DNA of 64,000 nucleotides from Chitinophagaceae bacterium (GTDB lineage: Bacteria > Bacteroidota > Bacteroidia > Chitinophagales > Chitinophagaceae). This document shows, piece after piece, positions 1 through 64,000 of the stretch. The stretch spans positions 1 to 64,000 of the forward strand of contig JAHEZD010000020.1 of NCBI GenBank assembly GCA_023251255.1. Reading direction: 5' to 3'. Under the pieces are notes generated by a model. It worked only from the letters and a program-made list of their open reading frames with translations, ran no database searches and was not told the DNA's origin. The position numbers and the translations under genes are program-made. Position 1 is the first letter of the stretch; each line of letters starts with the position of its first letter.

Positions 1-1472
1 ATTACTTCCGCAATTCCGACACGGGGCAGGTTTTTGTGGATGCAAAAATGACCATCCGAAAATTCAGCCCTTCAGTCACCAATATTATAAACTTGATTCC
101 GACTGATATAGGACGTTCGCTGTTCGACATCAGTGCCAATATAAAGAATGCGAACTTGATTAATGATGTTAAAGCAGTGCTGCAATCTGAAGATAGTATT
201 GAGAAAGAAGTTACGTTGTCCAATAACCAGTTTTACTTAATGCGGATCAATCCTTATATCCGGCGCGACCAAATAATGGAGGGCGTAGTGGTAAATTTCA
301 TAGATATTACAGAATCAAAAAAGCTGTCGGGCATTATTGAAGGTGTATTCAACAGCAGTCCCAATGGCATTACTGCCAAGAAAGCAATACGCAACGAAAA
401 GAACCAAATTATAGATTTTGAATTCCTTGCAGTAAACAATGCTTATGAAAAACTCTTTGGGAAAAAATCGGTTGAAGTTTTAGGGAAGACCTTAAAAGAG
501 GTCTATCCATCTTTTAGTAACGAGCTTTTGTTATTATACATTAAGGCGATTGAAACCGAAACTATGCAACGGTTGGAATATTTTGTGCCTCAAAACGATA
601 AATGGTACGATACCACAGTAGTGAAAATGTATGATGGGGTTGTAACTACCCATACGGATATTACGGAAAAAAGAAAGGCTGCCGAACTCATCGCAAGTAG
701 TTACCAGGAATTGAAAAGTACTTCCAAGCAACTGGTGGAATCGAATGTATTGTTAGAAAGATCGAATATGGATCTGATGCAATTTGCCTCTGTAGCATCA
801 CACGATCTGAAGGAACCATTGAGGAAAATTCAGACGTTTGGAAATATCCTACAATCAAAATGGGTAGATAAATCAGACAATAACGAGCAAAGGATCTACT
901 TAGAAAAAATGGTATCGGCATCTGGTCGCATGCAAACGCTGATTGAAGATGTGCTGACCTTGTCCAAGCTTTCCAATAATCACCTGTCACGAACCAAGGT
1001 TGACCTCTTCAAAACCATCGACCGAATAACGGATGATCTTGAAATTGCCATCAAGGAAAAAAATGCAATAATCAAAGTGGGCAATCTTCCCACCATCCAC
1101 GCAGTACCAGGCCAAATGAACCAACTATTCCAAAACTTAATCAGCAACGCCCTGAAGTTTAACGATAAGAAAACACCAATCATTAGCATAGCAGAAAAAA
1201 AACTCACTGCGTTAGCAGCTAAAAAGTTGGAAATAGCTAATGCTGCAAATTATGTGTGCATTACAGTGAAAGATAATGGAATTGGTTTTGAGAGCGAATA
1301 TGAAGAAAAAATATTCGGCCTTTTTCAAAGACTAAACAATAGGGGATATGAAGGTACAGGCATTGGCTTGGCTATTGCCAAAAAAATCGTGGAGAACCAT
1401 AATGGTATTATTCGGGCTTCCAGTGTATTGGGCAAAGGGACGGTATTCACTATTTGTTTGCCTGTAAAGTAA
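1..1472 (+). CDS. PAS sensor histidine kinase, C-terminal part of a probable CheB/CheR-PAS hybrid (5' truncated by window)
   Basis: The reading frame stays open to base 3, so the GTG at 36 is probably internal and the gene begins before the window. The first visible residues (NSDTGQVFVDAKMTIRKFSP, then NLIPTDIGRSL) resemble the PAS segment that follows the methyltransferase part of CheB/CheR-kinase fusions; this is recalled family knowledge. A second PAS-like segment follows, then a short coiled linker. The H-box ASHDLKEPL has its His at codon 801-803. An HATPase domain follows, with N-box QNLISNALKFN, G1 DNGIGF and G2 GTGIGLAIAKK. It should be a cytoplasmic histidine kinase. It converges with the next gene, with only 22 bp between the stops and no clear hairpin. 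Confidence 0.85.
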   Translation, partial: YFRNSDTGQVFVDAKMTIRKFSPSVTNIINLIPTDIGRSLFDISANIKNANLINDVKAVLQSEDSIEKEVTLSNNQFYLMRINPYIRRDQIMEGVVVNFIDITESKKLSGIIEGVFNSSPNGITAKKAIRNEKNQIIDFEFLAVNNAYEKLFGKKSVEVLGKTLKEVYPSFSNELLLLYIKAIETETMQRLEYFVPQNDKWYDTTVVKMYDGVVTTHTDITEKRKAAELIASSYQELKSTSKQLVESNVLLERSNMDLMQFASVASHDLKEPLRKIQTFGNILQSKWVDKSDNNEQRIYLEKMVSASGRMQTLIEDVLTLSKLSNNHLSRTKVDLFKTIDRITDDLEIAIKEKNAIIKVGNLPTIHAVPGQMNQLFQNLISNALKFNDKKTPIISIAEKKLTALAAKKLEIANAANYVCITVKDNGIGFESEYEEKIFGLFQRLNNRGYEGTGIGLAIAKKIVENHNGIIRASSVLGKGTVFTICLPVK

Positions 1473-1494
1473 AAAAGTATTGTTCCATAGAATT

Positions 1495-3711
1495 TTATAG
1501 CCTCAGCAATCCAACTTTATTCAATCCATTCACGGGTTTATTATCCCAAAAAAGCTCGAAATCGTCCAAGCCAGCAGTTTCATAATTGGTTGCGATTTCT
1601 TGTAGGGACCAGGTTCTTGGATTATTGATTGAAATCAAGGGAAGCAGCAAGCATAGCCATTCTCCTTTGTCTTTGTCTACTTTGATATTTATAACCTCCT
1701 TTTGTGTTTGGAAGGTGATAGAAGCTTCTTCCCATTGATTCCCCTTCTTACTTCTGCTAACAATTTCAATGGTTGGTGTATTGCCCATAAAAACAACTTT
1801 GGTAGTTGGTTTATGAGTAGCCAAATCCGGCTCCTGTAAGGCTTTGAGGATAAAGTCTAGCGCAACAGATGGTTTTGGTGTTTTATGTTTAAACCATTTA
1901 TGCAATGGTTCATCCAAACCAACGCCATGCATGAAATTGAGCAGAGATTTCTTCAATCCGAAGCTGAAATTATCGTGGTCTGTACCAGTCGGGTCAATAT
2001 GGTCCACATCATTGTCGGCAAAAGTCACAGTTACTTCTTTGGCTTTCCGGACCCCAAATTTTTCAGGGTTCAATCCCACTGGGCTATGGGCAGTCATAGC
2101 AAACTGGTGCCAGAAAGCAGATTGCAAAATGCCTGCTTTGAACATTTGCCTTACCATCTCCAAACTATCAATTGTTTCCTGTGCCGTTTGAGTAGGGAAG
2201 CCATACATGAGGTAGGCATGGACCATGATACCCGCTTCAGTAAAGTTCCTGTTTACCTTGGCTACTTGTGATACAGTAATTCCTTTTTGAATCAGTTCCA
2301 ATAATCTGTCGCTGGCTACTTCCAGTCCACCGCTAACTCCAATGCAACCGCTTGTTTTTAACAACAGGCACAGGTCCTTGGTGAAGCTTTTTTCAAACCG
2401 AACATTTGTCCACCAGCTAACAATTAGTTTCCGCTTGATAATTTCCAAGGCCAATGCCCTCATTAAGGCCGGAGGTGCCGCTTCGTCCACAAAATGGAAG
2501 CCTGTTTCCCCGGTTTGCGCAATCATCTCTTCCATTCTATCACATAGAAGACTTGCAGCCACCGGTTCATAGAGTTTGATGTAATCCAAGCTAATGTCGC
2601 AAAAAGTGCATTTGCCCCAATAGCAGCCATGGGCCATCGTAAGCTTGTTCCATCTCCCATTGCTCCATAAGCTATGCATGGGATTGATGATCTCAATGGC
2701 TTGTATGTACCTGTCCAAAAAGAAATCACTGTAATCCGGTGTACCCACTTCTCCTTGTTTGTAATCCTTGCAGGCTTTATTGTTGATATAGGTAAGTTTA
2801 CCATCAACCATTAAAAAGGTCCTTTTCAGTTCTTCCACTGATTTGTTTGCTTCAATAAAAGCAACGAGGCTTTCTACAGGCGCTTCCCCATCATCCAATG
2901 TAATAAAGTCAAAAAAATCAAATACCCGTTGATCTTTTAGGGAACGCAGTTCTGTATTTGGAAAGCCACCGCCCATAGCCACTTTTGTGTTAGGGTAACA
3001 ATCTTTGATGAACTGTGCACAGCGGAAGGCTGCATATAAGTTACCGGGAAAAGGCACGGAGATAGCAACAAGCTTTGGCTGCAGTTCTTCCATCCTTTCT
3101 TTCAAAATATCAATTAGCAACCCGTCTATAAAAGTATAAGGTTGCTGCAATGCTCCGTAAAGTTCATCAAAGCTATTGGCGCTTCTTCCCAATCTTTCAG
3201 CATAGCGGCTGAAACCAAAATGGACATCAACAGTTTCCTTTACCAAGTCGCTTAGGTCTTCCAAGTACATAGTTGCCAAATGTTTGGCTTTATCCATGGT
3301 ACCCATAGTGCCAAAGGCCCAGTGTAAATCATCCAATTGTTTAAAACGGGATGCTTCGGGCAAAAAGCTCCTACTACAGATTAAATGGGCCAAGGTTGGC
3401 TGTTTCCCCTGCAAAAAAGCCATGACTGCATCAATAGTATTGATGTAGTTTTCTCTAAGGGCAATAATCCGTTTGATGTTTAATTCCTGTTCTTCGGTCA
3501 AAATGCTGGATGAAATCTGTACGCTCACCTGCTTAAATAAATTTTCCAGCCCTTCCTTGCAAAAAAGTTTCACGGTTACTTCTATTCCCAAATCGCTTTG
3601 AAATGATGATATGTTCTTGGTATTGAGGAACCCTTTTAAATAGGCCGTTGCGGGATAAGGCGTATTCAATTGTGTAAATGGAGGGGTGATTAAATAAACT
3701 GTTGAACGCAA
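1495..3711 (-). CDS. B12-binding domain radical SAM protein
   Basis: 738 aa. The N-terminus (LITPPFTQLNTPYPATAYL) and the middle section (VAISVPFPGNLYAAF, VAMGGGFPNTEL) look like a cobalamin-binding Rossmann domain. A radical SAM core follows around residues 350-560, with the cluster motif GCYWGKCTFC. The cysteines lie at about 363, 368 and 371, which gives CX4CX2C rather than the usual CX3CX2C spacing. A glycine-rich SAM-binding segment (GVSGGLEVASDRLL) follows. The start is TTG at 3711; no in-frame ATG lies close upstream. The substrate cannot be read from the sequence. The gene stands alone, so context gives no pathway. Confidence 0.85.
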   Translation of the reverse strand: MRSTVYLITPPFTQLNTPYPATAYLKGFLNTKNISSFQSDLGIEVTVKLFCKEGLENLFKQVSVQISSSILTEEQELNIKRIIALRENYINTIDAVMAFLQGKQPTLAHLICSRSFLPEASRFKQLDDLHWAFGTMGTMDKAKHLATMYLEDLSDLVKETVDVHFGFSRYAERLGRSANSFDELYGALQQPYTFIDGLLIDILKERMEELQPKLVAISVPFPGNLYAAFRCAQFIKDCYPNTKVAMGGGFPNTELRSLKDQRVFDFFDFITLDDGEAPVESLVAFIEANKSVEELKRTFLMVDGKLTYINNKACKDYKQGEVGTPDYSDFFLDRYIQAIEIINPMHSLWSNGRWNKLTMAHGCYWGKCTFCDISLDYIKLYEPVAASLLCDRMEEMIAQTGETGFHFVDEAAPPALMRALALEIIKRKLIVSWWTNVRFEKSFTKDLCLLLKTSGCIGVSGGLEVASDRLLELIQKGITVSQVAKVNRNFTEAGIMVHAYLMYGFPTQTAQETIDSLEMVRQMFKAGILQSAFWHQFAMTAHSPVGLNPEKFGVRKAKEVTVTFADNDVDHIDPTGTDHDNFSFGLKKSLLNFMHGVGLDEPLHKWFKHKTPKPSVALDFILKALQEPDLATHKPTTKVVFMGNTPTIEIVSRSKKGNQWEEASITFQTQKEVINIKVDKDKGEWLCLLLPLISINNPRTWSLQEIATNYETAGLDDFELFWDNKPVNGLNKVGLLRL

Positions 3712-3807
3712 GAGAGCATATTTAGGATGCGAAAATATTGGTTAATCCGGTAATGGCTCATTTTGATGTTGGGGCCATTATGTTCACCCATTTTTCTTAA
3801 AAGCTGT

Positions 3808-4140
3808 TTAAAAACGATTCAGCATAATTCTATCGAGGCAAGGGTATGATTGCGACACTGGTTCCGTTCAATCTTTCATAGTGCTTTGAGCATCTTCCTG
3901 TTGGTATCGAGCCAAGCGAAGGGGTCTTTTCCTCGGCCCATCCCTTCGGCAGTACCTTGAACATCCCTGTTTCATTGCGCTTTATTATCTCGAACTCTAT
4001 ACCGAAACACTGCGTGACCTTCTTCTACGAACTTACCCTAACCGTTATGGCAACGCCCTGCGTTCCACTGGGTTCCCGTCAAATGTTGGACAGCTTCCTC
4101 CCTATTTGCCATACTGCCCATAGCAGTCCATTTATATGTA
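3808..4140 (-). pseudogene. Decayed IS5-family (DDE) transposase C-terminal remnant
   Basis: Pieces of one protein are spread over all three minus-strand frames. GKFVEE (about 4020-4036) is followed after a frame change by CFGIEFEIIKRNETG and FKVLPKGWAEEK, then by FAWLDTNRKMLK after another shift, and finally by RIMLNRF with a stop at 3808. In order, these match the C-terminal half of IS5-type transposases: LPxRWxxERTFAWLxxxRR, then the final RIMLNRF. Several frameshifts and stops make it non-functional. No intact terminal inverted repeats were found. It marks the region between the radical SAM gene and the esterase as an old insertion site. Confidence 0.6.
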
Positions 4141-4206
4141 CCAAGCGGAATAAACCGCATTACAAAAAACCGATGGTTGGACATTGCAAAAAATACGACG
4201 AAAAAA

Positions 4207-4262
4207 AATGACACACTTTTTTTTGACACATTTTAAAATGTGTCACTTTTTTGTGTGTCATT
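4207..4262. repeat. Regular heptamer array TGACACA / TGTGTCA, four copies at 15-bp spacing
   Basis: TGACACA occurs at 4209 and 4224, and its complement TGTGTCA at 4239 and 4254. The spacing is exactly 15 bp each time and the orientation is two forward, two reverse. The inner pair forms a perfect 22-bp palindrome (4224-4245). The outer pair extends to perfect 10-bp arms, AATGACACAC and GTGTGTCATT (4207-4216 and 4253-4262). The spacers are T-rich or A/T-only. The layout closely resembles the array at 43322-43415, which uses a different heptamer. The function is unknown; an operator cluster, a recombinase end or a structured RNA would all fit. Confidence 0.85.
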
Positions 4263-4298
4263 TTTTCATGACTTTCCGGGCAACAAAAACAAACCAAT

Positions 4299-4442
4299 AT
4301 GAGCATCAACCAGATCGGGAAGAAAATGGACTTCGGCCAGCAGGAACTGACAGGCTACCTGAGCCTGACACACAGGTGGCGAAAGCCGAAAGTGGCCACT
4401 GCCCCCTGCCCTACAGGACAATGGGAAAATGGGCAAGGATGA
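4299..4442 (+). CDS. Possible small protein, 47 aa, unknown
   Basis: ATG at 4299 opens a 47-codon frame starting MSINQIGKKMDFGQQELTGY and ending PTGQWENGQG with TGA at 4440-4442. The DNA is clearly more GC-rich than its surroundings. It lies 37 bp downstream of the heptamer array and beside the transposase remnant. I do not recognise a family. It could be a fragment of a mobile-element passenger gene or a chance frame; a competing frame overlaps it on the same strand. No signal peptide or membrane segment is visible. Confidence 0.25.
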   Translation: MSINQIGKKMDFGQQELTGYLSLTHRWRKPKVATAPCPTGQWENGQG

Positions 4443-4556
4443 AGTATATTTTAGGCAAAAGTGCAATCAACTAACGAATAAAATTGATGCCGGAAAATTC
4501 GGCAGCGTGTCAACTTGAAGAAAACAGTTAATTTCATATTCCATTAACGAATAGCT

Positions 4557-5474
4557 ATGTTTAAGCCATTATTGCTCCTTTGCATATTGATTTACAATAT
4601 AAATACCTATGCTCAAAAGGAGATTCCCTTGTATACAGGGGCCTTACCTAATAGTAAACCCTGTAACAAAAAAGAAAACATCCCAGCAGAAGGAAGAGTA
4701 GCAGGCATTGTTTCGCCAAGCCTATATATTTATCTGCCTGCAACAAGGGATTCGTTTAAAACAGCCGTCATTATCTGCCCAGGTGGAGGTTATGCCCGTT
4801 TAGCCATAGATCATGAAGGTTTTAAAGTAGCGGAAGCGTTCAACAAAAGGGGCATTGCTGCATTCGTATTGAAATATAGAAACCCATTGGACTCCGAATG
4901 TGTGATAAATAAAGAAATTGTTGCCCTACAGGATGCACAACAAGCGTTAAAACTGGTGAGGGAAAAAGCAATTGAATTTGGCATTGACAGCAAACATATT
5001 GGAATGATGGGCTTTTCTGCAGGTGGGCACTTAACTTCAACTGCCGGAACACATTTCAATACCACTACCATTGAGAATAAATCGAATACTAATCTCCGTC
5101 CTGACTTTATAGTACTTGGCTATCCGGTTATCAGTTTCCAGGATAGCTTAATGCATAGGGGCTCAAGGGAAAATATGCTGGGCAAAAATCCGGCAAAGGA
5201 AAAAATAGATTTATACAGCAATGAACTACAGATAACGCCCCAAACACCCCCTGCATTTATCATTCATGCAGCGGATGATAAAACAGTAAACATTCAAAAT
5301 AGCCTCTTGTTTTATGAAGCTTTATTGAAAAATAAAGTGCCGGCTGAAATCCATGTTCTGCAGTCCGGCGGGCATGGTTTTGGGCTGAACAATAAAGCCG
5401 AACCCATTAATTGGTTGAACAATGTTTTTGTTTGGATGATTTTGAATAAATTCATGAAAGGTGATGTGCAGTAG
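4557..5474 (+). CDS. Secreted alpha/beta-hydrolase (BD-FAE / acetyl-xylan-esterase-like)
   Basis: 305 aa with an N-terminal signal peptide (cleavage likely after NTYAQ). The fold markers are the oxyanion segment CPGGGY, the nucleophile elbow GFSAGG with Ser at about residue 154, the acid in HAADDKTV (Asp240 or 241) and the catalytic His in GGHGFG (about 273). The spacing and motifs fit the small esterase family that removes acetyl or feruloyl groups from plant polysaccharides, or related carbohydrate esters. The natural substrate is inferred only from the family. It is a single-gene unit ending in a strong bidirectional terminator. Confidence 0.8.
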   Translation: MFKPLLLLCILIYNINTYAQKEIPLYTGALPNSKPCNKKENIPAEGRVAGIVSPSLYIYLPATRDSFKTAVIICPGGGYARLAIDHEGFKVAEAFNKRGIAAFVLKYRNPLDSECVINKEIVALQDAQQALKLVREKAIEFGIDSKHIGMMGFSAGGHLTSTAGTHFNTTTIENKSNTNLRPDFIVLGYPVISFQDSLMHRGSRENMLGKNPAKEKIDLYSNELQITPQTPPAFIIHAADDKTVNIQNSLLFYEALLKNKVPAEIHVLQSGGHGFGLNNKAEPINWLNNVFVWMILNKFMKGDVQ

Positions 5475-5507
5475 CACTTGCTACTAAATAACAAGCTATA
5501 AGCACAA

Positions 5508-5543
5508 AAATCCCGCAAACAGTTTATAGTATTTGCGGGATTT
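5508..5543. terminator. Bidirectional intrinsic terminator
   Basis: Perfect 12-bp arms, AAATCCCGCAAA (5508-5519) and TTTGCGGGATTT (5532-5543), with a 12-nt loop. The A-run on the left and T-run on the right serve the esterase on the plus strand and the CBM48 gene on the minus strand. Confidence 0.85.
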
Positions 5544-5560
5544 CTTTATGTATAGATAAA

Positions 5561-6022
5561 TTAGGAGCTTTTCTTAGCAGACTTTTTTGCTTTTGGAACA
5601 ACTGTATCAATGGGTGTCTCGACATTTAGTGCTTGTTTAGCCGCTTTGGCTTTAGGTTTTGCTGGTGCCTTTGATTTTTCTGCAATGTTGGTGATAGTTT
5701 TTTCCTTCGCCGCTTTGGGTTTTGCTGGAGCCTTAACTGGTGGCGCAGCTACAGTAACAACACAGTTATCGACTTGATATTCTGAAACGAAATTGTAATG
5801 GCCAGCACGGTCATCGTTTACCCATCTTCCATCATTTAAAAAATAACGGTATTGATAAATACCCGGCTCCAATTCCAAGGTTGTCTTTAGGGAACCATCT
5901 TTTTGTTTTTTTAAGCTGATGCCGTTTTCGAAATCCCAGTTATTAAATTCGCCTACTAAAATACCAGAAGTGGCGTCAGCTACAATGTTCGCGGAGAGTT
6001 GGAAGGTTATTTTAGTTGCCAT
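5561..6022 (-). CDS. Small CBM48 (isoamylase N-terminal-like) protein with a Lys/Ala/Pro tail
   Basis: 153 aa. Residues 1-90 form a glycogen-binding/CBM48-like immunoglobulin fold: VGEFNNWDFENG, then LELEPGIYQYRYFLNDGRWVND. The remainder is a low-complexity Lys-, Ala- and Pro-rich tail (KAPAKPKAAK, SKAPAKPKAK). No catalytic domain is attached and there is no signal peptide, so it is probably cytoplasmic. Its role may be glycogen or maltodextrin binding, or scaffolding, by family only. The basic tail could bind nucleic acid or polyanions, which is speculation. It is a stand-alone gene. Confidence 0.75.
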   Translation of the reverse strand: MATKITFQLSANIVADATSGILVGEFNNWDFENGISLKKQKDGSLKTTLELEPGIYQYRYFLNDGRWVNDDRAGHYNFVSEYQVDNCVVTVAAPPVKAPAKPKAAKEKTITNIAEKSKAPAKPKAKAAKQALNVETPIDTVVPKAKKSAKKSS

Positions 6023-6344
6023 GTAATTGTTTGATTTAATGGTTTACGATGGCAGGCTTTCGTTGCCCCTTAATACGCTAAAGGAAAAAAAGTAACCCAT
6101 TTTTGTGTTAAATTTCTGCTACATTGATACACAGGTGGTTACAGCTATCAAAAGTATATAGATGAATGCTATTTCCAAAGTCAAAATCTACTATGAAGAA
6201 ATTCATTCAACCGATGGTTTTCTATCTATAATAATTGCTCTTTCAGCCAACTGCAAATAGGCTGCTACAAACTAGTACAGGTGTTGATGGGCACAAGTAT
6301 CGCCGTTTTTGTAGTGGGATGCTTAAGAAATGATTTTTTGCCGT
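6023..6344. other. Intergenic, 322 bp, nothing recognised
   Basis: It contains the upstream region of the CBM48 gene and the 3' flank of the amidase gene. I see no open frame of note, no hairpin with a T-run and no exact TAnnTTTG box on the minus strand. Confidence 0.5.
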
Positions 6345-7511
6345 TCAATCTTTCGCTTGCTTCAAAAAATCGATTATCCCTTGGCAGATTTTCTTTGCTA
6401 CAGCATCATGGAATGGGGGACTGAGGATTTTTCTTTCGTCATTGGGATTACTTAAAAATGCAATCTCCACAAGGCTATTGGGGAAATCGGTGATGGCATT
6501 GGGAGTGAAATTGAAATTACCCACATTGCCAAATTCATTCAAATCCAGTTTGAGCATATTTCGTAAAATGGCTGTGGTCAGTGGGCGAAAGCCTATATGC
6601 TTATAATAAGTACTTACTCCTTGTGCCATAAAATTTGAAGAAGAGTTAAGGTGCAGGCTGATGAGAATATCGGGATTCTGTTTTTGAAGCAAGAGTACAC
6701 GGTCACGGTTGTCAATTGTGGTGTCTTTTTCCCTTGTCATTATCACTTTTACTTTTTGTGATTGTAAGTATTTTTTTAATGCCTTTGCAAACTTCAATGT
6801 GTATTCCTTTTCTTCCACTTTTGAACAGGTCCCTTCAGCACCAACATTGGTGCCTCCATGACCAGCGTCAATTGCAATGGTCAAATTTTTGATATCCAGT
6901 TTTTTAGGTTGATGTTTTATCTTGATGGTAAGGGCCTTGCCGTGGTAGCTTACTGTATAGCCCCAGTGTTGTTGATGCTTCAACTCAATCGTTACCTGTA
7001 CTACATCATCTTCTGTTTGGTTAAAGTAAATGTTCCTTATTTCTTTGGCCGATTGCAGTTGCTGAATCCAGTTGGTGTTGCTCTGCACACCATAGAGTTC
7101 TACCATAATTTTGGCAGGTGAAACTTCCATCCACGTTTTATAAGGTAGCTTTTCTCCCATGCTAATAGATACAATATCAAAACTGTCTTCTACACCCTTA
7201 ACACTCCAAGCATCGGTTAGATAGAATGGTTTCTGCTTAATAGTTGTATCTTCTTTGGTGTAATGCTTCTCGATATAAGCCGCATGATTTTTTGATAACT
7301 GTACTTTGTACATATCCTTGGTAGAGTCAATCAATAATAGTACAATATTGGTATCAATGCAGCCCAATTTTGCACCACCAAGCCTCTCCTCGCCCAATCC
7401 ATAGGCCAGCATTGGAAGCTTTCCTGTAGATTTTACCAATCTTAGGTTTTGCTGTGCGTGAATATTGAGGTATACAAAGAAAAATAGTGCTGTTGTAAGT
7501 AACCTATTCAT
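6345..7511 (-). CDS. N-acetylmuramoyl-L-alanine amidase (Amidase_3)
   Basis: 388 aa from ATG at 7511; a longer frame to TTG 7547 runs into a hairpin and is unlikely. A signal peptide (RLLTTALFFFVYLNIHAQ) sends it to the periplasm. The N-terminal half is AMIN-like. The C-terminal zinc amidase domain has IAIDAGHGG (Zn His), a Glu in EEKEYTLKFAKALKKYL, TREKD, ISLHLNSS (Zn His) and the catalytic Glu in VEIAFLSNPNDE. It cleaves the amide bond between MurNAc and the stem peptide, typically during cell separation. It is the last gene of its stretch, with a hairpin upstream separating it from the outer-membrane protein gene. Confidence 0.88.
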   Translation of the reverse strand: MNRLLTTALFFFVYLNIHAQQNLRLVKSTGKLPMLAYGLGEERLGGAKLGCIDTNIVLLLIDSTKDMYKVQLSKNHAAYIEKHYTKEDTTIKQKPFYLTDAWSVKGVEDSFDIVSISMGEKLPYKTWMEVSPAKIMVELYGVQSNTNWIQQLQSAKEIRNIYFNQTEDDVVQVTIELKHQQHWGYTVSYHGKALTIKIKHQPKKLDIKNLTIAIDAGHGGTNVGAEGTCSKVEEKEYTLKFAKALKKYLQSQKVKVIMTREKDTTIDNRDRVLLLQKQNPDILISLHLNSSSNFMAQGVSTYYKHIGFRPLTTAILRNMLKLDLNEFGNVGNFNFTPNAITDFPNSLVEIAFLSNPNDERKILSPPFHDAVAKKICQGIIDFLKQAKD

Positions 7512-7537
7512 TAAATGAAGATAGAATAAAAATGTTT

Positions 7538-7559
7538 GGGGCAGCAAGACTACTGCCCC
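7538..7559 (-). terminator. Hairpin, probable terminator of the upstream minus-strand gene
   Basis: Arms GGGGCAG (7538-7544) and CTGCCCC (7553-7559) with an 8-nt loop. On the minus strand it is followed by an AT-rich stretch with a T5 run. It sits between the outer-membrane protein gene and the amidase and rules out the extended amidase start. Confidence 0.5.
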
Positions 7560-7628
7560 TCACCCTTATTTAATCTATAAAGTTGCTCTGTGAACGAACA
7601 ACGAGTTACTACTGGAATAGTCCAGCAT

Positions 7629-8906
7629 TTAATTATATTTTCTTTTACCAAACCAAGACTCTTTGTACAATATTGTCAGTGTAAACTGTGTGTATTTTTC
7701 TTTGATCAATCCATTAGCAGTTGTACCTCGTTGACCAAATTCCAAAGCTCCTTGTATACCAAGGCCAGAGCGTGTTGCATGAAGGCCACCACCAATGGTA
7801 AAACCATAATCATTCAACTGTTGTCCATACATTTTCAAGTAAGAATTACTATAAAAAACGCCTGCTTGAAAAAATGATTTTTCATACCACACTGTTTGGT
7901 TGGACAAGCCTTGATAGATTGCTGGTAATGGTTTTTTCTTGGAGAATTGAAAACCAGCAGAGATCCTATCACTATTTACCAATGTATAATTGACGCCTGT
8001 GTTGTTGGCACTACTCCAATCCTGGTGGTTATAATCAACAGCAAAAGTATATCTGTCCTTTAGTGTTGCGGCAATACCCGTAGTGAACATAACAGGTAAG
8101 GTAAAATAGGTATTCTTATAGTTCTCACTGTTTTCAATCGTTGTTGTTCCATCCTGAACCAGCAAATTATAATTGGCATCCAGTTTTGTTTTGTTGGAAA
8201 TGGTTCCACCAACAGCAATTTGCCATTTCTTGTTCAATTTTGTACTGTACTGCACGCCTGCCAATAAAAATCCTTTACTCAATGCTATGTTCCTTTTTGT
8301 ATAAAGGCTTCCATTACTTAAATCCGTAACAATGGTTTCTTCTTGCAACTGCTGCCCAAACAAGTAAGATGCCTGCAAACCGATGGACAAACCTTTTGCA
8401 ATTCTGTATGAGTTGGCTATATATGCTTGATTTACGCTTCCTGAACCTTGATAACTAGCGTCGGTAGTAAAGCCTGTGCCCTGTATTGTTTTTTTTGCTG
8501 TAAACGAATAATTGGTGGTACTAAATGGAAGTAGCCCAAAGCTGAAGCCCCATTTAGGTTTTATCTTAATGGCAAAAACAAGTTTCTTGGAAACCAAGTC
8601 CGAAGAATTGCTGTTTGAGCCATCTACAATAGCTTTGCCTGCATATGAAATTCCTTTGTACCGGATGGAAGTTTCCACATGAAAAAGGTAATCGTCTAAT
8701 GAACTGTAAGATGCAGGATTGATATTGTACAATGATTTGGAAGAAGACAAGGCTACACCTGCATAACCCATACCCGTTGTTCTATCAAAAGAACCCTTTT
8801 CTATATCCCCTATACCAACTATGGAATAAGGTGAAGCATTGTTCTGTGCGTGAACATTTGCTGCTATTACCGATAATGTTATTATGAAACCGATTTTCTT
8901 TATCAT
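7629..8906 (-). CDS. Outer-membrane beta-barrel protein (FadL/OMPP1-like)
   Basis: 425 aa with a signal peptide (FIITLSVIAANVHAQ). The mature N-terminus (SPYSIVGIGDIEKGSFDRTTGMGYAG, then NINPASYSSL) is typical of Bacteroidota barrel proteins distantly related to FadL/TodX. The rest alternates amphipathic strands with aromatic girdles (YTFAVDYNHQDWSSA, FTLTILYKESWF). It starts 6 bp after the stop of the DUF4270 lipoprotein gene, so the two are surely co-transcribed and may act together at the outer membrane. The substrate is unknown. Confidence 0.7.
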   Translation of the reverse strand: MIKKIGFIITLSVIAANVHAQNNASPYSIVGIGDIEKGSFDRTTGMGYAGVALSSSKSLYNINPASYSSLDDYLFHVETSIRYKGISYAGKAIVDGSNSNSSDLVSKKLVFAIKIKPKWGFSFGLLPFSTTNYSFTAKKTIQGTGFTTDASYQGSGSVNQAYIANSYRIAKGLSIGLQASYLFGQQLQEETIVTDLSNGSLYTKRNIALSKGFLLAGVQYSTKLNKKWQIAVGGTISNKTKLDANYNLLVQDGTTTIENSENYKNTYFTLPVMFTTGIAATLKDRYTFAVDYNHQDWSSANNTGVNYTLVNSDRISAGFQFSKKKPLPAIYQGLSNQTVWYEKSFFQAGVFYSNSYLKMYGQQLNDYGFTIGGGLHATRSGLGIQGALEFGQRGTTANGLIKEKYTQFTLTILYKESWFGKRKYN

Positions 8907-8912
8907 TAATTT

Positions 8913-10223
8913 TTATTGAACAGTTACATAAAAAACTTGTAGTTCTATTTTTGCTTCCCCATTATTCCTATCCCCAACAATAATCCTGTTGAACGTACTT
9001 AAATTCTGTGGCGATGGGGGCAATAGCAACAGGCCATTCTGTGTATAGCCTTCTGTGGCTATTACTTCTTGTATGTAACTAGTGACATCATAGGTATAGT
9101 AGGTATCCTTCCCATATAAATAGTCAACTGTCAAATTCCCGTATTGCGATTCCTGTGTGCCTGTGGTGGTGGTATAGGTTAAATCATCTCCAATAAGGTT
9201 TAACTGAGTTGTTCGCGCAAGCCTCAATTGTGGTGGCAATATGTAAACAGAAGAATAGGAACCAATAGCTGGCTTCACTATCAATTGTGCCTTCAACATT
9301 TTTTTATAGTTATTCAGCTTCAATATTTCCCTCACTGTTGGAAAACGCATCTTCAACATTACAGATGATGTTTGTTGGGAATAGGCCACATGATTGGTAG
9401 CTGTTGAACTAATTTCTTTTGTTATAGTATTCAGGTTCTGCAATGGCGTCCTCGTTCTGTCAACTTTAATATTATTGAATTGAAGTGACGCATTTGCAAG
9501 AGTGAACTCAATATTCTTATTTTCAAGAAAAAGGCCTGCCTTTTTATAATGGAGCCTTAGTTTAACACTATCCCCAAAGCCAAGAATCATGGCATTAGTA
9601 GAAGGGCTGCTAATGCAAACTCCTTTTAGGTAATTCAAAAAAACAGTACTTGTTTTAATTGTATCACTTTTACGTTGCAGCATTCCCATCAATTTATTTC
9701 CCAGTACATCCGAGAGGCGAACAAAAAAAGTGTCTCCTGTATTAGGCCTTACCGAAACATCTTTTGATCCGAGCAATGTACTGTAAGTGGCAAATGTATC
9801 CACGTTATACAAAGCTGTACCGTTGCTTGGAGGAACAATATCATCAGCCAATCTCGCTACGTCCAACCGAATGGGTTTTGTTGTATCACCGTAGTAGCTG
9901 CCATTAACTTTTCCAATCAAGGTCAACGAATCAAATACTGTATTGTCAAAAATGTCAGAAAATGCCGGAGGTGTAACTTGCAAATAGGTCCTTGCTGTAA
10001 TCTTTCCAAATGCGGGATCCGACCAAGAGCCGACCAATGCTTTTTCTGTACCCGATGTAATGAACGAATCTATATTTACTGACGATAAATCAACACCAAA
10101 AGAATCTATTTTGATTATCTGGGTATATTCATTGTCTATAAACTCTGTCCCAAAAGCAATGTCAACCTTTTTGCAGGAGCTGAATATCAATAAGCTAAAT
10201 AAGGGAATGCTGAATCTTTTCAT
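8913..10223 (-). CDS. DUF4270 family lipoprotein
   Basis: 436 aa. A short signal peptide ends in lipobox FSSC, followed by KK. The segments FGTEFIDNEYTQIIKIDSF and GSWSDPAFGKITARTYLQV are the hallmark start of DUF4270 proteins, as I recall the family. The C-terminus (QNGLLLLPPSP, then RIIVGDRNNGEAKIELQVFY) also fits. These are Bacteroidota-specific secreted proteins of unknown function. It is the first gene of a two-gene operon with the barrel protein. Confidence 0.82.
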   Translation of the reverse strand: MKRFSIPLFSLLIFSSCKKVDIAFGTEFIDNEYTQIIKIDSFGVDLSSVNIDSFITSGTEKALVGSWSDPAFGKITARTYLQVTPPAFSDIFDNTVFDSLTLIGKVNGSYYGDTTKPIRLDVARLADDIVPPSNGTALYNVDTFATYSTLLGSKDVSVRPNTGDTFFVRLSDVLGNKLMGMLQRKSDTIKTSTVFLNYLKGVCISSPSTNAMILGFGDSVKLRLHYKKAGLFLENKNIEFTLANASLQFNNIKVDRTRTPLQNLNTITKEISSTATNHVAYSQQTSSVMLKMRFPTVREILKLNNYKKMLKAQLIVKPAIGSYSSVYILPPQLRLARTTQLNLIGDDLTYTTTTGTQESQYGNLTVDYLYGKDTYYTYDVTSYIQEVIATEGYTQNGLLLLPPSPQNLSTFNRIIVGDRNNGEAKIELQVFYVTVQ

Positions 10224-10546
10224 TGTATGAGGTGGTTATCTTGTAAATTTTTTGAACTATTTTACAGATACCGAACCGCAATTTTAGACCGCAATGCTGT
10301 TACAGATTTGTTAGTATGGATTAATGAGCTTATTACAACGACCACTCCACTCAATTTATCTACTAAACCCAAACTCTCTATCATGGAGCTTTTCATAACA
10401 AATGTTAATAGACATTTTGTTGAGCAAAAGAAAAAGGGGATTGATAGACAAAAAAAGTTGATTGAACCATGAATATGGTTTGAAAATCCATTTTAACGAT
10501 TTAGCGAAGCCATGCCATGATAATTTCAGCCAAAATTTATAAAAGA
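10224..10546. other. Divergent promoter region, 323 bp
   Basis: It lies between the DUF4270 gene (minus) and the kelch gene (plus). A box close to the Bacteroidota consensus, TATGGTTTG, has one extra spacer base. It sits about 65 bp upstream of the kelch ATG and overlaps a weak hairpin with arms AACCAT / ATGGTT. No confident gene was found. Confidence 0.4.
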
Positions 10547-11560
10547 ATGAAGCAACTAAAACATGTTATCCTCACAAGTATTTCTATTATGCTAATAGCT
10601 GTGGCCTGCTCTAAATCAAGTGACACGACAACAGATGAAACAAGTGGCAACTGGGTTAAACGTTCGGAGTTTGAAGGCTATACACGAACAGAAGCTGTAG
10701 CATTTACAGTGGGTGATACCGCCTATATAGGCACTGGCTATGATGGTACGAACCGTTTAACAGATTTCTGGAAATACGAAGCAACTGCCAACCAATGGAC
10801 TCAATGTGCGAGCTTTCCAGGTGTTGGAAGAAGTTCTGCTATTGGATTTGGAACTAGCACCAAAGGATACATCGGTACTGGATATGATGGTATAAATAAA
10901 TTGAAAGATTTTTACGAATACAATCCTGCTACAAATACCTGGGCCAAAAAAGCAGATTTTGCAGGTTCTGCAAGATATGAAGCTGTAGCCTTTGCCATTA
11001 GTGATAAAGGCTATGTAAGCACTGGTTATGATGGCAATAATTTAAAGGACCTTTGGCAATACAACCCAACAACAGATAGTTGGACTGTGAAAGGCAGCCT
11101 AGGTGGAGACAAGAGGAGCGGTGCGGTAGCTTTTGTTTACAATGGTACTGCTTATATATGTAGCGGCATAAACAATGGCACCAGCGTTACTGACTTGTGG
11201 GCCTATAATGCATCTAGAGAAACTTGGTCTGAAATGAAAAGTATCACCAACGTTAGCTCAGATACGTATGATGACGATTACAGCGACATTGTTAGAAACA
11301 ATGCTGTAGCTTTAGTAATCGGCGACAAAGCCTTCTTAACCACAGGCGAAAATGGTACCTATACAAAGAAAACATGGCAATATGATTTTGCGACTGACCA
11401 ATGGTCGCGTAAAACACCGTATGAGCGTTCTGAACGTAGCGGTGCTGTTGCCTTTACCGTAAAAGGAAGGGGCTACATAACAACAGGGAGAAATAGTACT
11501 TATTACTTTGACAATCTTGATGAGTTTAAACCAGCCGATACGTATGATTCCAATGATTAA
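10547..11560 (+). CDS. Kelch-repeat lipoprotein
   Basis: 337 aa from ATG 10547, which places lipobox IAVACS at the end of a clean signal peptide; an upstream ATG at 10517 would spoil it. Five to six kelch blades follow, each with the pattern AVAF..GD.AYIGTGYDG....DFW.Y....N.W. They should form a beta-propeller anchored to a membrane and facing the periplasm or exterior. Similar kelch lipoproteins in Bacteroidota are typically next to DUF4907 genes, as here. The stop overlaps the DUF4907 start by 8 bp. Confidence 0.85.
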   Translation: MKQLKHVILTSISIMLIAVACSKSSDTTTDETSGNWVKRSEFEGYTRTEAVAFTVGDTAYIGTGYDGTNRLTDFWKYEATANQWTQCASFPGVGRSSAIGFGTSTKGYIGTGYDGINKLKDFYEYNPATNTWAKKADFAGSARYEAVAFAISDKGYVSTGYDGNNLKDLWQYNPTTDSWTVKGSLGGDKRSGAVAFVYNGTAYICSGINNGTSVTDLWAYNASRETWSEMKSITNVSSDTYDDDYSDIVRNNAVALVIGDKAFLTTGENGTYTKKTWQYDFATDQWSRKTPYERSERSGAVAFTVKGRGYITTGRNSTYYFDNLDEFKPADTYDSND

Positions 11561-11879
11561 AAAGAATTGGAGCTTATTATTACTGCTGCTTGTTGTCTGT
11601 GTTGTTAGTGTAAACTTTGCCAGCAAGAAAAAAAGTTCCGACAAAATACGACTCAGTGTAAAAACATTTAGCATGAACAATGGCTGGGGCTATGACGTAT
11701 TGAGCAATGATAGCATTTATATTCATCAGCAATACATTCCAGTCATCGAAGGCAACAGAGCCTTTGTAAATGAAAACCAAGCCAGAATAATTGGTTCGCT
11801 GGTTATTAAAAAATTGAAGGAAAAAAAATTACCAATTATTTCACTGAAAGAATTGGACAGTTGTAAGATTAGCTACTGA
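11553..11879 (+). CDS. DUF4907 family protein
   Basis: 108 aa from ATG 11553, overlapping the kelch stop (ATGATTAA), which implies translational coupling. The N-terminus is a signal or anchor helix (WSLLLLLLVVCVVSVNFA). The domain core has WGYDVLSNDSIYIHQQYIPVIEG and F.NE.QA..IG.LV..KL, characteristic of DUF4907. The function is unknown. The conserved pairing with kelch lipoproteins suggests the two proteins work together at the envelope. Confidence 0.8.
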   Translation: MIKKNWSLLLLLLVVCVVSVNFASKKKSSDKIRLSVKTFSMNNGWGYDVLSNDSIYIHQQYIPVIEGNRAFVNENQARIIGSLVIKKLKEKKLPIISLKELDSCKISY

Positions 11880-11911
11880 TTGACCATCATCAGTCTTATT
11901 CCATCAAGAAT

Positions 11912-11944
11912 AAAAAAACTCTTAGCAATGCTAAGAGTTTTTTT
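11912..11944. terminator. Bidirectional intrinsic terminator
   Basis: Arms of 15 bp: seven A then CTCTTAGC (11912-11926), and GCTAAGAG then seven T (11930-11944), around a 3-nt loop. It separates the convergent kelch/DUF4907 and LytTR genes. The LytTR stop codon (TAG) lies inside the stem. Confidence 0.88.
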
Positions 11945-12635
11945 CTATTATCAGGTCTAGCGTTTGTCGATATGAATCTCCAATAGGTATATGATGAGTC
12001 CCCAACATAATTTCGTTTCTTGCAATAATATCCACCTGATTCAGCGATACAATATAGGAACGGTGAACCCTTACAAATTCATCATTAGGTAATTTGGTCT
12101 CAAATTCTTTGAGATTCTGTAAAGTTGTCAATGGTGATTGTTTCCCTTTTAAATAAACCTGTGTATAGTCTTTCATTCCAGCTATAAAAAGTATATCACT
12201 GAAATTAATCTTTATTAACTTATATTCTGACTTGATAAAAACGTAATCCTTTCTCTTGTCGATAAGCGTAGGAGTCCTGTGCTGAAGCATTGTTTGTATA
12301 TTTTCGGTAACGGCCAAAACCCTTTCAAATGTAATTGGGGATGGGAGATAGCCAAATATTTCCTTTGTTGGTTGTTGAACTGCAATCTGTGCAATATTGC
12401 ATGTTACAATAACAATTATGTTGCGATTTTTTGCAGTAAGTTGCTGTATATAAGGCTCATTCATCAATAGCACATCGCACACTATAACATCTGCGTTCAA
12501 GGATTCGATGCAAACAGTGATTAACTTCTTATCGGGGGAAATTGCATCAACTTCAATAAAAGGGATTTGTGAGAGGTAGCCTTTCAATAGTTCCACATCT
12601 TCAGCGTTATTACTGATAAGTAAATAGTGCATCAT
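11931..12635 (-). CDS. LytTR-type regulator with a degenerate receiver domain
   Basis: 234 aa. The C-terminal LytTR DNA-binding domain (about 128-230) is intact: KINFSDILFIAGMKDYTQVYL, then FVRVHRSYIVSLNQVD. The N-terminal receiver fold keeps the phospho-acceptor-like Asp (VIVCDVLLM). However, the acidic pair after the first strand is Asn-Asn (LLISNNAED), and the Lys before the conserved Pro is Ser (YLPSPI). It may therefore not be phosphorylated normally. It lies 160 bp downstream of the TPR histidine kinase on the same strand, the likely partner. Its stop codon lies within the terminator stem. Confidence 0.82.
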   Translation of the reverse strand: MMHYLLISNNAEDVELLKGYLSQIPFIEVDAISPDKKLITVCIESLNADVIVCDVLLMNEPYIQQLTAKNRNIIVIVTCNIAQIAVQQPTKEIFGYLPSPITFERVLAVTENIQTMLQHRTPTLIDKRKDYVFIKSEYKLIKINFSDILFIAGMKDYTQVYLKGKQSPLTTLQNLKEFETKLPNDEFVRVHRSYIVSLNQVDIIARNEIMLGTHHIPIGDSYRQTLDLIIEKNS

Positions 12636-12795
12636 ACGCAGTCGGGGATTGTTTGATGTTTAATTATAGAACATTCTCGTGCTTTATTCGCTGCACAAGA
12701 TGAACCCGAAACCGGACAAGCTTTTGTTAAAACAACCGATTAGGTTTTTGTTTTCGGTGAAGACAAAAAATATGAGGATAAATGGGTAAGTCCAA

Positions 12796-14865
12796 TTAAT
12801 TTTTCAGTTCGATATAAAAGGTTGTGCCTTTCCCCTGTTCACTTTTGAACCAAATATTGCCATCATGTGCTTCTATAATTTGACGGCAAATAGATAAACC
12901 TAGCCCAAAAGGTTTTTCACCAGAAGTGCCCTCTCTTCTCGCATCTGTAAAAACATCAAACACTTTACTTTTCATGTTATCTGGTATGCCTATTCCTTCA
13001 TCCTTAATAGCGATACGTACTGTATTGTTTTTGGCTGTGGCTTTTATCCTGATGACACTATCATAGTTACTGAATTTTATGGCATTCGTAACAAGATTAT
13101 TAATAACCCGCTTTATTTTTTCCTTGCTGAGGTGCATTAATATTTCTTCTCGCATTAACTGAACCACTATCTGTTGATTTTTTTCCTTAGCTTTTAATTG
13201 CAATAGTTCAGCACATTCAGTAATCAAACTGTTTATTCCTGTTTTCTCTTTGGATATATGGACCTTGACTGTGGCGGTTGCCTCTAATATTTCTGCAATT
13301 AAAGCAAGTGAATTCTGAGATGCCGTTTTGGTTAAGAGGAGCATTTCTTTTTTATCTGTTTCACTCCCTCCTTCCAACATTAAATCTGTCAGCATGGATA
13401 TGGATGCTACAGGCGTGCGAAGGTCATGTGCTACCACTTTCAATATTCTATCTTTCTCTGTATTTCTTTCTTCAAGTAAAGCAAGGGTTTTCTCCAATTG
13501 CAGCTTTTGGAAATTCACCTGATTGTTTAAATACTGTAATTCTTTCACATTTTTTTTGGAGCGTCTTGAATTCTGCCAAATTAGTAAACCAATAATTATA
13601 ATCATTACAGCTATACAAACAGCAAGTATCAGATATCCTTCTTTTAAATCGTTTTCTTTTTTTAGCACATCGATATCATGCTGCTTTTCTAAGATTCTTA
13701 CCTGCTGTCCAGCATCAATATTGTTCAATGCCTTATTTGCTTTCTGTAAAGAATCATTATGGGCATTAAAAAGCATTAAGTATTTATAGGCATCAACAGT
13801 TTCTTTTTTGTTATCGTAATATTGCCACATCAAACGGCTCCATTCTATTTCCGCTTGTTTGTTATCAATTGAGTCCAAGCTTTGCCTTATATCAAGCAAA
13901 GCTTTGCCCATACTATCTATCTTTCTTTCTTTTAAAAACAAATCCGCCAATTTTAAATAGGTAAGTAGCGCATCCCCTTTTTCGTACCCCTTTTGGCTAT
14001 TGATAGAAATACTCTTTCTAAACAGTTCTTTTGCTTCGGCAAACTTTCCCTGCTCCTTTAAAATCTGGCCTTGATTGCCATAGATCACGGCCTTGGCTAC
14101 TTCATGTAGTGTTGCACGGTTGGCAAACCTTGCCTTATTGTCATCAATAAATCTCAATGCCTTATCATAAAATATCAATGCGCTGTCTGCCTTACCCAAT
14201 TTATAAAAACAAAGGGCGGTATTGTTTAGTAGCTCCTGCATTTTGAAATATTTTTCAAAATCCATATTGCAGGTAGTAGCTTCGACATACGCTCTTTGAA
14301 AATTTTCTGCAGCATCAGAAAATCTTGATTGCCTGTACAGGATCATCCCTATTCGATAGCTATATTCTGTTAAGGTGCAGGAGTTGAAATTTGCCTTGCC
14401 AATTGACCTTGCATTGTAATAGTAAGTATAAGCTTCATTGTATTTTGCTTGCCGGAATAGGACATCGCCTTTTGAATAGTTTGCATAGGCATATTGAGTA
14501 GGATATTTTTCCTTATTGTTTGCTTCAACTAGCGTCAGCATGCTGTCTGCATAAAGCCCCGCTTGTACAGGATTTTTTAAGTAAAAAAGATAAACTCTGC
14601 ACTTGTGACCATATACCTTTACCTGTTCTTTTACATTAAGTTTCTTGTTGCCCAAAGAAGAGTCAATATATTTTATTGCCAAATTTGAGTTGGCCGGTCC
14701 AAAACGTGCAGCATTTTCTATAATACTGTCCACCATGGGTAATGCCTCATTGACTGACTTGTTTAACTCGTTATTGTTGCATGAAAAAAGGGAAATAATT
14801 AGCAAGCAAACTGGTAGGAATGAGAAAAAGTTTTTTTTCGCGAGTACATTTATTGGGTAGCTCAT
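12796..14865 (-). CDS. TPR-domain membrane histidine kinase
   Basis: 689 aa from ATG 14865; a longer open frame runs through the terminator of the upstream gene and is rejected. The N-terminal signal ends in LLIISLFSC, a possible lipobox. About seven TPR-like helical repeats (SKGDVLFRQAKYNEAYTYYYNA, ALCFYKLGKADSALIFYDKAL, GQILKEQGKFAEAKELF) lie in the periplasm. One membrane helix (LILAVCIAVMIIIIGLLIW), a coiled coil, H-box VAHDLRTPVASIS, N-box NNLVTNAIKFS, DEGIGIP and FGLGLSICRQI follow. It senses something outside the cell through its TPRs and probably signals to the LytTR protein downstream. Confidence 0.85.
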   Translation of the reverse strand: MSYPINVLAKKNFFSFLPVCLLIISLFSCNNNELNKSVNEALPMVDSIIENAARFGPANSNLAIKYIDSSLGNKKLNVKEQVKVYGHKCRVYLFYLKNPVQAGLYADSMLTLVEANNKEKYPTQYAYANYSKGDVLFRQAKYNEAYTYYYNARSIGKANFNSCTLTEYSYRIGMILYRQSRFSDAAENFQRAYVEATTCNMDFEKYFKMQELLNNTALCFYKLGKADSALIFYDKALRFIDDNKARFANRATLHEVAKAVIYGNQGQILKEQGKFAEAKELFRKSISINSQKGYEKGDALLTYLKLADLFLKERKIDSMGKALLDIRQSLDSIDNKQAEIEWSRLMWQYYDNKKETVDAYKYLMLFNAHNDSLQKANKALNNIDAGQQVRILEKQHDIDVLKKENDLKEGYLILAVCIAVMIIIIGLLIWQNSRRSKKNVKELQYLNNQVNFQKLQLEKTLALLEERNTEKDRILKVVAHDLRTPVASISMLTDLMLEGGSETDKKEMLLLTKTASQNSLALIAEILEATATVKVHISKEKTGINSLITECAELLQLKAKEKNQQIVVQLMREEILMHLSKEKIKRVINNLVTNAIKFSNYDSVIRIKATAKNNTVRIAIKDEGIGIPDNMKSKVFDVFTDARREGTSGEKPFGLGLSICRQIIEAHDGNIWFKSEQGKGTTFYIELKN

Positions 14866-14923
14866 CATGCAGCACATAGGTTGATGCTCGAATATAACAT
14901 ATCCCCTTAACTTGATAAGCAAT

Positions 14924-14953
14924 AAAAGCCAGAAAAAATTATTTCTGGCTTTT
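14924..14953 (-). terminator. Terminator of the acyl-CoA dehydrogenase gene
   Basis: Arms AAAAGCCAGAAA (14924-14935) and TTTCTGGCTTTT (14942-14953) with a 6-nt loop, ending in a T4 run. It lies between the acyl-CoA dehydrogenase stop and the kinase start. Confidence 0.8.
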
Positions 14954-14972
14954 AGAAACGATTGTTTGTTTT

Positions 14973-16802
14973 TTAGAAACAATAACTGCTTGTTTCAAGC
15001 ATTTTGTTGCATATTCTCCTTCTTGCTTCTTTGGTATTGAACGGCTCCACTTTGGTGAACCTTTTTAATCCAATATGCATCATTCGCAATTCATCACCTT
15101 CCGCAAAACTGTTTAAGGCGTTCTTGCCTGATATATTTATTTTATCCGCAGCATCATATAAATAGGTTTTCATCATATCAATTTGAAGAGATGTTTCTAT
15201 TTCGCCCTGCTTCTCGACCAGTTTCATTGTACGGAGCAATGCACTTTCGGAATGGAATATTTCAATGGCCATATCTGCTATATTCATCAGTATCTCCTGT
15301 TCCTTGTCCAGATTCATCATCAATTTTTGCACAGCTGCGCCAGCTACCATTAAAATGGCTTTTTTAAAGTTGCTGATGTATTTCAGTTCCTTTGCAAAAA
15401 CACCCTCATTTTCGCTCCCAAAATCCGGAATACTCATTAATTCTTTCTGAACATTCATTGCAGGGGTCATTAGATCCAACTTACCTTTCATGGCACGTTT
15501 TAGCATCATATCAACGGTCAATAGCCGGTTAATCTCATTCGTTCCTTCGTAAATCCTGTTAATACGCGAATCCCTGTAAGCCTTACTGATTAAATATTCG
15601 TCGCTAAAACCATTGCCACCATGAACCTGTACGCCTTCATCCACTACATAATCCAAAACCTCACTTCCAAATACTTTCAGCATGGCACATTCAATAGCAA
15701 ATTCTTCGGCAGCGCCCAATAATGCCTTTTCAAAAGGTTCACCTCTTTGTTCAAGGTCTTGCTCCTTTTCATCAATCCATTTGGCCGTTCTGTACAATGC
15801 ACTTTCACCTACCCAAATGCGTATAGCCATTTCGGCCAACTTGTGTTTAATGGCACCAAATTTTGCTATGGGAAGTTTGAACTGTTCCCTCGTATTAGCA
15901 TAATTTACAGCAAGGCTTGATGCATATTTACTGGCACCTAAAGCTGCTGCATCCAATTTCAACCTTCCAATATTCAAGATGTTAAAAGCAATAATGTGAC
16001 CTTTCCCAATTTCTCCCAATACATTTTCTATGGGCACTTTGCAATCCTGAAAATATAGTTGCACCGTCGAAGAGCCTTTGATGCCCATTTTATGTTCTTC
16101 TGGCCCTTGCGTAAATCCTTCAAACCCCCTTTCGATAATAAACCCTGTGAATTTGTCGCCATCAATTTTTGCAAAAACGGTATAAACATCAGCAAAACCG
16201 CCATTCGTAATCCAACATTTCTGTCCATTTAAAATATAGTGTTTACCATCCTTACTTAACAAAGCCGTCGTTTTTGCACTTAATGCATCGCTGCCACTAT
16301 TTGGCTCAGTTAAACCATAAGCTCCCTTCCATTCCCCTGTAGCCAGTTTTGGAATGTATTTTTGCTTCTGGTCATCCGTACCAAAATAAAGAATGGGCAA
16401 GCTACCAATACCTGTATGGGCAGCTACCGCCACGCTAAAACTGTAACCACCCCCAAGCCCTTCGTTCACGATGGTAGATGTGATAAAATCCTTACCTAAC
16501 CCCCCTAAGCTTTCAGGAAAAGAGGTTGACAGTAATCCTTGCTCCCCTGCTTTTTCCATAAGCCTGGGCATTAATCCTTCCTCCTGTTTATCGATTCTGT
16601 CAATAATGGGATGGACTTCTGTTTGCAGAAATTGATGGCACATATCCATCACCATTTTTTGCTCCTCGTTAAAATCTTCGGGAATAAAAGTTACATGAGG
16701 ATTGCTTTCACTAATAATCCATTCTCCTCCTTTTAATGATGTAAATACCCCTGTCCCCTCAATGGGATTTAAAAAAAATTGTCGGGAAAATTGTTGTTTC
16801 AT
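14973..16802 (-). CDS. Acyl-CoA dehydrogenase, long form with a C-terminal extension
   Basis: 609 aa from ATG 16802; the longer frame overlaps the MarR gene. The signatures are GAYGLTEPNSGSDA (FAD and substrate binding), CWITNGGFADVYTVF, a helical domain with NIGRLKLDAAALG, and HGGNGFSDEY then RIYEGTNEINRLL, which carries the usual catalytic-base region. The extra C-terminal helical domain of about 180 residues resembles VLCAD/ACAD9-type enzymes. It is an FAD-dependent first step of fatty-acid beta-oxidation passing electrons to ETF. It follows the MarR gene by 37 bp, so it is probably the operon target of that regulator. Confidence 0.9.
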   Translation of the reverse strand: MKQQFSRQFFLNPIEGTGVFTSLKGGEWIISESNPHVTFIPEDFNEEQKMVMDMCHQFLQTEVHPIIDRIDKQEEGLMPRLMEKAGEQGLLSTSFPESLGGLGKDFITSTIVNEGLGGGYSFSVAVAAHTGIGSLPILYFGTDDQKQKYIPKLATGEWKGAYGLTEPNSGSDALSAKTTALLSKDGKHYILNGQKCWITNGGFADVYTVFAKIDGDKFTGFIIERGFEGFTQGPEEHKMGIKGSSTVQLYFQDCKVPIENVLGEIGKGHIIAFNILNIGRLKLDAAALGASKYASSLAVNYANTREQFKLPIAKFGAIKHKLAEMAIRIWVGESALYRTAKWIDEKEQDLEQRGEPFEKALLGAAEEFAIECAMLKVFGSEVLDYVVDEGVQVHGGNGFSDEYLISKAYRDSRINRIYEGTNEINRLLTVDMMLKRAMKGKLDLMTPAMNVQKELMSIPDFGSENEGVFAKELKYISNFKKAILMVAGAAVQKLMMNLDKEQEILMNIADMAIEIFHSESALLRTMKLVEKQGEIETSLQIDMMKTYLYDAADKINISGKNALNSFAEGDELRMMHIGLKRFTKVEPFNTKEARRRICNKMLETSSYCF

Positions 16803-16839
16803 GGCAATGCTATTTATGGAGTTGAATTTAACTATTAGA

Positions 16840-17307
16840 CTATGCTTTCTCGCCAATAAGAAATTGTGGGCTTAAATTATCATAGACCTGCTGTAGCACC
16901 TTTTTCACCACATCAATTTCATTTTTTGTTACGCCTACCAATGCTTCGTCCATTGTTTGATTTGCTAAATCAATAGTTGGGTTCTGCAAAAGCTTCGCAG
17001 CGTCAGTTAAACAAACAGTATTTATTCTGCGGTCATCTTTACTTGGAATACGTTTAACCAGTTTCTGCTTTTCAAGATTATCTATTAATCTCGTAATACT
17101 TGGCTTGTCCCGGAAAGTTCTGTTGCAAAGTTCCTGCTGACTTAGGCAATCCTCTTTCCATAAATGGTAGAGAATGCTCCATTGTTCTGTTGTAATGTCT
17201 AGCCCAGCATTTCTGAAATTTTTTTGCATCCTTCTAGCAATAGCAGAAGCTGCCATAGCATTGATAACGCTGTAAAGTTCACCTCTTTTAAATTGGTTGT
17301 TTGGCAT
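16840..17307 (-). CDS. MarR-family transcriptional regulator
   Basis: 155 aa from ATG 17307; the alternative TTG at 17358 coincides with the -33 promoter element and is rejected. Winged-helix core: TTEQWSILYHLWKEDCLSQQELCNRTFRDKPSITRLIDNLEKQKLV, then the wing RIPSKDDRRINTVCLTDAA. It should bind DNA as a dimer and release on ligand. A perfect inverted repeat abuts the start codon at the predicted transcription start, which implies autoregulation together with the acyl-CoA dehydrogenase. A fatty acid or acyl-CoA is a reasonable but unproven ligand. Confidence 0.88.
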   Translation of the reverse strand: MPNNQFKRGELYSVINAMAASAIARRMQKNFRNAGLDITTEQWSILYHLWKEDCLSQQELCNRTFRDKPSITRLIDNLEKQKLVKRIPSKDDRRINTVCLTDAAKLLQNPTIDLANQTMDEALVGVTKNEIDVVKKVLQQVYDNLSPQFLIGEKA

Positions 17308-17327
17308 ATAGTTGTTTATGCAACTAT
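17308..17327. promoter_or_regulatory. Probable MarR operator
   Basis: Perfect inverted repeat ATAGTTG (17308-17314), six-base spacer, CAACTAT (17321-17327). It lies between the -7 box and the MarR start codon and covers the predicted transcription start near 17322. Position and symmetry fit an autoregulatory MarR site. Confidence 0.65.
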
Positions 17328-17328
17328 T

Positions 17329-17358
17329 CAAAAGTACATATCCATTTTGAATTGGCAA
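17329..17358 (-). promoter_or_regulatory. Bacteroidota-type promoter of marR-acyl-CoA dehydrogenase
   Basis: On the minus strand the -7 box TACTTTTG (17329-17336) exactly fits TAnnTTTG. A -33 TTG lies at 17356-17358 with a 19-bp spacer. The 5' leader would be about 15 nt. Confidence 0.7.
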
Positions 17359-17379
17359 ACAAAAAATTTCCTTTGGAGT

Positions 17380-18354
17380 TTATTGAATCGCTTTAATAAT
17401 AGCAGGCCGCTGGGAAATTTCATGGTAACATAAAACGCCATCAGCATAATAATGCGCCACCATGCTTTTACGGGTAAGCGAAGGATCTTGAATGGTGCTT
17501 CCGCCATGCAGCAAGTTGGCATGCCAGATTAAGATATCGCCTTTTTGGGGATGGAAGTAAACAGGTTGAAGGCCATGCTCGGCAATTAATTTCCCTATGC
17601 GTCTTTCGTAATTGTCATAATTGTGCCCGCCAATTATTAAGTTGTTATTACCTGTATTATAGTTTTCACTCAGAATATAGTTTAGCTTATGACTACCAGG
17701 ATAATAAAAGAGCTCCCCGCTATTTGAATGAATGTCTTCCAAAGCAATCCACACGGCTACCAAGTAGCCTAACGGCTCCGTAGTCATGTGTATGGAATCG
17801 CTGTGAGGTTTCTGCTCACTTCCATAGAAGAAATTGATTGTTTGAAACGGAATTACCTTTTTCTGAAAAATAAATTCAAAAATTGATAATAATTTTTTGT
17901 CCCGAAAAGCTTCATTAATGACATCGGAATTTTGCCAAGCATCCATGATTTTTTTTCCGGTAAAATTGAAATCAACCTTACTTTCGACTTTTAAACGTTC
18001 AATTTCAGCATCAATCAAATCAACCCTATCAACAAAAAAATGTGGAATGATTAAATAACCTCTTTGAGGCCATAACAGCAACTGTTCCTGGATTTCTTTA
18101 TCAAATTGATTGAATGATGGATGGTTTCTTATTGATTCGCCAGTTATGTTTTCTGTATCCATCCAAGGAATATCCGTAGACGATTTTTTGATATCAGCAT
18201 GTGAAATGCTCTGCCATATAGTTTTTTCAACGCCTAAGCTTTTATAAAGCTTTTTGTTTTTTTGAAGTCTATTACGATTGAAAAAATTATAAAGCCAATA
18301 AGTTATTCTTAGATTACGTAAGAAGCCTGTATATTTTTGGGCCCATCTTTTCAT
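17380..18354 (-). CDS. Phytanoyl-CoA dioxygenase (PhyH) family protein
   Basis: 324 aa. It is an Fe(II)/2-oxoglutarate dioxygenase-type fold: HSD in EQKPHSDSIHM supplies two iron ligands, and the distal His is in GDILIWHANLLHGG. The region LGYLVAVWIALEDIHSNSGEL..YPGSHKL is typical of PhyH. The reaction is oxidative hydroxylation; the substrate is not evident. The predicted promoter places the transcription start at or next to the ATG, so the mRNA may be leaderless. The stop lies 72 bp upstream of the MarR start codon on the same strand, but MarR has its own promoter. Confidence 0.8.
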   Translation of the reverse strand: MKRWAQKYTGFLRNLRITYWLYNFFNRNRLQKNKKLYKSLGVEKTIWQSISHADIKKSSTDIPWMDTENITGESIRNHPSFNQFDKEIQEQLLLWPQRGYLIIPHFFVDRVDLIDAEIERLKVESKVDFNFTGKKIMDAWQNSDVINEAFRDKKLLSIFEFIFQKKVIPFQTINFFYGSEQKPHSDSIHMTTEPLGYLVAVWIALEDIHSNSGELFYYPGSHKLNYILSENYNTGNNNLIIGGHNYDNYERRIGKLIAEHGLQPVYFHPQKGDILIWHANLLHGGSTIQDPSLTRKSMVAHYYADGVLCYHEISQRPAIIKAIQ

Positions 18355-18358
18355 CCCA

Positions 18359-18389
18359 CAAAACTAAAAGATAGCTATCAGCTATTCAA
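18359..18389 (-). promoter_or_regulatory. Promoter of the phyH-like gene, leaderless type
   Basis: -7 box TAGTTTTG (18359-18366, minus strand) and TTG at 18387-18389 with a 20-bp spacer. The box ends 4 bp before the ATG, so transcription should start about at the start codon. Confidence 0.6.
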
Positions 18390-18430
18390 AAACAAGTCTT
18401 CATATCAATGTAAATTGTTTCTTTGTAGCA

Positions 18431-19588
18431 ATGTGGATGAAAATTTTTTTATGGGAAGTGGCTGCAATGTTGGTGATATATGCATTTGTCATGTTGCTGT
18501 ATCGTAAATGGTTCGTGCAGTTAAAACCTTTCACCAATCCACAAAAAAACTATTCATCTACGACATCCTTTAGCATAATTATTCCAGCCAGGAATGAAGC
18601 ATCGAATATTGGCCACTGCCTGCAAGGCATACTTCAACAGAATTACCCTGCTACCTTATTTGAAGTGATTGTGATTGACGACCACTCTACAGATAGTACA
18701 AGTGATATTGTAGAAAATTTGCAAAAGGTTTACAAAAACTTAAAACTGATAAAACTAGTTGACGAACTAAATGGTCAAATCGTTAATTCCTACAAAAAGA
18801 AAGCTATAGAAAATGCCATTAGCCATGCCAAAGGAACTTGGATTATTACCACAGATGCGGATTGTATTATTAAAAAAGGGTGGTTAGAAATCTATGCCGC
18901 ATTTATTGAGCAGCATAATCCAGTTTTTGTTGCGGCCCCGGTTATCTTCAGTAATGATGGCAGCTTAGTGAGCACTTTTCAATATATAGATTTCATGAGC
19001 CTTCAGGGAATTACGGCAGCCGCTGTTAGTGCCGGATTTCACAACATGTGTAATGGAGCAAACCTTGCCTACAAAAAATCTGTTTTTTATGAAGTAAATG
19101 GTTTTTGGGGCATTGATAAAATAGCCAGTGGGGACGATATGCTTTTAATGAACAAAATTAAAAAAAGTTATCCCAATAGAATTGGTTTCTTGTACTCCCA
19201 AGCGGCAATTGTAACCACGCACCCAATGCCCGACTGGAAAAGTTTTTTCAATCAACGTATACGATGGGCTAGTAAAGCAGAACAGTTTAAAAGCAAGGAC
19301 AAAAAAGTTTTTGCTGTGCTGGTTCTGGTTTATTGCTTTAATGCAGCATTATTCATTATGCCGTTGCTGGCATTTTTCAATATTTATTTTCTTGGGTATT
19401 GGCTGCTCTTCTTAATCGCCAAAACCTCTGTGGAGCTTGCCTTCGCATTGCCAGTAGCGAAATTTTTTGGCCAAAGATTCATTTGGTGGTTTCCTTTATT
19501 GCAACCGTTGCACATTGGGTATATTGTAATATCCGGGTGGCTTGGGAAGTTTGGCACTTACCATTGGAAAGGACGGAATGTTAAATAA
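18431..19588 (+). CDS. Membrane glycosyltransferase family 2
   Basis: 385 aa. An N-terminal membrane helix is followed by the GT-A domain: SFSIIIPARNEASNI, VIVIDDHSTDSTSD, the DxD-like TTDADC, and the acceptor-site motif QRIRWASK. Three or more membrane helices at the C-terminus (VLVLVYCFNAALFIMPLLAFF, IYFLGYWLLFLIA) suit a processive or lipid-linked transferase. It probably adds sugars to a lipid or exopolysaccharide precursor at the inner membrane. It is divergent from the PhyH gene, and the small minus-strand ORF at 19629 is convergent. Confidence 0.85.
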   Translation: MWMKIFLWEVAAMLVIYAFVMLLYRKWFVQLKPFTNPQKNYSSTTSFSIIIPARNEASNIGHCLQGILQQNYPATLFEVIVIDDHSTDSTSDIVENLQKVYKNLKLIKLVDELNGQIVNSYKKKAIENAISHAKGTWIITTDADCIIKKGWLEIYAAFIEQHNPVFVAAPVIFSNDGSLVSTFQYIDFMSLQGITAAAVSAGFHNMCNGANLAYKKSVFYEVNGFWGIDKIASGDDMLLMNKIKKSYPNRIGFLYSQAAIVTTHPMPDWKSFFNQRIRWASKAEQFKSKDKKVFAVLVLVYCFNAALFIMPLLAFFNIYFLGYWLLFLIAKTSVELAFALPVAKFFGQRFIWWFPLLQPLHIGYIVISGWLGKFGTYHWKGRNVK

Positions 19589-19628
19589 AATGTTTGCTGC
19601 CAAAAGAATTGGTTCGGAAAAAGGTTAA

Positions 19629-19730
19629 TTATACATTTTGGAGTCCTTCTGTCTTTTCTGGCCACCAAGCATACACGATAAGGCAAATCATTGCAATTAG
19701 TAAAAAAGGAAAAAGAAGTATGTTTTTCAT
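19629..19730 (-). CDS. Possible 33-aa single-pass membrane peptide
   Basis: ATG at 19730 opens a 33-codon frame: MKNILLFPFLLIAMICLIVY followed by AWWPEKTEGLQNV and TAA. It has the shape of a small bitopic membrane protein: a short basic start, about 18 hydrophobic residues, then a Trp-Trp-Pro interface and a charged tail. It fills the otherwise empty 239-bp gap between the GT2 and permease genes. No family was recognised and no exact promoter box was found. Confidence 0.4.
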   Translation of the reverse strand: MKNILLFPFLLIAMICLIVYAWWPEKTEGLQNV

Positions 19731-19827
19731 GTCAGGAAATTTAGTTTGTGACAGTAAATAGGTGCAGCAGGTTTAATCTCGACTAAAATTATACCGTAAA
19801 ACAACACTTAATATTTAATTTCATCTT

Positions 19828-20910
19828 GTGCATATCGGTAAATCAAATACAGGTTTCGGCAAAAGGTTATACAAAAACAAAGGCGCTGTCATTGGTTTGA
19901 TACTTATTTTCGTTTCCTTGCTGCTTGCTGTGCTTGGTTATCTCATAGTCCCAGACAATTCTCCTTCTGCCAATAGAATGATTGCTGAAATAGGTAGCAA
20001 AAAGCCAGGATTCTCCACTACATTTTTACAACTGAAAAGGGAACAACAAAAACAGGATGCAACCTTTTTTGAAAAATTAATTAATGGCAAAGAGGATAGC
20101 TATACCCTAATCCCAATTACATCCCACCAAATAAAAGGTGATAGCATTGTTTTCCAAAAATTCGTTGATGACGGAATTACTGAAAGGGTGTCCCTAAAAA
20201 TTCTGGGTAAAGATTTCTACAAAATCACTTCGCAAAAATTTTATTTGGGTACAGATAAGTTCGGAAGGGATATCTTAAGCAGGCTAATTATTGGTGTAAG
20301 GATAAGCTTAAGTGTTGGACTGATTGCCGTTCTTATTTCATTGACTATTGGAATTTTGCTTGGCTTATTGGCGGGTTACTTTAAAGGCTGGGTTGATAAT
20401 TTGATTATGTGGTTCATCAATGTTATTTGGAGCATACCAACTTTGCTTTTGGTATTCGCCATTACATTGGTCTTGGGAAAAGGGTTTTGGCAGGTGTTTA
20501 TTGCTGTTGGTTTGACCATGTGGGTAAATGTGGCAAGGCTTGTTCGGGGGCAAGTTATGGCCGTTCGTGAACTGGAATATGTGGAAGCCACCAGAGCCCT
20601 TGGCTACTCCAATGGAAGAATTATTTTCAGGCATATATTACCAAATATACTCGGCCCCGTAATGGTAATTGCAGCTAGTAATTTTGCTAGTGCCATAGTA
20701 ATAGAAGCTGGCCTGAGTTTCCTAGGAGTAGGCGTTCAGCCCCCAAAACCCAGTTGGGGTCTTATGATCAAGGAAAACTATAATTTCATTATTACCCATA
20801 ACCCAACTCTCGCGCTGGTACCCGGCATTGCCATCATGCTATTGGTTCTGGCTTTTAACTTATTGGGTAATGGATTAAGGGATGTCTTGAATGTTAGGAG
20901 CAAAACTTAA
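19828..20910 (+). CDS. ABC transporter permease, OppC/DppC type
   Basis: 360 aa from GTG 19828. One membrane helix (GLILIFVSLLLAVLGYLIV) is followed by a periplasmic stretch of about 110 residues, then LGTDKFGRDILSRLI and five more helices. The ABC-coupling EAA loop (EYVEATRALGYSNGRIIFRHILPN) is present. This fits the second permease of a peptide or nickel importer. No OppB, ATPase or binding-protein gene is next to it, so partners must be encoded elsewhere. It converges on the Lrp gene with only 2 bp between the stop codons. Confidence 0.85.
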   Translation: MHIGKSNTGFGKRLYKNKGAVIGLILIFVSLLLAVLGYLIVPDNSPSANRMIAEIGSKKPGFSTTFLQLKREQQKQDATFFEKLINGKEDSYTLIPITSHQIKGDSIVFQKFVDDGITERVSLKILGKDFYKITSQKFYLGTDKFGRDILSRLIIGVRISLSVGLIAVLISLTIGILLGLLAGYFKGWVDNLIMWFINVIWSIPTLLLVFAITLVLGKGFWQVFIAVGLTMWVNVARLVRGQVMAVRELEYVEATRALGYSNGRIIFRHILPNILGPVMVIAASNFASAIVIEAGLSFLGVGVQPPKPSWGLMIKENYNFIITHNPTLALVPGIAIMLLVLAFNLLGNGLRDVLNVRSKT

Positions 20911-20912
20911 AA

Positions 20913-21386
20913 CTATTCGGTAGTTGAAACCACAATATTCCTACTGAAGCTTTCTTCCAATGAAATTAATGTTTCCGTTCTTTCTATTCCTTTTATGTTC
21001 TGGAGTTTATCATGAAGCACCACCCTCAACTGCTGAATATCCTTGCAAACAATTTCTGCAAACATACTATAGTTGCCTGTAGTATAATTAACACGAACAA
21101 TTTCAGGTATCTTTTTTAAATCTTTTGCTACTGCATCGTATAAAGAACTTTTCTCCAAATAAATTCCAATAAAAGCAATTACATCATAGCCTAAAGCCTT
21201 TACATCTATGGATAACCTCCTACCTTTGACAACTTTTAGTTCTTCGAGTTTTTTGATGCGCACATGGATGGTACCGCCACTTACAAAAAGTTTCTTGCCT
21301 AAATCGGCGTAAGAAATCTCTGCATTTTCCATCATCTCCTGAATAATCTGTAAATCCAGTTTATCTAGATTAAATTTTGTAGGCAT
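20913..21386 (-). CDS. Lrp/AsnC-family regulator
   Basis: 157 aa from ATG 21386. The N-terminal HTH (LDKLDLQIIQEMMENAEISYADLGKKLFVSGGTIHVRIKKLEE) is followed by the RAM ligand domain (AFIGIYLEKSSLYDAVAKDLKKIPEIVRVNYTTGNYSMFAEIVC). It should assemble into octamers and respond to an amino acid. It is separated from the tRNA-like RNA by AT-rich DNA. Its targets are unknown. Confidence 0.88.
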   Translation of the reverse strand: MPTKFNLDKLDLQIIQEMMENAEISYADLGKKLFVSGGTIHVRIKKLEELKVVKGRRLSIDVKALGYDVIAFIGIYLEKSSLYDAVAKDLKKIPEIVRVNYTTGNYSMFAEIVCKDIQQLRVVLHDKLQNIKGIERTETLISLEESFSRNIVVSTTE

Positions 21387-21536
21387 ATTCAATGTGTTTT
21401 TGAATTTATTTTAAATAATAGTGCAATTTATTGAAATAAATCTATAATTTAAAAATTATTGTTGGAATATTTGCAACAAACAAGCCAATTACTTTAATAT
21501 TGCAATATCAAATAAACAAAGAATAGTTCTTTATAC

Positions 21537-21708
21537 TGTGGGGTGATGAAATTTTTGGCAGACATGCCCTCTTGTCTCGGGGGTGAGGATAACAGGATAA
21601 ACTTAGCATAGAGCCGTTTGGATAGCAATATTTGAACGACCAGGGTCGACCACTGAACTTTGTGCTTCTGCTAACTGCCTCGTGGAGGTTCGACCCCTCC
21701 CCCTACAG
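21537..21708 (+). ncRNA. tRNA-like RNA with a giant (about 100 nt) variable arm
   Basis: A full tRNA frame can be drawn. The 7-bp acceptor pairs TGTGGGG (21537-21543) with CCCTACA (21701-21707), including one G-U. U8 is at 21544. The D stem is ATG/CAT (21546-48, 21563-65), with A14 and a GG pair in the loop. The anticodon stem is CCCTC/GGGGG (21567-71, 21579-83) with loop TTGTCTC. The T stem is GGAGG/CCTCC (21684-88, 21696-700) with the canonical loop TTCGACC. G73 is at 21708 and CCA is not encoded. Between anticodon and T arms lie 100 nt, closed by GAGG/CCTC and containing TTAGCA/TGCTAA. A terminator follows. The anticodon would be GUC with G73, both Asp-like. tRNA-Sec and tmRNA do not fit. 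Confidence 0.55.
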
Positions 21709-21714
21709 CTTTAG

Positions 21715-21740
21715 GCCCCTGATAAATCAGGGGCTTTTTT
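21715..21740 (+). terminator. Intrinsic terminator of the tRNA-like RNA
   Basis: Arms GCCCCTGAT (21715-21723) and ATCAGGGGC (21726-21734) followed by six T. It ends the RNA at 21537, which argues that the RNA is transcribed as an independent unit. Confidence 0.85.
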
Positions 21741-21800
21741 GTGCACATGTTGGATTTGCAGTCTTTGGTACGGGTTTTTGCCTAAATGATGATAAAATAA

Positions 21801-21910
21801 GTTTTGGGCTAGTAATATTTGAGCGTGGTCAATTGCCAAGGCTGGCTTTTGCTCACAGAATTAATCGGTTTTACGAATTGTACGAAATTCAGTGATTCGA
21901 TTCCTGTCTT
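21801..21910 (+). repeat. Possible decayed second copy of the tRNA-like RNA
   Basis: GTTTTGGGCTAGTAATATTT (21801 on) resembles the arm segment of the first RNA at 21616-21638, with 19 of 23 positions alike across the core. A T-loop-like TTCGATT lies further down at 21896, but the stems around it do not pair well and no acceptor stem was found. It may be a degenerate tandem duplicate. Confidence 0.25.
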
Positions 21911-21953
21911 AAAATTCATTGGTTTGATCAGAGCTGTCTTTTCATTATTGCAT

Positions 21954-22742
21954 TTAGCCTCTTTCAATCATTGCAGAAAGTTCCACTACTTTTCTTACTA
22001 TGCTGTCCAGCTCATTGCAAGATTCTTCCAAATACGGAAAGAGGTTGTCAGTGTCTGCATTTTTCTGTTTCTTCAGTAAATCGACCAGGCCCATAATATT
22101 GGCTAAAGGCTTGCGGAGTTCATGGGACTGAATCCAGGCAATTTCTTTTAATGTGCCCATCTGCTGCTTAATTTTATGCTCAGTCTTTATTTTCTGTGTT
22201 ACATCAATTCCAACAACCACTCTTGCTTTCTTGTTTTCGAATACAGTGGAATGTGAATAAACATGAATAAAATAGCTTTGGTCATTTTTTGATCGGTGTT
22301 CCCAAACACCAGAATCGGATTGTCTTGTATCGGCAGTATGATGAAAAAAAGCGGCATCGCTTGCAGATGCCTCTTTAGGCAGCAGGTCTGTTATCCTCAT
22401 TTTCCGAAACTCCTCCTGTGTATAGCCATATTTCTCAATTGCCATGTTATTAGCCATTAAGAAATAAAGTGAGTCCGTTGCATACACCCACATAATGTTC
22501 GGATTTTCGCTGAAAAGCTTCAGGTAATCTTGCTGTTTTTCCTGAATGACCTTGTTATAATGGCTCAGCAAAAGATACAAAAGAAATGAAGTGCACATAA
22601 CAAAGGCTGCTCCTTTCAGTGACTGGATTTTATTGATGACTGGTTGGGAAAAGGACTTCTCAAGGAGTGCATCGCTAGCATAAATCCAAATTAGCGCAAA
22701 TAGTAGATAGATGGAGGCTACTCTTAAGGGAAAGTTCTTCAT
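21954..22742 (-). CDS. Membrane PAS-HisKA protein lacking an ATPase domain
   Basis: 262 aa. Two membrane helices (IYLLFALIWIYASDALL; AAFVMCTSFLLYLLLSHY) are followed by a PAS domain (LFSENPNIMWVYATDSLYFLMANNMAIEKYGYTQEEF, then a PAC-like segment). The dimerisation/phosphotransfer helix carries the H-box AWIQSHELRKPLANIMGLVDLL. The protein then ends at VVELSAMIERG. No HATPase domain follows in any frame; the downstream DNA is the region of the tRNA-like RNA. It may be phosphorylated in trans, act as a phosphatase or heterodimerise. Such kinase-less forms exist in Bacteroidota, as I recall. Confidence 0.8.
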   Translation of the reverse strand: MKNFPLRVASIYLLFALIWIYASDALLEKSFSQPVINKIQSLKGAAFVMCTSFLLYLLLSHYNKVIQEKQQDYLKLFSENPNIMWVYATDSLYFLMANNMAIEKYGYTQEEFRKMRITDLLPKEASASDAAFFHHTADTRQSDSGVWEHRSKNDQSYFIHVYSHSTVFENKKARVVVGIDVTQKIKTEHKIKQQMGTLKEIAWIQSHELRKPLANIMGLVDLLKKQKNADTDNLFPYLEESCNELDSIVRKVVELSAMIERG

Positions 22743-22830
22743 TTATAGCTTGAGGTTAGGGCTTGACTATATACAACAATAACGGCGTTCCCATAAACTT
22801 ATTTCCCCAGCATAAAATATGCGTAGCGTA

Positions 22831-22838
22831 TATCTTTG
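22831..22838 (+). promoter_or_regulatory. -7 box upstream of trmB
   Basis: TATCTTTG exactly fits TAnnTTTG and ends 7 bp before the trmB ATG at 22846, so the mRNA may be nearly leaderless. No TTG is found at the expected -33 distance, so this is tentative. Confidence 0.45.
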
Positions 22839-22845
22839 CCAGCTT

Positions 22846-23550
22846 ATGGGACATAAGAAACTCATCCGTTTTGAAGAAATAAAAAAATTTGCCAATGTTT
22901 TGGAACATCCACAAAATATGAAGGGCAAATGGAATGATTTTTTCAAAAATGACAATAACATAACCCTTGAACTTGCTTGTGGTAAAGGCGAGTATGCAGT
23001 AGGCTTGGGCAGTATGTTTGCTGATAGGAACTTTATTGGTATTGACATTAAGGGTAACCGTATTTGGCGGGGGGCAAAAACGGCCATTGATAATGGATTA
23101 ATCAATGTGGCTTTTCTCCGTACAGAAATTGATGGTATTAACAACTATTTTGATAAGGATGAGGTAAGTGAAATATGGATTACATTCCCAGACCCTCAAC
23201 TCCGTTTGTCAAAAGCGAGGAAAAGATTGACACATCCCAAATTTTTGAGAATGTACCAACAGTTTCTAAAGCAGGATGGATTGGTCAATTTAAAAACAGA
23301 CAGTCCGGACCTATACAGGTTCACCAAAACTGTTATTCAGCTCTTCGATATTGAATGCCTAGTTGACTATGATGATGCTTATGCACAACTTGCCATTAGG
23401 GACGAACTTAGGATAAAGACCCATTACGAAAGCCTTGACATTGCCCAAAGCAGCCGTATACATTACCTGCAGTTCAAGTTGAACAAAGAACTGCCTGCTA
23501 TGTTGGATGAAAAGCTAAAACAAATCATCCATGAGCAGGCAAATGATTGA
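22846..23550 (+). CDS. trmB: tRNA (guanine-N7-)-methyltransferase
   Basis: 234 aa from ATG 22846, chosen because the upstream -7 box overlaps the longer frame. The SAM-binding motif is LELACGKGEYAVGLGSMF, followed by FIGIDIKGNRIWRGAKTA. The catalytic and tRNA-binding signature is WITFPDPQLRLSKARKRLTHPKFL, and LKTDSPDLYRFT lies in the C-terminal part. It makes m7G46 in the variable loop of tRNAs in the cytoplasm. It is the first of three overlapping genes (trmB, DUF5522, alkyltransferase-like). Confidence 0.93.
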   Translation: MGHKKLIRFEEIKKFANVLEHPQNMKGKWNDFFKNDNNITLELACGKGEYAVGLGSMFADRNFIGIDIKGNRIWRGAKTAIDNGLINVAFLRTEIDGINNYFDKDEVSEIWITFPDPQLRLSKARKRLTHPKFLRMYQQFLKQDGLVNLKTDSPDLYRFTKTVIQLFDIECLVDYDDAYAQLAIRDELRIKTHYESLDIAQSSRIHYLQFKLNKELPAMLDEKLKQIIHEQAND

Positions 23551-23743
23551 AAATATTGACTTTTATTATGAGGGTGGCTATATGGTGCTTACCGAAAAGT
23601 ACCATATAGAAAAGGGCTTCTGTTGTGGTAATGGTTGTAGGCACTGCCCTTACAATTTTGAGAATGTCCCTGAACCCAAACGAAGTGAACTGCTGCTGAA
23701 AAAAGAAGCTATAAATAATATAACTTCATGGGACAAAAAATAG
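23543..23743 (+). CDS. DUF5522 small Cys-rich protein
   Basis: 66 aa from ATG 23543, which overlaps the trmB stop as ATGATTGA; an ATG at 23531 is also possible. The core FCCGNGCRHCPYNFENVP has four clustered cysteines and may bind a metal or Fe-S cluster. DUF5522 is my family call from that motif. Overlaps on both sides (trmB and the next gene) imply coupled translation, suggesting a tRNA or nucleic-acid role, but no function is established. Confidence 0.75.
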   Translation: MIENIDFYYEGGYMVLTEKYHIEKGFCCGNGCRHCPYNFENVPEPKRSELLLKKEAINNITSWDKK

Positions 23744-24135
23744 CCATGCCACCAGTCAAGAAAAAAATTACCGAAAAAAAGATACTTCCAACCATTAAAA
23801 AAGAACATTCCTTCTTTCAGGATGTGTACGATGTGGTAAGGCAGATACCCAAAGGCCGTATTACCAGTTATGGAGCAATTGCCAATTATTTGGGAACCAA
23901 GCTTTCAGCAAGAATGGTGGGCTGGGCCATGAACGGCTCCTTTCACGTAAAGCCAAAAGTGCCTGCGCATAGGGTGGTAAACAGGAACGGTATGCTAACA
24001 GGTAAGGCGCATTTCAATCCACCAGAAAAAATGCAGGCATTGTTGGAAAAAGAAAAAATAAAAGTGGAAAAGGATACTATAGTTGATTTTGAAAAACATT
24101 TCTGGGACCCCGCAATTGAATTAGAGCTAGGATAA
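23728..24135 (+). CDS. Alkyltransferase-like (ATL) MGMT-family protein
   Basis: 135 aa. MGMT DNA-binding domain: FFQDVYDVVRQIPKGRITSYGAIANYLGTKLSARMVGWAMNG, then VPAHRVVNRNGMLTGKAHF. The active-site PCHR of O6-alkylguanine transferases is PAHR here, with Ala at residue 80 in place of the acceptor Cys. It cannot accept alkyl groups. By analogy with ATL proteins (usually PWHR) it should bind O6-alkylguanine and flag it for nucleotide excision repair. It overlaps the DUF5522 gene by 16 bp. Confidence 0.88.
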   Translation: MGQKIAMPPVKKKITEKKILPTIKKEHSFFQDVYDVVRQIPKGRITSYGAIANYLGTKLSARMVGWAMNGSFHVKPKVPAHRVVNRNGMLTGKAHFNPPEKMQALLEKEKIKVEKDTIVDFEKHFWDPAIELELG

Positions 24136-24234
24136 AGCCCCTATGCCAATCCTATCAAAATAAGATTGTTGGTGGGCGAGCTAAAAGCGTTGTTTATTGT
24201 ATCTTGGGTGATGTAGAACGTGCGAATTTCCTTG

Positions 24235-24696
24235 TTATTCGAATAAATCCTCCCTACCAACCTGCATATCGTACATCATCATGCTAACAGTTGGTTTTTG
24301 TCCTGCAAAAACAAGTATCAATACAATGCTCAGTAACAGGAAGGAAATGTTATGGGTAAGTATAAAGCCTACAATGCAAAAAATGGATGGGGCTTCGAGC
24401 AGTGCAAATTTTACGATGGAAGCAGCACGATAAGCAGCCATTTTTTCCACAATTCCATTTGCCGTAAGCTGTAGTTCATTAATACTTTTTTTGAAAACAA
24501 CAAATGCCGCTGCCCCTCCTCCCAATGCTAATACAACTGCTACCGATTGCAATATTCTTGATAGTTTTTCATCTGCTGTAGGTTGGAATTGAGTGGATAT
24601 AAAATAGCCAATGACCGCCAATAGTATTTGCCCCATAAGCATAATCGTGTGCAGGAATATCAGTGCTTTTATGGCCGGTTTAAATTGGTTACCCAT
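24235..24696 (-). CDS. Four-helix membrane protein, unknown
   Basis: 153 aa with four predicted helices (ALIFLHTIMLMGQILLAVIGYFI; SVAVVLALGGGAAAFVVF; FALLEAPSIFCIVGFIL; FLLLSIVLILVFAG). The tail is QKPTVSMMMYDMQVGREDLFE. No enzymatic motif is visible and I cannot name the family. It starts 12 bp after the GH53 stop, so it is probably co-transcribed with it. Confidence 0.65.
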   Translation of the reverse strand: MGNQFKPAIKALIFLHTIMLMGQILLAVIGYFISTQFQPTADEKLSRILQSVAVVLALGGGAAAFVVFKKSINELQLTANGIVEKMAAYRAASIVKFALLEAPSIFCIVGFILTHNISFLLLSIVLILVFAGQKPTVSMMMYDMQVGREDLFE

Positions 24697-24708
24697 ATTT
24701 CCAGTAAT

Positions 24709-25755
24709 TTAATTAAATGCAGTTAATGCGGTTGTTGGCTTGCCATTGTTATCAAAAGAACCTTTTGAGTAGCCTTGCCAATTACCATATGCTTCGGGTT
24801 CCCAATACATCACGCCAATTCCTCTGTTCCCGCTTACGGATTTTGTTTTGAGAATGATGTCCGATAAAAAAGATTGACAAGCTGCAGGTTGGTCCCAACT
24901 CATTCCCACTTCTGCTATTATCACTTCTTTGTTATAACGGTTTACCATATCGTTCATATTGGCTAGGCACTGGCTATTCAATGTTGACCATGTACCAAGG
25001 TCCGGATACAAGGACATACCAATCACATCCCAATTTGCACCGTTATTTTTCAATCCATCAAACATCCAACGGAAAAGGGCATTGTCATATCCATTGGATA
25101 AATGCACAACTACTTTTATCGTTGTGCTGATGGCTTTTACTGCATTGTACCCCGCATTGACAAGCATGGCAAAATTGGCCATACTGGTAGATGCTTTTCC
25201 TTCGGGCCAAAGCATTCCATTATTTGTTTCATTCCCAACTTGCACCCATTCCGGAGTAATGCCTGAATTTTTCAAACTGGTCAATACATTGAAAGTATGG
25301 TTATAAACAGATGTCTGCAAGGCTGCAATATCCTGACTAGCCCAAGCTGTTGGCTTTGTTTGCTGGCTAGGATCTGCCCAAGTATCACTGTAATGAAAAT
25401 CAATCATGATTCGAAGTCCGAGATTCCTTGCCCTAATAGCTTTGGCTAAAACATCCGCTACATTATTATATCCGTTAGCTGGGTTTACCCATACACGGAG
25501 ACGGATGGAGTTCATTCCTAGATTTTTAAGCAGAACTATACATTCCTGTTCCGCACCGGCACCAGTATAGAACCTCTTTCCCGATGCTTCCATTTCGGTG
25601 AGCCAACTAATATCTGCACCTTTTGCAAATGCTGTTGAACTGATAGGAAGCGTTACAGCGGCAATATCATTATTTGACTTCTTGCATGCGCCAATCGGGA
25701 TAAGCAACAGGAATACCAGCAATTTAAAAAGCCAAGGAGCAATTTGTATTTGCAT
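24709..25755 (-). CDS. GH53 arabinogalactan endo-beta-1,4-galactanase, lipoprotein
   Basis: 348 aa from ATG 25755, giving a signal peptide with lipobox IPIGAC then KK. TIM-barrel GH53 features: KGADISWLTEMEASG at the start, SIRLRVWVNPANGY, MIDFHYSDTWADPSQQTKP, acid/base Glu in WVQVGNETNNGMLWP, and nucleophile Glu in VIIAEVGMSWDQP. It cleaves beta-1,4-galactan side chains of pectin at the cell surface. There is no SusC/SusD pair nearby. It may be co-transcribed with the small membrane gene downstream. Confidence 0.9.
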   Translation of the reverse strand: MQIQIAPWLFKLLVFLLLIPIGACKKSNNDIAAVTLPISSTAFAKGADISWLTEMEASGKRFYTGAGAEQECIVLLKNLGMNSIRLRVWVNPANGYNNVADVLAKAIRARNLGLRIMIDFHYSDTWADPSQQTKPTAWASQDIAALQTSVYNHTFNVLTSLKNSGITPEWVQVGNETNNGMLWPEGKASTSMANFAMLVNAGYNAVKAISTTIKVVVHLSNGYDNALFRWMFDGLKNNGANWDVIGMSLYPDLGTWSTLNSQCLANMNDMVNRYNKEVIIAEVGMSWDQPAACQSFLSDIILKTKSVSGNRGIGVMYWEPEAYGNWQGYSKGSFDNNGKPTTALTAFN

Positions 25756-25812
25756 GATGGCAGATTGAAAATGATGAAAGGGCAATCGTTTCCTTCATAA
25801 AGCTACCATCAA

Positions 25813-26355
25813 TTAATGATAGTAAGGACTAATCATTAAATAAACAATAGGGCCAGTTATCGCTACGTAAAACCATAGCGGCCATGTAATTCTTGCTAAT
25901 TTTTTATGGGATTCATATTCTCCTATCAATGCCCTATAAGCTGTGAATAAGATAAAAGGGAGAATGACAGCAGCCAAAAAGATATGGGTAGCCAATATAA
26001 AAAAGTAGATGGTCTTGATACTACCTCTACCTCCAAACTTGGTATCACCAGCCAGTAAGTGATGTGCTATATAACTAACCAGAAAGAGTATTGACAGGAT
26101 CAAAGCTGCCATCATGGTACGTTTATGCAATTCATATCTTCCGCTTTTTACCGCAAATAGTGCTGCAATCAGCAGTACAGCAATTACTGAATTGATGAAA
26201 GCATTGAATTTTGCAAAAACGTGCACATCAAAACCAAGATCTACTTTTAAATGTATCCTTCCAAGGCTTACCACTATGGCAAAAACCACAAAGGAAAAAA
26301 TGCCGATTAGCCATTTTGCTTTACTGTCATTTTTGGTCATTGTTGCCTGTAACAT
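25813..26355 (-). CDS. DUF420 membrane protein
   Basis: 180 aa with five hydrophobic helices. Conserved histidines lie in FAKFNAFINSVIAVLL..YELHKRTMMAAL, SYIAHHLL and LATHIFLAAVILPFI, and the C-terminus is WPLWFYVAITGPIVYLMI, as in DUF420 (YozB-like). DUF420 genes often accompany cytochrome oxidase clusters, as here next to SCO and the cox genes. A role in haem-copper oxidase assembly is inferred from context only. The start is ATG 26355 or 26340. Confidence 0.8.
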   Translation of the reverse strand: MLQATMTKNDSKAKWLIGIFSFVVFAIVVSLGRIHLKVDLGFDVHVFAKFNAFINSVIAVLLIAALFAVKSGRYELHKRTMMAALILSILFLVSYIAHHLLAGDTKFGGRGSIKTIYFFILATHIFLAAVILPFILFTAYRALIGEYESHKKLARITWPLWFYVAITGPIVYLMISPYYH

Positions 26356-26471
26356 GTAGTGATTAATTTGTAAGTGGATAATTTAGTGATTATAGTTATC
26401 ATCTAAAACAAATAGATAAATACTATTCAAAAACAGTGATTCCATTTTGAGTAATTGAAGAAGTCTTTTAG

Positions 26472-27296
26472 TTAACCATTAATCTTCCTCCGTTGGCTCA
26501 TGTACCATACAAATCCAGAAACGAGTACTGCAATTAAAAGCCACAACCAGCTCAATGAAACAATTTCTGTAAAAACAGTACTGGGTTTGCTTTTGTCTTT
26601 TTCCAGCATTAATAACCCAATATCCCTTGCCATGACTGCAAGAGAAGATGAATCAAGACCGCCGTAAGGTTGTTCCAACCTTCCACGAACAATATAGTCC
26701 CTATCCAACAATACAAACCTACTGGTATGTGCAAATTCGGGAGAAACAGGTTCCTTGCTAAGCTGGTCTATTTTGAGTTCATTAAAAATAAAGTCATAAA
26801 TGGAATCCCTATTTCCCGTAAGCAGCCACCAATTATCCGGGTTTACACCAAACCTATCTGCATAATCCTTTAATACAGGCACTGAATCATGTTCCGGATC
26901 TATACTTAAAGAAATGAATTGTACTATAGATGTATCAATTTTCTGCCTTGTATTCCCACCTGTGGTAAACGATTGCTGCAGTTTGGCCATGCTTCTTGTA
27001 AGTCTTGGGCAAATGCTGCCACAATGCGTGAAAAACAGGTCCATTACAATCGCCTTACCTTTAATATCATATAGGTTTACGGAATCCCCCATTTGGTTTA
27101 CCAGCCTTATATTGGCTGTTCTGTGCCAAAATGTGTCTGTTTGCTTCTTGCCATCTTTTTCTTTAGTAACAACAGAATCTACGAAATACTTTCTTGGTAC
27201 TATAACAGCTTTATCACTTGCTACTTTCAGGACCAAATAGCAAAATACAGGTATCAAAACAGCAATAAGTAACGCTAACAATGATTTCTTGGTCAT
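26472..27296 (-). CDS. SCO1/SenC copper chaperone for cytochrome oxidase
   Basis: 274 aa from ATG 27296. An N-terminal membrane anchor (LLALLIAVLIPVFCYLVLKV) is followed by a thioredoxin-fold domain with the copper-binding CxxxC in FTHCGSICPRLTRSM and the His ligand in FAHTSRFVLLDRD. A second membrane helix lies at the C-terminus (SWLWLLIAVLVSGFVWYM). It delivers copper to the CuA site of subunit II. It lies after a terminator-like hairpin downstream of the subunit IV gene, so it may be read-through or separately expressed. Confidence 0.88.
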   Translation of the reverse strand: MTKKSLLALLIAVLIPVFCYLVLKVASDKAVIVPRKYFVDSVVTKEKDGKKQTDTFWHRTANIRLVNQMGDSVNLYDIKGKAIVMDLFFTHCGSICPRLTRSMAKLQQSFTTGGNTRQKIDTSIVQFISLSIDPEHDSVPVLKDYADRFGVNPDNWWLLTGNRDSIYDFIFNELKIDQLSKEPVSPEFAHTSRFVLLDRDYIVRGRLEQPYGGLDSSSLAVMARDIGLLMLEKDKSKPSTVFTEIVSLSWLWLLIAVLVSGFVWYMSQRRKING

Positions 27297-27324
27297 GTTT
27301 CCTTTGTTCAGCAGATAAAACAAA

Positions 27325-27348
27325 AACCATCGCTAGTAAGCGATGGTT
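27325..27348 (-). terminator. Terminator-like hairpin after the subunit IV gene
   Basis: Arms AACCATCGC (27325-27333) and GCGATGGTT (27340-27348) with loop TAGTAA. On the minus strand it is followed by a T-rich run, just before the SCO gene. Confidence 0.75.
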
Positions 27349-27389
27349 GTGCAAGATATTTATTCAGTAAAAAATTTTCCACCACACAA

Positions 27390-27836
27390 TTATTCCATCA
27401 CTTTTTTCTCTTCATGGTCCCCTTCCTTATGTTCTTGTTTATTGCTGTGTTCAGTGGGCTGTTTTTTAATAAACTGTTGTTCTTTGAAATGCGGATCATA
27501 AGTATTTCTCAGGTTCCTGAAAGAGTTGCCTTCATAAAGAAAAGCAGTAATGAACCATACAAACAATAGTAGAGGAACAACAATGGTCATGATAAGATTG
27601 CGGATTTCATGTTTTAAATGCATAAAATAACCAACAATATAATATGCTTTTGCAAGCATCAAAACAATAATGGTAATCTTGGTAGCAAGTCTGGCTGTTG
27701 AACCATGTGCCATATCCATCATTAGAAATCCTAAAATCAGCTCCACAATAGTAAGAACAGAAAGTACGATAGTTACGTTCCTTACTTCGTTCTTGTTCTG
27801 GTGATGCTCAATATGTATTACTTCGGACTGTTCCAT
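27390..27836 (-). CDS. Cytochrome c oxidase subunit IV (COX4_pro type)
   Basis: 148 aa. Three helices (VTIVLSVLTIVELILGFLMM; ITIIVLMLAKAYYIVGYFMHL; TIVVPLLLFVWFITAFLY) with the conserved AKAYYIVGYFMHLKHE. A charged Lys/Glu/His-rich tail follows. It is a small accessory subunit of the haem-copper oxidase in the inner membrane, and follows the second subunit III gene by 27 bp. Confidence 0.82.
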   Translation of the reverse strand: MEQSEVIHIEHHQNKNEVRNVTIVLSVLTIVELILGFLMMDMAHGSTARLATKITIIVLMLAKAYYIVGYFMHLKHEIRNLIMTIVVPLLLFVWFITAFLYEGNSFRNLRNTYDPHFKEQQFIKKQPTEHSNKQEHKEGDHEEKKVME

Positions 27837-27863
27837 ATAAAAAGTTGAAAGCGTTTTTTGTAA

Positions 27864-28544
27864 TTAGATAAGATAGAAGCAAGTAAATACGAATACCCAA
27901 ACCAAATCCACAAAGTGCCAGTAAAGTCCAGCTTTTTCAATCATCAGGTAGTGGCCGCGTTTCTCAAACGAGTTGTTCAATGTCATAATCAACATTACTA
28001 TATTGATGATTACACCACTGAACACATGGAAGCCATGGAAACCTGTAATGGTAAAGAAATAATTGGTAAAGTTGGTAGATGATTGGGTCAAATCAGAATT
28101 TAGAAAGGGGTTATGCCCCCACCAGGCACCTTCATGGTGCAAGTGGTTCCACTCCCAAGCTTGGCAACTCAGGAATGCGGCACCACCAATGATTGTCCAA
28201 ATAAGGTTCATCACTACTTTATTCTTCTTCATTTCATGTCCTGCTTTAACGGCTTGCACCATTGTTACAGAACTAATAATCAATATAAAGGTCATGATGC
28301 TCACAAACACCAATGGAGCTGGACCGGAAGTTGCTGATTTCAAAGGATAGGATTGGAAAACCACATTGGGGTCAGGCCATCCATTGGTTGAAAACCTAAT
28401 GGTACCATAGGAAATAAGGAAAGCACCAAAAGTGAAAGCATCACTCATTAAAAAATACCACATCATCAATTTACCATACTCCACATTGAATGGGCTTTTG
28501 CCACCATTCCACCATTTGGTTGTTGCTGTTGTTGCAGTTGACAT
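27864..28544 (-). CDS. Cytochrome c oxidase subunit III (first of two)
   Basis: 226 aa with five helices. Subunit III signatures: WYFLMSDAFTFGAFLISY, SCQAWEWNHL, TGFHGFHVFSGVIINIVML and the terminal YWHFVDLVWVFVFTCFY. It is a non-catalytic membrane subunit stabilising subunit I and the proton path. A second, shorter subunit III gene lies immediately upstream, a pairing I recall from other Bacteroidota. Confidence 0.88.
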   Translation of the reverse strand: MSTATTATTKWWNGGKSPFNVEYGKLMMWYFLMSDAFTFGAFLISYGTIRFSTNGWPDPNVVFQSYPLKSATSGPAPLVFVSIMTFILIISSVTMVQAVKAGHEMKKNKVVMNLIWTIIGGAAFLSCQAWEWNHLHHEGAWWGHNPFLNSDLTQSSTNFTNYFFTITGFHGFHVFSGVIINIVMLIMTLNNSFEKRGHYLMIEKAGLYWHFVDLVWVFVFTCFYLI

Positions 28545-28622
28545 ATTGGTTTATTCAGTTTCGGTTACAAAAATATCGGCTACTGTTGAAAAAGCGTTAA
28601 TAAACTTTGACTTTTTTGTGAC

Positions 28623-29207
28623 TTATCTAATCCAGATAAAAAACACAAGAAGGTATAGCCAAAGCACATCTACAAAATGCCAATAAACACTTACTATTTC
28701 TATTGGCATGCTACTATAGTTCCTGGTTTTTGTGGCGAATGCCCTTACAAAAGTTATCAGCAAAACAATAACCCCACCAGCCATATGCAACATGTGCAAA
28801 CCAACAATGACCAATAAAAAAGAGGCTGCTGCATTACTTCCTGCTCCTAAGAACTGTATACCATGATTGCTTAAATCTTTAAAGCCTGTTACTTGCAAGG
28901 CTGCAAATACAAAGCCCAGTAAGGCTGTAACGGTTATCAACTTTTTGTACCTGCCCATTTCCCTTGCTTTGAAGGCAGCAACAGCCAATTGGACAGTAAG
29001 GCTACTCAACAAAATGACAAATGTTGAATACCAAAATATTTTGGGCAAATCGAATTCCTGAAAATTCGCCTGATTTTTCTTTACAATGTAGGCACTGGTA
29101 AGTCCAGCAAACATCATACATATACTACCCATGGCCACCCATAAAGTAAACTTATGTGGGTGGATACGTTTGGGTTCATTTGGGTTCATTGTTGTTGCCA
29201 TCATCAC
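28623..29207 (-). CDS. Cytochrome c oxidase subunit III family protein (second copy)
   Basis: 194 aa with five helices: FTLWVAMGSICMMFAGLTSAYIV, FWYSTFVILLSSLTVQLAVAAF, a Gly-rich helix after LGAGSN, VGLHMLHMAGGVIVLLITFV and the terminal VSVYWHFVDVLWLYLLVFF. The terminal YWHFVD motif marks it as subunit III. It begins 20 bp after the ctaB stop. The two copies differ in length and sequence, so they are an old duplication or a split role, not a recent repeat. Confidence 0.85.
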   Translation of the reverse strand: MMMATTMNPNEPKRIHPHKFTLWVAMGSICMMFAGLTSAYIVKKNQANFQEFDLPKIFWYSTFVILLSSLTVQLAVAAFKAREMGRYKKLITVTALLGFVFAALQVTGFKDLSNHGIQFLGAGSNAAASFLLVIVGLHMLHMAGGVIVLLITFVRAFATKTRNYSSMPIEIVSVYWHFVDVLWLYLLVFFIWIR

Positions 29208-29227
29208 TTAATATTTTAATATTTTTT

Positions 29228-30124
29228 CTAGTTCTTATCCGCCAACAAAGCCAGAAATACAATTGGCAAATAAATATAGCTGCTGAACATGACCCTTCTT
29301 GCTGCTTTCACATCCATTTCTCTATATAGCCTTATACATTGCCAAACCATGATCAAGTTACAGCCTATTACAATCCACATACTTACCTCTCCAGTTAGCT
29401 TAATGTAATTAGGCAAGATGCCAACTGGCAGCATCAGTACACTGTACATCAACGCCTGCAAAGCAGTGAACCTTGTTGGCCCCTTATCTGCAGGCAATAG
29501 CTTGAAACCTGCTTTGCTGTAATCCTGATGTGATACCCAAGCAATTGCCCAAAAATGTGGGAATTGCCATATGAACTGGATACCAAACAAGATAAGTCCA
29601 CCGGTCCAACTGATTTCCTGTCCATAAAAGCCGGCAGCCCATCCAATCAGGCAAGGCAGGGCACCAGGAAAACCGCCAATTAAAACTGCAATGGAATTGA
29701 CCTTTTTTAGCGGTGTGTATATATATGCATACAGAAACAAACTGAATGCAGAAATCAAGGCCGACGAAAGGTTGAAAAAATACCACATCATCAAAACACC
29801 AACAAGGCCCGCAATCAAAGCAAAAGTATAAGCTTCCTGCTGGCTCATCCTTCCAGAAGCAACCGGTCGGGTAGCTGTACGTTTCATTACGGCATCCGTA
29901 TCTTTCTCAACAGCTTGATTAATAGCATTGGCGCTTCCTGTTATAAGCATTCCAGCAATAAACAAAAGGCAAACCATTTTCCAGTCATATCCATTATCCG
30001 GAACCAGTAAAAAGCAGATGACACAAATAAAAACTACCGTAAAACTCAAGGTGAACTTGGTGAGCTCCTTGTAATCCTTCAGTTTGGATGAAAAAGAAGA
30101 TGATGTGTTTGTTGTTCCGTTCAT
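29228..30124 (-). CDS. ctaB: Protoheme IX farnesyltransferase (haem O synthase)
   Basis: 298 aa from ATG 30124; the longer frame would start inside a dispersed repeat. UbiA-type prenyltransferase with the Asp-rich motif NAINQAVEKDTDAVMKRT, then RPVASG, a second Asp-containing loop (VSHQDYSKAGFKLLP) and about eight helices. It farnesylates haem B to haem O for the adjacent oxidase. No ctaA lies in the window. A terminator separates it from coxA, so it may have its own promoter, but no exact box was seen. Confidence 0.92.
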   Translation of the reverse strand: MNGTTNTSSSFSSKLKDYKELTKFTLSFTVVFICVICFLLVPDNGYDWKMVCLLFIAGMLITGSANAINQAVEKDTDAVMKRTATRPVASGRMSQQEAYTFALIAGLVGVLMMWYFFNLSSALISAFSLFLYAYIYTPLKKVNSIAVLIGGFPGALPCLIGWAAGFYGQEISWTGGLILFGIQFIWQFPHFWAIAWVSHQDYSKAGFKLLPADKGPTRFTALQALMYSVLMLPVGILPNYIKLTGEVSMWIVIGCNLIMVWQCIRLYREMDVKAARRVMFSSYIYLPIVFLALLADKN

Positions 30125-30168
30125 TTGATTTTGCCAACCTGCGTTTATCGGAGGAAGGATATTAAAAG

Positions 30169-30195
30169 GCTTCGGCAAGCTCAGCCAGACATGAT
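30169..30195. repeat. Half unit of the dispersed GTCAG...TCGAAG repeat
   Basis: GGCTTCGGCAAGCTCAGCC followed by AGACATGA. It matches one arm of the elements at 34605, 43456 and 62561. It lies between the coxA terminator and ctaB. Confidence 0.6.
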
Positions 30196-30208
30196 TTTTT
30201 TAGAAAAA

Positions 30209-30237
30209 CAATGCCCCGACAATTAATCAGGGCATTG
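30209..30237 (-). terminator. Terminator of the act-cox operon after coxA
   Basis: Arms CAATGCCC (30209-30216) and GGGCATTG (30230-30237), loop 13 nt, followed on the minus strand by TTTTTC and a further T-rich stretch. It ends the long transcript starting near 42229. Confidence 0.75.
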
Positions 30238-30285
30238 CAAATATGAAATAGATTACTGTTTATAAAATCACTAATCTGTCATTTG

Positions 30286-32100
30286 TTAATGATGACTTTC
30301 ATCTGCTCCCACAGCCTCTGTTTGGGGAATGAACTCCCTTCCATCCTTACCATAATCGTAAGCCCAGCGGTGAACTTCCGGAATTTCGCCAGGCCAGTTT
30401 CCGTGTCCCGGATGAATAGGTGCAGTCCACTCCAACGTATTGGAACCCCAAGGGTTTTGTGAAGTTACTTTTCTTCCTTTCCAAATAGAGTAGAAAAAGT
30501 TCAAGAGGAACAATATTTGAACTGCAAAAACAATCATTGCTACCGTACTGATAAACCTGTTCAATTCGACAAAGTTCTTGAAGCTTTCCCAAATGCTGTA
30601 ATCGTAATAACGACGGGGCATGCCAGCCAATCCTTCATAGTGCATTGGCCAGAAAATGAGGTAGGCCCCAATCATGGTTATCCAAAAATGGATATAGCCC
30701 AATGTATTGTTCAAGTAGCGGCCGTACATTTTGGGATACCAATGATAAACTCCTGCAAACATGCCAAACATACTCGCTACTCCCATCACAATATGGAAGT
30801 GGGCAATTACAAAATAGGTATCGTGCAAGTGAATGTCCAATGCAGAGTTACCCAACCAGATACCCGTTAAACCACCAGAAATGAACAGGCTCACAAAACC
30901 AATGGCAAACATCATGGCCGGCGTAAAGCGTATATTCCCTCTCCATAAAGTCGTTAACCAGTTGAACACTTTAATAGCCGATGGCACTGCAATCAACAAG
31001 GTCAACAATACGAATATGGAACCAAGGAATGGGTTCAGTCCTGTTACAAACATGTGGTGGGCCCAAACCAGGAATGCAAGAATGGCGATAGCGAACAATG
31101 AACCTATCATGGCCATATAACCAAATATTGGTTTACGGGCATTAACTGATAAGATTTCCGACACCATGCCCATGGCTGGTAATAAAATGATGTACACTTC
31201 AGGGTGGCCCAAGAACCAGAACAAGTGCTGGAACAAGATGGCACTACCACCTTCGTTTGGCAATGCACCAACCCCATTTACAAATATGTCTGATAGATAA
31301 AAGCTTGTTCCAAAATTCCTATCAAAAATCAACAAGATGAAGCCAGATAACAATACAGGGAAAGATAATACACCCAATACTGCGGTAAAGAACAAAGCCC
31401 AGATGGTTAATGGCAACCTTGTCATGCTCATACCTTTTGTACGCATGTTCAGGATGGTCGCAATATAATTCAAGCCACCCAATAATGATGAAACCACAAA
31501 CAGGGCCATGGCAACCAGCCACAAATCCATACCAGTTTTAGATCCAGGGGAAGCATCCCCTAAAGCGCTCAATGGAGGATAGGCCGTCCAACCACCACTA
31601 AATGGTCCTGTTTCAACAAAAATAGAGGACAACATCACGATACTAGCAGCAAAGAAGAACCAATAAGAAAGCATATTCATGAAGGGCGATGCCATATCCC
31701 TAGCTCCAACTTGCAAAGGAATCAGGAAATTGGCAAAGGTCCCACTCAAACCAGCAGTCAATACAAAGAATACCAATACTGTTCCATGGGTGGTAACCAA
31801 CGCATAGTAACCCTGTGCTGTGATATGCCCTTTTTCAGCCCACCATTTACCCAACAAATCTTCCAACCAAGGAAAACTTTGATCAGGGTAACCTAATTGC
31901 AAACGAAATAATACGCTCATCAACCCACCAATTACTGCCCACACCATACCAGTAATCAGGAACTGTTTAGCAATCATTTTGTGGTCCATGCTAAACACAT
32001 ACTTACTGATAAATGTTTCGTGATGGTGGTGTTCATGATGGTGGTCGCCATGTGCATCATGTGAAGAGGCCACACCATGTAAAACTGCTTCGTTGCTCAT
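30286..32100 (-). CDS. coxA: Cytochrome c oxidase subunit I
   Basis: 604 aa with about 12-13 helices. The haem-copper oxidase landmarks are the CuB His and cross-linked Tyr in WFLGHPEVYIILLPAMG, the two CuB His in WAHHMFVTG, and the haem ligands in HDTYFVIAHFHIVMG. The N-terminus is His-rich (HDAHGDHHHEHHHHE) and could bind metal. It reduces O2 to water in the inner membrane. It follows coxB by 65 bp in the operon with alternative complex III, consistent with a supercomplex. Confidence 0.96.
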   Translation of the reverse strand: MSNEAVLHGVASSHDAHGDHHHEHHHHETFISKYVFSMDHKMIAKQFLITGMVWAVIGGLMSVLFRLQLGYPDQSFPWLEDLLGKWWAEKGHITAQGYYALVTTHGTVLVFFVLTAGLSGTFANFLIPLQVGARDMASPFMNMLSYWFFFAASIVMLSSIFVETGPFSGGWTAYPPLSALGDASPGSKTGMDLWLVAMALFVVSSLLGGLNYIATILNMRTKGMSMTRLPLTIWALFFTAVLGVLSFPVLLSGFILLIFDRNFGTSFYLSDIFVNGVGALPNEGGSAILFQHLFWFLGHPEVYIILLPAMGMVSEILSVNARKPIFGYMAMIGSLFAIAILAFLVWAHHMFVTGLNPFLGSIFVLLTLLIAVPSAIKVFNWLTTLWRGNIRFTPAMMFAIGFVSLFISGGLTGIWLGNSALDIHLHDTYFVIAHFHIVMGVASMFGMFAGVYHWYPKMYGRYLNNTLGYIHFWITMIGAYLIFWPMHYEGLAGMPRRYYDYSIWESFKNFVELNRFISTVAMIVFAVQILFLLNFFYSIWKGRKVTSQNPWGSNTLEWTAPIHPGHGNWPGEIPEVHRWAYDYGKDGREFIPQTEAVGADESHH

Positions 32101-32165
32101 ATCAAATCTTTATTTCGTCTTACAATTTTTATACTAACAACCGAATATCAATCCGGTTTATTGTT

Positions 32166-33263
32166 TTAATTTTTTGCTATTGCTTTCGCTGTATCCTTCG
32201 CTTTCCCCGTTCCCGTGCTATCTGGAACTGTTGGCTTTGCAGGTGCTTTATCCGGGAAAGCCGCATAATAAGCTGGGGATTTGGTTGCTTTCCAAGCGTC
32301 AAATTCGGCTTGCGTCACCACTTTCACTGTCCCCTTCATGGAATAGTGACCATTACCGCACATTTGGTCGCAGCTCAGTTCATATTCAAAATTTGGATTG
32401 CCTGTTTCCTTCCTCATTTCTTCTGTGGTCATTGTTGGTGTGAACCACATAGTCGTTGGTATACCGGGAACAGCATCCATTTTCAATCGGAAGTGTGGGA
32501 GGCCAACATCATGTATCACATCCCTTGAGCCAATAATCAATCTAACAGGCTTTCCTTTTACCAAGTACATGGTTTGTTCCACAACAATATCATCATGTGT
32601 ATCCTTGTCATCTTTCAAGCCCAAAGCTGCATCATCGCTCCAAATCAACCCTAAAGGATTGGTGGCATTGTCTATTACCTTGAAGTATTTCTTTCCTAAC
32701 TTTTCATCTTTACCTGGGTAACGGAAAATCCAACCAAATTGCTTCCCTGTTACTTCTACCTGCATTGCACCTTCGGGAGCATCCCCAGTAAATGAATACC
32801 AGTTACGGAGACCTATAATCACCAATACTGCCAGAACAATTGCAGGAACAACCGTCCATAACGCTTCAATAAAATTATTGTGGGGGAAATAGAAGACTTT
32901 GGCTCCTTCCTTCTCCTGGTATTTGTATGCAAACCAGAACAATAAAATTTGTGTGGCAACAAACACGATTCCAGTTACCCATAAGGTAACCCATAACATT
33001 GAATCAACCCTTTCGCCGTGATTACTGGCAGCAGGATGTACCAATAAAGTCTTTGGATACAATAAATCATTGCAGTACCAAACCCCAATCAATCCAACAA
33101 CCATAAAGCTCAGCATCAAAAAGCCATTGATTTTGTTGTTCTGTTTACGGCTTTCGTTTTCGCCCTTGATAACGGATACGTATTCGCTGGCTTTCGCAAT
33201 CTGGAAAATGACTACGAAAATCAAGACAATTACTGCGATGGTTAAAAATATGGTCGTCGTCAT
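32166..33263 (-). CDS. coxB: Cytochrome c oxidase subunit II
   Basis: 365 aa. Three N-terminal hydrophobic segments, then the cupredoxin domain with the CuA site: His in VGLPHFRLKM and the cluster CDQMCGNGHYSM (Cys, Cys, His, Met). An Ala/Lys/Pro-rich tail follows. It takes electrons from the haem subunits of alternative complex III or a carrier and passes them to subunit I. No cytochrome c domain is fused at its C-terminus. A hairpin lies in the gap to actF. Confidence 0.95.
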   Translation of the reverse strand: MTTTIFLTIAVIVLIFVVIFQIAKASEYVSVIKGENESRKQNNKINGFLMLSFMVVGLIGVWYCNDLLYPKTLLVHPAASNHGERVDSMLWVTLWVTGIVFVATQILLFWFAYKYQEKEGAKVFYFPHNNFIEALWTVVPAIVLAVLVIIGLRNWYSFTGDAPEGAMQVEVTGKQFGWIFRYPGKDEKLGKKYFKVIDNATNPLGLIWSDDAALGLKDDKDTHDDIVVEQTMYLVKGKPVRLIIGSRDVIHDVGLPHFRLKMDAVPGIPTTMWFTPTMTTEEMRKETGNPNFEYELSCDQMCGNGHYSMKGTVKVVTQAEFDAWKATKSPAYYAAFPDKAPAKPTVPDSTGTGKAKDTAKAIAKN

Positions 33264-33317
33264 GTTGCTATAACTATTTTCTATTCTTCAAATTCAATTT
33301 ATCGAAACACGCTATTG

Positions 33318-33337
33318 CTAATAGTTCTTACTATTAG
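33318..33337 (-). promoter_or_regulatory. Intercistronic hairpin between actF and coxB
   Basis: Perfect arms CTAATAGT (33318-33325) and ACTATTAG (33330-33337) with a 4-nt loop and no T-run. It is probably an mRNA processing or stability element inside the operon rather than a terminator. Confidence 0.45.
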
Positions 33338-33355
33338 TTATTGGCTTTTCTATAA

Positions 33356-34585
33356 TTAGGTATGGTGCACAATACTTTCTTTCAGGAACGGATGGTACTT
33401 TGGTATCAATGGTTTGCTTGCCAATGATTTGCTTACAAAGAATATCATCAATCCAACAAATAAGCTAAGGATTCCGAAATCGAACCAGCCCAATGTTACA
33501 TGGTCCTTGCTGATGCTCCCCATTACTTGTTGATAATAATCAATCCAGTGACCAAATATGATCAACACGGCCATAAAAGTAATCAACGTGTAATTCCTTT
33601 TGGCTGCACGCTTCATCAAAATCAATATCGGGCAGATAAAGTTGATAATCAGGTTCAAGAAGAAAATGCCCTTATATGGCCCCTGCACCCTATGCTTGAA
33701 ATAAATGGTTTCCTCTGGCTGGTTGGAATACCAAATCAGCATATATTGGGAGAACCACAAGTAGGTCCAGAAGATGGAAAAGGCAAACATGAATTTACCG
33801 ATGTCATGTAAGTGCTCCTGATTGGTATATTCCAAATAACCTTTGTTCTTTAAGTAAACAACCCAAAGGGCTATCAAACTCATCCCTGCCACAAAAGTGC
33901 TGGCAAAATTGTACCAACTGTACATGGTACTGTACCAATGTGCATCAATGCTCATCATCCATAACCAAGGAACAGTTGAGCCTACTGTTAAGCCAAACCA
34001 AACCAAGAATGTAGCAGCACGAACCGTATTTTGTTTGATGAAAGCCGCACCGGAAACCCCATTCATTGCAGCCTCATCAGCTTCGTTGCTTAGTTTGCGG
34101 ATCCTCCATCCCAACAAAGCCCATAAACCAATGGCCAATGTTGTCCAGATAAAAAAGAAAGTGGGATTAAGGAATCCAAGTTTGCCTTTTAAAATAGGGT
34201 CCGTCTTTGCCTCTTCGCTTAACCAATGGTATATGTCGTGGTTCTTTCCAATAAATACAACGTATATCAATACCACGAAAGTAATGCTACCAAAAATGGG
34301 CACCATAGTAGAAATAGCTTCGGTTACTCTTCTGAAAGATATTTGCCAACCGCCCCAAGCCATAGTGGTGGCGCAAATAAAGAACATGGCAGCATTGCAA
34401 ACCAATGTCCAATAAATGGTATTGTACATCAAGGTTCCCAAGAATATTGCACGTTCATGTTCATCCTTGCTCATCCCTTTGGTAACGAGTCCAATAATGA
34501 AAGCCACCAAGCCAATGCCTATCAAAGCAAGTGACCATGTTTTCATTTTTCCGGGAATCTCAAAACGTTCTCTGATAGATGCCAT
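33356..34585 (-). CDS. actF: Alternative complex III subunit F, NrfD-like
   Basis: 409 aa from ATG 34585 (MASIRERFEIPG). The open frame runs 27 codons further upstream, but that part is the translation of a dispersed repeat (34605-34669), so the ATG is preferred. About ten helices (WSLALIGIGLVAFIIGLV; NAAMFFICATTMAWGGW; TFLVWFGLTVGSTVPWLWMM) are of the NrfD/PsrC type. It is a membrane subunit of the quinol-oxidising complex, paralogous to ActC. It is last of the six act genes, before coxB. Confidence 0.92.
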   Translation of the reverse strand: MASIRERFEIPGKMKTWSLALIGIGLVAFIIGLVTKGMSKDEHERAIFLGTLMYNTIYWTLVCNAAMFFICATTMAWGGWQISFRRVTEAISTMVPIFGSITFVVLIYVVFIGKNHDIYHWLSEEAKTDPILKGKLGFLNPTFFFIWTTLAIGLWALLGWRIRKLSNEADEAAMNGVSGAAFIKQNTVRAATFLVWFGLTVGSTVPWLWMMSIDAHWYSTMYSWYNFASTFVAGMSLIALWVVYLKNKGYLEYTNQEHLHDIGKFMFAFSIFWTYLWFSQYMLIWYSNQPEETIYFKHRVQGPYKGIFFLNLIINFICPILILMKRAAKRNYTLITFMAVLIIFGHWIDYYQQVMGSISKDHVTLGWFDFGILSLFVGLMIFFVSKSLASKPLIPKYHPFLKESIVHHT

Positions 34586-34604
34586 TGTAAAAATTTTTTT
34601 CTTT

Positions 34605-34669
34605 GTCAACCTAGGCTTGTCGAAGGCCCTTTTATTTTTTACATCATGTTTCGACCAGCTCAACATGAT
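34605..34669. repeat. Dispersed inverted repeat, actE-actF gap
   Basis: GTCAACCTAGGCTTGTCGAA at 34605 and its inverse partner TTTCGACCAGCTCAACATGA up to 34669. It is the same element type as at 43456-43572 and 62561-62634. It creates a false N-terminal extension of actF. Confidence 0.7.
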
Positions 34670-34680
34670 ATTCTCTTATT

Positions 34681-35310
34681 CTATTTTGCTGCTGTTTCTG
34701 TTTTTGCAGGGGCTGCTGTTGCTTTTGCAGCAGCCTGTTTTTTCTTGATATAGTAAATAATGTCCCAGCGTTGCTTCCTGTTCAATTGGGAAGCATAACT
34801 GCCCATCGTATTCTTGCCATAAGTAACGGAATAGAACATTTGACCTTCTGGCATTTTACTTACAACCGCATCAGCTATTAAATTCTTCGGTGCTGCAGGA
34901 AATGGGCCGCTACCATCTTTCCACAAAGGGCCGTTGCCATCCAAATTCTTTCCATGGCAAATACCGCAGTTAATGAGGTACATTCTTTCTGCTTCTGTTA
35001 ATTGCTCTTCTGTTAAGGAATCAACTGGGCTTTTTACGGATTTTGATGCAACATAATTCGTTGTGTCACCCAACGCATCTTTTGCATAGGGGAATGGCAT
35101 TTCCTCACCCCTGGCAATGGTGCCTTTAACAGGCATGTTATCATAATAGATTCCTGAATCCTTCAAATTGCTATGATCTGCATAAGTTTCGTAAGCCCTA
35201 CTATAAGCCATGTCGGGCATATAAATGTCATTCGGCTTACGCTTCACGTCACTGCAGCTTACAATAACAACTGCAGCAGTTAAAAAAGCTATGATGGTTA
35301 ATTTCTTCAT
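34681..35310 (-). CDS. actE: Alternative complex III subunit E, monohaem cytochrome c lipoprotein
   Basis: 209 aa. Signal peptide with lipobox VVIVSC, then a class I cytochrome c domain with one haem site CGICHGKNLDGNG and the axial Met probably in AVVSKMPEGQM or NTMGSY. An Ala/Lys-rich tail ends the protein. It is anchored on the periplasmic face and carries electrons from ActA towards the oxidase. It lies 21 bp after the actD stop. Confidence 0.92.
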   Translation of the reverse strand: MKKLTIIAFLTAAVVIVSCSDVKRKPNDIYMPDMAYSRAYETYADHSNLKDSGIYYDNMPVKGTIARGEEMPFPYAKDALGDTTNYVASKSVKSPVDSLTEEQLTEAERMYLINCGICHGKNLDGNGPLWKDGSGPFPAAPKNLIADAVVSKMPEGQMFYSVTYGKNTMGSYASQLNRKQRWDIIYYIKKKQAAAKATAAPAKTETAAK

Positions 35311-35331
35311 CTTGTTCGTCGTTATCTATAA

Positions 35332-35919
35332 TTAAGCAAGAACTGTGTTTGTCTGAAAAGGCATTTCATCTTTGTCATATCTACCAAGCCACCAACCATC
35401 TTCTGCTATTTCTGTTTTCACTTCCACTGCTCCTGCATTGGAAAGGAATGCTTCCAAATCGGCCGTATTTGTTTTTTCCGTACACTCAATTACCATTACA
35501 AACAAATCATCCGTTGCCCTTTCATGGAAATGGTGCTTCTTAACAAAAGGCGCCAATTGGCAGATATAACAAAATGTCAACACCATACCTACTGCTGCAA
35601 ACAATACAGTCAGTTCAAAAATAATCGGAATCCAAGCTGGCAATGCAAAATGTGGCTTGCCCCCAATATCCAAGGGCCAGTCTTTTGTGAAAACCCAACT
35701 AATGCAGCTCAATGCTGTAGTGGTTCCTGTAATGCCATAAATAAAACCGGCCGTGTGCAAACTTGTTTCCCTCATGCCCAATGCATGATCCAAGCCGTGC
35801 ACAGCAAAAGGCGTGTACACATCATGAATTTTATAACCAGCAGTACGGACCTTTTTTACTGCAGGAAACAAAACGGCTTCATCATCGAAACAGCCAACTA
35901 CAAATTTCTTTTTTGCCAT
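35332..35919 (-). CDS. actD: Alternative complex III subunit D (DUF3341)
   Basis: 195 aa from ATG 35919. The N-terminal soluble part (KKFVVGCFDDEAVLFPAVKKVRTAGYKIHDVYTPFAVHGLD) is followed by two membrane helices (LHTAGFIYGITGTTTALSCIS; IPIIFELTVLFAAVGMVLTFCYI) and a cytoplasmic tail. It is a structural subunit linking ActC and ActF in known complexes. Confidence 0.9.
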   Translation of the reverse strand: MAKKKFVVGCFDDEAVLFPAVKKVRTAGYKIHDVYTPFAVHGLDHALGMRETSLHTAGFIYGITGTTTALSCISWVFTKDWPLDIGGKPHFALPAWIPIIFELTVLFAAVGMVLTFCYICQLAPFVKKHHFHERATDDLFVMVIECTEKTNTADLEAFLSNAGAVEVKTEIAEDGWWLGRYDKDEMPFQTNTVLA

Positions 35920-35934
35920 AGTCAATTTTTATGT

Positions 35935-36011
35935 CCATAAACCATGGTCCATGGACCATAGTGAAATCTTGTTCTTAATTTGCCACCGACTATCAACAGT
36001 CGACAGTGGAC
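35935..36011. repeat. Period-7 word arrays in the actC-actD gap
   Basis: Four contiguous heptamers CCATAAA, CCATGGT, CCATGGA, CCATAGT (35935-35962). After 25 bp there are three more of a different word: GACTATC, AACAGTC, GACAGTG (35988-36008). Each has an exact 7-bp period and a fixed core, CCAT or RAC. Confidence 0.7.
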
Positions 36012-36017
36012 CTCCTC

Positions 36018-37457
36018 CTAATGTGCATATTCATGGGCAAACTCATCTGCCAGTTTCCCTTCCATCGTGCCCATCCTTTCTTTCTGGCCTTCTCCCGTAA
36101 TTTTCAATACATATTTGATTTCCGCAACGGCTATTACAGGGAAGTATTTAGCAAAGAGGAAGAAGCAAGTAAAGAACAATCCAAAAGTCCCCATGTAAAA
36201 TCCTATTTCCCATATTGAAGGACTATAGTAAACAGACCAGCTACTTGGCAAATAATCACGGTAAACGGAAGTAACGATGATTACAAAACGTTCGAACCAC
36301 ATACCCACATTCACGATTACGCTCATGAAGAAGGTTACAAACAGGTTCCTCCTCATTTTCCTCCACCAGAAAATCTGTGGGCTCAATACGTTACAGGCCA
36401 TCATGCCCCAATAGCTCCAGCCATAAGGACTGAACAAATTGGCACGGCTATACCAGAAGGTATACCCTTCATATTTGTTTTGGGAATACCAGCCCATGAA
36501 CAGTTCTGTCAAATAAGCGATACCCACAATGGAGCCAGTTAATACAATTACTTTGTTCATCGCCTCAATATGGCCCATGGTTACATAGTCCGTTAATCCA
36601 AAAACCTTCCTTACTACCACCAACAATGTTTGTGTCATGGCAAATCCGGAAAAGATGGCACCAGCTACGAAGTAAGGAGGGAAGATGGTGGTATGCCAGC
36701 CGGGAACTACTGAGGTGGCGAAGTCAAAAGATACGATGGTATGTACAGACAATACCAACGGTGTACTCAAACCAGCCAATACCAATGATAAACTTTCGTG
36801 GCGTTGCCAGTGCTTCGTGGAACCTGTCCAACCAAAAGAAGCTATACCATATAAATGTTTACGTAATTTAGTTTTTGCCCTGTCCCTTACCGTTGCAAAG
36901 TCAGGGATCAAGCCAGAATACCAGAATAACAGTGATACAGTGAAGTAAGTGGAGATGGCAAATACGTCCCACAACAATGGTGAGTTGAAATTCACCCAAA
37001 GAGGGCCCCTTGTATTGGGATAAGGTAGTACAAAGAATGCCATCCAAACCCTACCCATGTGGAATATAGGGAACTGACCGGCACACATTACCGCAAAAAT
37101 GGTCATCGCTTCTGCTGCCCTGTTCACACCTGTTCTCCAGCCTTGCCTAAACAATAAAAGGATGGCCGAAATCAGTGTACCAGCGTGACCGATACCTACC
37201 CACCATACAAAGTTGGTAATGTCCCAGCCCCAACCAATGGTCTTGTTCAGGTTCCACTGGCCTATACCGTAAGTAACCTCACGGTAAACGCTGTAAACCC
37301 CAAACATCAGCATGGATACAGATACAAAAAAACCAATGTACCAAAGCCTGCTTGGTTTTGCTTCGATTGGGCGAATGATATCTTCCGTTACCTGGTGATA
37401 CGTTTTATCACCATACACCAACGGTTCCCTTAATTGCGATTCGTACTTTACACTCAT
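36018..37457 (-). CDS. actC: Alternative complex III subunit C, NrfD-like quinol-binding subunit
   Basis: 479 aa with ten helices. NrfD/PsrC family: WDITNFVWWVGIGHAGTLISAILLLF, FHMGRVWMAFFVLPYPNTRGPLWVNFNSPLLWDVFAI, SVHTIVSFDFATSVVPGWHTTIFPPYFV and MWFERFVIIVTSVYRDYLPS. It holds the menaquinol site and a proposed proton path at the membrane, next to the Fe-S protein ActB. It lies 117 bp after actB, with a hairpin in the gap. Confidence 0.94.
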   Translation of the reverse strand: MSVKYESQLREPLVYGDKTYHQVTEDIIRPIEAKPSRLWYIGFFVSVSMLMFGVYSVYREVTYGIGQWNLNKTIGWGWDITNFVWWVGIGHAGTLISAILLLFRQGWRTGVNRAAEAMTIFAVMCAGQFPIFHMGRVWMAFFVLPYPNTRGPLWVNFNSPLLWDVFAISTYFTVSLLFWYSGLIPDFATVRDRAKTKLRKHLYGIASFGWTGSTKHWQRHESLSLVLAGLSTPLVLSVHTIVSFDFATSVVPGWHTTIFPPYFVAGAIFSGFAMTQTLLVVVRKVFGLTDYVTMGHIEAMNKVIVLTGSIVGIAYLTELFMGWYSQNKYEGYTFWYSRANLFSPYGWSYWGMMACNVLSPQIFWWRKMRRNLFVTFFMSVIVNVGMWFERFVIIVTSVYRDYLPSSWSVYYSPSIWEIGFYMGTFGLFFTCFFLFAKYFPVIAVAEIKYVLKITGEGQKERMGTMEGKLADEFAHEYAH

Positions 37458-37555
37458 ATTATAAGCTTTGAGCCTTCACAGCCATGCTGTTATGCTTTTC
37501 TTTTATGTAACCAGCTTTTATTCCTTGTTCTTCTTCTATTGTACTGCACCCTTTT

Positions 37556-37571
37556 ACGATTGAACAATCGT
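37556..37571 (-). promoter_or_regulatory. Hairpin just after the actB stop
   Basis: Arms ACGATTG (37556-37562) and CAATCGT (37565-37571) with a 2-base centre, ending 3 bp from the actB stop codon. No strong T-run follows. It may be an intercistronic processing or stability site. Confidence 0.4.
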
Positions 37572-37574
37572 TAA

Positions 37575-40500
37575 TTATGCATGTTCCTTTTTCTCCGCCC
37601 CTTGCTCCTCTTCCCTATTCCTAACCTTGGCCAAATAGCTAACGTTTGGTAACACATGTAGCTGCTCCAGCGAATAGAACAAACGGTTGGCATTATCTGA
37701 ACGGTGAGCAGTTACTGCACTCTTCTTGTCATTTACATTACCAAAAACGATGGCTTCGGTTGGGCAGGATTGTTGACAAGCAACTTTCAGGTCCCATTTC
37801 TTGCCTTCACCACCAGTTTCCAACGGACGGCTTTCTTTCTTGGCCTTCAACTTTCCTTCCTGTAAACGTTGTACGCAGAAAGAACATTTTTCAATGACAC
37901 CCCTTGAACGAACAGTAACATCGGGGTTCAACACCATCCTTGTTAAGTCATCATTCATTAAGTGTACAGTATCGTTCAGTTCATCCTGATTATGGGGGAA
38001 GCTATCGGCACCGCTATAATCGGCCCAGTTAAAGCGACGAACCTTATAAGGACAGTTGTTGGCGCAATACCTTGTACCGATACAACGGTTATAGGTCATT
38101 TGGTTCAAACCTTCGCTGCTATGGTTAGTAGCTGCAACAGGGCAAACGTTTTCACAAGGAGCATTATCGCAATGTTGGCACATCAATGGTTGGAAAACAA
38201 CTTTTGGGTTGTTTGCATCACCGCTATAATAACGGTCAATCCTTAACCATTGCATATCATGGAAACGCAGTACTTCCGGTTTACCAACAACAGCTACGTT
38301 GTTTTCAGCAGTACAAGCAACTACGCAGGCTCCGCAACCATTACAAGCATTCAAATCAATGCTCATGCCCCATTTGGCACCTGGCTTATCATAAGAACCG
38401 TAAATAGTGGCATCCTTACGGAAGTTGGCCAATCCACCAAATGGTTTCGCTTCTTCTTCACGGTCATCCAGCACTACCGTAGGATCTTTTTTCAGTTCGG
38501 CCAGCGTTAGTTCCTTCATTACCTCGGTACGGTTACCTTGGTCTGTATTGTAAATGTTATGTGTTTGCGTTAACGCAACAGGATATTTATCTTTTGTGTC
38601 AGTCAGTGTAACACTAGCTACGTTGAAACTTACTGTTCCGTTGCTCAAGCTAGCAAAAGGAAAAGCATTTGCGCCAACAGTGTTTTTATGCTCATCAACG
38701 GTTGCACGGCCAACCTTTGCATCGCGACCATAACCAACAGCCACACCAACAGTATCGGCATGTGTACCAGGTATGATCAATGCAGGAAGTTTAATGCTCT
38801 TACCATTGGCCTTTATTTCCACCACATGTTTTGGTGGGTTTACTTCATAGCTGTCTGCTTGGCCGTTATTGTCCAAGTCGATACCCAATAATGTTTTGGC
38901 CATTGCAGGTGAAACTATTAAATAGTTATCCCATGTGGCCCTCGTAATTGGGTCCGGCATTTCCATCAACCACGGATTTGCTGCACCTTGACCTGCTCCG
39001 ATGGCTATTTTTTGGTAAAGCTGCAATTCGATTCCTGTTTGGCCGGCCTTGGTGGCATCAACCGCTGCAGATAAGGAACCAGCGTTGTACGCAGCACTCG
39101 AAAGTGCTACGGTAGCAGGAACAATATTCAAATCTGTCAATACCTTGCTCGTAGCTGTTTCACCGCCCATTACACCCAATTGCAAAACTTTGTTCCAGCC
39201 ATTTTCGCCGCCAACCTTTGCACCCCAATATGTTTTAAGGAAGGAAACATAATCGGCAGTGGCACCACTCCATTTCAACAGGCTATCCTGCCATTGGCGG
39301 GTCTTGAACAATGGATTGATGGTTGGTTGCAAGAAGGAGAAATGACCGGATTTCGGTTCAGCATCTCCCCAGCTCTCCAAATAGTGATGGTCGGGAATAA
39401 CATATTTGCATAACTGTGTTGTTTCATCAGCCTTGCTGTTGAAAGACACGCTCACTTTTACATTTTTTATTCCTGCTTTGAACTTCTCGGCATCAAACCA
39501 AGAATAAGCAGGGTTGGCACCAACAATCAACAATGCACCAACAGATTTTGCATTCATCGATTCAACCAGTGCCGCAAAATCACCATCAACACCTTTTCTG
39601 GCATTGTTGGTAGAGCTCCAGTCAATTGTTTTGCCACCAGCACCAATGGCTTCATTGATGGCATTCACAATAACCTGCACATGCTTGTCATTGCTTCCAG
39701 AAACAACCAGGGCCTCCCCTTTATGTTCAGACAGTTCCTTTGCTGTTTTTGCAATGGCTGCTTTCAAATCCTTATCGGTAATGGTATCCTTTCCTGCCCC
39801 ACCCAGTGCAGCCAATAAAGCAGAAGCAATGGCCCCTGTTTCAGATGGACGGTGGAGGTACCTATCATCGGCATTGGAACCTGTTAAGCTGGCCACACTT
39901 TCAAATTGAATGTGCTTGCTCATGTCCAATTTCTTCTCACTCAGTTTTTTGCCAACAGCATATTGCTTGGCAAATTCAATTGGGCTTATCCAGGTTCCCA
40001 AGAAGTCTGCGCCCAAGCTTACAATTACTTTGGCATTGTCAAAACGGTAACTGGGAATGGCTTTTTTGCCATAAGTAGCTTCGTTTGCCAATAAAATGCC
40101 GCTATAGGAAACTGCATCATAAGTTACATGTTGCAGTGTTGGGTACTTTGTTTTGAACTGGTTGATTACTTCTAAAGAAGAGGGGGAATTGATGGTGCTT
40201 GTCAACAAAACAACGCTTCCTGCACTGGGTAATGCTTCAGCTAATGATTTATCAATTGCTTCAAGCGTTACCTCTTTTCCATCAATTGTTGGGAACCTCA
40301 ACCTGGCCCCATCATATAAATCCAATACGCTCGCTTGCACCCTTGCACTTGTACCACCGCCAGTAATTGGGGATGCTTCATTCCCTTCTATTTTGATTGG
40401 CCGGCCATCGCGCACTTTCGCTACAACACTTACAGCATCTCCATCCTGAACATAAGTAGTTGCATAATAATTGGCCACACCGGGCACAATGTCTTCTGGC

Positions 40501-40736
40501 CTATTGGCAAAAGGAATGGCTTTTTTTACAGGCACTTCGCAACTGGCAGCAACCGCCGCTGCCGCAGTACTGAAGCCCAAATATTTCAGGAAGTCCCTAC
40601 GAGGGGTCTTGGTTTCCATAAAGCCCTTATCATCTGCTTCAAAAGGAAGTTCTTCGTTGAACTCATTTTTTGCTGATTGCTGAAAAGCTTCAGAATTGTT
40701 CAATTCCCCAAAACTTTGCCAATGCTTTTTATCCAT
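37575..40736 (-). CDS. actB: Alternative complex III subunit B, Fe-S/molybdopterin-like protein
   Basis: 1053 aa from ATG 40736; TTG 40745 is the alternative. A Tat-type motif RRDFLKYLG followed by a hydrophobic stretch exports it folded. The large middle is the molybdopterin-oxidoreductase fold without an obvious cofactor ligand. The C-terminal ferredoxin part carries four Cys clusters: CNGCGACVVAC, CQHCDNAPCENVCP, CIGTRYCANNCP, and CSFC with CQQSCP. This matches three 4Fe-4S plus one 3Fe-4S in known complexes. It forms the electron wire from the quinol site to the haems of ActA. Confidence 0.95.
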   Translation of the reverse strand: MDKKHWQSFGELNNSEAFQQSAKNEFNEELPFEADDKGFMETKTPRRDFLKYLGFSTAAAAVAASCEVPVKKAIPFANRPEDIVPGVANYYATTYVQDGDAVSVVAKVRDGRPIKIEGNEASPITGGGTSARVQASVLDLYDGARLRFPTIDGKEVTLEAIDKSLAEALPSAGSVVLLTSTINSPSSLEVINQFKTKYPTLQHVTYDAVSYSGILLANEATYGKKAIPSYRFDNAKVIVSLGADFLGTWISPIEFAKQYAVGKKLSEKKLDMSKHIQFESVASLTGSNADDRYLHRPSETGAIASALLAALGGAGKDTITDKDLKAAIAKTAKELSEHKGEALVVSGSNDKHVQVIVNAINEAIGAGGKTIDWSSTNNARKGVDGDFAALVESMNAKSVGALLIVGANPAYSWFDAEKFKAGIKNVKVSVSFNSKADETTQLCKYVIPDHHYLESWGDAEPKSGHFSFLQPTINPLFKTRQWQDSLLKWSGATADYVSFLKTYWGAKVGGENGWNKVLQLGVMGGETATSKVLTDLNIVPATVALSSAAYNAGSLSAAVDATKAGQTGIELQLYQKIAIGAGQGAANPWLMEMPDPITRATWDNYLIVSPAMAKTLLGIDLDNNGQADSYEVNPPKHVVEIKANGKSIKLPALIIPGTHADTVGVAVGYGRDAKVGRATVDEHKNTVGANAFPFASLSNGTVSFNVASVTLTDTKDKYPVALTQTHNIYNTDQGNRTEVMKELTLAELKKDPTVVLDDREEEAKPFGGLANFRKDATIYGSYDKPGAKWGMSIDLNACNGCGACVVACTAENNVAVVGKPEVLRFHDMQWLRIDRYYSGDANNPKVVFQPLMCQHCDNAPCENVCPVAATNHSSEGLNQMTYNRCIGTRYCANNCPYKVRRFNWADYSGADSFPHNQDELNDTVHLMNDDLTRMVLNPDVTVRSRGVIEKCSFCVQRLQEGKLKAKKESRPLETGGEGKKWDLKVACQQSCPTEAIVFGNVNDKKSAVTAHRSDNANRLFYSLEQLHVLPNVSYLAKVRNREEEQGAEKKEHA

Positions 40737-40740
40737 AATG

Positions 40741-40862
40741 CTCAATGTGATAATTTGATAACTAGCTAATGTGCTAATTCGATAATGTGCTAATCTGCCA
40801 ATGTAAAAAACCGCTGCTGTTCCATTAGCAAATCAGCACATTGGCTAATTTGCTAATTACAT
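40741..40862. repeat. Period-8 word array with inverted half, actA-actB gap
   Basis: Eight octamers in register from 40741: CTCAATGT, GATAATTT, GATAACTA, GCTAATGT, and then GCTAATTC, GATAATGT, GCTAATCT, GCCAATGT (to 40804). After a spacer, words of the same family appear in mostly inverted order (40823-40862: ATTAGCAA, ATCAGCAC, then GGCTAAT, GCTAAT). It fills the whole gap between two core subunits. Confidence 0.8.
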
Positions 40863-40864
40863 TT

Positions 40865-42187
40865 TTAGTAGTGACACTTCTGGCACTCTGTTCCACCAAT
40901 TTTCTCTACGGTAATCTTATTGAAATATTTAGCGGTATCCAGTTTGATGTTCTCTTTCTTGAAGCCTTTTTCTATCAGGTCAGCTTCGTCCTTGTCCATT
41001 TCTTTCTTGATGTCTTCATGGAACTTTTCATAGATGCTGTAGAAACCGTTCTCCTTGAACTGTACCTTGGTTTCCCTGTGGCAGTTAACGCACCAGCCCA
41101 TGCTCAGTTCTGCAAATTGCTTCACCTCGCCCATGGCAGTGATTTCGCCATGGCAGGTCTGGCACTGTACCTTACCAGCTTTTGTATGCTGGCTATGGTT
41201 GAAGTAAACGTGATCGGGTAGGTTATGTATCTTGGTCCACTCAATTGGTCTTGCTTTGGAAGCATCCCATTCAGCAGCCTTGGCCGGATTGAAACCAGCG
41301 TATTCATACAGTTTCTTGATTTGAGCTGTGCCGTCCACTTCTTTGCCTTCGGCGTCAAACAGTTTTTCGCCTTTGTACTCATTGATGGCCTTGTGGCAGT
41401 TCATACAAACATTCACAGAAGGAATATTGGCATGTTTGCCCTGCTCCGCACCACCATGGCAGTATAGGCAGTTAATCTGGTTGGTACCAGCATGTACTTT
41501 ATGTGAGTAGAAAATAGGTTGCTGAGGTTGGTATTCTTTATTCCTTCCCAATCCAATGGCCCCCTTTGTAGTCATATAACCACCAACAACAAACAATACC
41601 ACAATAACCATGGCTATATAGGCCTTGTTTTTCCAGAATGCAATTGGTTCGGGGGCTGGAATACCCGATTTATCATCGGAAAGCTTCTTGAGGTTGGAGT
41701 TAACCTGTAATAAAGTAAGTGCTACAACAGCTAATATTAAGGTAAGGATGCCGAAAAGAAGGGAATTGTCTGATTCTGCAGCTTTCGCACCAGCCCCTCC
41801 AGCACCAGCAGTTTCAACAGTTGGTTTCCAATTCTTGATATAATCCAGAACCAAATCAATCTGTTTATCATCCAAAACGCCTTCAAAAGCATTCATCACC
41901 GTACCATTGTACTCTTTTACCAACGCAGAAGCATAAGGGTCAGTTTTCGCGTAGGCACTGCTGTTCTTGATCCATTTATGCAAATTTGCCCTATTTCCCT
42001 TCCATCTGTCTTCCACGCCCATCAATGCTGGACCGGTTAATTTCTGGTCAAGTTTATGGCAGGAAGCACAGTTGGCATTAAATAATGCTTTACCGTCCTG
42101 TGCAAGCGATGTGTTACTAATAAAGGATAATCCTATAAGGAGAATCGTGCTAAGAATGATTGTTTTGGCTAATCTTCTGTGAGTCAT
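40865..42187 (-). CDS. actA: Alternative complex III subunit A, multihaem cytochrome c (six CxxCH)
   Basis: 440 aa from ATG 42187. A signal helix is followed by a class I cytochrome c domain with CASCH (QDGKALFNANCASCHKLD). A membrane helix (SLLFGILTLILAVVALTLLQV) and a second hydrophobic stretch (AYIAMVIVVLFVVGGYMTTKG) come next. The C-terminal part has five haem sites: CLYCH, CMNCH, CQTCH, CVNCH and CQKCH. The canonical ActA has five haems, so the N-terminal cytochrome is an extra module. It is first in the operon and collects electrons from ActB. Confidence 0.93.
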   Translation of the reverse strand: MTHRRLAKTIILSTILLIGLSFISNTSLAQDGKALFNANCASCHKLDQKLTGPALMGVEDRWKGNRANLHKWIKNSSAYAKTDPYASALVKEYNGTVMNAFEGVLDDKQIDLVLDYIKNWKPTVETAGAGGAGAKAAESDNSLLFGILTLILAVVALTLLQVNSNLKKLSDDKSGIPAPEPIAFWKNKAYIAMVIVVLFVVGGYMTTKGAIGLGRNKEYQPQQPIFYSHKVHAGTNQINCLYCHGGAEQGKHANIPSVNVCMNCHKAINEYKGEKLFDAEGKEVDGTAQIKKLYEYAGFNPAKAAEWDASKARPIEWTKIHNLPDHVYFNHSQHTKAGKVQCQTCHGEITAMGEVKQFAELSMGWCVNCHRETKVQFKENGFYSIYEKFHEDIKKEMDKDEADLIEKGFKKENIKLDTAKYFNKITVEKIGGTECQKCHY

Positions 42188-42235
42188 ATTCACAAACTGT
42201 TGTTCTAAGTGTGGAAAAATATTCCTGAACGGTTG

Positions 42236-42268
42236 CAAAAATATGACACCACGTTGACAAAAACACAA
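42236..42268 (-). promoter_or_regulatory. Promoter of the act-cox operon
   Basis: Minus strand: -7 box TATTTTTG (42236-42243) exactly fits TAnnTTTG; TTG at 42266-42268 with a 22-bp spacer. Transcription should start near 42229, leaving a leader of about 42 nt before the actA ATG. Confidence 0.7.
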
Positions 42269-42426
42269 TGTTAAAAAATTTTTTTTAGCCTTATCCAGCT
42301 TGCATTTCAGGCGATTGGAGAAGAAGGCTTTCTATTTGTGTCATGTTTTCGTAAACGGTTTCACCAGTTAAACAATTTCTTTTCTCGATAAAAGATAAGT
42401 GGAATTTTTGCCACACCTTCGCTGCC

Positions 42427-42711
42427 ATGTTCAAAAGGCTCAAGGAAAAATGGAAAGTTGGCTGGCTGCAGTTCACCCTCATCTTCTGCACATTTGCATT
42501 GGGCGGAAGTGCCTGTGCCAGATTGGGCAACTGGTTGCTCCACTTTATACTTGCAGAAAAGAATATCCTCTACTGGATTATTTATGTGCCGCTGATTACC
42601 ATTTTATGGCCCGTATGTGTGGTCATCATCAGCATCCCCTTGGGGCAGTTCAAATTCTTCAGCAACTATCTCCACCGGATTTGGGGCAAAATAAAGGGAG
42701 GAAATGAATAA
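42427..42711 (+). CDS. DUF6787 family membrane protein
   Basis: 94 aa. MFKRLKEKWKVGWLQFTLI, FALGGSACARLGNWLL, then ILYWIIYVPLITILWPVCVVIISIPLGQFKFF. Two to three helices; the WPxCVxxxSIPxGQF segment is the family hallmark as I recall it. The function is unknown. The stop codon directly abuts the purN ATG, so the two are translated from one mRNA. Confidence 0.78.
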   Translation: MFKRLKEKWKVGWLQFTLIFCTFALGGSACARLGNWLLHFILAEKNILYWIIYVPLITILWPVCVVIISIPLGQFKFFSNYLHRIWGKIKGGNE

Positions 42712-43290
42712 ATGAAACGCATAAGCATTTTTGCTTCTGGTGCCGGCAGCAACGCCCAAAGGATTATAGCGCATTTTGCAGGTTCTACTGAAGTGGAAAT
42801 TGCATTGATTGTCTGTAACAAGCCCGGTGCTGGTGTACTGGAAATTGCATCTTCCAACAATATCCCAACATTGATTATTGAAAAGGAACAGTTTTTTAGG
42901 GGCAATGCCTACGTAGATGAACTGGGCTCCTTCCATATAGATTTCATTGTACTGGCCGGTTTCCTCTGGAAAGTGCCTTCTTTATTGATACACCATTATT
43001 TGGGCCGGATGGTGAACATTCATCCAGCCTTGTTGCCCAATTATGGGGGCAAGGGCATGTATGGCCATTTTGTACATGAAGCTGTTATTGCCAATAAGGA
43101 AACAGAAAGCGGCATTACCATCCATTTTGTGGATGAGGAATATGACCATGGCTCCACTTTTTTCCAGGCAAGGTGCCAAGTAACAGAAACTGATACCCCT
43201 GAAACCTTGGCCAGCAAAATCCATCTATTGGAACATGAATACTACCCAAAAGTGATTGAGAGCATTCTAAAAAGCCAGCAAATCCATTAA
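42712..43290 (+). CDS. purN: Phosphoribosylglycinamide formyltransferase
   Basis: 192 aa. N-terminal phosphate loop ISIFASGAGSNAQRI, then FIVLAGFLWKVPSLL, the catalytic NIHPALLPNYGGKGMYG (Asn and His) and GITIHFVDEEYDHG with the catalytic Asp. It transfers the formyl group of 10-formyl-THF to GAR in purine synthesis. The start is the ATG immediately after the DUF6787 stop. Confidence 0.94.
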   Translation: MKRISIFASGAGSNAQRIIAHFAGSTEVEIALIVCNKPGAGVLEIASSNNIPTLIIEKEQFFRGNAYVDELGSFHIDFIVLAGFLWKVPSLLIHHYLGRMVNIHPALLPNYGGKGMYGHFVHEAVIANKETESGITIHFVDEEYDHGSTFFQARCQVTETDTPETLASKIHLLEHEYYPKVIESILKSQQIH

Positions 43291-43321
43291 TCCGCAATTA
43301 GAAAATTGCAATTCAACCACC

Positions 43322-43415
43322 TGTTACACTTTTAGTTGTTACAAATTTTTTTGTAACATTTTTTTTGTAACACTTCTCCTGTTACATATTCTCTCTTTAA
43401 AAAAAATTTGTAACA
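43322..43415. repeat. Regular heptamer array TGTTACA / TGTAACA, six copies
   Basis: TGTTACA occurs at 43322, 43337 and 43380; its complement TGTAACA at 43352, 43366 and 43409. The start-to-start distances are 15, 15, 14, 14 and 29. The second and third copies form a hairpin with 9-bp arms (43337-43345 and 43350-43358) and a T4 loop. The first four copies are ordered forward, forward, reverse, reverse, as in the TGACACA array at 4207, and the spacers are T-rich. Confidence 0.85.
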
Positions 43416-43455
43416 TCCTTTTTTAAAAGTGTTTTACGACTACAGGTAGCGAATT

Positions 43456-43572
43456 GTCAGCTTGAGCCCCGAATAGTCGGGATTTTCAACCTGTCGAAGG
43501 CGATTTTCTATCGCAATTCTAATATGGTTTCGACCAGTTCAACCTCGCTGAAAATTCGGGGCAGGCACTGAC
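43456..43572. repeat. Dispersed inverted repeat, two full arms
   Basis: Left arm from GTCAGCTTGAGCCCCGAAT through CCTGTCGAAGG. The right arm is the inverse: TTTCGACCAGTTCAACC through ATTCGGGGCAGG and CACTGAC. The arms are imperfect complements around a centre of about 30 bp. It is of the same type as the elements at 34605 and 62561. Confidence 0.75.
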
Positions 43573-43650
43573 AATAATTCAAAATGAATCACTCGATTAC
43601 CTGATTTCTTTGGGTACTACTGTTATTGAATCTGTAGGGTTACTCGCAGG

Positions 43651-44118
43651 TTAAATAACTGGCCTTTCCATATAAACAACTTCCTGTAAAGGATTGGCAT
43701 AGTATGCGTTGGTAACCACAAACCCATGCTTTTTATACAAACGAATCGCCGGCTGCAATCTTTCCAATGTATCCAACTTAATTTTTGTGTAGCCAATCCG
43801 TTTGGCTTCTTCCAAAACTTCAACAACCAATGCTTCCCCAATTTTATGCTGCCGGAAAGCTGGACGCACAAATAACCGTTTCATTTCACAAGTGCCTTCT
43901 TCCAAAGGTTGCAAGGCAATGCATCCTGCCAATTCATTATTGAAGTAGGCCAATAATAGTGAGCCTTGGGGCGGCCCATATTTGTACAAGGGATTTTCCA
44001 GTTCTTTTTCAAAGGATTGGAAGCACAGGTCTGCATCCAGTTCTTTTTCATACTCACGAAAAAGCATTCTGGCTTCATCCAATTGGTTTCCTTGCTCCGT
44101 TATTTTAATAATTTCCAA
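43651..44118 (-). CDS. GNAT-family N-acetyltransferase
   Basis: 155 aa. GNAT fold: AYFNNELAGCIALQPLEEGTCEMKRLFVRPAFRQHKIGEALVVEVLEEAKRIGY holds the acetyl-CoA binding motif A (RxxKIGEAL). Then IKLDTLERLQPAIRLYKKHGF and the terminal VVYMERPV. It acetylates an unidentified amine. It begins 8 bp after the selD stop, so it is in the mnmH-selD operon, but a selenium-related role is not implied by its sequence. Confidence 0.85.
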   Translation of the reverse strand: MEIIKITEQGNQLDEARMLFREYEKELDADLCFQSFEKELENPLYKYGPPQGSLLLAYFNNELAGCIALQPLEEGTCEMKRLFVRPAFRQHKIGEALVVEVLEEAKRIGYTKIKLDTLERLQPAIRLYKKHGFVVTNAYYANPLQEVVYMERPVI

Positions 44119-44126
44119 CGTCTGCC

Positions 44127-45191
44127 TTAAATTTCTACCGTGATTGTTTTTTCCCCCTTGGCAATCATCCTGCCGATAGGCTCCATAAATTGCCCCAGAC
44201 CATTTTCCTTCAATAAGGCCCGCACTTCGGCAATACTGTTTTCTTTCACTGCAAACAATAGCCCCCCATTGGTTTGTGGGTCGGGCAAAACAGTAAATGC
44301 CTCCATCACGTTCACTCCTTTGCCAAAACCAACCTGGGCACTGTAGGCATTCCAGTTCCGGTAAGTGGCATCGGGCACAATCCGCTGCTGCATGTAATGA
44401 GCAATTGAAGCAATCTTGGGCACACTACTATAATTAATGGTAGCAGAAAGGCCGCTACCTTCTGCCATTTCCATTAAATGCCCCAGCAAACCAAAGCCAG
44501 TAACATCTGTCATGGCAGTCACGCCTTTTATTTTGCCCAGTTCATAGCCAATGGAATTTAATTGTGTAAGCTGCTTGATAAACAGGTCCCCATCTTCTTC
44601 CAACAAAAGGCCTCTTTTTTGAGCTGTGGCCAGCATCCCCACACCAATTGGCTTGGTGATGAAAATTAAGTCGTTTTCCTGGGCAGTACTGTTTCTTTTG
44701 AGTGAACCAATCTCCACAAAACCATTCACGCACAAGCCAAAAACAGGCTCGGTTGTATCAATGCTATGCCCACCCGCCAATACAACCCCTGCTTCTTTGC
44801 AAATGGCCCTTGCCCCTTCAATCACTCTTTGTGCCAACGATGCTGGCAGTTTGTCCACAGACCATCCCAAAACAGCCAAAGCCAGCACTGGTTTCCCGCC
44901 CATGGCATATACATCGCTAATAGCATTGGCTGCCGCTACCCTTCCAAAATCAAAAGCATCATCCACAATGGGCATAAAAAAATCAGTGGTAGCAATCATG
45001 GCCATGCCATTGCCCATATCATAAACAGCCGCATCGTCATTACTGTTATTGCCTACCAATAGTTTATCATTATCCGGTTGCGAAAGGTTGCTATGCAAGA
45101 TTTCCTTGAGCACCTGTGGGGCTATTTTACAGCCGCAGCCCCCACCATGGGCAAATGCGGTAAGCTTTATGGCTGAGCTATCTTCTTGCAT
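44127..45191 (-). CDS. selD: Selenide, water dikinase (selenophosphate synthetase)
   Basis: 354 aa from ATG 45191. The N-terminal active-site segment AHGGGCGCKIAP has Cys at residue 19 (the Sec/Cys position) and Lys22. The ATP-binding segments DDAAVYDMGNGMAMIATTDFFMPIVDD and AGGHSIDTTEP follow, then ALTDVTGFGLLGHL-like sequence (AMTDVTGFGLLGHLMEMA). It makes selenophosphate from selenide and ATP. The start overlaps the mnmH stop by 14 bp; the two form a selenium supply-and-use pair. Confidence 0.94.
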   Translation of the reverse strand: MQEDSSAIKLTAFAHGGGCGCKIAPQVLKEILHSNLSQPDNDKLLVGNNSNDDAAVYDMGNGMAMIATTDFFMPIVDDAFDFGRVAAANAISDVYAMGGKPVLALAVLGWSVDKLPASLAQRVIEGARAICKEAGVVLAGGHSIDTTEPVFGLCVNGFVEIGSLKRNSTAQENDLIFITKPIGVGMLATAQKRGLLLEEDGDLFIKQLTQLNSIGYELGKIKGVTAMTDVTGFGLLGHLMEMAEGSGLSATINYSSVPKIASIAHYMQQRIVPDATYRNWNAYSAQVGFGKGVNVMEAFTVLPDPQTNGGLLFAVKENSIAEVRALLKENGLGQFMEPIGRMIAKGEKTITVEI

Positions 45192-46230
45192 ATTCCAATA
45201 TTTTTTTTGCATTGGCTACAGTATCAACCTTTTCAAGGTGAATAGTTGTCACCTGCTGTTCGGGATTCTCCTTGTCCAATGTGTTTTTCATGTACCATTT
45301 ATCATAGTAAGCAAGCAAAATGCGGAAGCATTCCTCCACATTGTCCTCCAATAAGTAATTGATGGCATGCTTTGTTTCCAGGCCACCCAATCGCTTCTTG
45401 ATCCTTACAATGGTATTGATGAGTGCTTCTTTTTGGTGTTTGCCATATTCACCCACAATATGGTTGAGCCTTTCTTCAAAAGGAATGTCCAGGAACAGAA
45501 CAGGTTTCATCCGGATGTTTCTGAAGAAGCTGGACGGCATATTAATCTGTCCTATCCGCTGGCTTTCATTTTCCAGCCATATTGCAGCACCGTCTGCACT
45601 TGCATCAAACAATTCCGAAGCAAGACGGTTTTCAAACATTTCCCCTGTTGGTTGTATGCCACCATCCAGACCGCCAAAGGCAGACCCTTTATGATTGGCC
45701 AGTCCCTCCAAATCGATTATTCTTTCGCCTGCTTTTTTAATCTGGTGCAGCAATCCTGTTTTGCCACAACCTGTCAGGCCGCCAAGAACTTGGATATTGT
45801 ACGCTTTATCAAATTGCTCCAGCACCCAATTGCGGTAGGCTTTGTAACCGCCTACCAGTGTATGTACCTTAAACCCATATAAATCCAATAACCAGGCAAC
45901 ACCTGCACTCCGCATTCCTCCACGCCAACAATGTACCAACACCGTATTGATTGAACCATCTTTCACTCCGCCCATCAAGCCTTCTACGGTTTCCACCATT
46001 TGCACCATGTTCGGACCAAAATATTTCAGGCCCAACTTCACCGCATGTTGCTTGCTCTCCTGTTTGTAAGCTGTGCCCACCGCTTTTCTTTCTGCATCGG
46101 TAAACAATGGCAAAGAAACCGCATGGGGAATGTGGGCATGGGCAAACTCTCCCGGGCTGCGGACATCCAGCAGCAAATTGCTTCTGCTTAATTGCAGGAA
46201 ATCCTCAATAGGTAATTGAGTAATGGACAT
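45178..46230 (-). CDS. mnmH: tRNA 2-selenouridine synthase
   Basis: 350 aa from ATG 46230, supported by a -7 box 5 bp upstream that lies within the longer frame. The rhodanese domain has the catalytic Cys in VHCWRGGMRSAGVAWLL. The P-loop domain has GGLTGCGKTGLLHQI. It geranylates 2-thiouridine and replaces sulphur by selenium at the wobble base of Lys, Glu and Gln tRNAs, using selenophosphate from SelD encoded next to it. Confidence 0.94.
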   Translation of the reverse strand: MSITQLPIEDFLQLSRSNLLLDVRSPGEFAHAHIPHAVSLPLFTDAERKAVGTAYKQESKQHAVKLGLKYFGPNMVQMVETVEGLMGGVKDGSINTVLVHCWRGGMRSAGVAWLLDLYGFKVHTLVGGYKAYRNWVLEQFDKAYNIQVLGGLTGCGKTGLLHQIKKAGERIIDLEGLANHKGSAFGGLDGGIQPTGEMFENRLASELFDASADGAAIWLENESQRIGQINMPSSFFRNIRMKPVLFLDIPFEERLNHIVGEYGKHQKEALINTIVRIKKRLGGLETKHAINYLLEDNVEECFRILLAYYDKWYMKNTLDKENPEQQVTTIHLEKVDTVANAKKILEYARR

Positions 46231-46235
46231 TTGTA

Positions 46236-46243
46236 CAAATGTA
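46236..46243 (-). promoter_or_regulatory. -7 box of the mnmH-selD operon, leaderless type
   Basis: Minus-strand TACATTTG exactly fits TAnnTTTG and ends 5 bp before the mnmH ATG. A TTG lies upstream at about 14 bp, which is shorter than usual. The predicted transcription start is about at the start codon. Confidence 0.5.
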
Positions 46244-46261
46244 GCTTCATACAAAAACAAA

Positions 46262-46286
46262 AGGCCCGCTAATAAATAGCAGGTCT
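46262..46286 (-). terminator. Terminator of the TPR membrane gene
   Basis: Arms AGGCCCGCTA (46262-46271) and TAGCAGGTCT (46277-46286), one mismatch and one G-U, loop 5 nt. On the minus strand TTTTG then TTTTTG follows. It sits directly upstream of the mnmH promoter. Confidence 0.7.
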
Positions 46287-46309
46287 TCGAAATATTTTAT
46301 TGAAGCAGG

Positions 46310-46966
46310 TTATCCGGGAACCTTGGATATGTACTTTTCAATTTCCTTGATCTGGTCCAGTACCTGTTTTGTTTTGGGTTTCAATGCTTTTGCTCTCCTG
46401 AAAAAGTCCTTTGCGGCCCGGAACTCCCTTTTGTTCATAAAAATCTGGCACATGCTCAAATAGGCAACAGCTTCGCTTTCCTTATCAGGAATACCTAGAC
46501 GGATGGCAGCACGTATATAGCTTTCACCCTGTTTCAGGTCACCTTTCTGCATGGCCATCATGCCCAATTGCAATTTGTTGGCGCCTTCTGCTTCAGGCAT
46601 AGGGGAACCGATGTCGGAACTTTTCTTCAAATGTTTTTCGGCACTGTCAAAATCCTGTTCCATCATGGAGATATTGCCCTTGATGGTATAGAAGGTAGAA
46701 CGTACAGGTTTGTACAGAAGGTTGGGAAACCAAACCGTGTTCAGGATTTTCTTTACCTCTTCAATGTTGCCTGCTTCCATTGGCGCCTGAATCAAACGTA
46801 AGGGACCTATAAAAAACTGGCTGAACAGCCCGATTACCCCTACAAAATACAAGGGAAATGTTGGCCAGAAACCGGCGGAACCGGTTACATTCAGGATAAT
46901 GGCACCCACAATGGCCACGAGGCTCAGCCATAAACGGTACTTAATAATAATGTTATAGAATTTCAT
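46310..46966 (-). CDS. Membrane-anchored TPR protein
   Basis: 218 aa. Two N-terminal helices (LWLSLVAIVGAIILNVTG; FPLYFVGVIGLFSQFFIGPL) are followed by TPR-like repeats (KGNISMMEQDFDSAEKHLKKS; LGMMAMQKGDLKQGESYIRAAIRLG; LSMCQIFMNKREFRAAKDFFRRAKALKP). Function unknown, probably a scaffold on the cytoplasmic face. It has its own terminator. The tRNA-Arg gene lies upstream on the same strand. Confidence 0.75.
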   Translation of the reverse strand: MKFYNIIIKYRLWLSLVAIVGAIILNVTGSAGFWPTFPLYFVGVIGLFSQFFIGPLRLIQAPMEAGNIEEVKKILNTVWFPNLLYKPVRSTFYTIKGNISMMEQDFDSAEKHLKKSSDIGSPMPEAEGANKLQLGMMAMQKGDLKQGESYIRAAIRLGIPDKESEAVAYLSMCQIFMNKREFRAAKDFFRRAKALKPKTKQVLDQIKEIEKYISKVPG

Positions 46967-47049
46967 GTTCTTGTTTTTGGGGACAACCTCATTTACAAAC
47001 CAAACAAACCCTTCTCAGACAGGTTTGTACAAAGGAAACTGTATTGAGC

Positions 47050-47073
47050 AAAAAAAGACTTCCGAGGAAGCCT
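47050..47073 (-). terminator. Terminator of the tRNA-Arg gene
   Basis: Arms AGACTTCC (47056-47063) and GGAAGCCT (47066-47073), one G-U pair, with the T7 run on the minus strand at 47050-47056. It lies 8 bp after the tRNA 3' end. Confidence 0.7.
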
Positions 47074-47080
47074 CCTTTTG

Positions 47081-47152
47081 TGGTCTCGCCAAGAATCGAA
47101 CTTGGATCTAGAGTTTAGGAAACTCCTATTCTATCCATTGAACTACGAAACC
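47081..47152 (-). tRNA. tRNA-Arg(CCU)
   Basis: 72 nt on the minus strand. Acceptor GGTTTCG pairs with CGAGACC. The anticodon stem GGAGT/ACTCT surrounds loop TTCCTAA, with anticodon CCT at plus positions 47117-47119. T arm CCAAG TTCGATT CTTGG. Discriminator A; CCA is not encoded. A terminator follows. Confidence 0.95.
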
Positions 47153-47257
47153 AGGGAATTTTAATTCCGGGACGCAAAAATAGGGGAATTCGCTTTTTGA
47201 GCAAGAGCAAAATAATGCTTGATATGCCTTAGTTTCATGCACCATCAATTTTTCACT

Positions 47258-48580
47258 ATGCACACACCAAAACCTGCACTGAAAAAAGCACTATCGGCAA
47301 TACATCTTTGGGCAATAGCTGTGGGGCTGGTCATTTCCGGCGAATACTTTGGTTGGAACTATGGTTGGGGGGTGGCCGGTACGATTGGAATGCTGATAGC
47401 CACCATTGCCGTGACTGTTCTATATGTCTGTTTTGTTTTCAGTTTTACTGAACTAACCACTTCCATCCCCAATGCAGGAGGGCCGTTCACCTATGCTTTT
47501 AAAGCGTTGGGCCCCATTGGGGGGTTAATTGCTGGTTATGCCACATTGATAGAGTTTTTGTTTGCCACACCCGCCATTGCTTATGCGCTGGGAAGTTACC
47601 TGCATTTCTTGTACCCATCAGTCAATGTGACCTTTACAGCCATTGGTTGCTACGTTGTTTTTACGTTGATCAATTTATTGGGTGTAAAGGAATCTGCTGT
47701 ATTCACATTGATCATTACCATTTTAGCTGTGTTGGAGCTATTGGTTTTTATGGGCATCGTTGCACCACATTTCCAATTGCAAAACTTCATGCACAATAAT
47801 ATGCCCTTTGGTTGGGCCGGTGTTTTTGCTGCGTTGCCCTTTGCTATCTGGTTTTATTTGGCCATTGAAGGTGTGGCCATGGTGGCCGAAGAGGCCAAAG
47901 ACCCCAAAAGAACTATTCCCAGGGGTTATATATTGGGCATTGCTACCTTGGTATTGCTCGCTTTGGGCGTAATGATCCTATCTGGAGGCATTACCGATTG
48001 GAAAAACTTATCTGCCATTGATTATCCCCTTCCAGAATCCATTGGCATTGCTTTGGGGAAAGACAACAGCCTTACCAAACTCTTTGCGGGTATTGGCCTG
48101 TTTGGATTGGTTGCTTCTTTCCATAGTATCATTACAGGTTATTCAAGGCAGATTTTTGCATTGGCTAGGGAAAATTACCTGCCATCCTTTTTATCCAAAT
48201 TGCATCCGCGCTTTAAAACGCCGCACTGGGCCTTGTTGGTTGGGTTTGTAGTTGGAGTTGGCAGCATTTTGATTCTTAATTTCTTCGAAAAGAAAATAGA
48301 TCAGCTCCTTGTTCTTTCTGTATTAGGTGCTGTGGCCATGTATATCATCAGCATGATCAGTTTATTTGTGCTCCGCAAAAAGGAACCTATGCTGGAACGG
48401 CCTTTTATTGCTCCTTTTTATCCTTACTTCCCATTCATCGCTTTATTGCTTTCCACCATTTGCTTAATAGCCATTATTTATTATAACCAGTTATTGAGTG
48501 TTATCTTTTTTGCGGCATTGCTGGTATTGATGATGGTATTTGTAGCTTTAGGGAAGCACAGAAAAAGTCCCACTGTTTGA
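47258..48580 (+). CDS. Amino-acid/ethanolamine permease (APC family)
   Basis: 440 aa from ATG 47258; ATG 47237 is the alternative. Twelve helices with the APC start LWAIAVGLVISGEYFGWNYGWG and GPFTYAFKALGPIGGLIAGYATLIEFLFATPAIAYALG. EGVAMVAEEAKDPKRTIPRG is the typical cytoplasmic loop. The GEYFGWNYGW segment and the eutB-eutC genes directly downstream indicate ethanolamine as substrate. The stop lies inside a period-8 word array. The symbol eat would fit if confirmed. Confidence 0.88.
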   Translation: MHTPKPALKKALSAIHLWAIAVGLVISGEYFGWNYGWGVAGTIGMLIATIAVTVLYVCFVFSFTELTTSIPNAGGPFTYAFKALGPIGGLIAGYATLIEFLFATPAIAYALGSYLHFLYPSVNVTFTAIGCYVVFTLINLLGVKESAVFTLIITILAVLELLVFMGIVAPHFQLQNFMHNNMPFGWAGVFAALPFAIWFYLAIEGVAMVAEEAKDPKRTIPRGYILGIATLVLLALGVMILSGGITDWKNLSAIDYPLPESIGIALGKDNSLTKLFAGIGLFGLVASFHSIITGYSRQIFALARENYLPSFLSKLHPRFKTPHWALLVGFVVGVGSILILNFFEKKIDQLLVLSVLGAVAMYIISMISLFVLRKKEPMLERPFIAPFYPYFPFIALLLSTICLIAIIYYNQLLSVIFFAALLVLMMVFVALGKHRKSPTV

Positions 48581-48645
48581 TTGTTCAAAAGTTCACTCGT
48601 TGCTTCGCTTCAAGAACCTGTGAACATTGGAACAATTGAACGCTT
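48579..48645. repeat. Period-8 GAACnnnn word array with inverted half
   Basis: Left side, inverted words in register: GATTGTTC, AAAAGTTC, ACTCGTTG (48579-48602). Right side, direct words in register: GAACCTGT, GAACATTG, GAACAATT, GAACGCTT (48614-48645). The period is exactly 8. It begins on the last two bases of the permease stop codon and ends 11 bp before eutB, so it fills the intercistronic gap. Confidence 0.75.
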
Positions 48646-48656
48646 AAACTTATTAC

Positions 48657-50030
48657 ATGCCTTACCATTTTACCATAAAAAGTCAGCGCTATGTTTTTGA
48701 TGACCTGAAAACATTGCTGGCCAAGGCAACCCCTTTTAGAAGTGGGGATGCACTGGCAGGACTGACCGCCAGCAGTTATGAGGAACGTGTAGCCGCGCAG
48801 ATAGCATTGGCCGACCTCCCTTTGAAAACCTTCCTGAACGAAGTGGTGGTGCCTTATGAAACCGATGAGATAACAAGGCTGATTATTGAGGAACATGATG
48901 CAGGCGCCTTTGCCCCCATATCCCATTTTACAGTAGGCGAGTTAAGGGACTGGTTATTGAGCGATGCTGCGAACACTAATACGCTGGAAGAACTGGCCGA
49001 TGGACTTACTCCAGAGATGGTGGCGGCTGTTTGCAAGCTCATGCGCAACCAGGACCTGATTTTGGTGGCCCAGAAATGCGAAGTGGTAACACAGTTCAGG
49101 AACACGATTGGTTTGCATGGAAACCTCTCCACACGTTTGCAGCCCAATCACCCAACAGATGATGCTAAAGGTATTGCAGCAAGCATTGTGGATGGCCTGT
49201 TGTATGGCAGTGGCGATGCAGTAATAGGCATAAACCCTGCAACCGATAGCCCTGCTGCTGTGGCCAATTTACTGAACATGCTGGATGGGCTGATTTCAAA
49301 ATTCAATATTCCCACACAGAGTTGCGTACTGGCCCATGTAACCACCACTTTGCAGTTGATCAATCAAAATGCTCCCGTGGACCTGGTATTTCAGTCCATC
49401 GGGGGAACGGAACAAACAAACAGGAGTTTCGGCATTTCATTATCGTTACTGGACGAAGTATATGAAGCTGCATTGAGTTTGGAAAGGGGTACGGTGGGGG
49501 ATAATCTGATGTATTTTGAAACTGGTCAGGGTTCATCCTTATCGGCCAATGCCCATCATGGTGTGGACCAACAAACCTGTGAAGCAAGGGCCTATGCTGT
49601 AGCAAGGAGGTACAGCCCCATGTTGGTGAACAGCGTAGTTGGCTTTATTGGTCCCGAGTATTTGTATGATGGGAAGCAGATTATCCGTGCTGCACTGGAA
49701 GACCATTTTTGCGCAAAACTGCTGGGCCTGCCCATGGGGGTGGACATTTGTTATACCAATCATGCAGAAGCCGATCAGGATGATATGGATAGTTTATTGA
49801 CTTTGCTAGGCGTGGCTGGCTGCAATTTTATCATGGGCGTTCCAGGCGCTGATGATATCATGTTGAACTATCAGTCCACTTCCTTCCATGATGCACTGTA
49901 CTTGAGAAAGGTACTGGACAAGAAACCATCCCCGGAATTTGAAGCATGGTTATTGAAGCAACAAATTATGGATGGAGATGGCAACAGGCTGCCCATTCAT
50001 GCTGAGCATTTTCTATTAAACGAATTCTGA
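48657..50030 (+). CDS. eutB: Ethanolamine ammonia-lyase large subunit
   Basis: 457 aa, close to the usual length. Family segments: KATPFRSGDALAGLTA near the start, LQPNHPTDDAKGIAASIVDGLLYGSGDAVIGINP, FQSIGGTEQTNRSFG, ETGQGSSLSANAHHGVDQQTCEAR and NAEADQDDMD-like NHAEADQDDMDSLLTLLGVAGCNFIMGVPGADD. It cleaves ethanolamine to acetaldehyde and ammonia with adenosylcobalamin. It is followed 1 bp later by eutC. No reactivase eutA and no microcompartment shell genes lie in the window. Confidence 0.95.
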   Translation: MPYHFTIKSQRYVFDDLKTLLAKATPFRSGDALAGLTASSYEERVAAQIALADLPLKTFLNEVVVPYETDEITRLIIEEHDAGAFAPISHFTVGELRDWLLSDAANTNTLEELADGLTPEMVAAVCKLMRNQDLILVAQKCEVVTQFRNTIGLHGNLSTRLQPNHPTDDAKGIAASIVDGLLYGSGDAVIGINPATDSPAAVANLLNMLDGLISKFNIPTQSCVLAHVTTTLQLINQNAPVDLVFQSIGGTEQTNRSFGISLSLLDEVYEAALSLERGTVGDNLMYFETGQGSSLSANAHHGVDQQTCEARAYAVARRYSPMLVNSVVGFIGPEYLYDGKQIIRAALEDHFCAKLLGLPMGVDICYTNHAEADQDDMDSLLTLLGVAGCNFIMGVPGADDIMLNYQSTSFHDALYLRKVLDKKPSPEFEAWLLKQQIMDGDGNRLPIHAEHFLLNEF

Positions 50031-50031
50031 G

Positions 50032-50796
50032 ATGTCCTTATACATTCCCAAACATACAACGGTTGAGCAAGATGAATGGCAATCACTGAAAGCCTTCACC
50101 GCTGCACGTATTGCTTTGGGCAGAACAGGTGTGGCCATTCCATTAAAAGAAGCCTTGCAATTCAAGTTGGCCCACGCCCATGCAAGGGATGCTGTTTATG
50201 CTGCATTACAGGAAAAAGAATTGATGCAGGCCCTTCAATTATTCCACTTGCCCATTTTTTCATTGTGCAGCAAAGCCAATGGCAGGCATGAATATTTGCA
50301 GCGACCAGATTTGGGAAGGCAGTTAAGCGAACCTTCTATCAAGCAATTAACAGGGAAAAAGCCTAACGGTGATATTGCATTGATACTGGCCGATGGTTTA
50401 TCGGCTACAGCCATCAACAACCACGCTCTGCGTTTGTTGCAATTACTGATACCATTATTGCAGCAGGCCAATTTTTTATTGACCCCTATCAGCATTGTCC
50501 AGCAGGGAAGGGTAGCCATTGGTGACGAAATCGGTTCATTGCTCCAGGCAAAAATTGCTTTGGTGCTTATTGGGGAAAGGCCGGGGCTTTCATCACCTGA
50601 TAGCATGGGAGCCTATATCACTTTTCAGCCAACGGTTGGATTAACCGATGAAAGCAGGAACTGCATTTCCAATATACGGCCAGAAGGTTTGAACTACCAT
50701 GCAGCGGCCATGAAAATATTCTACTTCATCAATCAATCATTGCGCCTAAAGATCTCCGGTGTCAATTTGAAAGATGAAATGGATTTATTGACCTAA
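50032..50796 (+). CDS. eutC: Ethanolamine ammonia-lyase small subunit
   Basis: 254 aa. TAARIALGRTGVAIPLKEALQFKLAHAHARDAVYAAL at the start, GDIALILADGLSATAINNHA, LIGERPGLSSPDSMGAYITFQP and a terminal SNIRPEGLNYHAAAMKIFYFI are family features. With EutB it forms the cobalamin-binding holoenzyme. It starts 1 bp after the eutB stop. Confidence 0.95.
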   Translation: MSLYIPKHTTVEQDEWQSLKAFTAARIALGRTGVAIPLKEALQFKLAHAHARDAVYAALQEKELMQALQLFHLPIFSLCSKANGRHEYLQRPDLGRQLSEPSIKQLTGKKPNGDIALILADGLSATAINNHALRLLQLLIPLLQQANFLLTPISIVQQGRVAIGDEIGSLLQAKIALVLIGERPGLSSPDSMGAYITFQPTVGLTDESRNCISNIRPEGLNYHAAAMKIFYFINQSLRLKISGVNLKDEMDLLT

Positions 50797-50863
50797 CGGG
50801 TCAATTGCCATTGATAACAATTGCTTAAAACAATCAACAAAAAAATGGACTTACCTTACTGCA

Positions 50864-51769
50864 ATGAAAACAATCCTCATTGGTCTTTTGCTATTAATTG
50901 CTTGCAATATGCCCAATCATAAACCAGCATTCTCCATTCCTCCGGGTTTTGATATAGAAGGGCATCGTGGCTGCCGTGGCCTCATGCCGGAGAACACCAT
51001 TGCCGCTTTTATCAAGGCCATTGACCTGGGTGTGACCACACTGGAAATGGATGCCGTCATTACCAAGGATGGGCAAGTGGTCATTAGCCATGAGCCATTT
51101 TTCAACCATGAAATTTCTACCAAACCCAATGGCGAATTGGTTACCGAAGCAGAGGAGAAAAGCCTGAACATTTACCAAATGAATTATGCAGAAGTGCGGC
51201 GTTACGATGTTGGGTTGAGGCCACATCCAAGGTTTCCCAACCAGCAAAAACAAACGGCCATAAAACCATTGTTATCAGCAGTCATTGACAGTGTAGAAGC
51301 CTATATCAACACAAAACACCTGCCACCTGTGCAGTACAATATCGAAACAAAATGCACTCCTGCTACAGACAATATTTACCATCCTGTTCCTTCCGCTTTT
51401 ATTGATGTGCTGATGAAAGTGGTGCTTGATAAGCATATTGAAACAAGGACCATTGTTCAGAGTTTCGATATAAGGACACTGCAATACCTGCACACAAAGT
51501 TCCCTTCCATTAAAACAGCTTATCTATTTGAAGGCGTGTCATTAAGTTCCTTGGATAACCGTTTGGAAGCACTGGGCTTTACGCCCACCATTTATTCACC
51601 AGATTACGAACTGCTGAACAAATCGGTTATTGAAAACTGCCATGTTAAAAACATTAAGGTAATCCCCTGGACAGTGAACACGATAAAAGATATGCGGCAA
51701 GTAATTGAATGGGGTGCCGATGGCTTGATAACGGATTATCCCAATTTAATAAAGGAACTAAAAAAATAA
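50864..51769 (+). CDS. Glycerophosphodiester phosphodiesterase, lipoprotein
   Basis: 301 aa. A short signal peptide with lipobox LLIAC. GDPD TIM-barrel: IEGHRGCRGLMPENTIAAF (catalytic His), TTLEMDAVITKDGQVVISHEP (metal Glu and Asp, second His), VQYNIETKC and the terminal VIPWTVNTIKDMRQVIEWGADGLITDYP. It hydrolyses glycerophosphodiesters to glycerol-3-phosphate and an alcohol such as ethanolamine, which would feed the eut genes immediately upstream. That link is inference. Confidence 0.9.
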   Translation: MKTILIGLLLLIACNMPNHKPAFSIPPGFDIEGHRGCRGLMPENTIAAFIKAIDLGVTTLEMDAVITKDGQVVISHEPFFNHEISTKPNGELVTEAEEKSLNIYQMNYAEVRRYDVGLRPHPRFPNQQKQTAIKPLLSAVIDSVEAYINTKHLPPVQYNIETKCTPATDNIYHPVPSAFIDVLMKVVLDKHIETRTIVQSFDIRTLQYLHTKFPSIKTAYLFEGVSLSSLDNRLEALGFTPTIYSPDYELLNKSVIENCHVKNIKVIPWTVNTIKDMRQVIEWGADGLITDYPNLIKELKK

Positions 51770-51793
51770 AGCCCCTGTGGATGCAGGGGCTTT
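51768..51793. terminator. Terminator between GDPD and cytochrome genes
   Basis: Arms AAAGCCCCTG (51768-51777) and CAGGGGCTTT (51784-51793), loop 6 nt. The stem begins inside the GDPD stop codon. The better T-run is on the minus strand, so it mainly serves the cytochrome gene. Confidence 0.8.
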
Positions 51794-51817
51794 GGGCAAA
51801 TTCACCTGCTACTGGAT

Positions 51818-52795
51818 TTATTTGGACGGGGTAAACTTTGCTTGCACGCCATCAATTGGCTTCACGGTTTTTAAATACTGGTAGATGTAAGCCAGGTCGC
51901 TTTCTGTCATTTTGCTGTACATCATCCAGGGCATGGGCGTATTGAACTGTTTGGTGATGTCAATCTTGGGCGATTGGTAGGTCGAATCCTGGTAATCCTT
52001 GAAACGTTTAATGAACCTTGCCCTTGTCCAAGTACCAAGGCCTGTTTCATGGGGTGTAATGTTGGCTGACCTTACCATTCCAGCAGGAAACTGGAATTCC
52101 CTTCCACCACCAAATTCAGTTCCTTTTACAAATTCCCCTTTATCGAATTTCGTATGGCAATCGCCGCAACTTGCCACTGTTACCAGATACCCGCCATAAG
52201 CAATGCTGTCCGATGGGTTGGGTTTGGTGGTCAAGGCTGCTTTCTTTGGAATGGTGTTCATGATAATGCTCATGGGGAAATCCGCTTTTGATTCCTTGGT
52301 TTCGTTGCTGATGGCTGGAAGGTTGCGTATATAAGCAATGATATCATAAACATCTTCCTTGTCCATTTTACCATAATTCAGGTAGGGCATAACGGGAAAC
52401 ATTGCGTTACCGTCCCTGTTCACACCAGTGGTAATCGTCCTGAAAATTTCTCCATCCGTCCAGCCTTTTAAATGATAGGGTGTAATGTTTTTTGAATAAA
52501 AGGTTCCAGGGAAGCCTGCTTCCTTCCCAAACTCCTCACCACCTTTTCCCGTGGTGCCGGGCATTATTGGACCCGCATATAGGCTCCAGTCCCTTGTAGA
52601 ATGGCAGTCCACGCAAACAGCCACACTGGTGGCCAAATATTCCCCACGCTTGATCCTTTCTGGAGTGATGTCCACTTTTACATCGGTTGGTTTGCCAACA
52701 TTCGGCATGAACCATTTTGCATAGCCAACTATACCGGCTATTAGTACAAGTAACACAAGAACAATTTTTAGCAGTACCCGAAATGCTTTTTTCAT
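51818..52795 (-). CDS. Diheme cytochrome c, membrane anchored
   Basis: 325 aa. An uncleaved-looking N-terminal helix (VLLKIVLVLLVLIAGIVGYAKWF) is followed by two cytochrome c domains with CVDCHSTRD (about residue 61) and CGDCHTKFD (about 211). Possible axial Met residues occur in GNAMFPVMPYLNYGKM and TPMPWMMYSKM. It is similar in form to the cytochrome subunits of periplasmic alcohol or aldehyde dehydrogenases, but no dehydrogenase gene is adjacent. It is a single gene with a good promoter. Confidence 0.85.
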   Translation of the reverse strand: MKKAFRVLLKIVLVLLVLIAGIVGYAKWFMPNVGKPTDVKVDITPERIKRGEYLATSVAVCVDCHSTRDWSLYAGPIMPGTTGKGGEEFGKEAGFPGTFYSKNITPYHLKGWTDGEIFRTITTGVNRDGNAMFPVMPYLNYGKMDKEDVYDIIAYIRNLPAISNETKESKADFPMSIIMNTIPKKAALTTKPNPSDSIAYGGYLVTVASCGDCHTKFDKGEFVKGTEFGGGREFQFPAGMVRSANITPHETGLGTWTRARFIKRFKDYQDSTYQSPKIDITKQFNTPMPWMMYSKMTESDLAYIYQYLKTVKPIDGVQAKFTPSK

Positions 52796-52876
52796 GGTTA
52801 AATTTTGGTTGTAAGATTGAAGGACCCAGAAAAATAAAAATCATTCCCGATACTTCATAACGTTTTAACTGAAATT

Positions 52877-52904
52877 CAAAAGTATAGGCCACCCATTTGC
52901 CCAA
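52877..52904 (-). promoter_or_regulatory. Promoter of the diheme cytochrome gene
   Basis: Minus strand: -7 box TACTTTTG (52877-52884) exactly fits TAnnTTTG; TTG at 52902-52904 with a 17-bp spacer. The leader is about 75 nt. Confidence 0.65.
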
Positions 52905-53073
52905 CCACCACATAAACAGGTGATTTTAAAAAAAGGAACCACACTAACCGAAAACTGCTGCCGTCAATAACAGTTGTACTTACCATTATAAGCAAATGAT
53001 TTTGGGGCCAATTAATTGTGAACCGCTCCATTTTTACCCTACCTAACCTAGCTTTACCATCTTAACGCTTATC

Positions 53074-54525
53074 ATGCAACTATCCAATACCAATTTGTTA
53101 CAGCAGCATTCGTTTATCAATAATGAATGGGTGGCTTCTTCGAGCAGGTTCCCAGTTGACAATCCTGCTACGGGCGAAATCATTATTGAAGTGAGCGATG
53201 CTGGCGAAGCCGAAACATTGCAGGCTATCAATGCCGCAGCAATAGCCTTCAAAACATGGAGCAGGATTACTGCCAAGGAAAGAAGCGCGATAATGAGGAA
53301 GTGGTTCGAACTGATGATGGCCAATACAGATGATTTGGCGCTGCTGTTGACTTCAGAACAGGGTAAACCCTTGGCCGAGGCAAAGGGGGAGGTAGCTTAC
53401 GGTGCAAGTTTTATAGAATGGTATGCCGAGGAATGTAAAAGGGTTTATGGCGAAACCATACCCACACCATCATCCACCAAAAGGATGATGACCATTAAAC
53501 AGCCGATTGGTGTTGTAGCGGCTATCACCCCTTGGAACTTTCCCATTGCCATGATTACAAGGAAGATTGCCCCTGCACTGGCTGCAGGTTGTACTGTGGT
53601 GCTGAAACCTTCCAAGGATACGCCCCTGTGTGCATTGGCCCTGGCTTATTTGGCAAAGGAAGCTGGCTTCCCAAAAGGAGTGTTGAATATTGTGGCAACA
53701 ACGGCAACAGGTGAAGTGGGCAAAATATTGACCACGCATCCATTCATTAAAAAAGTGTCCTTTACCGGTTCCACAGAAGTGGGCAAAGTGCTGATGGAGC
53801 AATCATCTTCCACCATCAAAAAATTATCCTTGGAACTGGGCGGTAATGCACCCTGCATCATTTTTGATGATGCGGATATTGAGGTGGCTGTAAAAGGCAC
53901 CATTGCTACCAAGTACAGGAATGCTGGACAAACCTGTGTTTGTGCCAACAGGATCTTGGTGCAGCAAAATATTTACGGCCGCTTTATGGAAGCCTATACA
54001 AAGGCTGTAGCAGAACTGAAAGTGGGCAATGGTTTGGAAGAACACGTTTTTATTGGCCCCTTGATCAATGAAGCAGCCATCAATAAAGTAAAACGTCTAT
54101 TGTTCGATGCTACGGAAAAAGGCGCAACAGTTACAATGGGTGGCCAACAACATGAAGCTGGTGAACTGTTTTTTGAACCAACGATTGTTACCAACTGTAC
54201 AACAGAGATGTTGTTAAGCCAGGAAGAAATTTTCGGCCCTGTCTCTTCGGTGTTTGTTTTCGATACCGAGCAGGATGCTGTAGAATTGTCCAACAATACG
54301 GTTTATGGATTGGCTGCTTATTTCTTTTCGCAGGACATCAACCGCATTTACCGGGTAATGGAACAATTGGAGTATGGGATCATTGGCGTGAATGAGGGCA
54401 TCATTTCCCATGCGGAAGCACCTTTTGGTGGTGTTAAGCAAAGTGGTTTTGGCAAGGAAGGCAGCTTTTATGGAATGGAGGATTACTTGGTAGTGAAATA
54501 TGTTTGTGTAGGAGGGATGGGATAA
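53074..54525 (+). CDS. NAD(P)-dependent aldehyde dehydrogenase (succinate-semialdehyde dehydrogenase type)
   Basis: 483 aa. ALDH signatures: GVVAAITPWNFPIAMITRK, LKPSKDTPLCALAL, KKVSFTGSTEVGKVL, KKLSLELGGNAPCIIFDDAD (catalytic Glu), RNAGQTCVCANRILV (nucleophile Cys) and GVKQSGFGKEG. The overall pattern fits the GabD branch. It oxidises an aldehyde to the acid in the cytoplasm. It lies close to the eut genes, but acetaldehyde as substrate is only a possibility. An imperfect box TAGCTTTA lies 20-odd bp upstream. Confidence 0.9.
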   Translation: MQLSNTNLLQQHSFINNEWVASSSRFPVDNPATGEIIIEVSDAGEAETLQAINAAAIAFKTWSRITAKERSAIMRKWFELMMANTDDLALLLTSEQGKPLAEAKGEVAYGASFIEWYAEECKRVYGETIPTPSSTKRMMTIKQPIGVVAAITPWNFPIAMITRKIAPALAAGCTVVLKPSKDTPLCALALAYLAKEAGFPKGVLNIVATTATGEVGKILTTHPFIKKVSFTGSTEVGKVLMEQSSSTIKKLSLELGGNAPCIIFDDADIEVAVKGTIATKYRNAGQTCVCANRILVQQNIYGRFMEAYTKAVAELKVGNGLEEHVFIGPLINEAAINKVKRLLFDATEKGATVTMGGQQHEAGELFFEPTIVTNCTTEMLLSQEEIFGPVSSVFVFDTEQDAVELSNNTVYGLAAYFFSQDINRIYRVMEQLEYGIIGVNEGIISHAEAPFGGVKQSGFGKEGSFYGMEDYLVVKYVCVGGMG

Positions 54526-54532
54526 GCTTCGT

Positions 54533-54871
54533 TTATCCTTTCTTCCTTTTCAACATAAACTCACTAGGATTTTCAGGGTTATATAAAATTGTTACTGATA
54601 CATTAATGGGCTCCTCCGATTCTGCAATACCAATAATTGGTTTTCCTGTTATCTCTTCCCCTTTGCCTGTTGTAAATTCAATTATTGGAAAACTAATCGA
54701 TTGTGCCATACGCTGAGACTCGGAAAGAGCAAGGTCCTTCCATCCAATAATTAGCCCCTCTGCTTCCTTCCCATTTTTTTCCAAACTATGCTTTTGTTCA
54801 TTCGGGATGACTACAATAATAATAACAATGAACACTAAAAAACAGAGCATGGCAATTGATATGGAATCCAT
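54533..54871 (-). CDS. DUF3592-like small membrane protein
   Basis: 112 aa. One N-terminal helix (IAMLCFLVFIVIIIVVIP) and a beta-rich domain: SFPIIEFTTGKGEEITGKPIIG and INVSVTILYNPENPSEFML. The pattern of a variable followed by YNPxNP resembles DUF3592, which is my tentative call. It starts 18 bp after the fadD-type stop on the same strand, so the two are probably co-transcribed. Confidence 0.65.
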   Translation of the reverse strand: MDSISIAMLCFLVFIVIIIVVIPNEQKHSLEKNGKEAEGLIIGWKDLALSESQRMAQSISFPIIEFTTGKGEEITGKPIIGIAESEEPINVSVTILYNPENPSEFMLKRKKG

Positions 54872-54889
54872 ATTTAGACTTTTGTTTCT

Positions 54890-56674
54890 CTAGCTATAAA
54901 TCCTCTCCACTGCCCCCTTATACTTCTCCATAATTATCTTTCTTTTCAAGCTCATCTTGGGTGTCATTTCACCGGTTTCAATGCTCCATTCCTTTGGCAG
55001 CAATTCAAATTTTTTCACCTGTTCCACATGGTTGAAAAACTTGTTGAAGCTTTCTACCAGCTCCCGGTAAAGTTCCAATACCTTAGGGTTATTGATGGCA
55101 TCTTCATTGGTAGTAAAGGGCAGGCCTTTCTCCCTCATCCATTCTTTCAATGTGGTGAAAGATGGCACAATCAGAGCACCCACAAATTTCCTTTCTGCGC
55201 CTACAATCAGGGCCTGCTCCACAAATGGGCTTTCTTTTAGTTTATTTTCTATGGGTTGAGGCGCCACATATTTACCGCCGCTTGTTTTGAAAAGCTCCTT
55301 CTTCCTATCGGTAATCTTCAGGAATTTATTGTCTACCCAAATACCAATATCACCCGTATATAACCATCCATCTTTCAGTACTTCCGCTGTTAGATCGGGG
55401 CGCTTATAGTAGCCAATCATTACAGTGGGGCCTTTTACCAAAATTTCCCCATCTTCTTCAATCTTCACATCAAGCCCAACAATTGGTGGCCCCACGGTCC
55501 CATATTTGCTACCGCCCGCTTCCTTCCTGTTCACGGAAATTACAGGGCTGTTTTCAGTAGGCCCATAACCTTCGTATACGGGGATACCAGCACCGTTAAA
55601 AATCCGCATCAACCTTTCCTGACAGGCGGCCCCCCCAGTAACAATGTAGCTGATATGCCCACCCAATCCTTCCTTCCATTTGCTGAAAATCAGTTTGCGG
55701 GCAATGGCCAATTTCATATTGTAGATAAAACCGCCATCTACAAGGTTGTCATACTTTTCGGCCAACGCAACACTCCAATAAAACAGTTTCCTTTTCACGC
55801 CAGTTAACTCATTGCCCTTGGCCATGATTTTTTCGTATACTTTTTCCAGCAACCGCGGCACAGTAGTGAAACCATCGGGTTGCACTTCTTTCAGGTTTTC
55901 AGCAATCGTATCCAGGCTTTCTGCATAGTAAATACTAATGCCACTGAACATATAGATATAGCTAACACACTTTTCAAAAATATGGTTCAGGGGAAGGAAG
56001 CTCAACACTTTGGTCAATGGGGCATCTTCGAAAGGAAAACTTTTTTTGGAAAGGAACACGCAGCTTACAATGTTCGTATGGCTTAACATCACCCCTTTTG
56101 GTGTTCCCGTTGTTCCTGATGTATAAATGATGGTGGCCACATGGGATGTGGGAATCCCTTTTTTGATTTCCTCCACTTTTTGCAGGGATTGCTCTGTTGC
56201 CAGGTCCAGCACCTGCTTGTAATTATTGGCACCGGGCACTTCATCAAAACTGTAAACCCCCTTCAAAGAAGGAACGGTTAGGTTGTTTACTTTAGCAAAT
56301 AGTTCCACATCACTTACAAATACATATTTTACCTGTGCATCATTTAGGATAAATTCCAGTTCCAAGGGATTGGTGGTTGGATAAATGGGCGTTAGGATGG
56401 CACCGATTTGTTGCACTGCGAAATCCGTGAAAAGCCACTCCGGCCTATTGTTGCTGAGAATGGCAATTTTATCGCTTCCTTCTGGGCTAAGGTCATTTCC
56501 GCTAATGCCCAATTGCAACAGCCCCGCAGAAAACCTATTGGCAATGGCCCGTACATCTGCTGTGCTGTAATGTTTCCAATTACCCTTTTCCTTGGCACTC
56601 AACATGTCGCTTTTGGGGAACTTGTCCAATTGAAACCTGACAGCATCAAACAATCTATAAGCTGGAAAATCCAT
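54890..56674 (-). CDS. Long-chain acyl-CoA synthetase (AMP-binding)
   Basis: 594 aa. AMP-binding core ATIIYTSGTTGTPKGVMLSH, VPRLLEKVYEKI, GAGIPVYEGYGPTENSPVIS, DGWLYTGDIGIWVDNKFLKITDRKKELFKTSGGKYVAPQPIENK. The FAA-type long linker and C-terminal ending (EMTPKMSLKRKIIMEKY) fit the FadD15-like long-chain family. It activates fatty acids to acyl-CoA, complementing the acyl-CoA dehydrogenase encoded near 15 kb. The start is ATG 56674. Confidence 0.92.
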   Translation of the reverse strand: MDFPAYRLFDAVRFQLDKFPKSDMLSAKEKGNWKHYSTADVRAIANRFSAGLLQLGISGNDLSPEGSDKIAILSNNRPEWLFTDFAVQQIGAILTPIYPTTNPLELEFILNDAQVKYVFVSDVELFAKVNNLTVPSLKGVYSFDEVPGANNYKQVLDLATEQSLQKVEEIKKGIPTSHVATIIYTSGTTGTPKGVMLSHTNIVSCVFLSKKSFPFEDAPLTKVLSFLPLNHIFEKCVSYIYMFSGISIYYAESLDTIAENLKEVQPDGFTTVPRLLEKVYEKIMAKGNELTGVKRKLFYWSVALAEKYDNLVDGGFIYNMKLAIARKLIFSKWKEGLGGHISYIVTGGAACQERLMRIFNGAGIPVYEGYGPTENSPVISVNRKEAGGSKYGTVGPPIVGLDVKIEEDGEILVKGPTVMIGYYKRPDLTAEVLKDGWLYTGDIGIWVDNKFLKITDRKKELFKTSGGKYVAPQPIENKLKESPFVEQALIVGAERKFVGALIVPSFTTLKEWMREKGLPFTTNEDAINNPKVLELYRELVESFNKFFNHVEQVKKFELLPKEWSIETGEMTPKMSLKRKIIMEKYKGAVERIYS

Positions 56675-56794
56675 AAGGCAATATTTTATGATGTTGGTGA
56701 TGAACAGTATGTAATGTACAATTCCATCCTACTAGCAATCGTGCATTAAGTTTAGATATTGGTCATGCAATTCTTTAATCCATGGGGTAGGGCT

Positions 56795-57079
56795 TTATTG
56801 TTCCCTTTCCTTCTTGAGCCTTTCGTATTCCTGTTGGGCAAGGTCATCTTTGTCACCGTTATAGGCTTTGAAAAACTGGAACGCCAAACCTAAGCCCCAA
56901 CCCAACATTATCCAAATGGGCCAGGGATAGCCATTAAAGCCTTGACTCCTGCCCATGGTAAACCACCATACGCCCCACATAAAACACACTACTACAATAT
57001 AACTGAAAAGGCTTCTTTTGAATTCAGCCCTTCTTTTGGCTGTACGCCAGAGGCGTTCATCTTTTTCTTGTTCCTGCAT
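56795..57079 (-). CDS. 2TM domain-containing protein
   Basis: 94 aa from ATG 57079. Two helices (LFSYIVVVCFMWGVWWFTM; PWPIWIMLGWGLGLAFQFF) inside a short protein with charged ends (ERLWRTAKRRAEFKR at the start, QQEYERLKKER at the end). This is the 2TM domain pattern (KRxFxxHxxxYxxVNxxLxxxW-like), common in Bacteroidota and of unknown function. The longer frame to 57151 has no support. Confidence 0.8.
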   Translation of the reverse strand: MQEQEKDERLWRTAKRRAEFKRSLFSYIVVVCFMWGVWWFTMGRSQGFNGYPWPIWIMLGWGLGLAFQFFKAYNGDKDDLAQQEYERLKKEREQ

Positions 57080-57190
57080 GGCATTGTGTTTAGGAAGTAC
57101 AAAATAGGCAAATAGAAACAAATAAAAAAGCCGATGCTTTACATCGGCCATTGAAACACTGATCCATTCCTTATAATAACGGAATTAAAA

Positions 57191-59575
57191 TTACTCTACA
57201 ATCTTTTCGATGCAGATCAATTTGCCTTCTGCGTTCATCCCCTGAATATCTATCCTGAATTTTTTGGTAACGTCATTATTAAAAAAGGGTAATGACACTG
57301 TTCTGTTCTTTTTGTCGGTTAACACATAAGGGTTCCAGTACAATGTGGTACGTACATCCTGGTCATACTTCTTGTCGGGGTTCGTCTCATAGTTAGGGGA
57401 GTAGAATTCCTTCATCACCGTATAACCCGCAAGGTGCTTGCTATCCAATCCTTTGCCCGGTTCACTTTTTACGTCACCGCCCTTTCTGGTATATACAGCA
57501 ATGGCACCACCAGCACCACCACCCGTTGCACCGAAAAATGGCGGTCGTAACACCTTTACATAAGCAATGTCTGACATGGGAATTGTTTGCAGTCTTTCTG
57601 CATCAGCCGGCATCTCGTCAATGAAAATGCTTGTTTGGCTACCTCTCCAAGTTGCTGTGGATTGACCGCCAGAGTTGTTAATGGTAAGCCCTGCAACCCT
57701 ACCATTCAAGTAAGACAGTACATCCAGCGCCCCCTGTGCTGACGGGTCATTGATCATATCAAACTGGTACCCATCCCCACTAAAAAGCCCGGACACATAT
57801 TTTTTCTCCAGTTCCTCCGTCGGGCTCTTTGTTTTTGCTTTCACAGTTACACCTTCCAAAGTGGTCGTTTGCAAAAGTTTGTCCAGTGAAGCTTGGTAAG
57901 CCATCAACTGTCTCCTTCTTTGCAGGCCACTTGTATCTACTTCAAGGGGGCTACGGAAAGCACTATCCATCAAAATCCTATCTGCGGTTTTCAATAAGTT
58001 GTTATTGAACGTTACCGACGCATTGTAGGCCAGGTCCTTTTTTTTGTTGAACTGGTAAAAGATGTTCACCGTATCAAAAAACACATAATTTTTCTGTTGG
58101 AATGTACCATCTGATTTTAAGGGCAGTGACATGAACCTTGTAATGGAATCCTTGGTCTTGATGATGAGGTTAATATCACCAGCTTCCCTAAGCTGGGACG
58201 CATTTGCACCAAATACCTTCCCTCCAATTGAAATATAGGAGGAGTCCCTAGGGTAAGTAATAAGGGGGCGCTTGTTCTGGTTCACTTCTTGCCATTTGAT
58301 CCTTCTCCAGCCATGTGTAAGCATTACAAGGTCCAAGTACTTTTTCGTGCTATCAGCATCATTGGCAAAATAAAAATTCGGTTTGTGAACATAGCCTTTA
58401 ATATCGCTGGTCAGCAATAGGGAAGAAATGATGTTTTCCGGATTGGATGGGTTTGCACCAGCATCTGTTATGGCTACCGAAAGATTGCCCAGCAAAGAAT
58501 CGGGCATATTTATTTCCAATGAGTTTTTAGCTTTGGGCGAAAGGTTTGGCTTGAAGATCCTTGCATCTGCAATGAGTTCATAATCCTGATTTTTTACAAA
58601 AAAGACCCTTTCTGCTAAAGGTTGCCAGTTCGCGTCCAATAAAGTAACCTGCAAAATACCCGAGGGGAAATCAGCCAAGGGAATAATGCCTTCGGCGCTG
58701 GTGTTGGTAAACAGTTTTGCATTGCTGCGGTAAACCACCTGCTTGAACATGGTAGCTACCAACCTTAATTGTTTCAAGTTTTCTGGTGCATTGGCTGTTC
58801 TCCTAATCAGCACATGTAATTGATTGTCCAGTTCATTTAAAGAAATGGTGGCACTTTCATTTTTAGCTTCCGGTAAAGTACTGCTATGCGTTATTCCCCA
58901 TTCATCTTTCCAGGCCACTTTGTATTCTTCACCTTTCTGGGGGGTCAATTTAAAAGTGCCCATGCCATCATGCCTCGAGTAAAAAGAATCCAATAGGTTG
59001 CCGGCCTTGTTATATACAGCTCCCTTAACGGATACAGGATTACCGAAAGGGGTATTTGCCTTGAAAGCTACCCAGCTTTCGATATCATTGATTAGGTCAC
59101 CGCCTTCGGGGAAAAAGGTTATCAACGCTGTTGGCTTCTGTTTTGAAACAACAGATGGCTGTATAATGGTAATATTCTTATGGTATAAAAAAGCAGTATC
59201 GAAATTCTTCATCCAAGTTGTATAGGCTTTAATATGAACCGATGTACCCTTGTAATTAACCGGCACAGAAAAGTTGCCTTTTGCTGAAGCAATGGATATG
59301 GGTGCAGTTATGTTTTGAAGGACATTTCCCGACGCGTCGGCAATTTCAACATAGAAATTCTTGCTGATATCCGATGGGGCAAGGCCGGCTACTATGTAAG
59401 CCTTGAACCAAATGGTTTCCCCTGGCAGGTAGGAGCTTTTGTCAAAATGCAGGAAAATCCGCTCTTCTTGGTACTGTTCTGAATAGATCCGCAGAATGGA
59501 ATCGGGCTGTGCCTTGGCTGCCACAAAAGCCATAACTGCGATTAATGAGGCGACTAAACGGAACATGTTTTTCAT
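57191..59575 (-). CDS. Secreted MG2-like protein with a C-terminal TonB-plug domain and no barrel
   Basis: 794 aa with a signal peptide (LVASLIAVMAFVAAKAQ). The N-terminal part is macroglobulin-like (LHFDKSSYLPGETIWFKAYIV), followed by several beta domains. Near the C-terminus is a plug-like domain: ALDVLSYLNGRVAGLTI, QTSIFIDEMPADAERLQTIPMSDIAYVKVLRPP, GGGAGGAIAVYTRKGGD. No 22-strand barrel follows. It is probably periplasmic or surface-exposed. It is 27 bp downstream of the TPR gene and part of the operon with 60634-61293. The function is not known. Confidence 0.75.
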   Translation of the reverse strand: MKNMFRLVASLIAVMAFVAAKAQPDSILRIYSEQYQEERIFLHFDKSSYLPGETIWFKAYIVAGLAPSDISKNFYVEIADASGNVLQNITAPISIASAKGNFSVPVNYKGTSVHIKAYTTWMKNFDTAFLYHKNITIIQPSVVSKQKPTALITFFPEGGDLINDIESWVAFKANTPFGNPVSVKGAVYNKAGNLLDSFYSRHDGMGTFKLTPQKGEEYKVAWKDEWGITHSSTLPEAKNESATISLNELDNQLHVLIRRTANAPENLKQLRLVATMFKQVVYRSNAKLFTNTSAEGIIPLADFPSGILQVTLLDANWQPLAERVFFVKNQDYELIADARIFKPNLSPKAKNSLEINMPDSLLGNLSVAITDAGANPSNPENIISSLLLTSDIKGYVHKPNFYFANDADSTKKYLDLVMLTHGWRRIKWQEVNQNKRPLITYPRDSSYISIGGKVFGANASQLREAGDINLIIKTKDSITRFMSLPLKSDGTFQQKNYVFFDTVNIFYQFNKKKDLAYNASVTFNNNLLKTADRILMDSAFRSPLEVDTSGLQRRRQLMAYQASLDKLLQTTTLEGVTVKAKTKSPTEELEKKYVSGLFSGDGYQFDMINDPSAQGALDVLSYLNGRVAGLTINNSGGQSTATWRGSQTSIFIDEMPADAERLQTIPMSDIAYVKVLRPPFFGATGGGAGGAIAVYTRKGGDVKSEPGKGLDSKHLAGYTVMKEFYSPNYETNPDKKYDQDVRTTLYWNPYVLTDKKNRTVSLPFFNNDVTKKFRIDIQGMNAEGKLICIEKIVE

Positions 59576-59602
59576 GACTGCTGATAATTTGCTTTGGTCA
59601 TT

Positions 59603-60625
59603 TTATTTGTAATACTGTCCTGCAGGTATCTTAAAAATCCTGGCTGTCTGGAATTTCTTGAAGGCATCTGCCTGTTTATCATTTGCTTTCAACCATAAAG
59701 CATAGGCATCCGGATTGGCGGCGGCACCAAATATCCATTGGTTATATGCATCAAAAATACCTTCCTTGAGCATGTGCTGGTAATGGTCAAATAAGCGGCA
59801 GGGGAATTTTGTTTCATTACCATGGAACCAATCCAACACGAATCTTGTTTTAATGGCCATGATGTTTTCTGCATTGATGCCATCACTGGCTATTGAAGCA
59901 CTTTTGCTTAGAGTATTGATGGTTTCCTTTTCAAAAGCAGAAGCAGGCCCTTTTATGTTTGAGTTAAGATCATTGGTGTTATAGAATTTCTTATAGCCTT
60001 CCAGCAGTATTTTTTTTATTTCCGATGTGCGTGCTGTGTAACTTTCAAGGTTCACAAATGTTTCGCCGTAAATCAATATCCAGAAAAGGTCCGGATTGCT
60101 CTGCTGGGAATAAAACTTTACAGCATTGAAATAATTACCGCTGTAATTGGCATCGGTTTCCATCCCTTTTTCCCATTGCACAATAGCTTCATTCAGGCTT
60201 TTGTCCATAGCAAGCAGTTCCCCATACTCGTTGTAGATAACTCCACTTGTTGGATATTTGGCCAATGCTTTCTTGTAGAGTTTCCTGCATTCCTTGTACT
60301 CAGCAATGGCCTTGTAGGTTAGACCGAGCATCTGGAAAGATTGCACATCCGCATCTGCCCTTTCTATTAAAGGCTTCCCTACTTCCATTGCTTTTTCATA
60401 ATTGCGTTGCAGGAAATAGATGAACTCCAGGTCCTTGAGCATATCCAAATTGCTGGGGTCTTTTTCTATGGCTTTCTTTATAACAAGCAAAGCATTGTCA
60501 TAGTCCCCTTGACGCATGAACGTCTTGGCAGTTTCATATAACTGTTTCGGGTCTTCGGATGGTTGTGCAATTGTTGGGCCTTGCAATGAAACGAGCAAAA
60601 CCAAAAAGAGGAGAATTTTTTTCAT
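59603..60625 (-). CDS. Secreted TPR protein
   Basis: 340 aa with a signal peptide (LLFLVLLVSLQGPTIAQ). TPR repeats: YETAKTFMRQGDYDNALLVIKKAIEKDPSN, YFLQRNYEKAMEVGKPLIE, LGLTYKAIAEYKECRKLYKKALAKYPTSG, EYGELLAMDKSLNEAIVQWEKGM. The C-terminal 150 residues are not repeat-like. It is a periplasmic scaffold, probably partner of the MG2/plug protein encoded 27 bp downstream. Confidence 0.8.
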   Translation of the reverse strand: MKKILLFLVLLVSLQGPTIAQPSEDPKQLYETAKTFMRQGDYDNALLVIKKAIEKDPSNLDMLKDLEFIYFLQRNYEKAMEVGKPLIERADADVQSFQMLGLTYKAIAEYKECRKLYKKALAKYPTSGVIYNEYGELLAMDKSLNEAIVQWEKGMETDANYSGNYFNAVKFYSQQSNPDLFWILIYGETFVNLESYTARTSEIKKILLEGYKKFYNTNDLNSNIKGPASAFEKETINTLSKSASIASDGINAENIMAIKTRFVLDWFHGNETKFPCRLFDHYQHMLKEGIFDAYNQWIFGAAANPDAYALWLKANDKQADAFKKFQTARIFKIPAGQYYK

Positions 60626-60633
60626 TTTCTGAA

Positions 60634-61293
60634 TCAGTTAAAAGTGTCCTTTACAAACTTATCCCACAATTGAATGGCAAACGTTTTTACCTGTTGATTT
60701 GCCATGTTAAAATTGCTATCGAACTTCCTCTCCCCGCCAATATATTCCGTGGCAGAAATTTTTACCCTTGACGTGCCCCTTGCAATATGCTTCTTGTTGC
60801 CTTCGTACATCAGCAGTTTCGTGGTCTTGGGGCTTACATCACTAGTGCAGGTTGTTTTATAAATGAACCAGATTTCTGGAACCCCATTTTTATCAAGGTC
60901 CGTTATGTTTAATGAGTTGTTCTCAAAGGATGCATAAATATCAAAAGAGCACTGTGTTACATAGTCTACCGTTTTACAAACCAAAATAATGCTGTCCTTT
61001 CTTTGAAGAAAATGGTAGGCATAGATAAAGGCATCCTTGCATTCCCCGTCCTCGCAAAATCCAAGGCTATCCTTTTTATCTGTACTTCGTAATGGTCCTT
61101 CTTCGGATAACACAATAAAATGCTTGCCCAAGGAATCGTTCCAATAAACCGATTTTTCAATATCGCCTTTGTAACTTATTGCTTTGGGAAGTTCATTTGC
61201 CTGGATGTTTTTGAAAGCAAATTGCCCAGTGGCAAACACTGGTAAAATCAGCAAGTAAAAAACACAATGTACAAATGGAACCTGTTTATTCAT
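60634..61293 (-). CDS. Exported protein, possibly M949_RS01915 family
   Basis: 219 aa with a signal peptide (VFYLLILPVFATGQ). The segment NITDLDKNGVPEIWFIYKTTCTSDVSPKTTKLLMYEG, then KHIARGTSR, resembles a family annotated as surface polysaccharide biosynthesis (M949_RS01915), by memory only. It has two Cys pairs and an FG-GAP-like Asp loop. Its start overlaps the DUF1015 stop by 8 bp and its stop is 8 bp from the TPR gene, so it lies in one operon. Confidence 0.6.
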   Translation of the reverse strand: MNKQVPFVHCVFYLLILPVFATGQFAFKNIQANELPKAISYKGDIEKSVYWNDSLGKHFIVLSEEGPLRSTDKKDSLGFCEDGECKDAFIYAYHFLQRKDSIILVCKTVDYVTQCSFDIYASFENNSLNITDLDKNGVPEIWFIYKTTCTSDVSPKTTKLLMYEGNKKHIARGTSRVKISATEYIGGERKFDSNFNMANQQVKTFAIQLWDKFVKDTFN

Positions 61294-62521
61294 AAATCAA
61301 ATGGGTTAAAAGGCCATCCCTCAACTTTGGCTCAAACCAGGTACTTTTAGGTGGCATCACGTTCCCGCTATCAGCAATATCGAACAATTGATCAATTGTT
61401 ACTGCATATAAACTGAACGCTAACTTCATTTCACCACTATCAACACGTTTTTCGAGTTCCTGCAAGCCGCGGATACCCCCTACAAAATCAATCCTTTTGT
61501 CGGTCCGTTGGTCTGTTATGCCAAGTAATTTGTCCAGTATATTGTTCGATAAAATGGTTACATCCAATATGCCAATGGGGTCCGTGGTATAGGTCCCTTC
61601 TTTTGAAATTAGTTGGTACCAAGAACCATCCATGTACAAACCAAATTCATGCAATGCTCGTGGCTGAACAATTTGCTTGCCTTTGTCAACTACATCAAAA
61701 TCCTCTTTGAGTTTGGTAAGGAATTCATCTGTAGTCATTCCGTTCAGATCCTTCGCTACACGGTTATAATCCATAATGTAAAGCTGATTGGAAGGGAACA
61801 AGGTGGTCAAGAAATAATTGCTTCCTTCTGTTGCTTCATTGCCCAAAGCCTTTCTTACTTTGGCTGCTGAGGCTGCCCGATGGTGGCCATCAGCAATATA
61901 GGTATAGGGGATTTCCTTATCAAACAGTTCGGCAATTTTAGCAATGGTTGCATCATCGTTCACAATCCATACAGTATGTTGAATATTGTCATCGGCAGCA
62001 AAATCATATACTGGATTCTTAACCGTTTTCCAGTTTTCAATTAGGACATCAATAGCATCGTGGTTCCTATAGGCCAAGAAAACATTGCCAGTTTGTGCAC
62101 CTGTTGTTTTGATATGGTTGATCCTATCCTGCTCTTTTTCTGGTCTGGTGAATTCATGTTTCTTGATGATGTCATTTTCATAATCATCCACACTGCTTAC
62201 TGCTACCAAACCTGTTTGGCTCCTGCCGTTCATGATTAGTTGATAAATATAATAGCAGTCCTTTGTTTCCCTGAACAGCACATCCCGTTGAATGAAAGCT
62301 GTCAAATTCTGTTTGGCTTTATCGTACACTTCCTGTGAATGGATGTCAACATTCTCATCAACACTTATTTCACTCTTGGTGATGTACAAAAAGGAATGGT
62401 TATTGCCCTGTGCCTCTACCTTCGCTTCTGCACTGTTCAGTACATCATAAGGCCTGCTGGCTACCTGCTTGGCAAATTGTGGTTGTGGACGTAACGCTTT
62501 AAAGGGTTTAATTACACTCAT
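61286..62521 (-). CDS. DUF1015 family protein
   Basis: 411 aa. The start IKPFKALRPQPQFAKQVASRPYDVLN is the DUF1015 hallmark; the core has ITKSEISVD, HEFTRPEKEQDRINHIKTTGAQTG, YIADGHHRAASAAKVRKAL and the terminal GNVMPPKSTWFEPKLRDGLL. It is a cytoplasmic protein of unknown activity. In many Bacteroidota it lies beside serC and serA; here serC is directly upstream on the same strand, with a dispersed repeat between them. Confidence 0.88.
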   Translation of the reverse strand: MSVIKPFKALRPQPQFAKQVASRPYDVLNSAEAKVEAQGNNHSFLYITKSEISVDENVDIHSQEVYDKAKQNLTAFIQRDVLFRETKDCYYIYQLIMNGRSQTGLVAVSSVDDYENDIIKKHEFTRPEKEQDRINHIKTTGAQTGNVFLAYRNHDAIDVLIENWKTVKNPVYDFAADDNIQHTVWIVNDDATIAKIAELFDKEIPYTYIADGHHRAASAAKVRKALGNEATEGSNYFLTTLFPSNQLYIMDYNRVAKDLNGMTTDEFLTKLKEDFDVVDKGKQIVQPRALHEFGLYMDGSWYQLISKEGTYTTDPIGILDVTILSNNILDKLLGITDQRTDKRIDFVGGIRGLQELEKRVDSGEMKLAFSLYAVTIDQLFDIADSGNVMPPKSTWFEPKLRDGLLTHLIYE

Positions 62522-62560
62522 GAAATCTCTAAGTTGTATAGTTTGGATTAAAATTTAGTT

Positions 62561-62634
62561 GTCAAGTTGAGCAATGTCATTGTGAACTTGCCGAACCACT
62601 GTCGAAACCTGCTGTTGAGAGCCTCAGGCTGACA
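62561..62634. repeat. Dispersed inverted repeat overlapping the serC stop
   Basis: From GTCAAGTTGAGC through AACTTGCCGAACC, CTGTCGAAACC and GAGCCTCAGGCTGACA. The arms are imperfect complements around a centre. It ends in the bases that form the last serC codons and its stop codon (TGTCAGCCTGA on the minus strand). Confidence 0.7.
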
Positions 62635-63718
62635 TTTGTTCTAATTGATGAATATGGGCATTATTAAATGATGTCGCCAAATCACAAAACGCCTGCACGC
62701 TTTCCAAGGGCAAGGCGTTATACATGCTTACACGGATTCCCCCAACAGTTCTGTAGCCTTTCACGCCAATCATTCCATGGGCCTTGCACTCATCTAGGAA
62801 TTTATTTTGCAATGCCTCGTCTTCGATAAAGAACACGGCATTCATCTTGCTCCTGTCTTCTTTAACAATCGGGCAGTTGAACAGCAGCAAGGAATCAATG
62901 GTTGAATACAATAAGCTTGATTTTTCATTGGCCCTACGCTCCATTTCTTTAAGCCCCCCCTCTTTCTTTATCCAGCGAAGCGTAAGCAGGGCCACATAAA
63001 TAGCAAATACCGGTGGTGTGTTCAATAGGCTGCCTGCTTCAATATGGTTCCTGTAATCCATAATAGCAGGAAGCTTTCTTTGAACTTTCCCCAATATATC
63101 TTTTCTGATTACCAATAAATTCACCCCTGCTGCACCCATGTTTTTTTGGGCACCTGCATATATTGCAGCAAACTCTTTGAAGTCCATTTCCCTACTGAAA
63201 ATGTCGCTGCTCATATCTGCCACTATGGGCACATTGGTTCTTGGAAATGAATGCCATTGGGTGCCTTCGACCGTATTATTGGAGGTCAAGTGCAAATATT
63301 TTGAATCTGCCGGTACTATAAAATCCTTTTCTAGGTAAGTGTATTTTTTATCCTTTGAAGATGCTACCACATTTACGTTTCCAAACAAGGATGCTTCCTT
63401 GATAGCCTTGCTCCCCCAAACACCATTATCACAGTAAGCGGCCGTTTCTCCACTATCCAAAAGGTTCATGGGTACCTGCATGAACTGTGTGGTAGCTCCA
63501 CCATGAAGAAAAAGAACATCGTAGTTGTCATCCAATTGCATCAGTTCCTTCACAAGCGACTTCGCTTCTTCCAAAACGTCTACAAACCATGGTGTACGGT
63601 GGCCAATTTCCAAGAGGGAAAGACCCGTTCCATTAAAATCCAGTACTGCCTTCGCGGCCTGCTCCAGTACTTCCTGCGGCAGGATAGATGGACCAGAATT
63701 GAAATTATGCTTCTTCAT
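62624..63718 (-). CDS. serC: Phosphoserine aminotransferase
   Basis: 364 aa from ATG 63718. HNFNSGPSILPQEVLEQAA, LEIGHRTPWFVDVLEEA, LFLHGGATTQFMQVPMNLL (phosphate loop), VADMSSDIFSREM (PLP Asp), AGAQKNMGAAGVNLLVI (PLP Lys) and VGGIRVSMYNALP are class-V aminotransferase signatures. It converts phosphohydroxypyruvate and glutamate to phosphoserine. The final codons lie within the dispersed repeat, so the C-terminus MSA is repeat-derived. DUF1015 follows. Confidence 0.94.
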   Translation of the reverse strand: MKKHNFNSGPSILPQEVLEQAAKAVLDFNGTGLSLLEIGHRTPWFVDVLEEAKSLVKELMQLDDNYDVLFLHGGATTQFMQVPMNLLDSGETAAYCDNGVWGSKAIKEASLFGNVNVVASSKDKKYTYLEKDFIVPADSKYLHLTSNNTVEGTQWHSFPRTNVPIVADMSSDIFSREMDFKEFAAIYAGAQKNMGAAGVNLLVIRKDILGKVQRKLPAIMDYRNHIEAGSLLNTPPVFAIYVALLTLRWIKKEGGLKEMERRANEKSSLLYSTIDSLLLFNCPIVKEDRSKMNAVFFIEDEALQNKFLDECKAHGMIGVKGYRTVGGIRVSMYNALPLESVQAFCDLATSFNNAHIHQLEQMSA

Positions 63719-63787
63719 TTTGTTAGTCTGAAGCCGCAAAATAAACAATTGATAGGAAAGGACTTGTTAAGAAGATAAATTAATCAC

Positions 63788-64000
63788 TCAATCAGTAACA
63801 CCACCGCTTACCGCAAACTTCATGGCATCTGATGCACTAACTTTGGGAAGTTCCTTGACTTTCTCTCTCGGAACGATATAGGTGATACCGCTAATGGCAT
63901 AGGAATGCGGCACATAAACAACCACATGTTCGTTCATTTCAAAGGCCTGGGCATCCTCCCTCGTAATAAAGCCGACCCTCCAAATATCCGAGCCATCCAC
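63788..64000 (-). CDS. DUF502 family membrane protein, C-terminal part
   Basis: 70 residues visible; the frame is open to the window edge, so the start lies outside. VVVYVPHSYAISGITYIVPREKVKELPKVSASDAMKFAVSGGV is the C-terminal DUF502 motif. Full-length members have two membrane helices. Function unknown. It lies 69 bp upstream of the serC start on the same strand. Confidence 0.75.
   Translation of the reverse strand: MDGSDIWRVGFITREDAQAFEMNEHVVVYVPHSYAISGITYIVPREKVKELPKVSASDAMKFAVSGGVTD

Follow-up and report, generated by a model that had tools for sequence, protein, structure and literature searches.

The window, a stretch of 64,000 nucleotides from a Chitinophagaceae genome of 6.1 Mb in 188 contigs, carries on its plus strand a tRNA-like RNA whose predicted mature part, from U1 to C74, spans 21537-21709, as delimited by homologues and covariation. 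The acceptor stem TGTGGGG/CCCTACA (21537-21543/21701-21707), with U1 and G2 invariant on its 5′ strand, continues on its 3′ side into G73 (21708) and C74 (together 21701-21709), both likewise invariant. U8 stands at 21544 and was found by script in 222 of 222 copies. It is followed by a tRNA-Leu-like D arm (GGCAGAC; 21546-21565) with a 3-bp stem and GG in the loop; in an alignment of 25 homologues (A1), the length of this loop differs on the 5′ side of the GG. The anticodon arm (21567-21583) consists of the stem CCCTC/GGGGG and the loop TTGTCTC (21572-21578), in which G34, U35 and C36 occupy 21574-21576 and C38 lies at 21578. Exactly 100 nt (21584-21683), forming a structured variable arm, separate the anticodon stem from the T arm GGAGG-TTCGACC-CCTCC (21684-21700), whose stem covaries and whose loop begins with TTCGA in 218 of 222 copies. 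The CA of the 3′ end is presumably added after transcription; 14 of the 16 tRNA genes examined in the same genome also end at N73-C74, one encodes CC and one CCA. The first-pass annotation, made from the letters alone, had named the acceptor, U8, D-loop GG, anticodon loop, T arm and G73 as tRNA anchors, had counted the same 100 nt and had placed a terminator 3′ of the RNA, and all of these are present in the sequence.

The transcription unit runs in the order promoter-like element, boxA-like leader, tRNA-like RNA and terminator. The candidate -7-like promoter element TAATATTG (21496-21503, plus strand) has one mismatch to TAnnTTTG, which we take to be the Bacteroidota -7 consensus, and, counted without a control set, 85 of 110 intergenic regions contain one or another loose promoter pattern at 25-75 nt upstream. 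The 5′ leader contains the sequence pattern AGTTCTTT (21525-21532, plus strand), presumably comparable to boxA; [AG]TTCTT[TA] recurs within 44 nt upstream of the RNA in 55 of the 110 regions, again counted without a control set. The intrinsic terminator, read from the sequence as a hairpin with a T run, occupies 21715-21740 on the plus strand, and by eye such hairpins stand 3′ of most of the 25 homologues.

Divergent from the RNA, at a distance of about 150 bp, lies a gene for an AsnC-type regulator of the Lrp/AsnC family (20913-21386, minus strand; Pfam PF01037/PF13404), for which we use the ATG start; the listed open reading frame starts at a TTG at 21392. AsnC (PRK11179) is by far its best NCBIfam family, with 159.5 bits against 66.8 for the next and 54 for Lrp, although this score fails the equivalog cut-off of 227, and the protein is 41% identical to E. 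coli AsnC. In the intergenic region between asnC and the RNA (21387-21495), AT-rich TTGAAT-like repeats can be seen by eye, as in many homologues, and are perhaps a candidate AsnC operator. A palindromic operator was also considered and set aside, an inverted-repeat count made without a control set yielding no single clear motif. On the side away from the regulator, the unit is flanked by a short PAS/HisKA protein (21954-22742, minus strand), and the tRNA m7G46 methyltransferase TrmB is encoded at 22819-23550 on the plus strand (NCBIfam TrmB, 234.9 bits; cut-off 132).

Conserved fold and spread of the RNA family

A hand-written structure of 43 pairs, comprising the acceptor, D, anticodon and T arms and five helices of the variable arm, was tested on A1, a MAFFT alignment of 25 of the 30 BLAST loci (L023, whose contig ends inside the RNA, and the partial matches L027-L030 were omitted). 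In A1, 96.0% of the cells of this structure are paired, compared with 88.5% in shuffles and 41-53% when the structure is slid, and 17 pairs show two-sided change, a value reached in none of 500 shuffles. Across 84 distinct order-level sequences, whose alignment was fitted to the model, two-sided change affects 34 of the 43 pairs; within the acceptor, 1-72 and 2-71 are constant, and pairs 4-69 to 7-66 covary freely. An additional pair ahead of position 1 is broken in 11 of these 84 sequences, and we therefore retain a 7-bp acceptor with G73 in place of an 8-bp one. The minimum-free-energy fold of the single sequence has a z-score of -3.1 and differs from the conserved fold.

The variable arm measures 39-133 nt (median 89; 222 copies). 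Its basal stem (21585-21588/21678-21681), a second stem (21603-21610/21661-21668) and inner hairpins covary. The first-pass annotation had closed the arm with GAGG/CCTC and had paired TTAGCA with TGCTAA, a helix without covariation support: covariation instead pairs AGCATA (21605-21610) with TGTGCT (21661-21666) and leaves GCTAA (21670-21674) as one strand of an internal loop, opposite GATAAAC (21596-21602), both strands being strongly conserved in A1. This loop or a close variant occurs in most copies inspected, those with the shortest arms included, and few depart from it. The self-complementary inner hairpin loop GGTCGACC (21644-21651) is present in many long-arm copies; as GGTYGACC, it is found in nearly all A1 sequences and is absent from short-arm copies and from some long-arm ones.

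What the locus encodes is a tRNA derivative: its variable arm is giant and structured, its anticodon and discriminator are Asp-like, and its D and T arms resemble those of tRNA-Leu. The Asp-like letters GUC and G73, pointed out at first reading, are invariant in the copies examined, and of the D arm then described as Leu/Ser-like it is the Leu-like character that stands, extending to the T arm. Compensatory changes in the arm stems of relatives, by which that reading had proposed to be judged, occur in both the 25- and the 84-sequence alignments, so that its reservation about homologues without such changes does not apply.

Standard tools pass over this RNA. ARAGORN and Rfam, applied to the window, call only a tRNA-Arg; Rfam RF00005 does not report the RNA, which lies outside the 51 tRNA matches of the genome; and at the locus itself no Rfam family exceeds its gathering score, a permissive scan giving sub-gathering matches only. 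BLAST matches were obtained in 32 of 59 genomes, that of the window counted. A covariance model (R1) built from 25 homologues finds the RNA in 168 of the 244 family genomes and 107 of the 198 order genomes, both counted by hand after dropping weak matches, of which five out of five checked (about 50 bits) are tRNA-Leu. The family count is 174 minus six genomes with such tRNA-Leu-weak matches (G028, G068, G130, G136, G189 and G264) and keeps G002, whose RNA is cut by the contig end; the order count is 128 minus 21 genomes of the same kind. Among genomes drawn from the class and the phylum, 26 of 149 and 14 of 148, respectively, contain the RNA at E ≤ 1e-14, in draws where some genomes recur. 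Filters were stricter in covariance searches that covered more than 40 genomes, so absence calls from these are provisional. In a pattern scan, the named genera with the RNA among the matches listed are Chitinophaga, Niastella, Segetibacter, Flavihumibacter and Terrimonas, together with Ferruginibacter, Sediminibacterium, Arachidicoccus, Thermoflavifilum and Saprospiraceae records, most of these named carriers being Chitinophagaceae.

Further inspection covered 54 chosen loci, 63 others and 60 order-level loci picked by hand. Among the order-level loci, 13 of 60 hold two to five copies in tandem and 47 a single one. Copies with short and long arms stand side by side in tandem at L124, L014, L142, L147 and L177, where only the long form has the GGTYGACC-type hairpin, with a self-complementary loop in most. 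In the near relative G002 (G002:C2:636758-636828; L023, L329), the RNA runs off the end of its contig after 71 identical bases; tandem copies are perhaps behind this break.

Taken together, the spread and the covariation across relatives argue that the structure did not arise by chance, and that this is a conserved functional RNA is nearly certain. An ordinary tRNA or a pseudogene was rejected, as the RNA is far too widely conserved and has lost the letters needed for decoding. The family stands outside Rfam and the tRNA finders, and no prior account of it was found in the literature searched, which most subscription journals lay beyond.

AsnC linkage and co-occurrence with GatB

Among the A1 loci, 24 of 25 have the AsnC-type regulator divergent from the RNA, as do 72 of the 80 named loci; four of the eight named loci without it have fewer than 200 bases on that side. 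At the order level, outside the Chitinophagaceae, the linkage is found at 26 of 60 loci, distributed over the families f8 (17 of 17), f12 (5 of 7), f17 (1 of 1), f21 (2 of 2) and f22 (1 of 1); it is absent from the 32 loci of f18 (0 of 26) and f19 (0 of 6), where G052 and G053 carry AsnC elsewhere. The E. coli genes asnC and asnA are likewise divergent, with a gap of 151 bp, and AsnC is described as a regulator of asparagine biosynthesis (PMC2995911). The RNA occupies the place that asnA has beside E. coli asnC.

Other neighbours are less regular. A TrmB-like protein is encoded at 33 of 80 named loci, in 24 of them no more than 1.5 kb downstream of the RNA and on its strand. In genome G408 (f18), the RNA lies directly upstream of aspS; as this locus (seen as L083 and L411) is the single one at which AspRS adjoins the RNA among 92 loci searched, some of them overlapping, the linkage may be due to chance. 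Two other tRNA loci were noted in passing. The array at G000:C43:37230-38871 (L262) packs 15 tRNA genes tightly, among them several with low model scores and with anticodons that also occur elsewhere, and a second, very different tRNA-Asp; it may belong to a mobile element or a phage. At G000:C113:7120-7213 (L273), a 94-nt match to the tRNA model (48 bits), unreported by ARAGORN, has an enlarged anticodon region.

The presence of the RNA was compared with that of GatB, the GatCAB subunit searched. In 36 genomes of the family, RNA, AsnC and GatB are jointly present in 26 and jointly absent in the same 10; here AsnC was called at E ≤ 1e-30 and the RNA by BLAST (for the RNA-negative G001 and G009, two of the ten, by BLAST only), and the GatB match of G020, counted among the 26, is a fragment that scores below the cut-off. 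The naive probability of this co-occurrence is 4e-9 with descent ignored. On a tree of AsnRS and AspRS, the pattern needs about three changes, two of them on well-supported branches, so it represents clean but few joint events and does not amount to 36 independent cases; the tree comes from a quick search, has some long branches and includes G003, G004, G020, G021 and G033 with one protein only. In the order set, all seven RNA-positive genomes likewise have both GatB and AsnC, and the RNA-negative ones divide into 10 with and 6 without GatB. AsnC is present and the RNA was not detected in G037, G041 and G046 of this set; G037 also lacks GatB and has AsnA, and the G046 contig extends about 250 bases beyond the AsnC gene before it ends.

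Enzymes that make or load asparagine were counted in the 59 genomes. AsnA occurs in four of them, one being RNA-positive (G053). AsnB-like proteins exceed the cut-off in 52, including 21 of the 26 RNA-positive family genomes, and a route through the RNA would therefore mostly not be the sole possible source of asparagine. Neither AsnA nor AsnB exceeds the cut-off in seven genomes, all seven with the RNA (p = 0.013, uncorrected for descent); among them, G026 and G030 are single-contig assemblies, G030 has a match below the cut-off and G051 is 83% complete. AsnRS exceeds the cut-off in 55 of the 59 genomes, the exceptions being G004, G020 and G049, which are 57-80% complete, and G003, where the gene is split over two contigs. 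With AsnRS nearly universal, GatCAB is not needed to charge tRNA-Asn.

Predicted identity elements for AspRS and GatCAB

G34, U35, C36 and C38 are invariant in 233 distinct copies (224 parsed by script, nine read by eye), as are U1-A72, G2-C71, G73 and C74 in the 231 copies with both ends (222 by script, nine by eye). Two of the 233 are cut by an end and carry no acceptor data, and matches shorter than 105 nt (L158) were omitted. Position 33 is T in 182, C in 34 and G in 8 of the 224 script-parsed copies, position 37 is T in 215, G in 6 and C in 3, the nine copies read by eye have T33 and T37, and position 32 also varies freely. In the D loop, GG is followed by CA in the 224 parsed copies, for which the script pattern required GGC, and by AA or TA in the nine others. 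If the residues after GG are numbered as in tRNA-Leu, a scheme that we assume to apply here, position 20a falls on the A and no U stands there.

A review (PMC9976931) gives G73, G34, U35, C36 and C38 as strong aspartate determinants and G2-C71 as a minor one, and describes G1-C72 as crucial for bacterial Asp identity, helping E. coli AspRS to place the acceptor end. According to the same source, U1-A72 confers amidation of Asp-tRNA-Asn by GatCAB, and amidation of tRNA-Asp is prevented by G1-C72 and U20a (PMC9976931). Set against these rules, the RNA has the complete determinant set G73/G34/U35/C36/C38 together with G2-C71 and lacks G1-C72, with U1-A72 instead in all 231 copies, and its charging with aspartate may therefore be weaker. 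U1-A72 is at the same time the mark for GatCAB, and both blocks to amidation, G1-C72 and U20a, are absent. In the same genome, the ordinary tRNA-Asp has G1-C72 and a GGTTA D loop, and tRNA-Asn has U1-A72.

As read from its letters, the RNA joins five AspRS determinants and the GatCAB mark in one molecule. We consider it likely that the RNA is a substrate of AspRS, and there is a reasonable expectation that GatCAB would act on it. Among the alignment rows listed, the AspRS proteins of genomes with and without the RNA show no sharp difference by eye. Compared with an elongator tRNA, the RNA has the acceptor, D, anticodon and T arms with U8, GG and a TTCRA loop, and it does not keep U33 or a purine at position 37.

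Candidate roles and comparison with known systems

From the fold, the invariant letters, the AsnC linkage and the co-occurrence, all of which are read directly in the sequences, we infer a course of events that includes charging, amidation, exclusion from the ribosome, release of asparagine and control by AsnC. The divergent AsnC-type regulator, responding to asparagine, would control transcription of the RNA and adjust it to the asparagine level. The transcript would fold like a tRNA, with Leu-type D and T arms and a long variable arm, and be processed and CCA-completed like other tRNAs. AspRS would then load it with aspartate, because it offers G34, U35, C36, C38, G73 and G2-C71, and GatCAB would amidate the bound aspartate, giving asparagine, because the RNA opens with U1-A72 where tRNA-Asp has G1-C72 and has no U at the presumed position 20a. 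The resulting Asn-RNA, which in translation would insert Asn at Asp codons, would be kept out of it, because the RNA retains neither U33 nor a purine 37 and has a very long variable arm. Released asparagine would finally serve AsnRS and metabolism.

With moderate confidence, we thus favour the RNA as a dedicated non-decoding carrier for tRNA-dependent asparagine formation; that asparagine supply is its purpose is held with the same confidence or slightly less. The release of asparagine and its rate are the weak step of this reading, as spontaneous ester hydrolysis seems too slow for bulk Asn supply. A tentative extension, which we would not expect to hold in full, is that Asn is discharged by the long arm and its conserved internal loop, alone or with a recruited hydrolase, making the RNA a reusable cofactor in the manner of acyl carrier protein. 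Equally tentatively, the RNA would then found a new class of metabolic carriers, being a purpose-built tRNA chimera with an Asp anticodon, an Asn-type first pair and a Leu-type body.

Signalling offers the next account of the same features. An RNA charged by AspRS, and perhaps amidated, could signal the supply of Asp or Asn either to mRNAs or to AsnC, much as a T-box would if it stood alone and worked in reverse. The divergent AsnC gene suits such a riboregulator, as do the conserved internal loop and the self-complementary hairpin loop of many long copies, which would be superfluous for a plain carrier; we nevertheless regard it as unlikely, since signalling alone explains neither the joint presence and absence with GatB nor the tandem arrays of up to five copies. 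The first-pass annotation had itself proposed a new tRNA-derived regulatory RNA, and its derivation from a tRNA is borne out, whereas the conserved letters, the AsnC neighbour and the GatB co-occurrence point to tRNA-dependent asparagine formation, a role absent from that annotation.

An RNA built not to decode could also pass Asn or Asp to a lipid, a peptide or a cell-wall precursor, and tRNAs do serve as donors in such non-ribosomal transfers. This we find distinctly improbable: inspection by eye of the 25 largest clusters of neighbours at 80 loci showed no aminoacyl transferase, a weak test in that only four window proteins were searched against family libraries, and AsnC is the sole general adjacent gene seen. 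The same identity letters and the long arm might alternatively let the RNA hold AspRS and GatCAB together as in a transamidosome, or soak up AspRS, with the RNA not being a substrate. A scaffold or decoy of this kind would be expected to tolerate change, and the strict conservation of G73, C74, 1-72 and 2-71 fits a substrate, which leaves it only a small chance.

Smaller still is the chance of a working, if odd, tRNA that inserts Asp or Asn at special codons or during stress mistranslation. It would account for the GUC anticodon and for U33 in 182 of 224 parsed copies, and is opposed by C33 or G33 in 42 of the 224, U37 in 215, an arm of up to 133 nt and the ordinary tRNA-Asp of the genome. Other known tRNA-like RNAs (tmRNA, bacterial Y RNA or the intron-bearing tRNA proposed at first reading), for which the general tRNA-like fold speaks, are very unlikely: a separate RF00023-type tmRNA gene lies elsewhere in the genome and not at this locus, no Rfam match exceeds the gathering score, and an intron is wrong or unsupported because the arm shows the covariation of a permanent stem and measures as little as 39 nt in some copies.

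If the carrier reading is true, it bears on a known puzzle, namely the retention of GatCAB in bacteria with both AsnRS and GlnRS, of which Table 2 of PMC4206432 lists 67 genera, 18 of them without AsnA/B and with Bacteroidetes named among these. That paper considers Asn synthesis on tRNA-Asn, makes no mention of a separate RNA in the sections consulted, and uses an E. coli auxotroph assay (PMC4206432). A carrier RNA with both AspRS and GatCAB marks beside AsnC could answer this puzzle for the Chitinophagaceae and related families, and opens a direct genetic test. It would mean that an amino acid is built on a non-decoding RNA, that sequence evolution reveals the identity rules of two enzymes, and that an RNA family lies beyond Rfam and the tRNA finders.

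Several known systems resemble parts of this picture. Like tmRNA, the RNA has tRNA-like ends enclosing extra RNA, but unlike tmRNA it has an anticodon arm and Asp letters. With class II tRNA-Leu it shares the D arm, the T arm and the long-arm layout, and model R1 weakly matches tRNA-Leu; it differs in G73 in place of A73, the Asp anticodon, the arm of 39-133 nt and U1-A72. The S. aureus tRNA-Gly used for cell-wall bridges is a non-translational tRNA and so likewise a tRNA-shaped RNA reserved for a non-translational reaction, but it is of ordinary size, and amino acid and pathway differ.

On the carrier reading, the system would work like the indirect Asn pathway of Deinococcus radiodurans, Thermus thermophilus and Bdellovibrio bacteriovorus, in which ND-AspRS and GatCAB act on tRNA-Asn (PMC4206432). 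Common to both are the U1-A72 mark, the presence of AsnRS alongside and, as predicted here, a dependence on AspRS and GatCAB. The carrier here, however, is a separate and apparently non-decoding RNA with GUC in 233 copies, Leu-type arms and a long arm, not tRNA-Asn with GUU, and an ordinary tRNA-Asn is present besides, which places the system outside the indirect asparagine pathway as defined. In gene arrangement, the nearest counterpart is E. coli asnC-asnA, where about 150 bp likewise separate an AsnC gene from a divergent partner; the E. coli partner is the enzyme asparagine synthetase A, whereas here it is an RNA.
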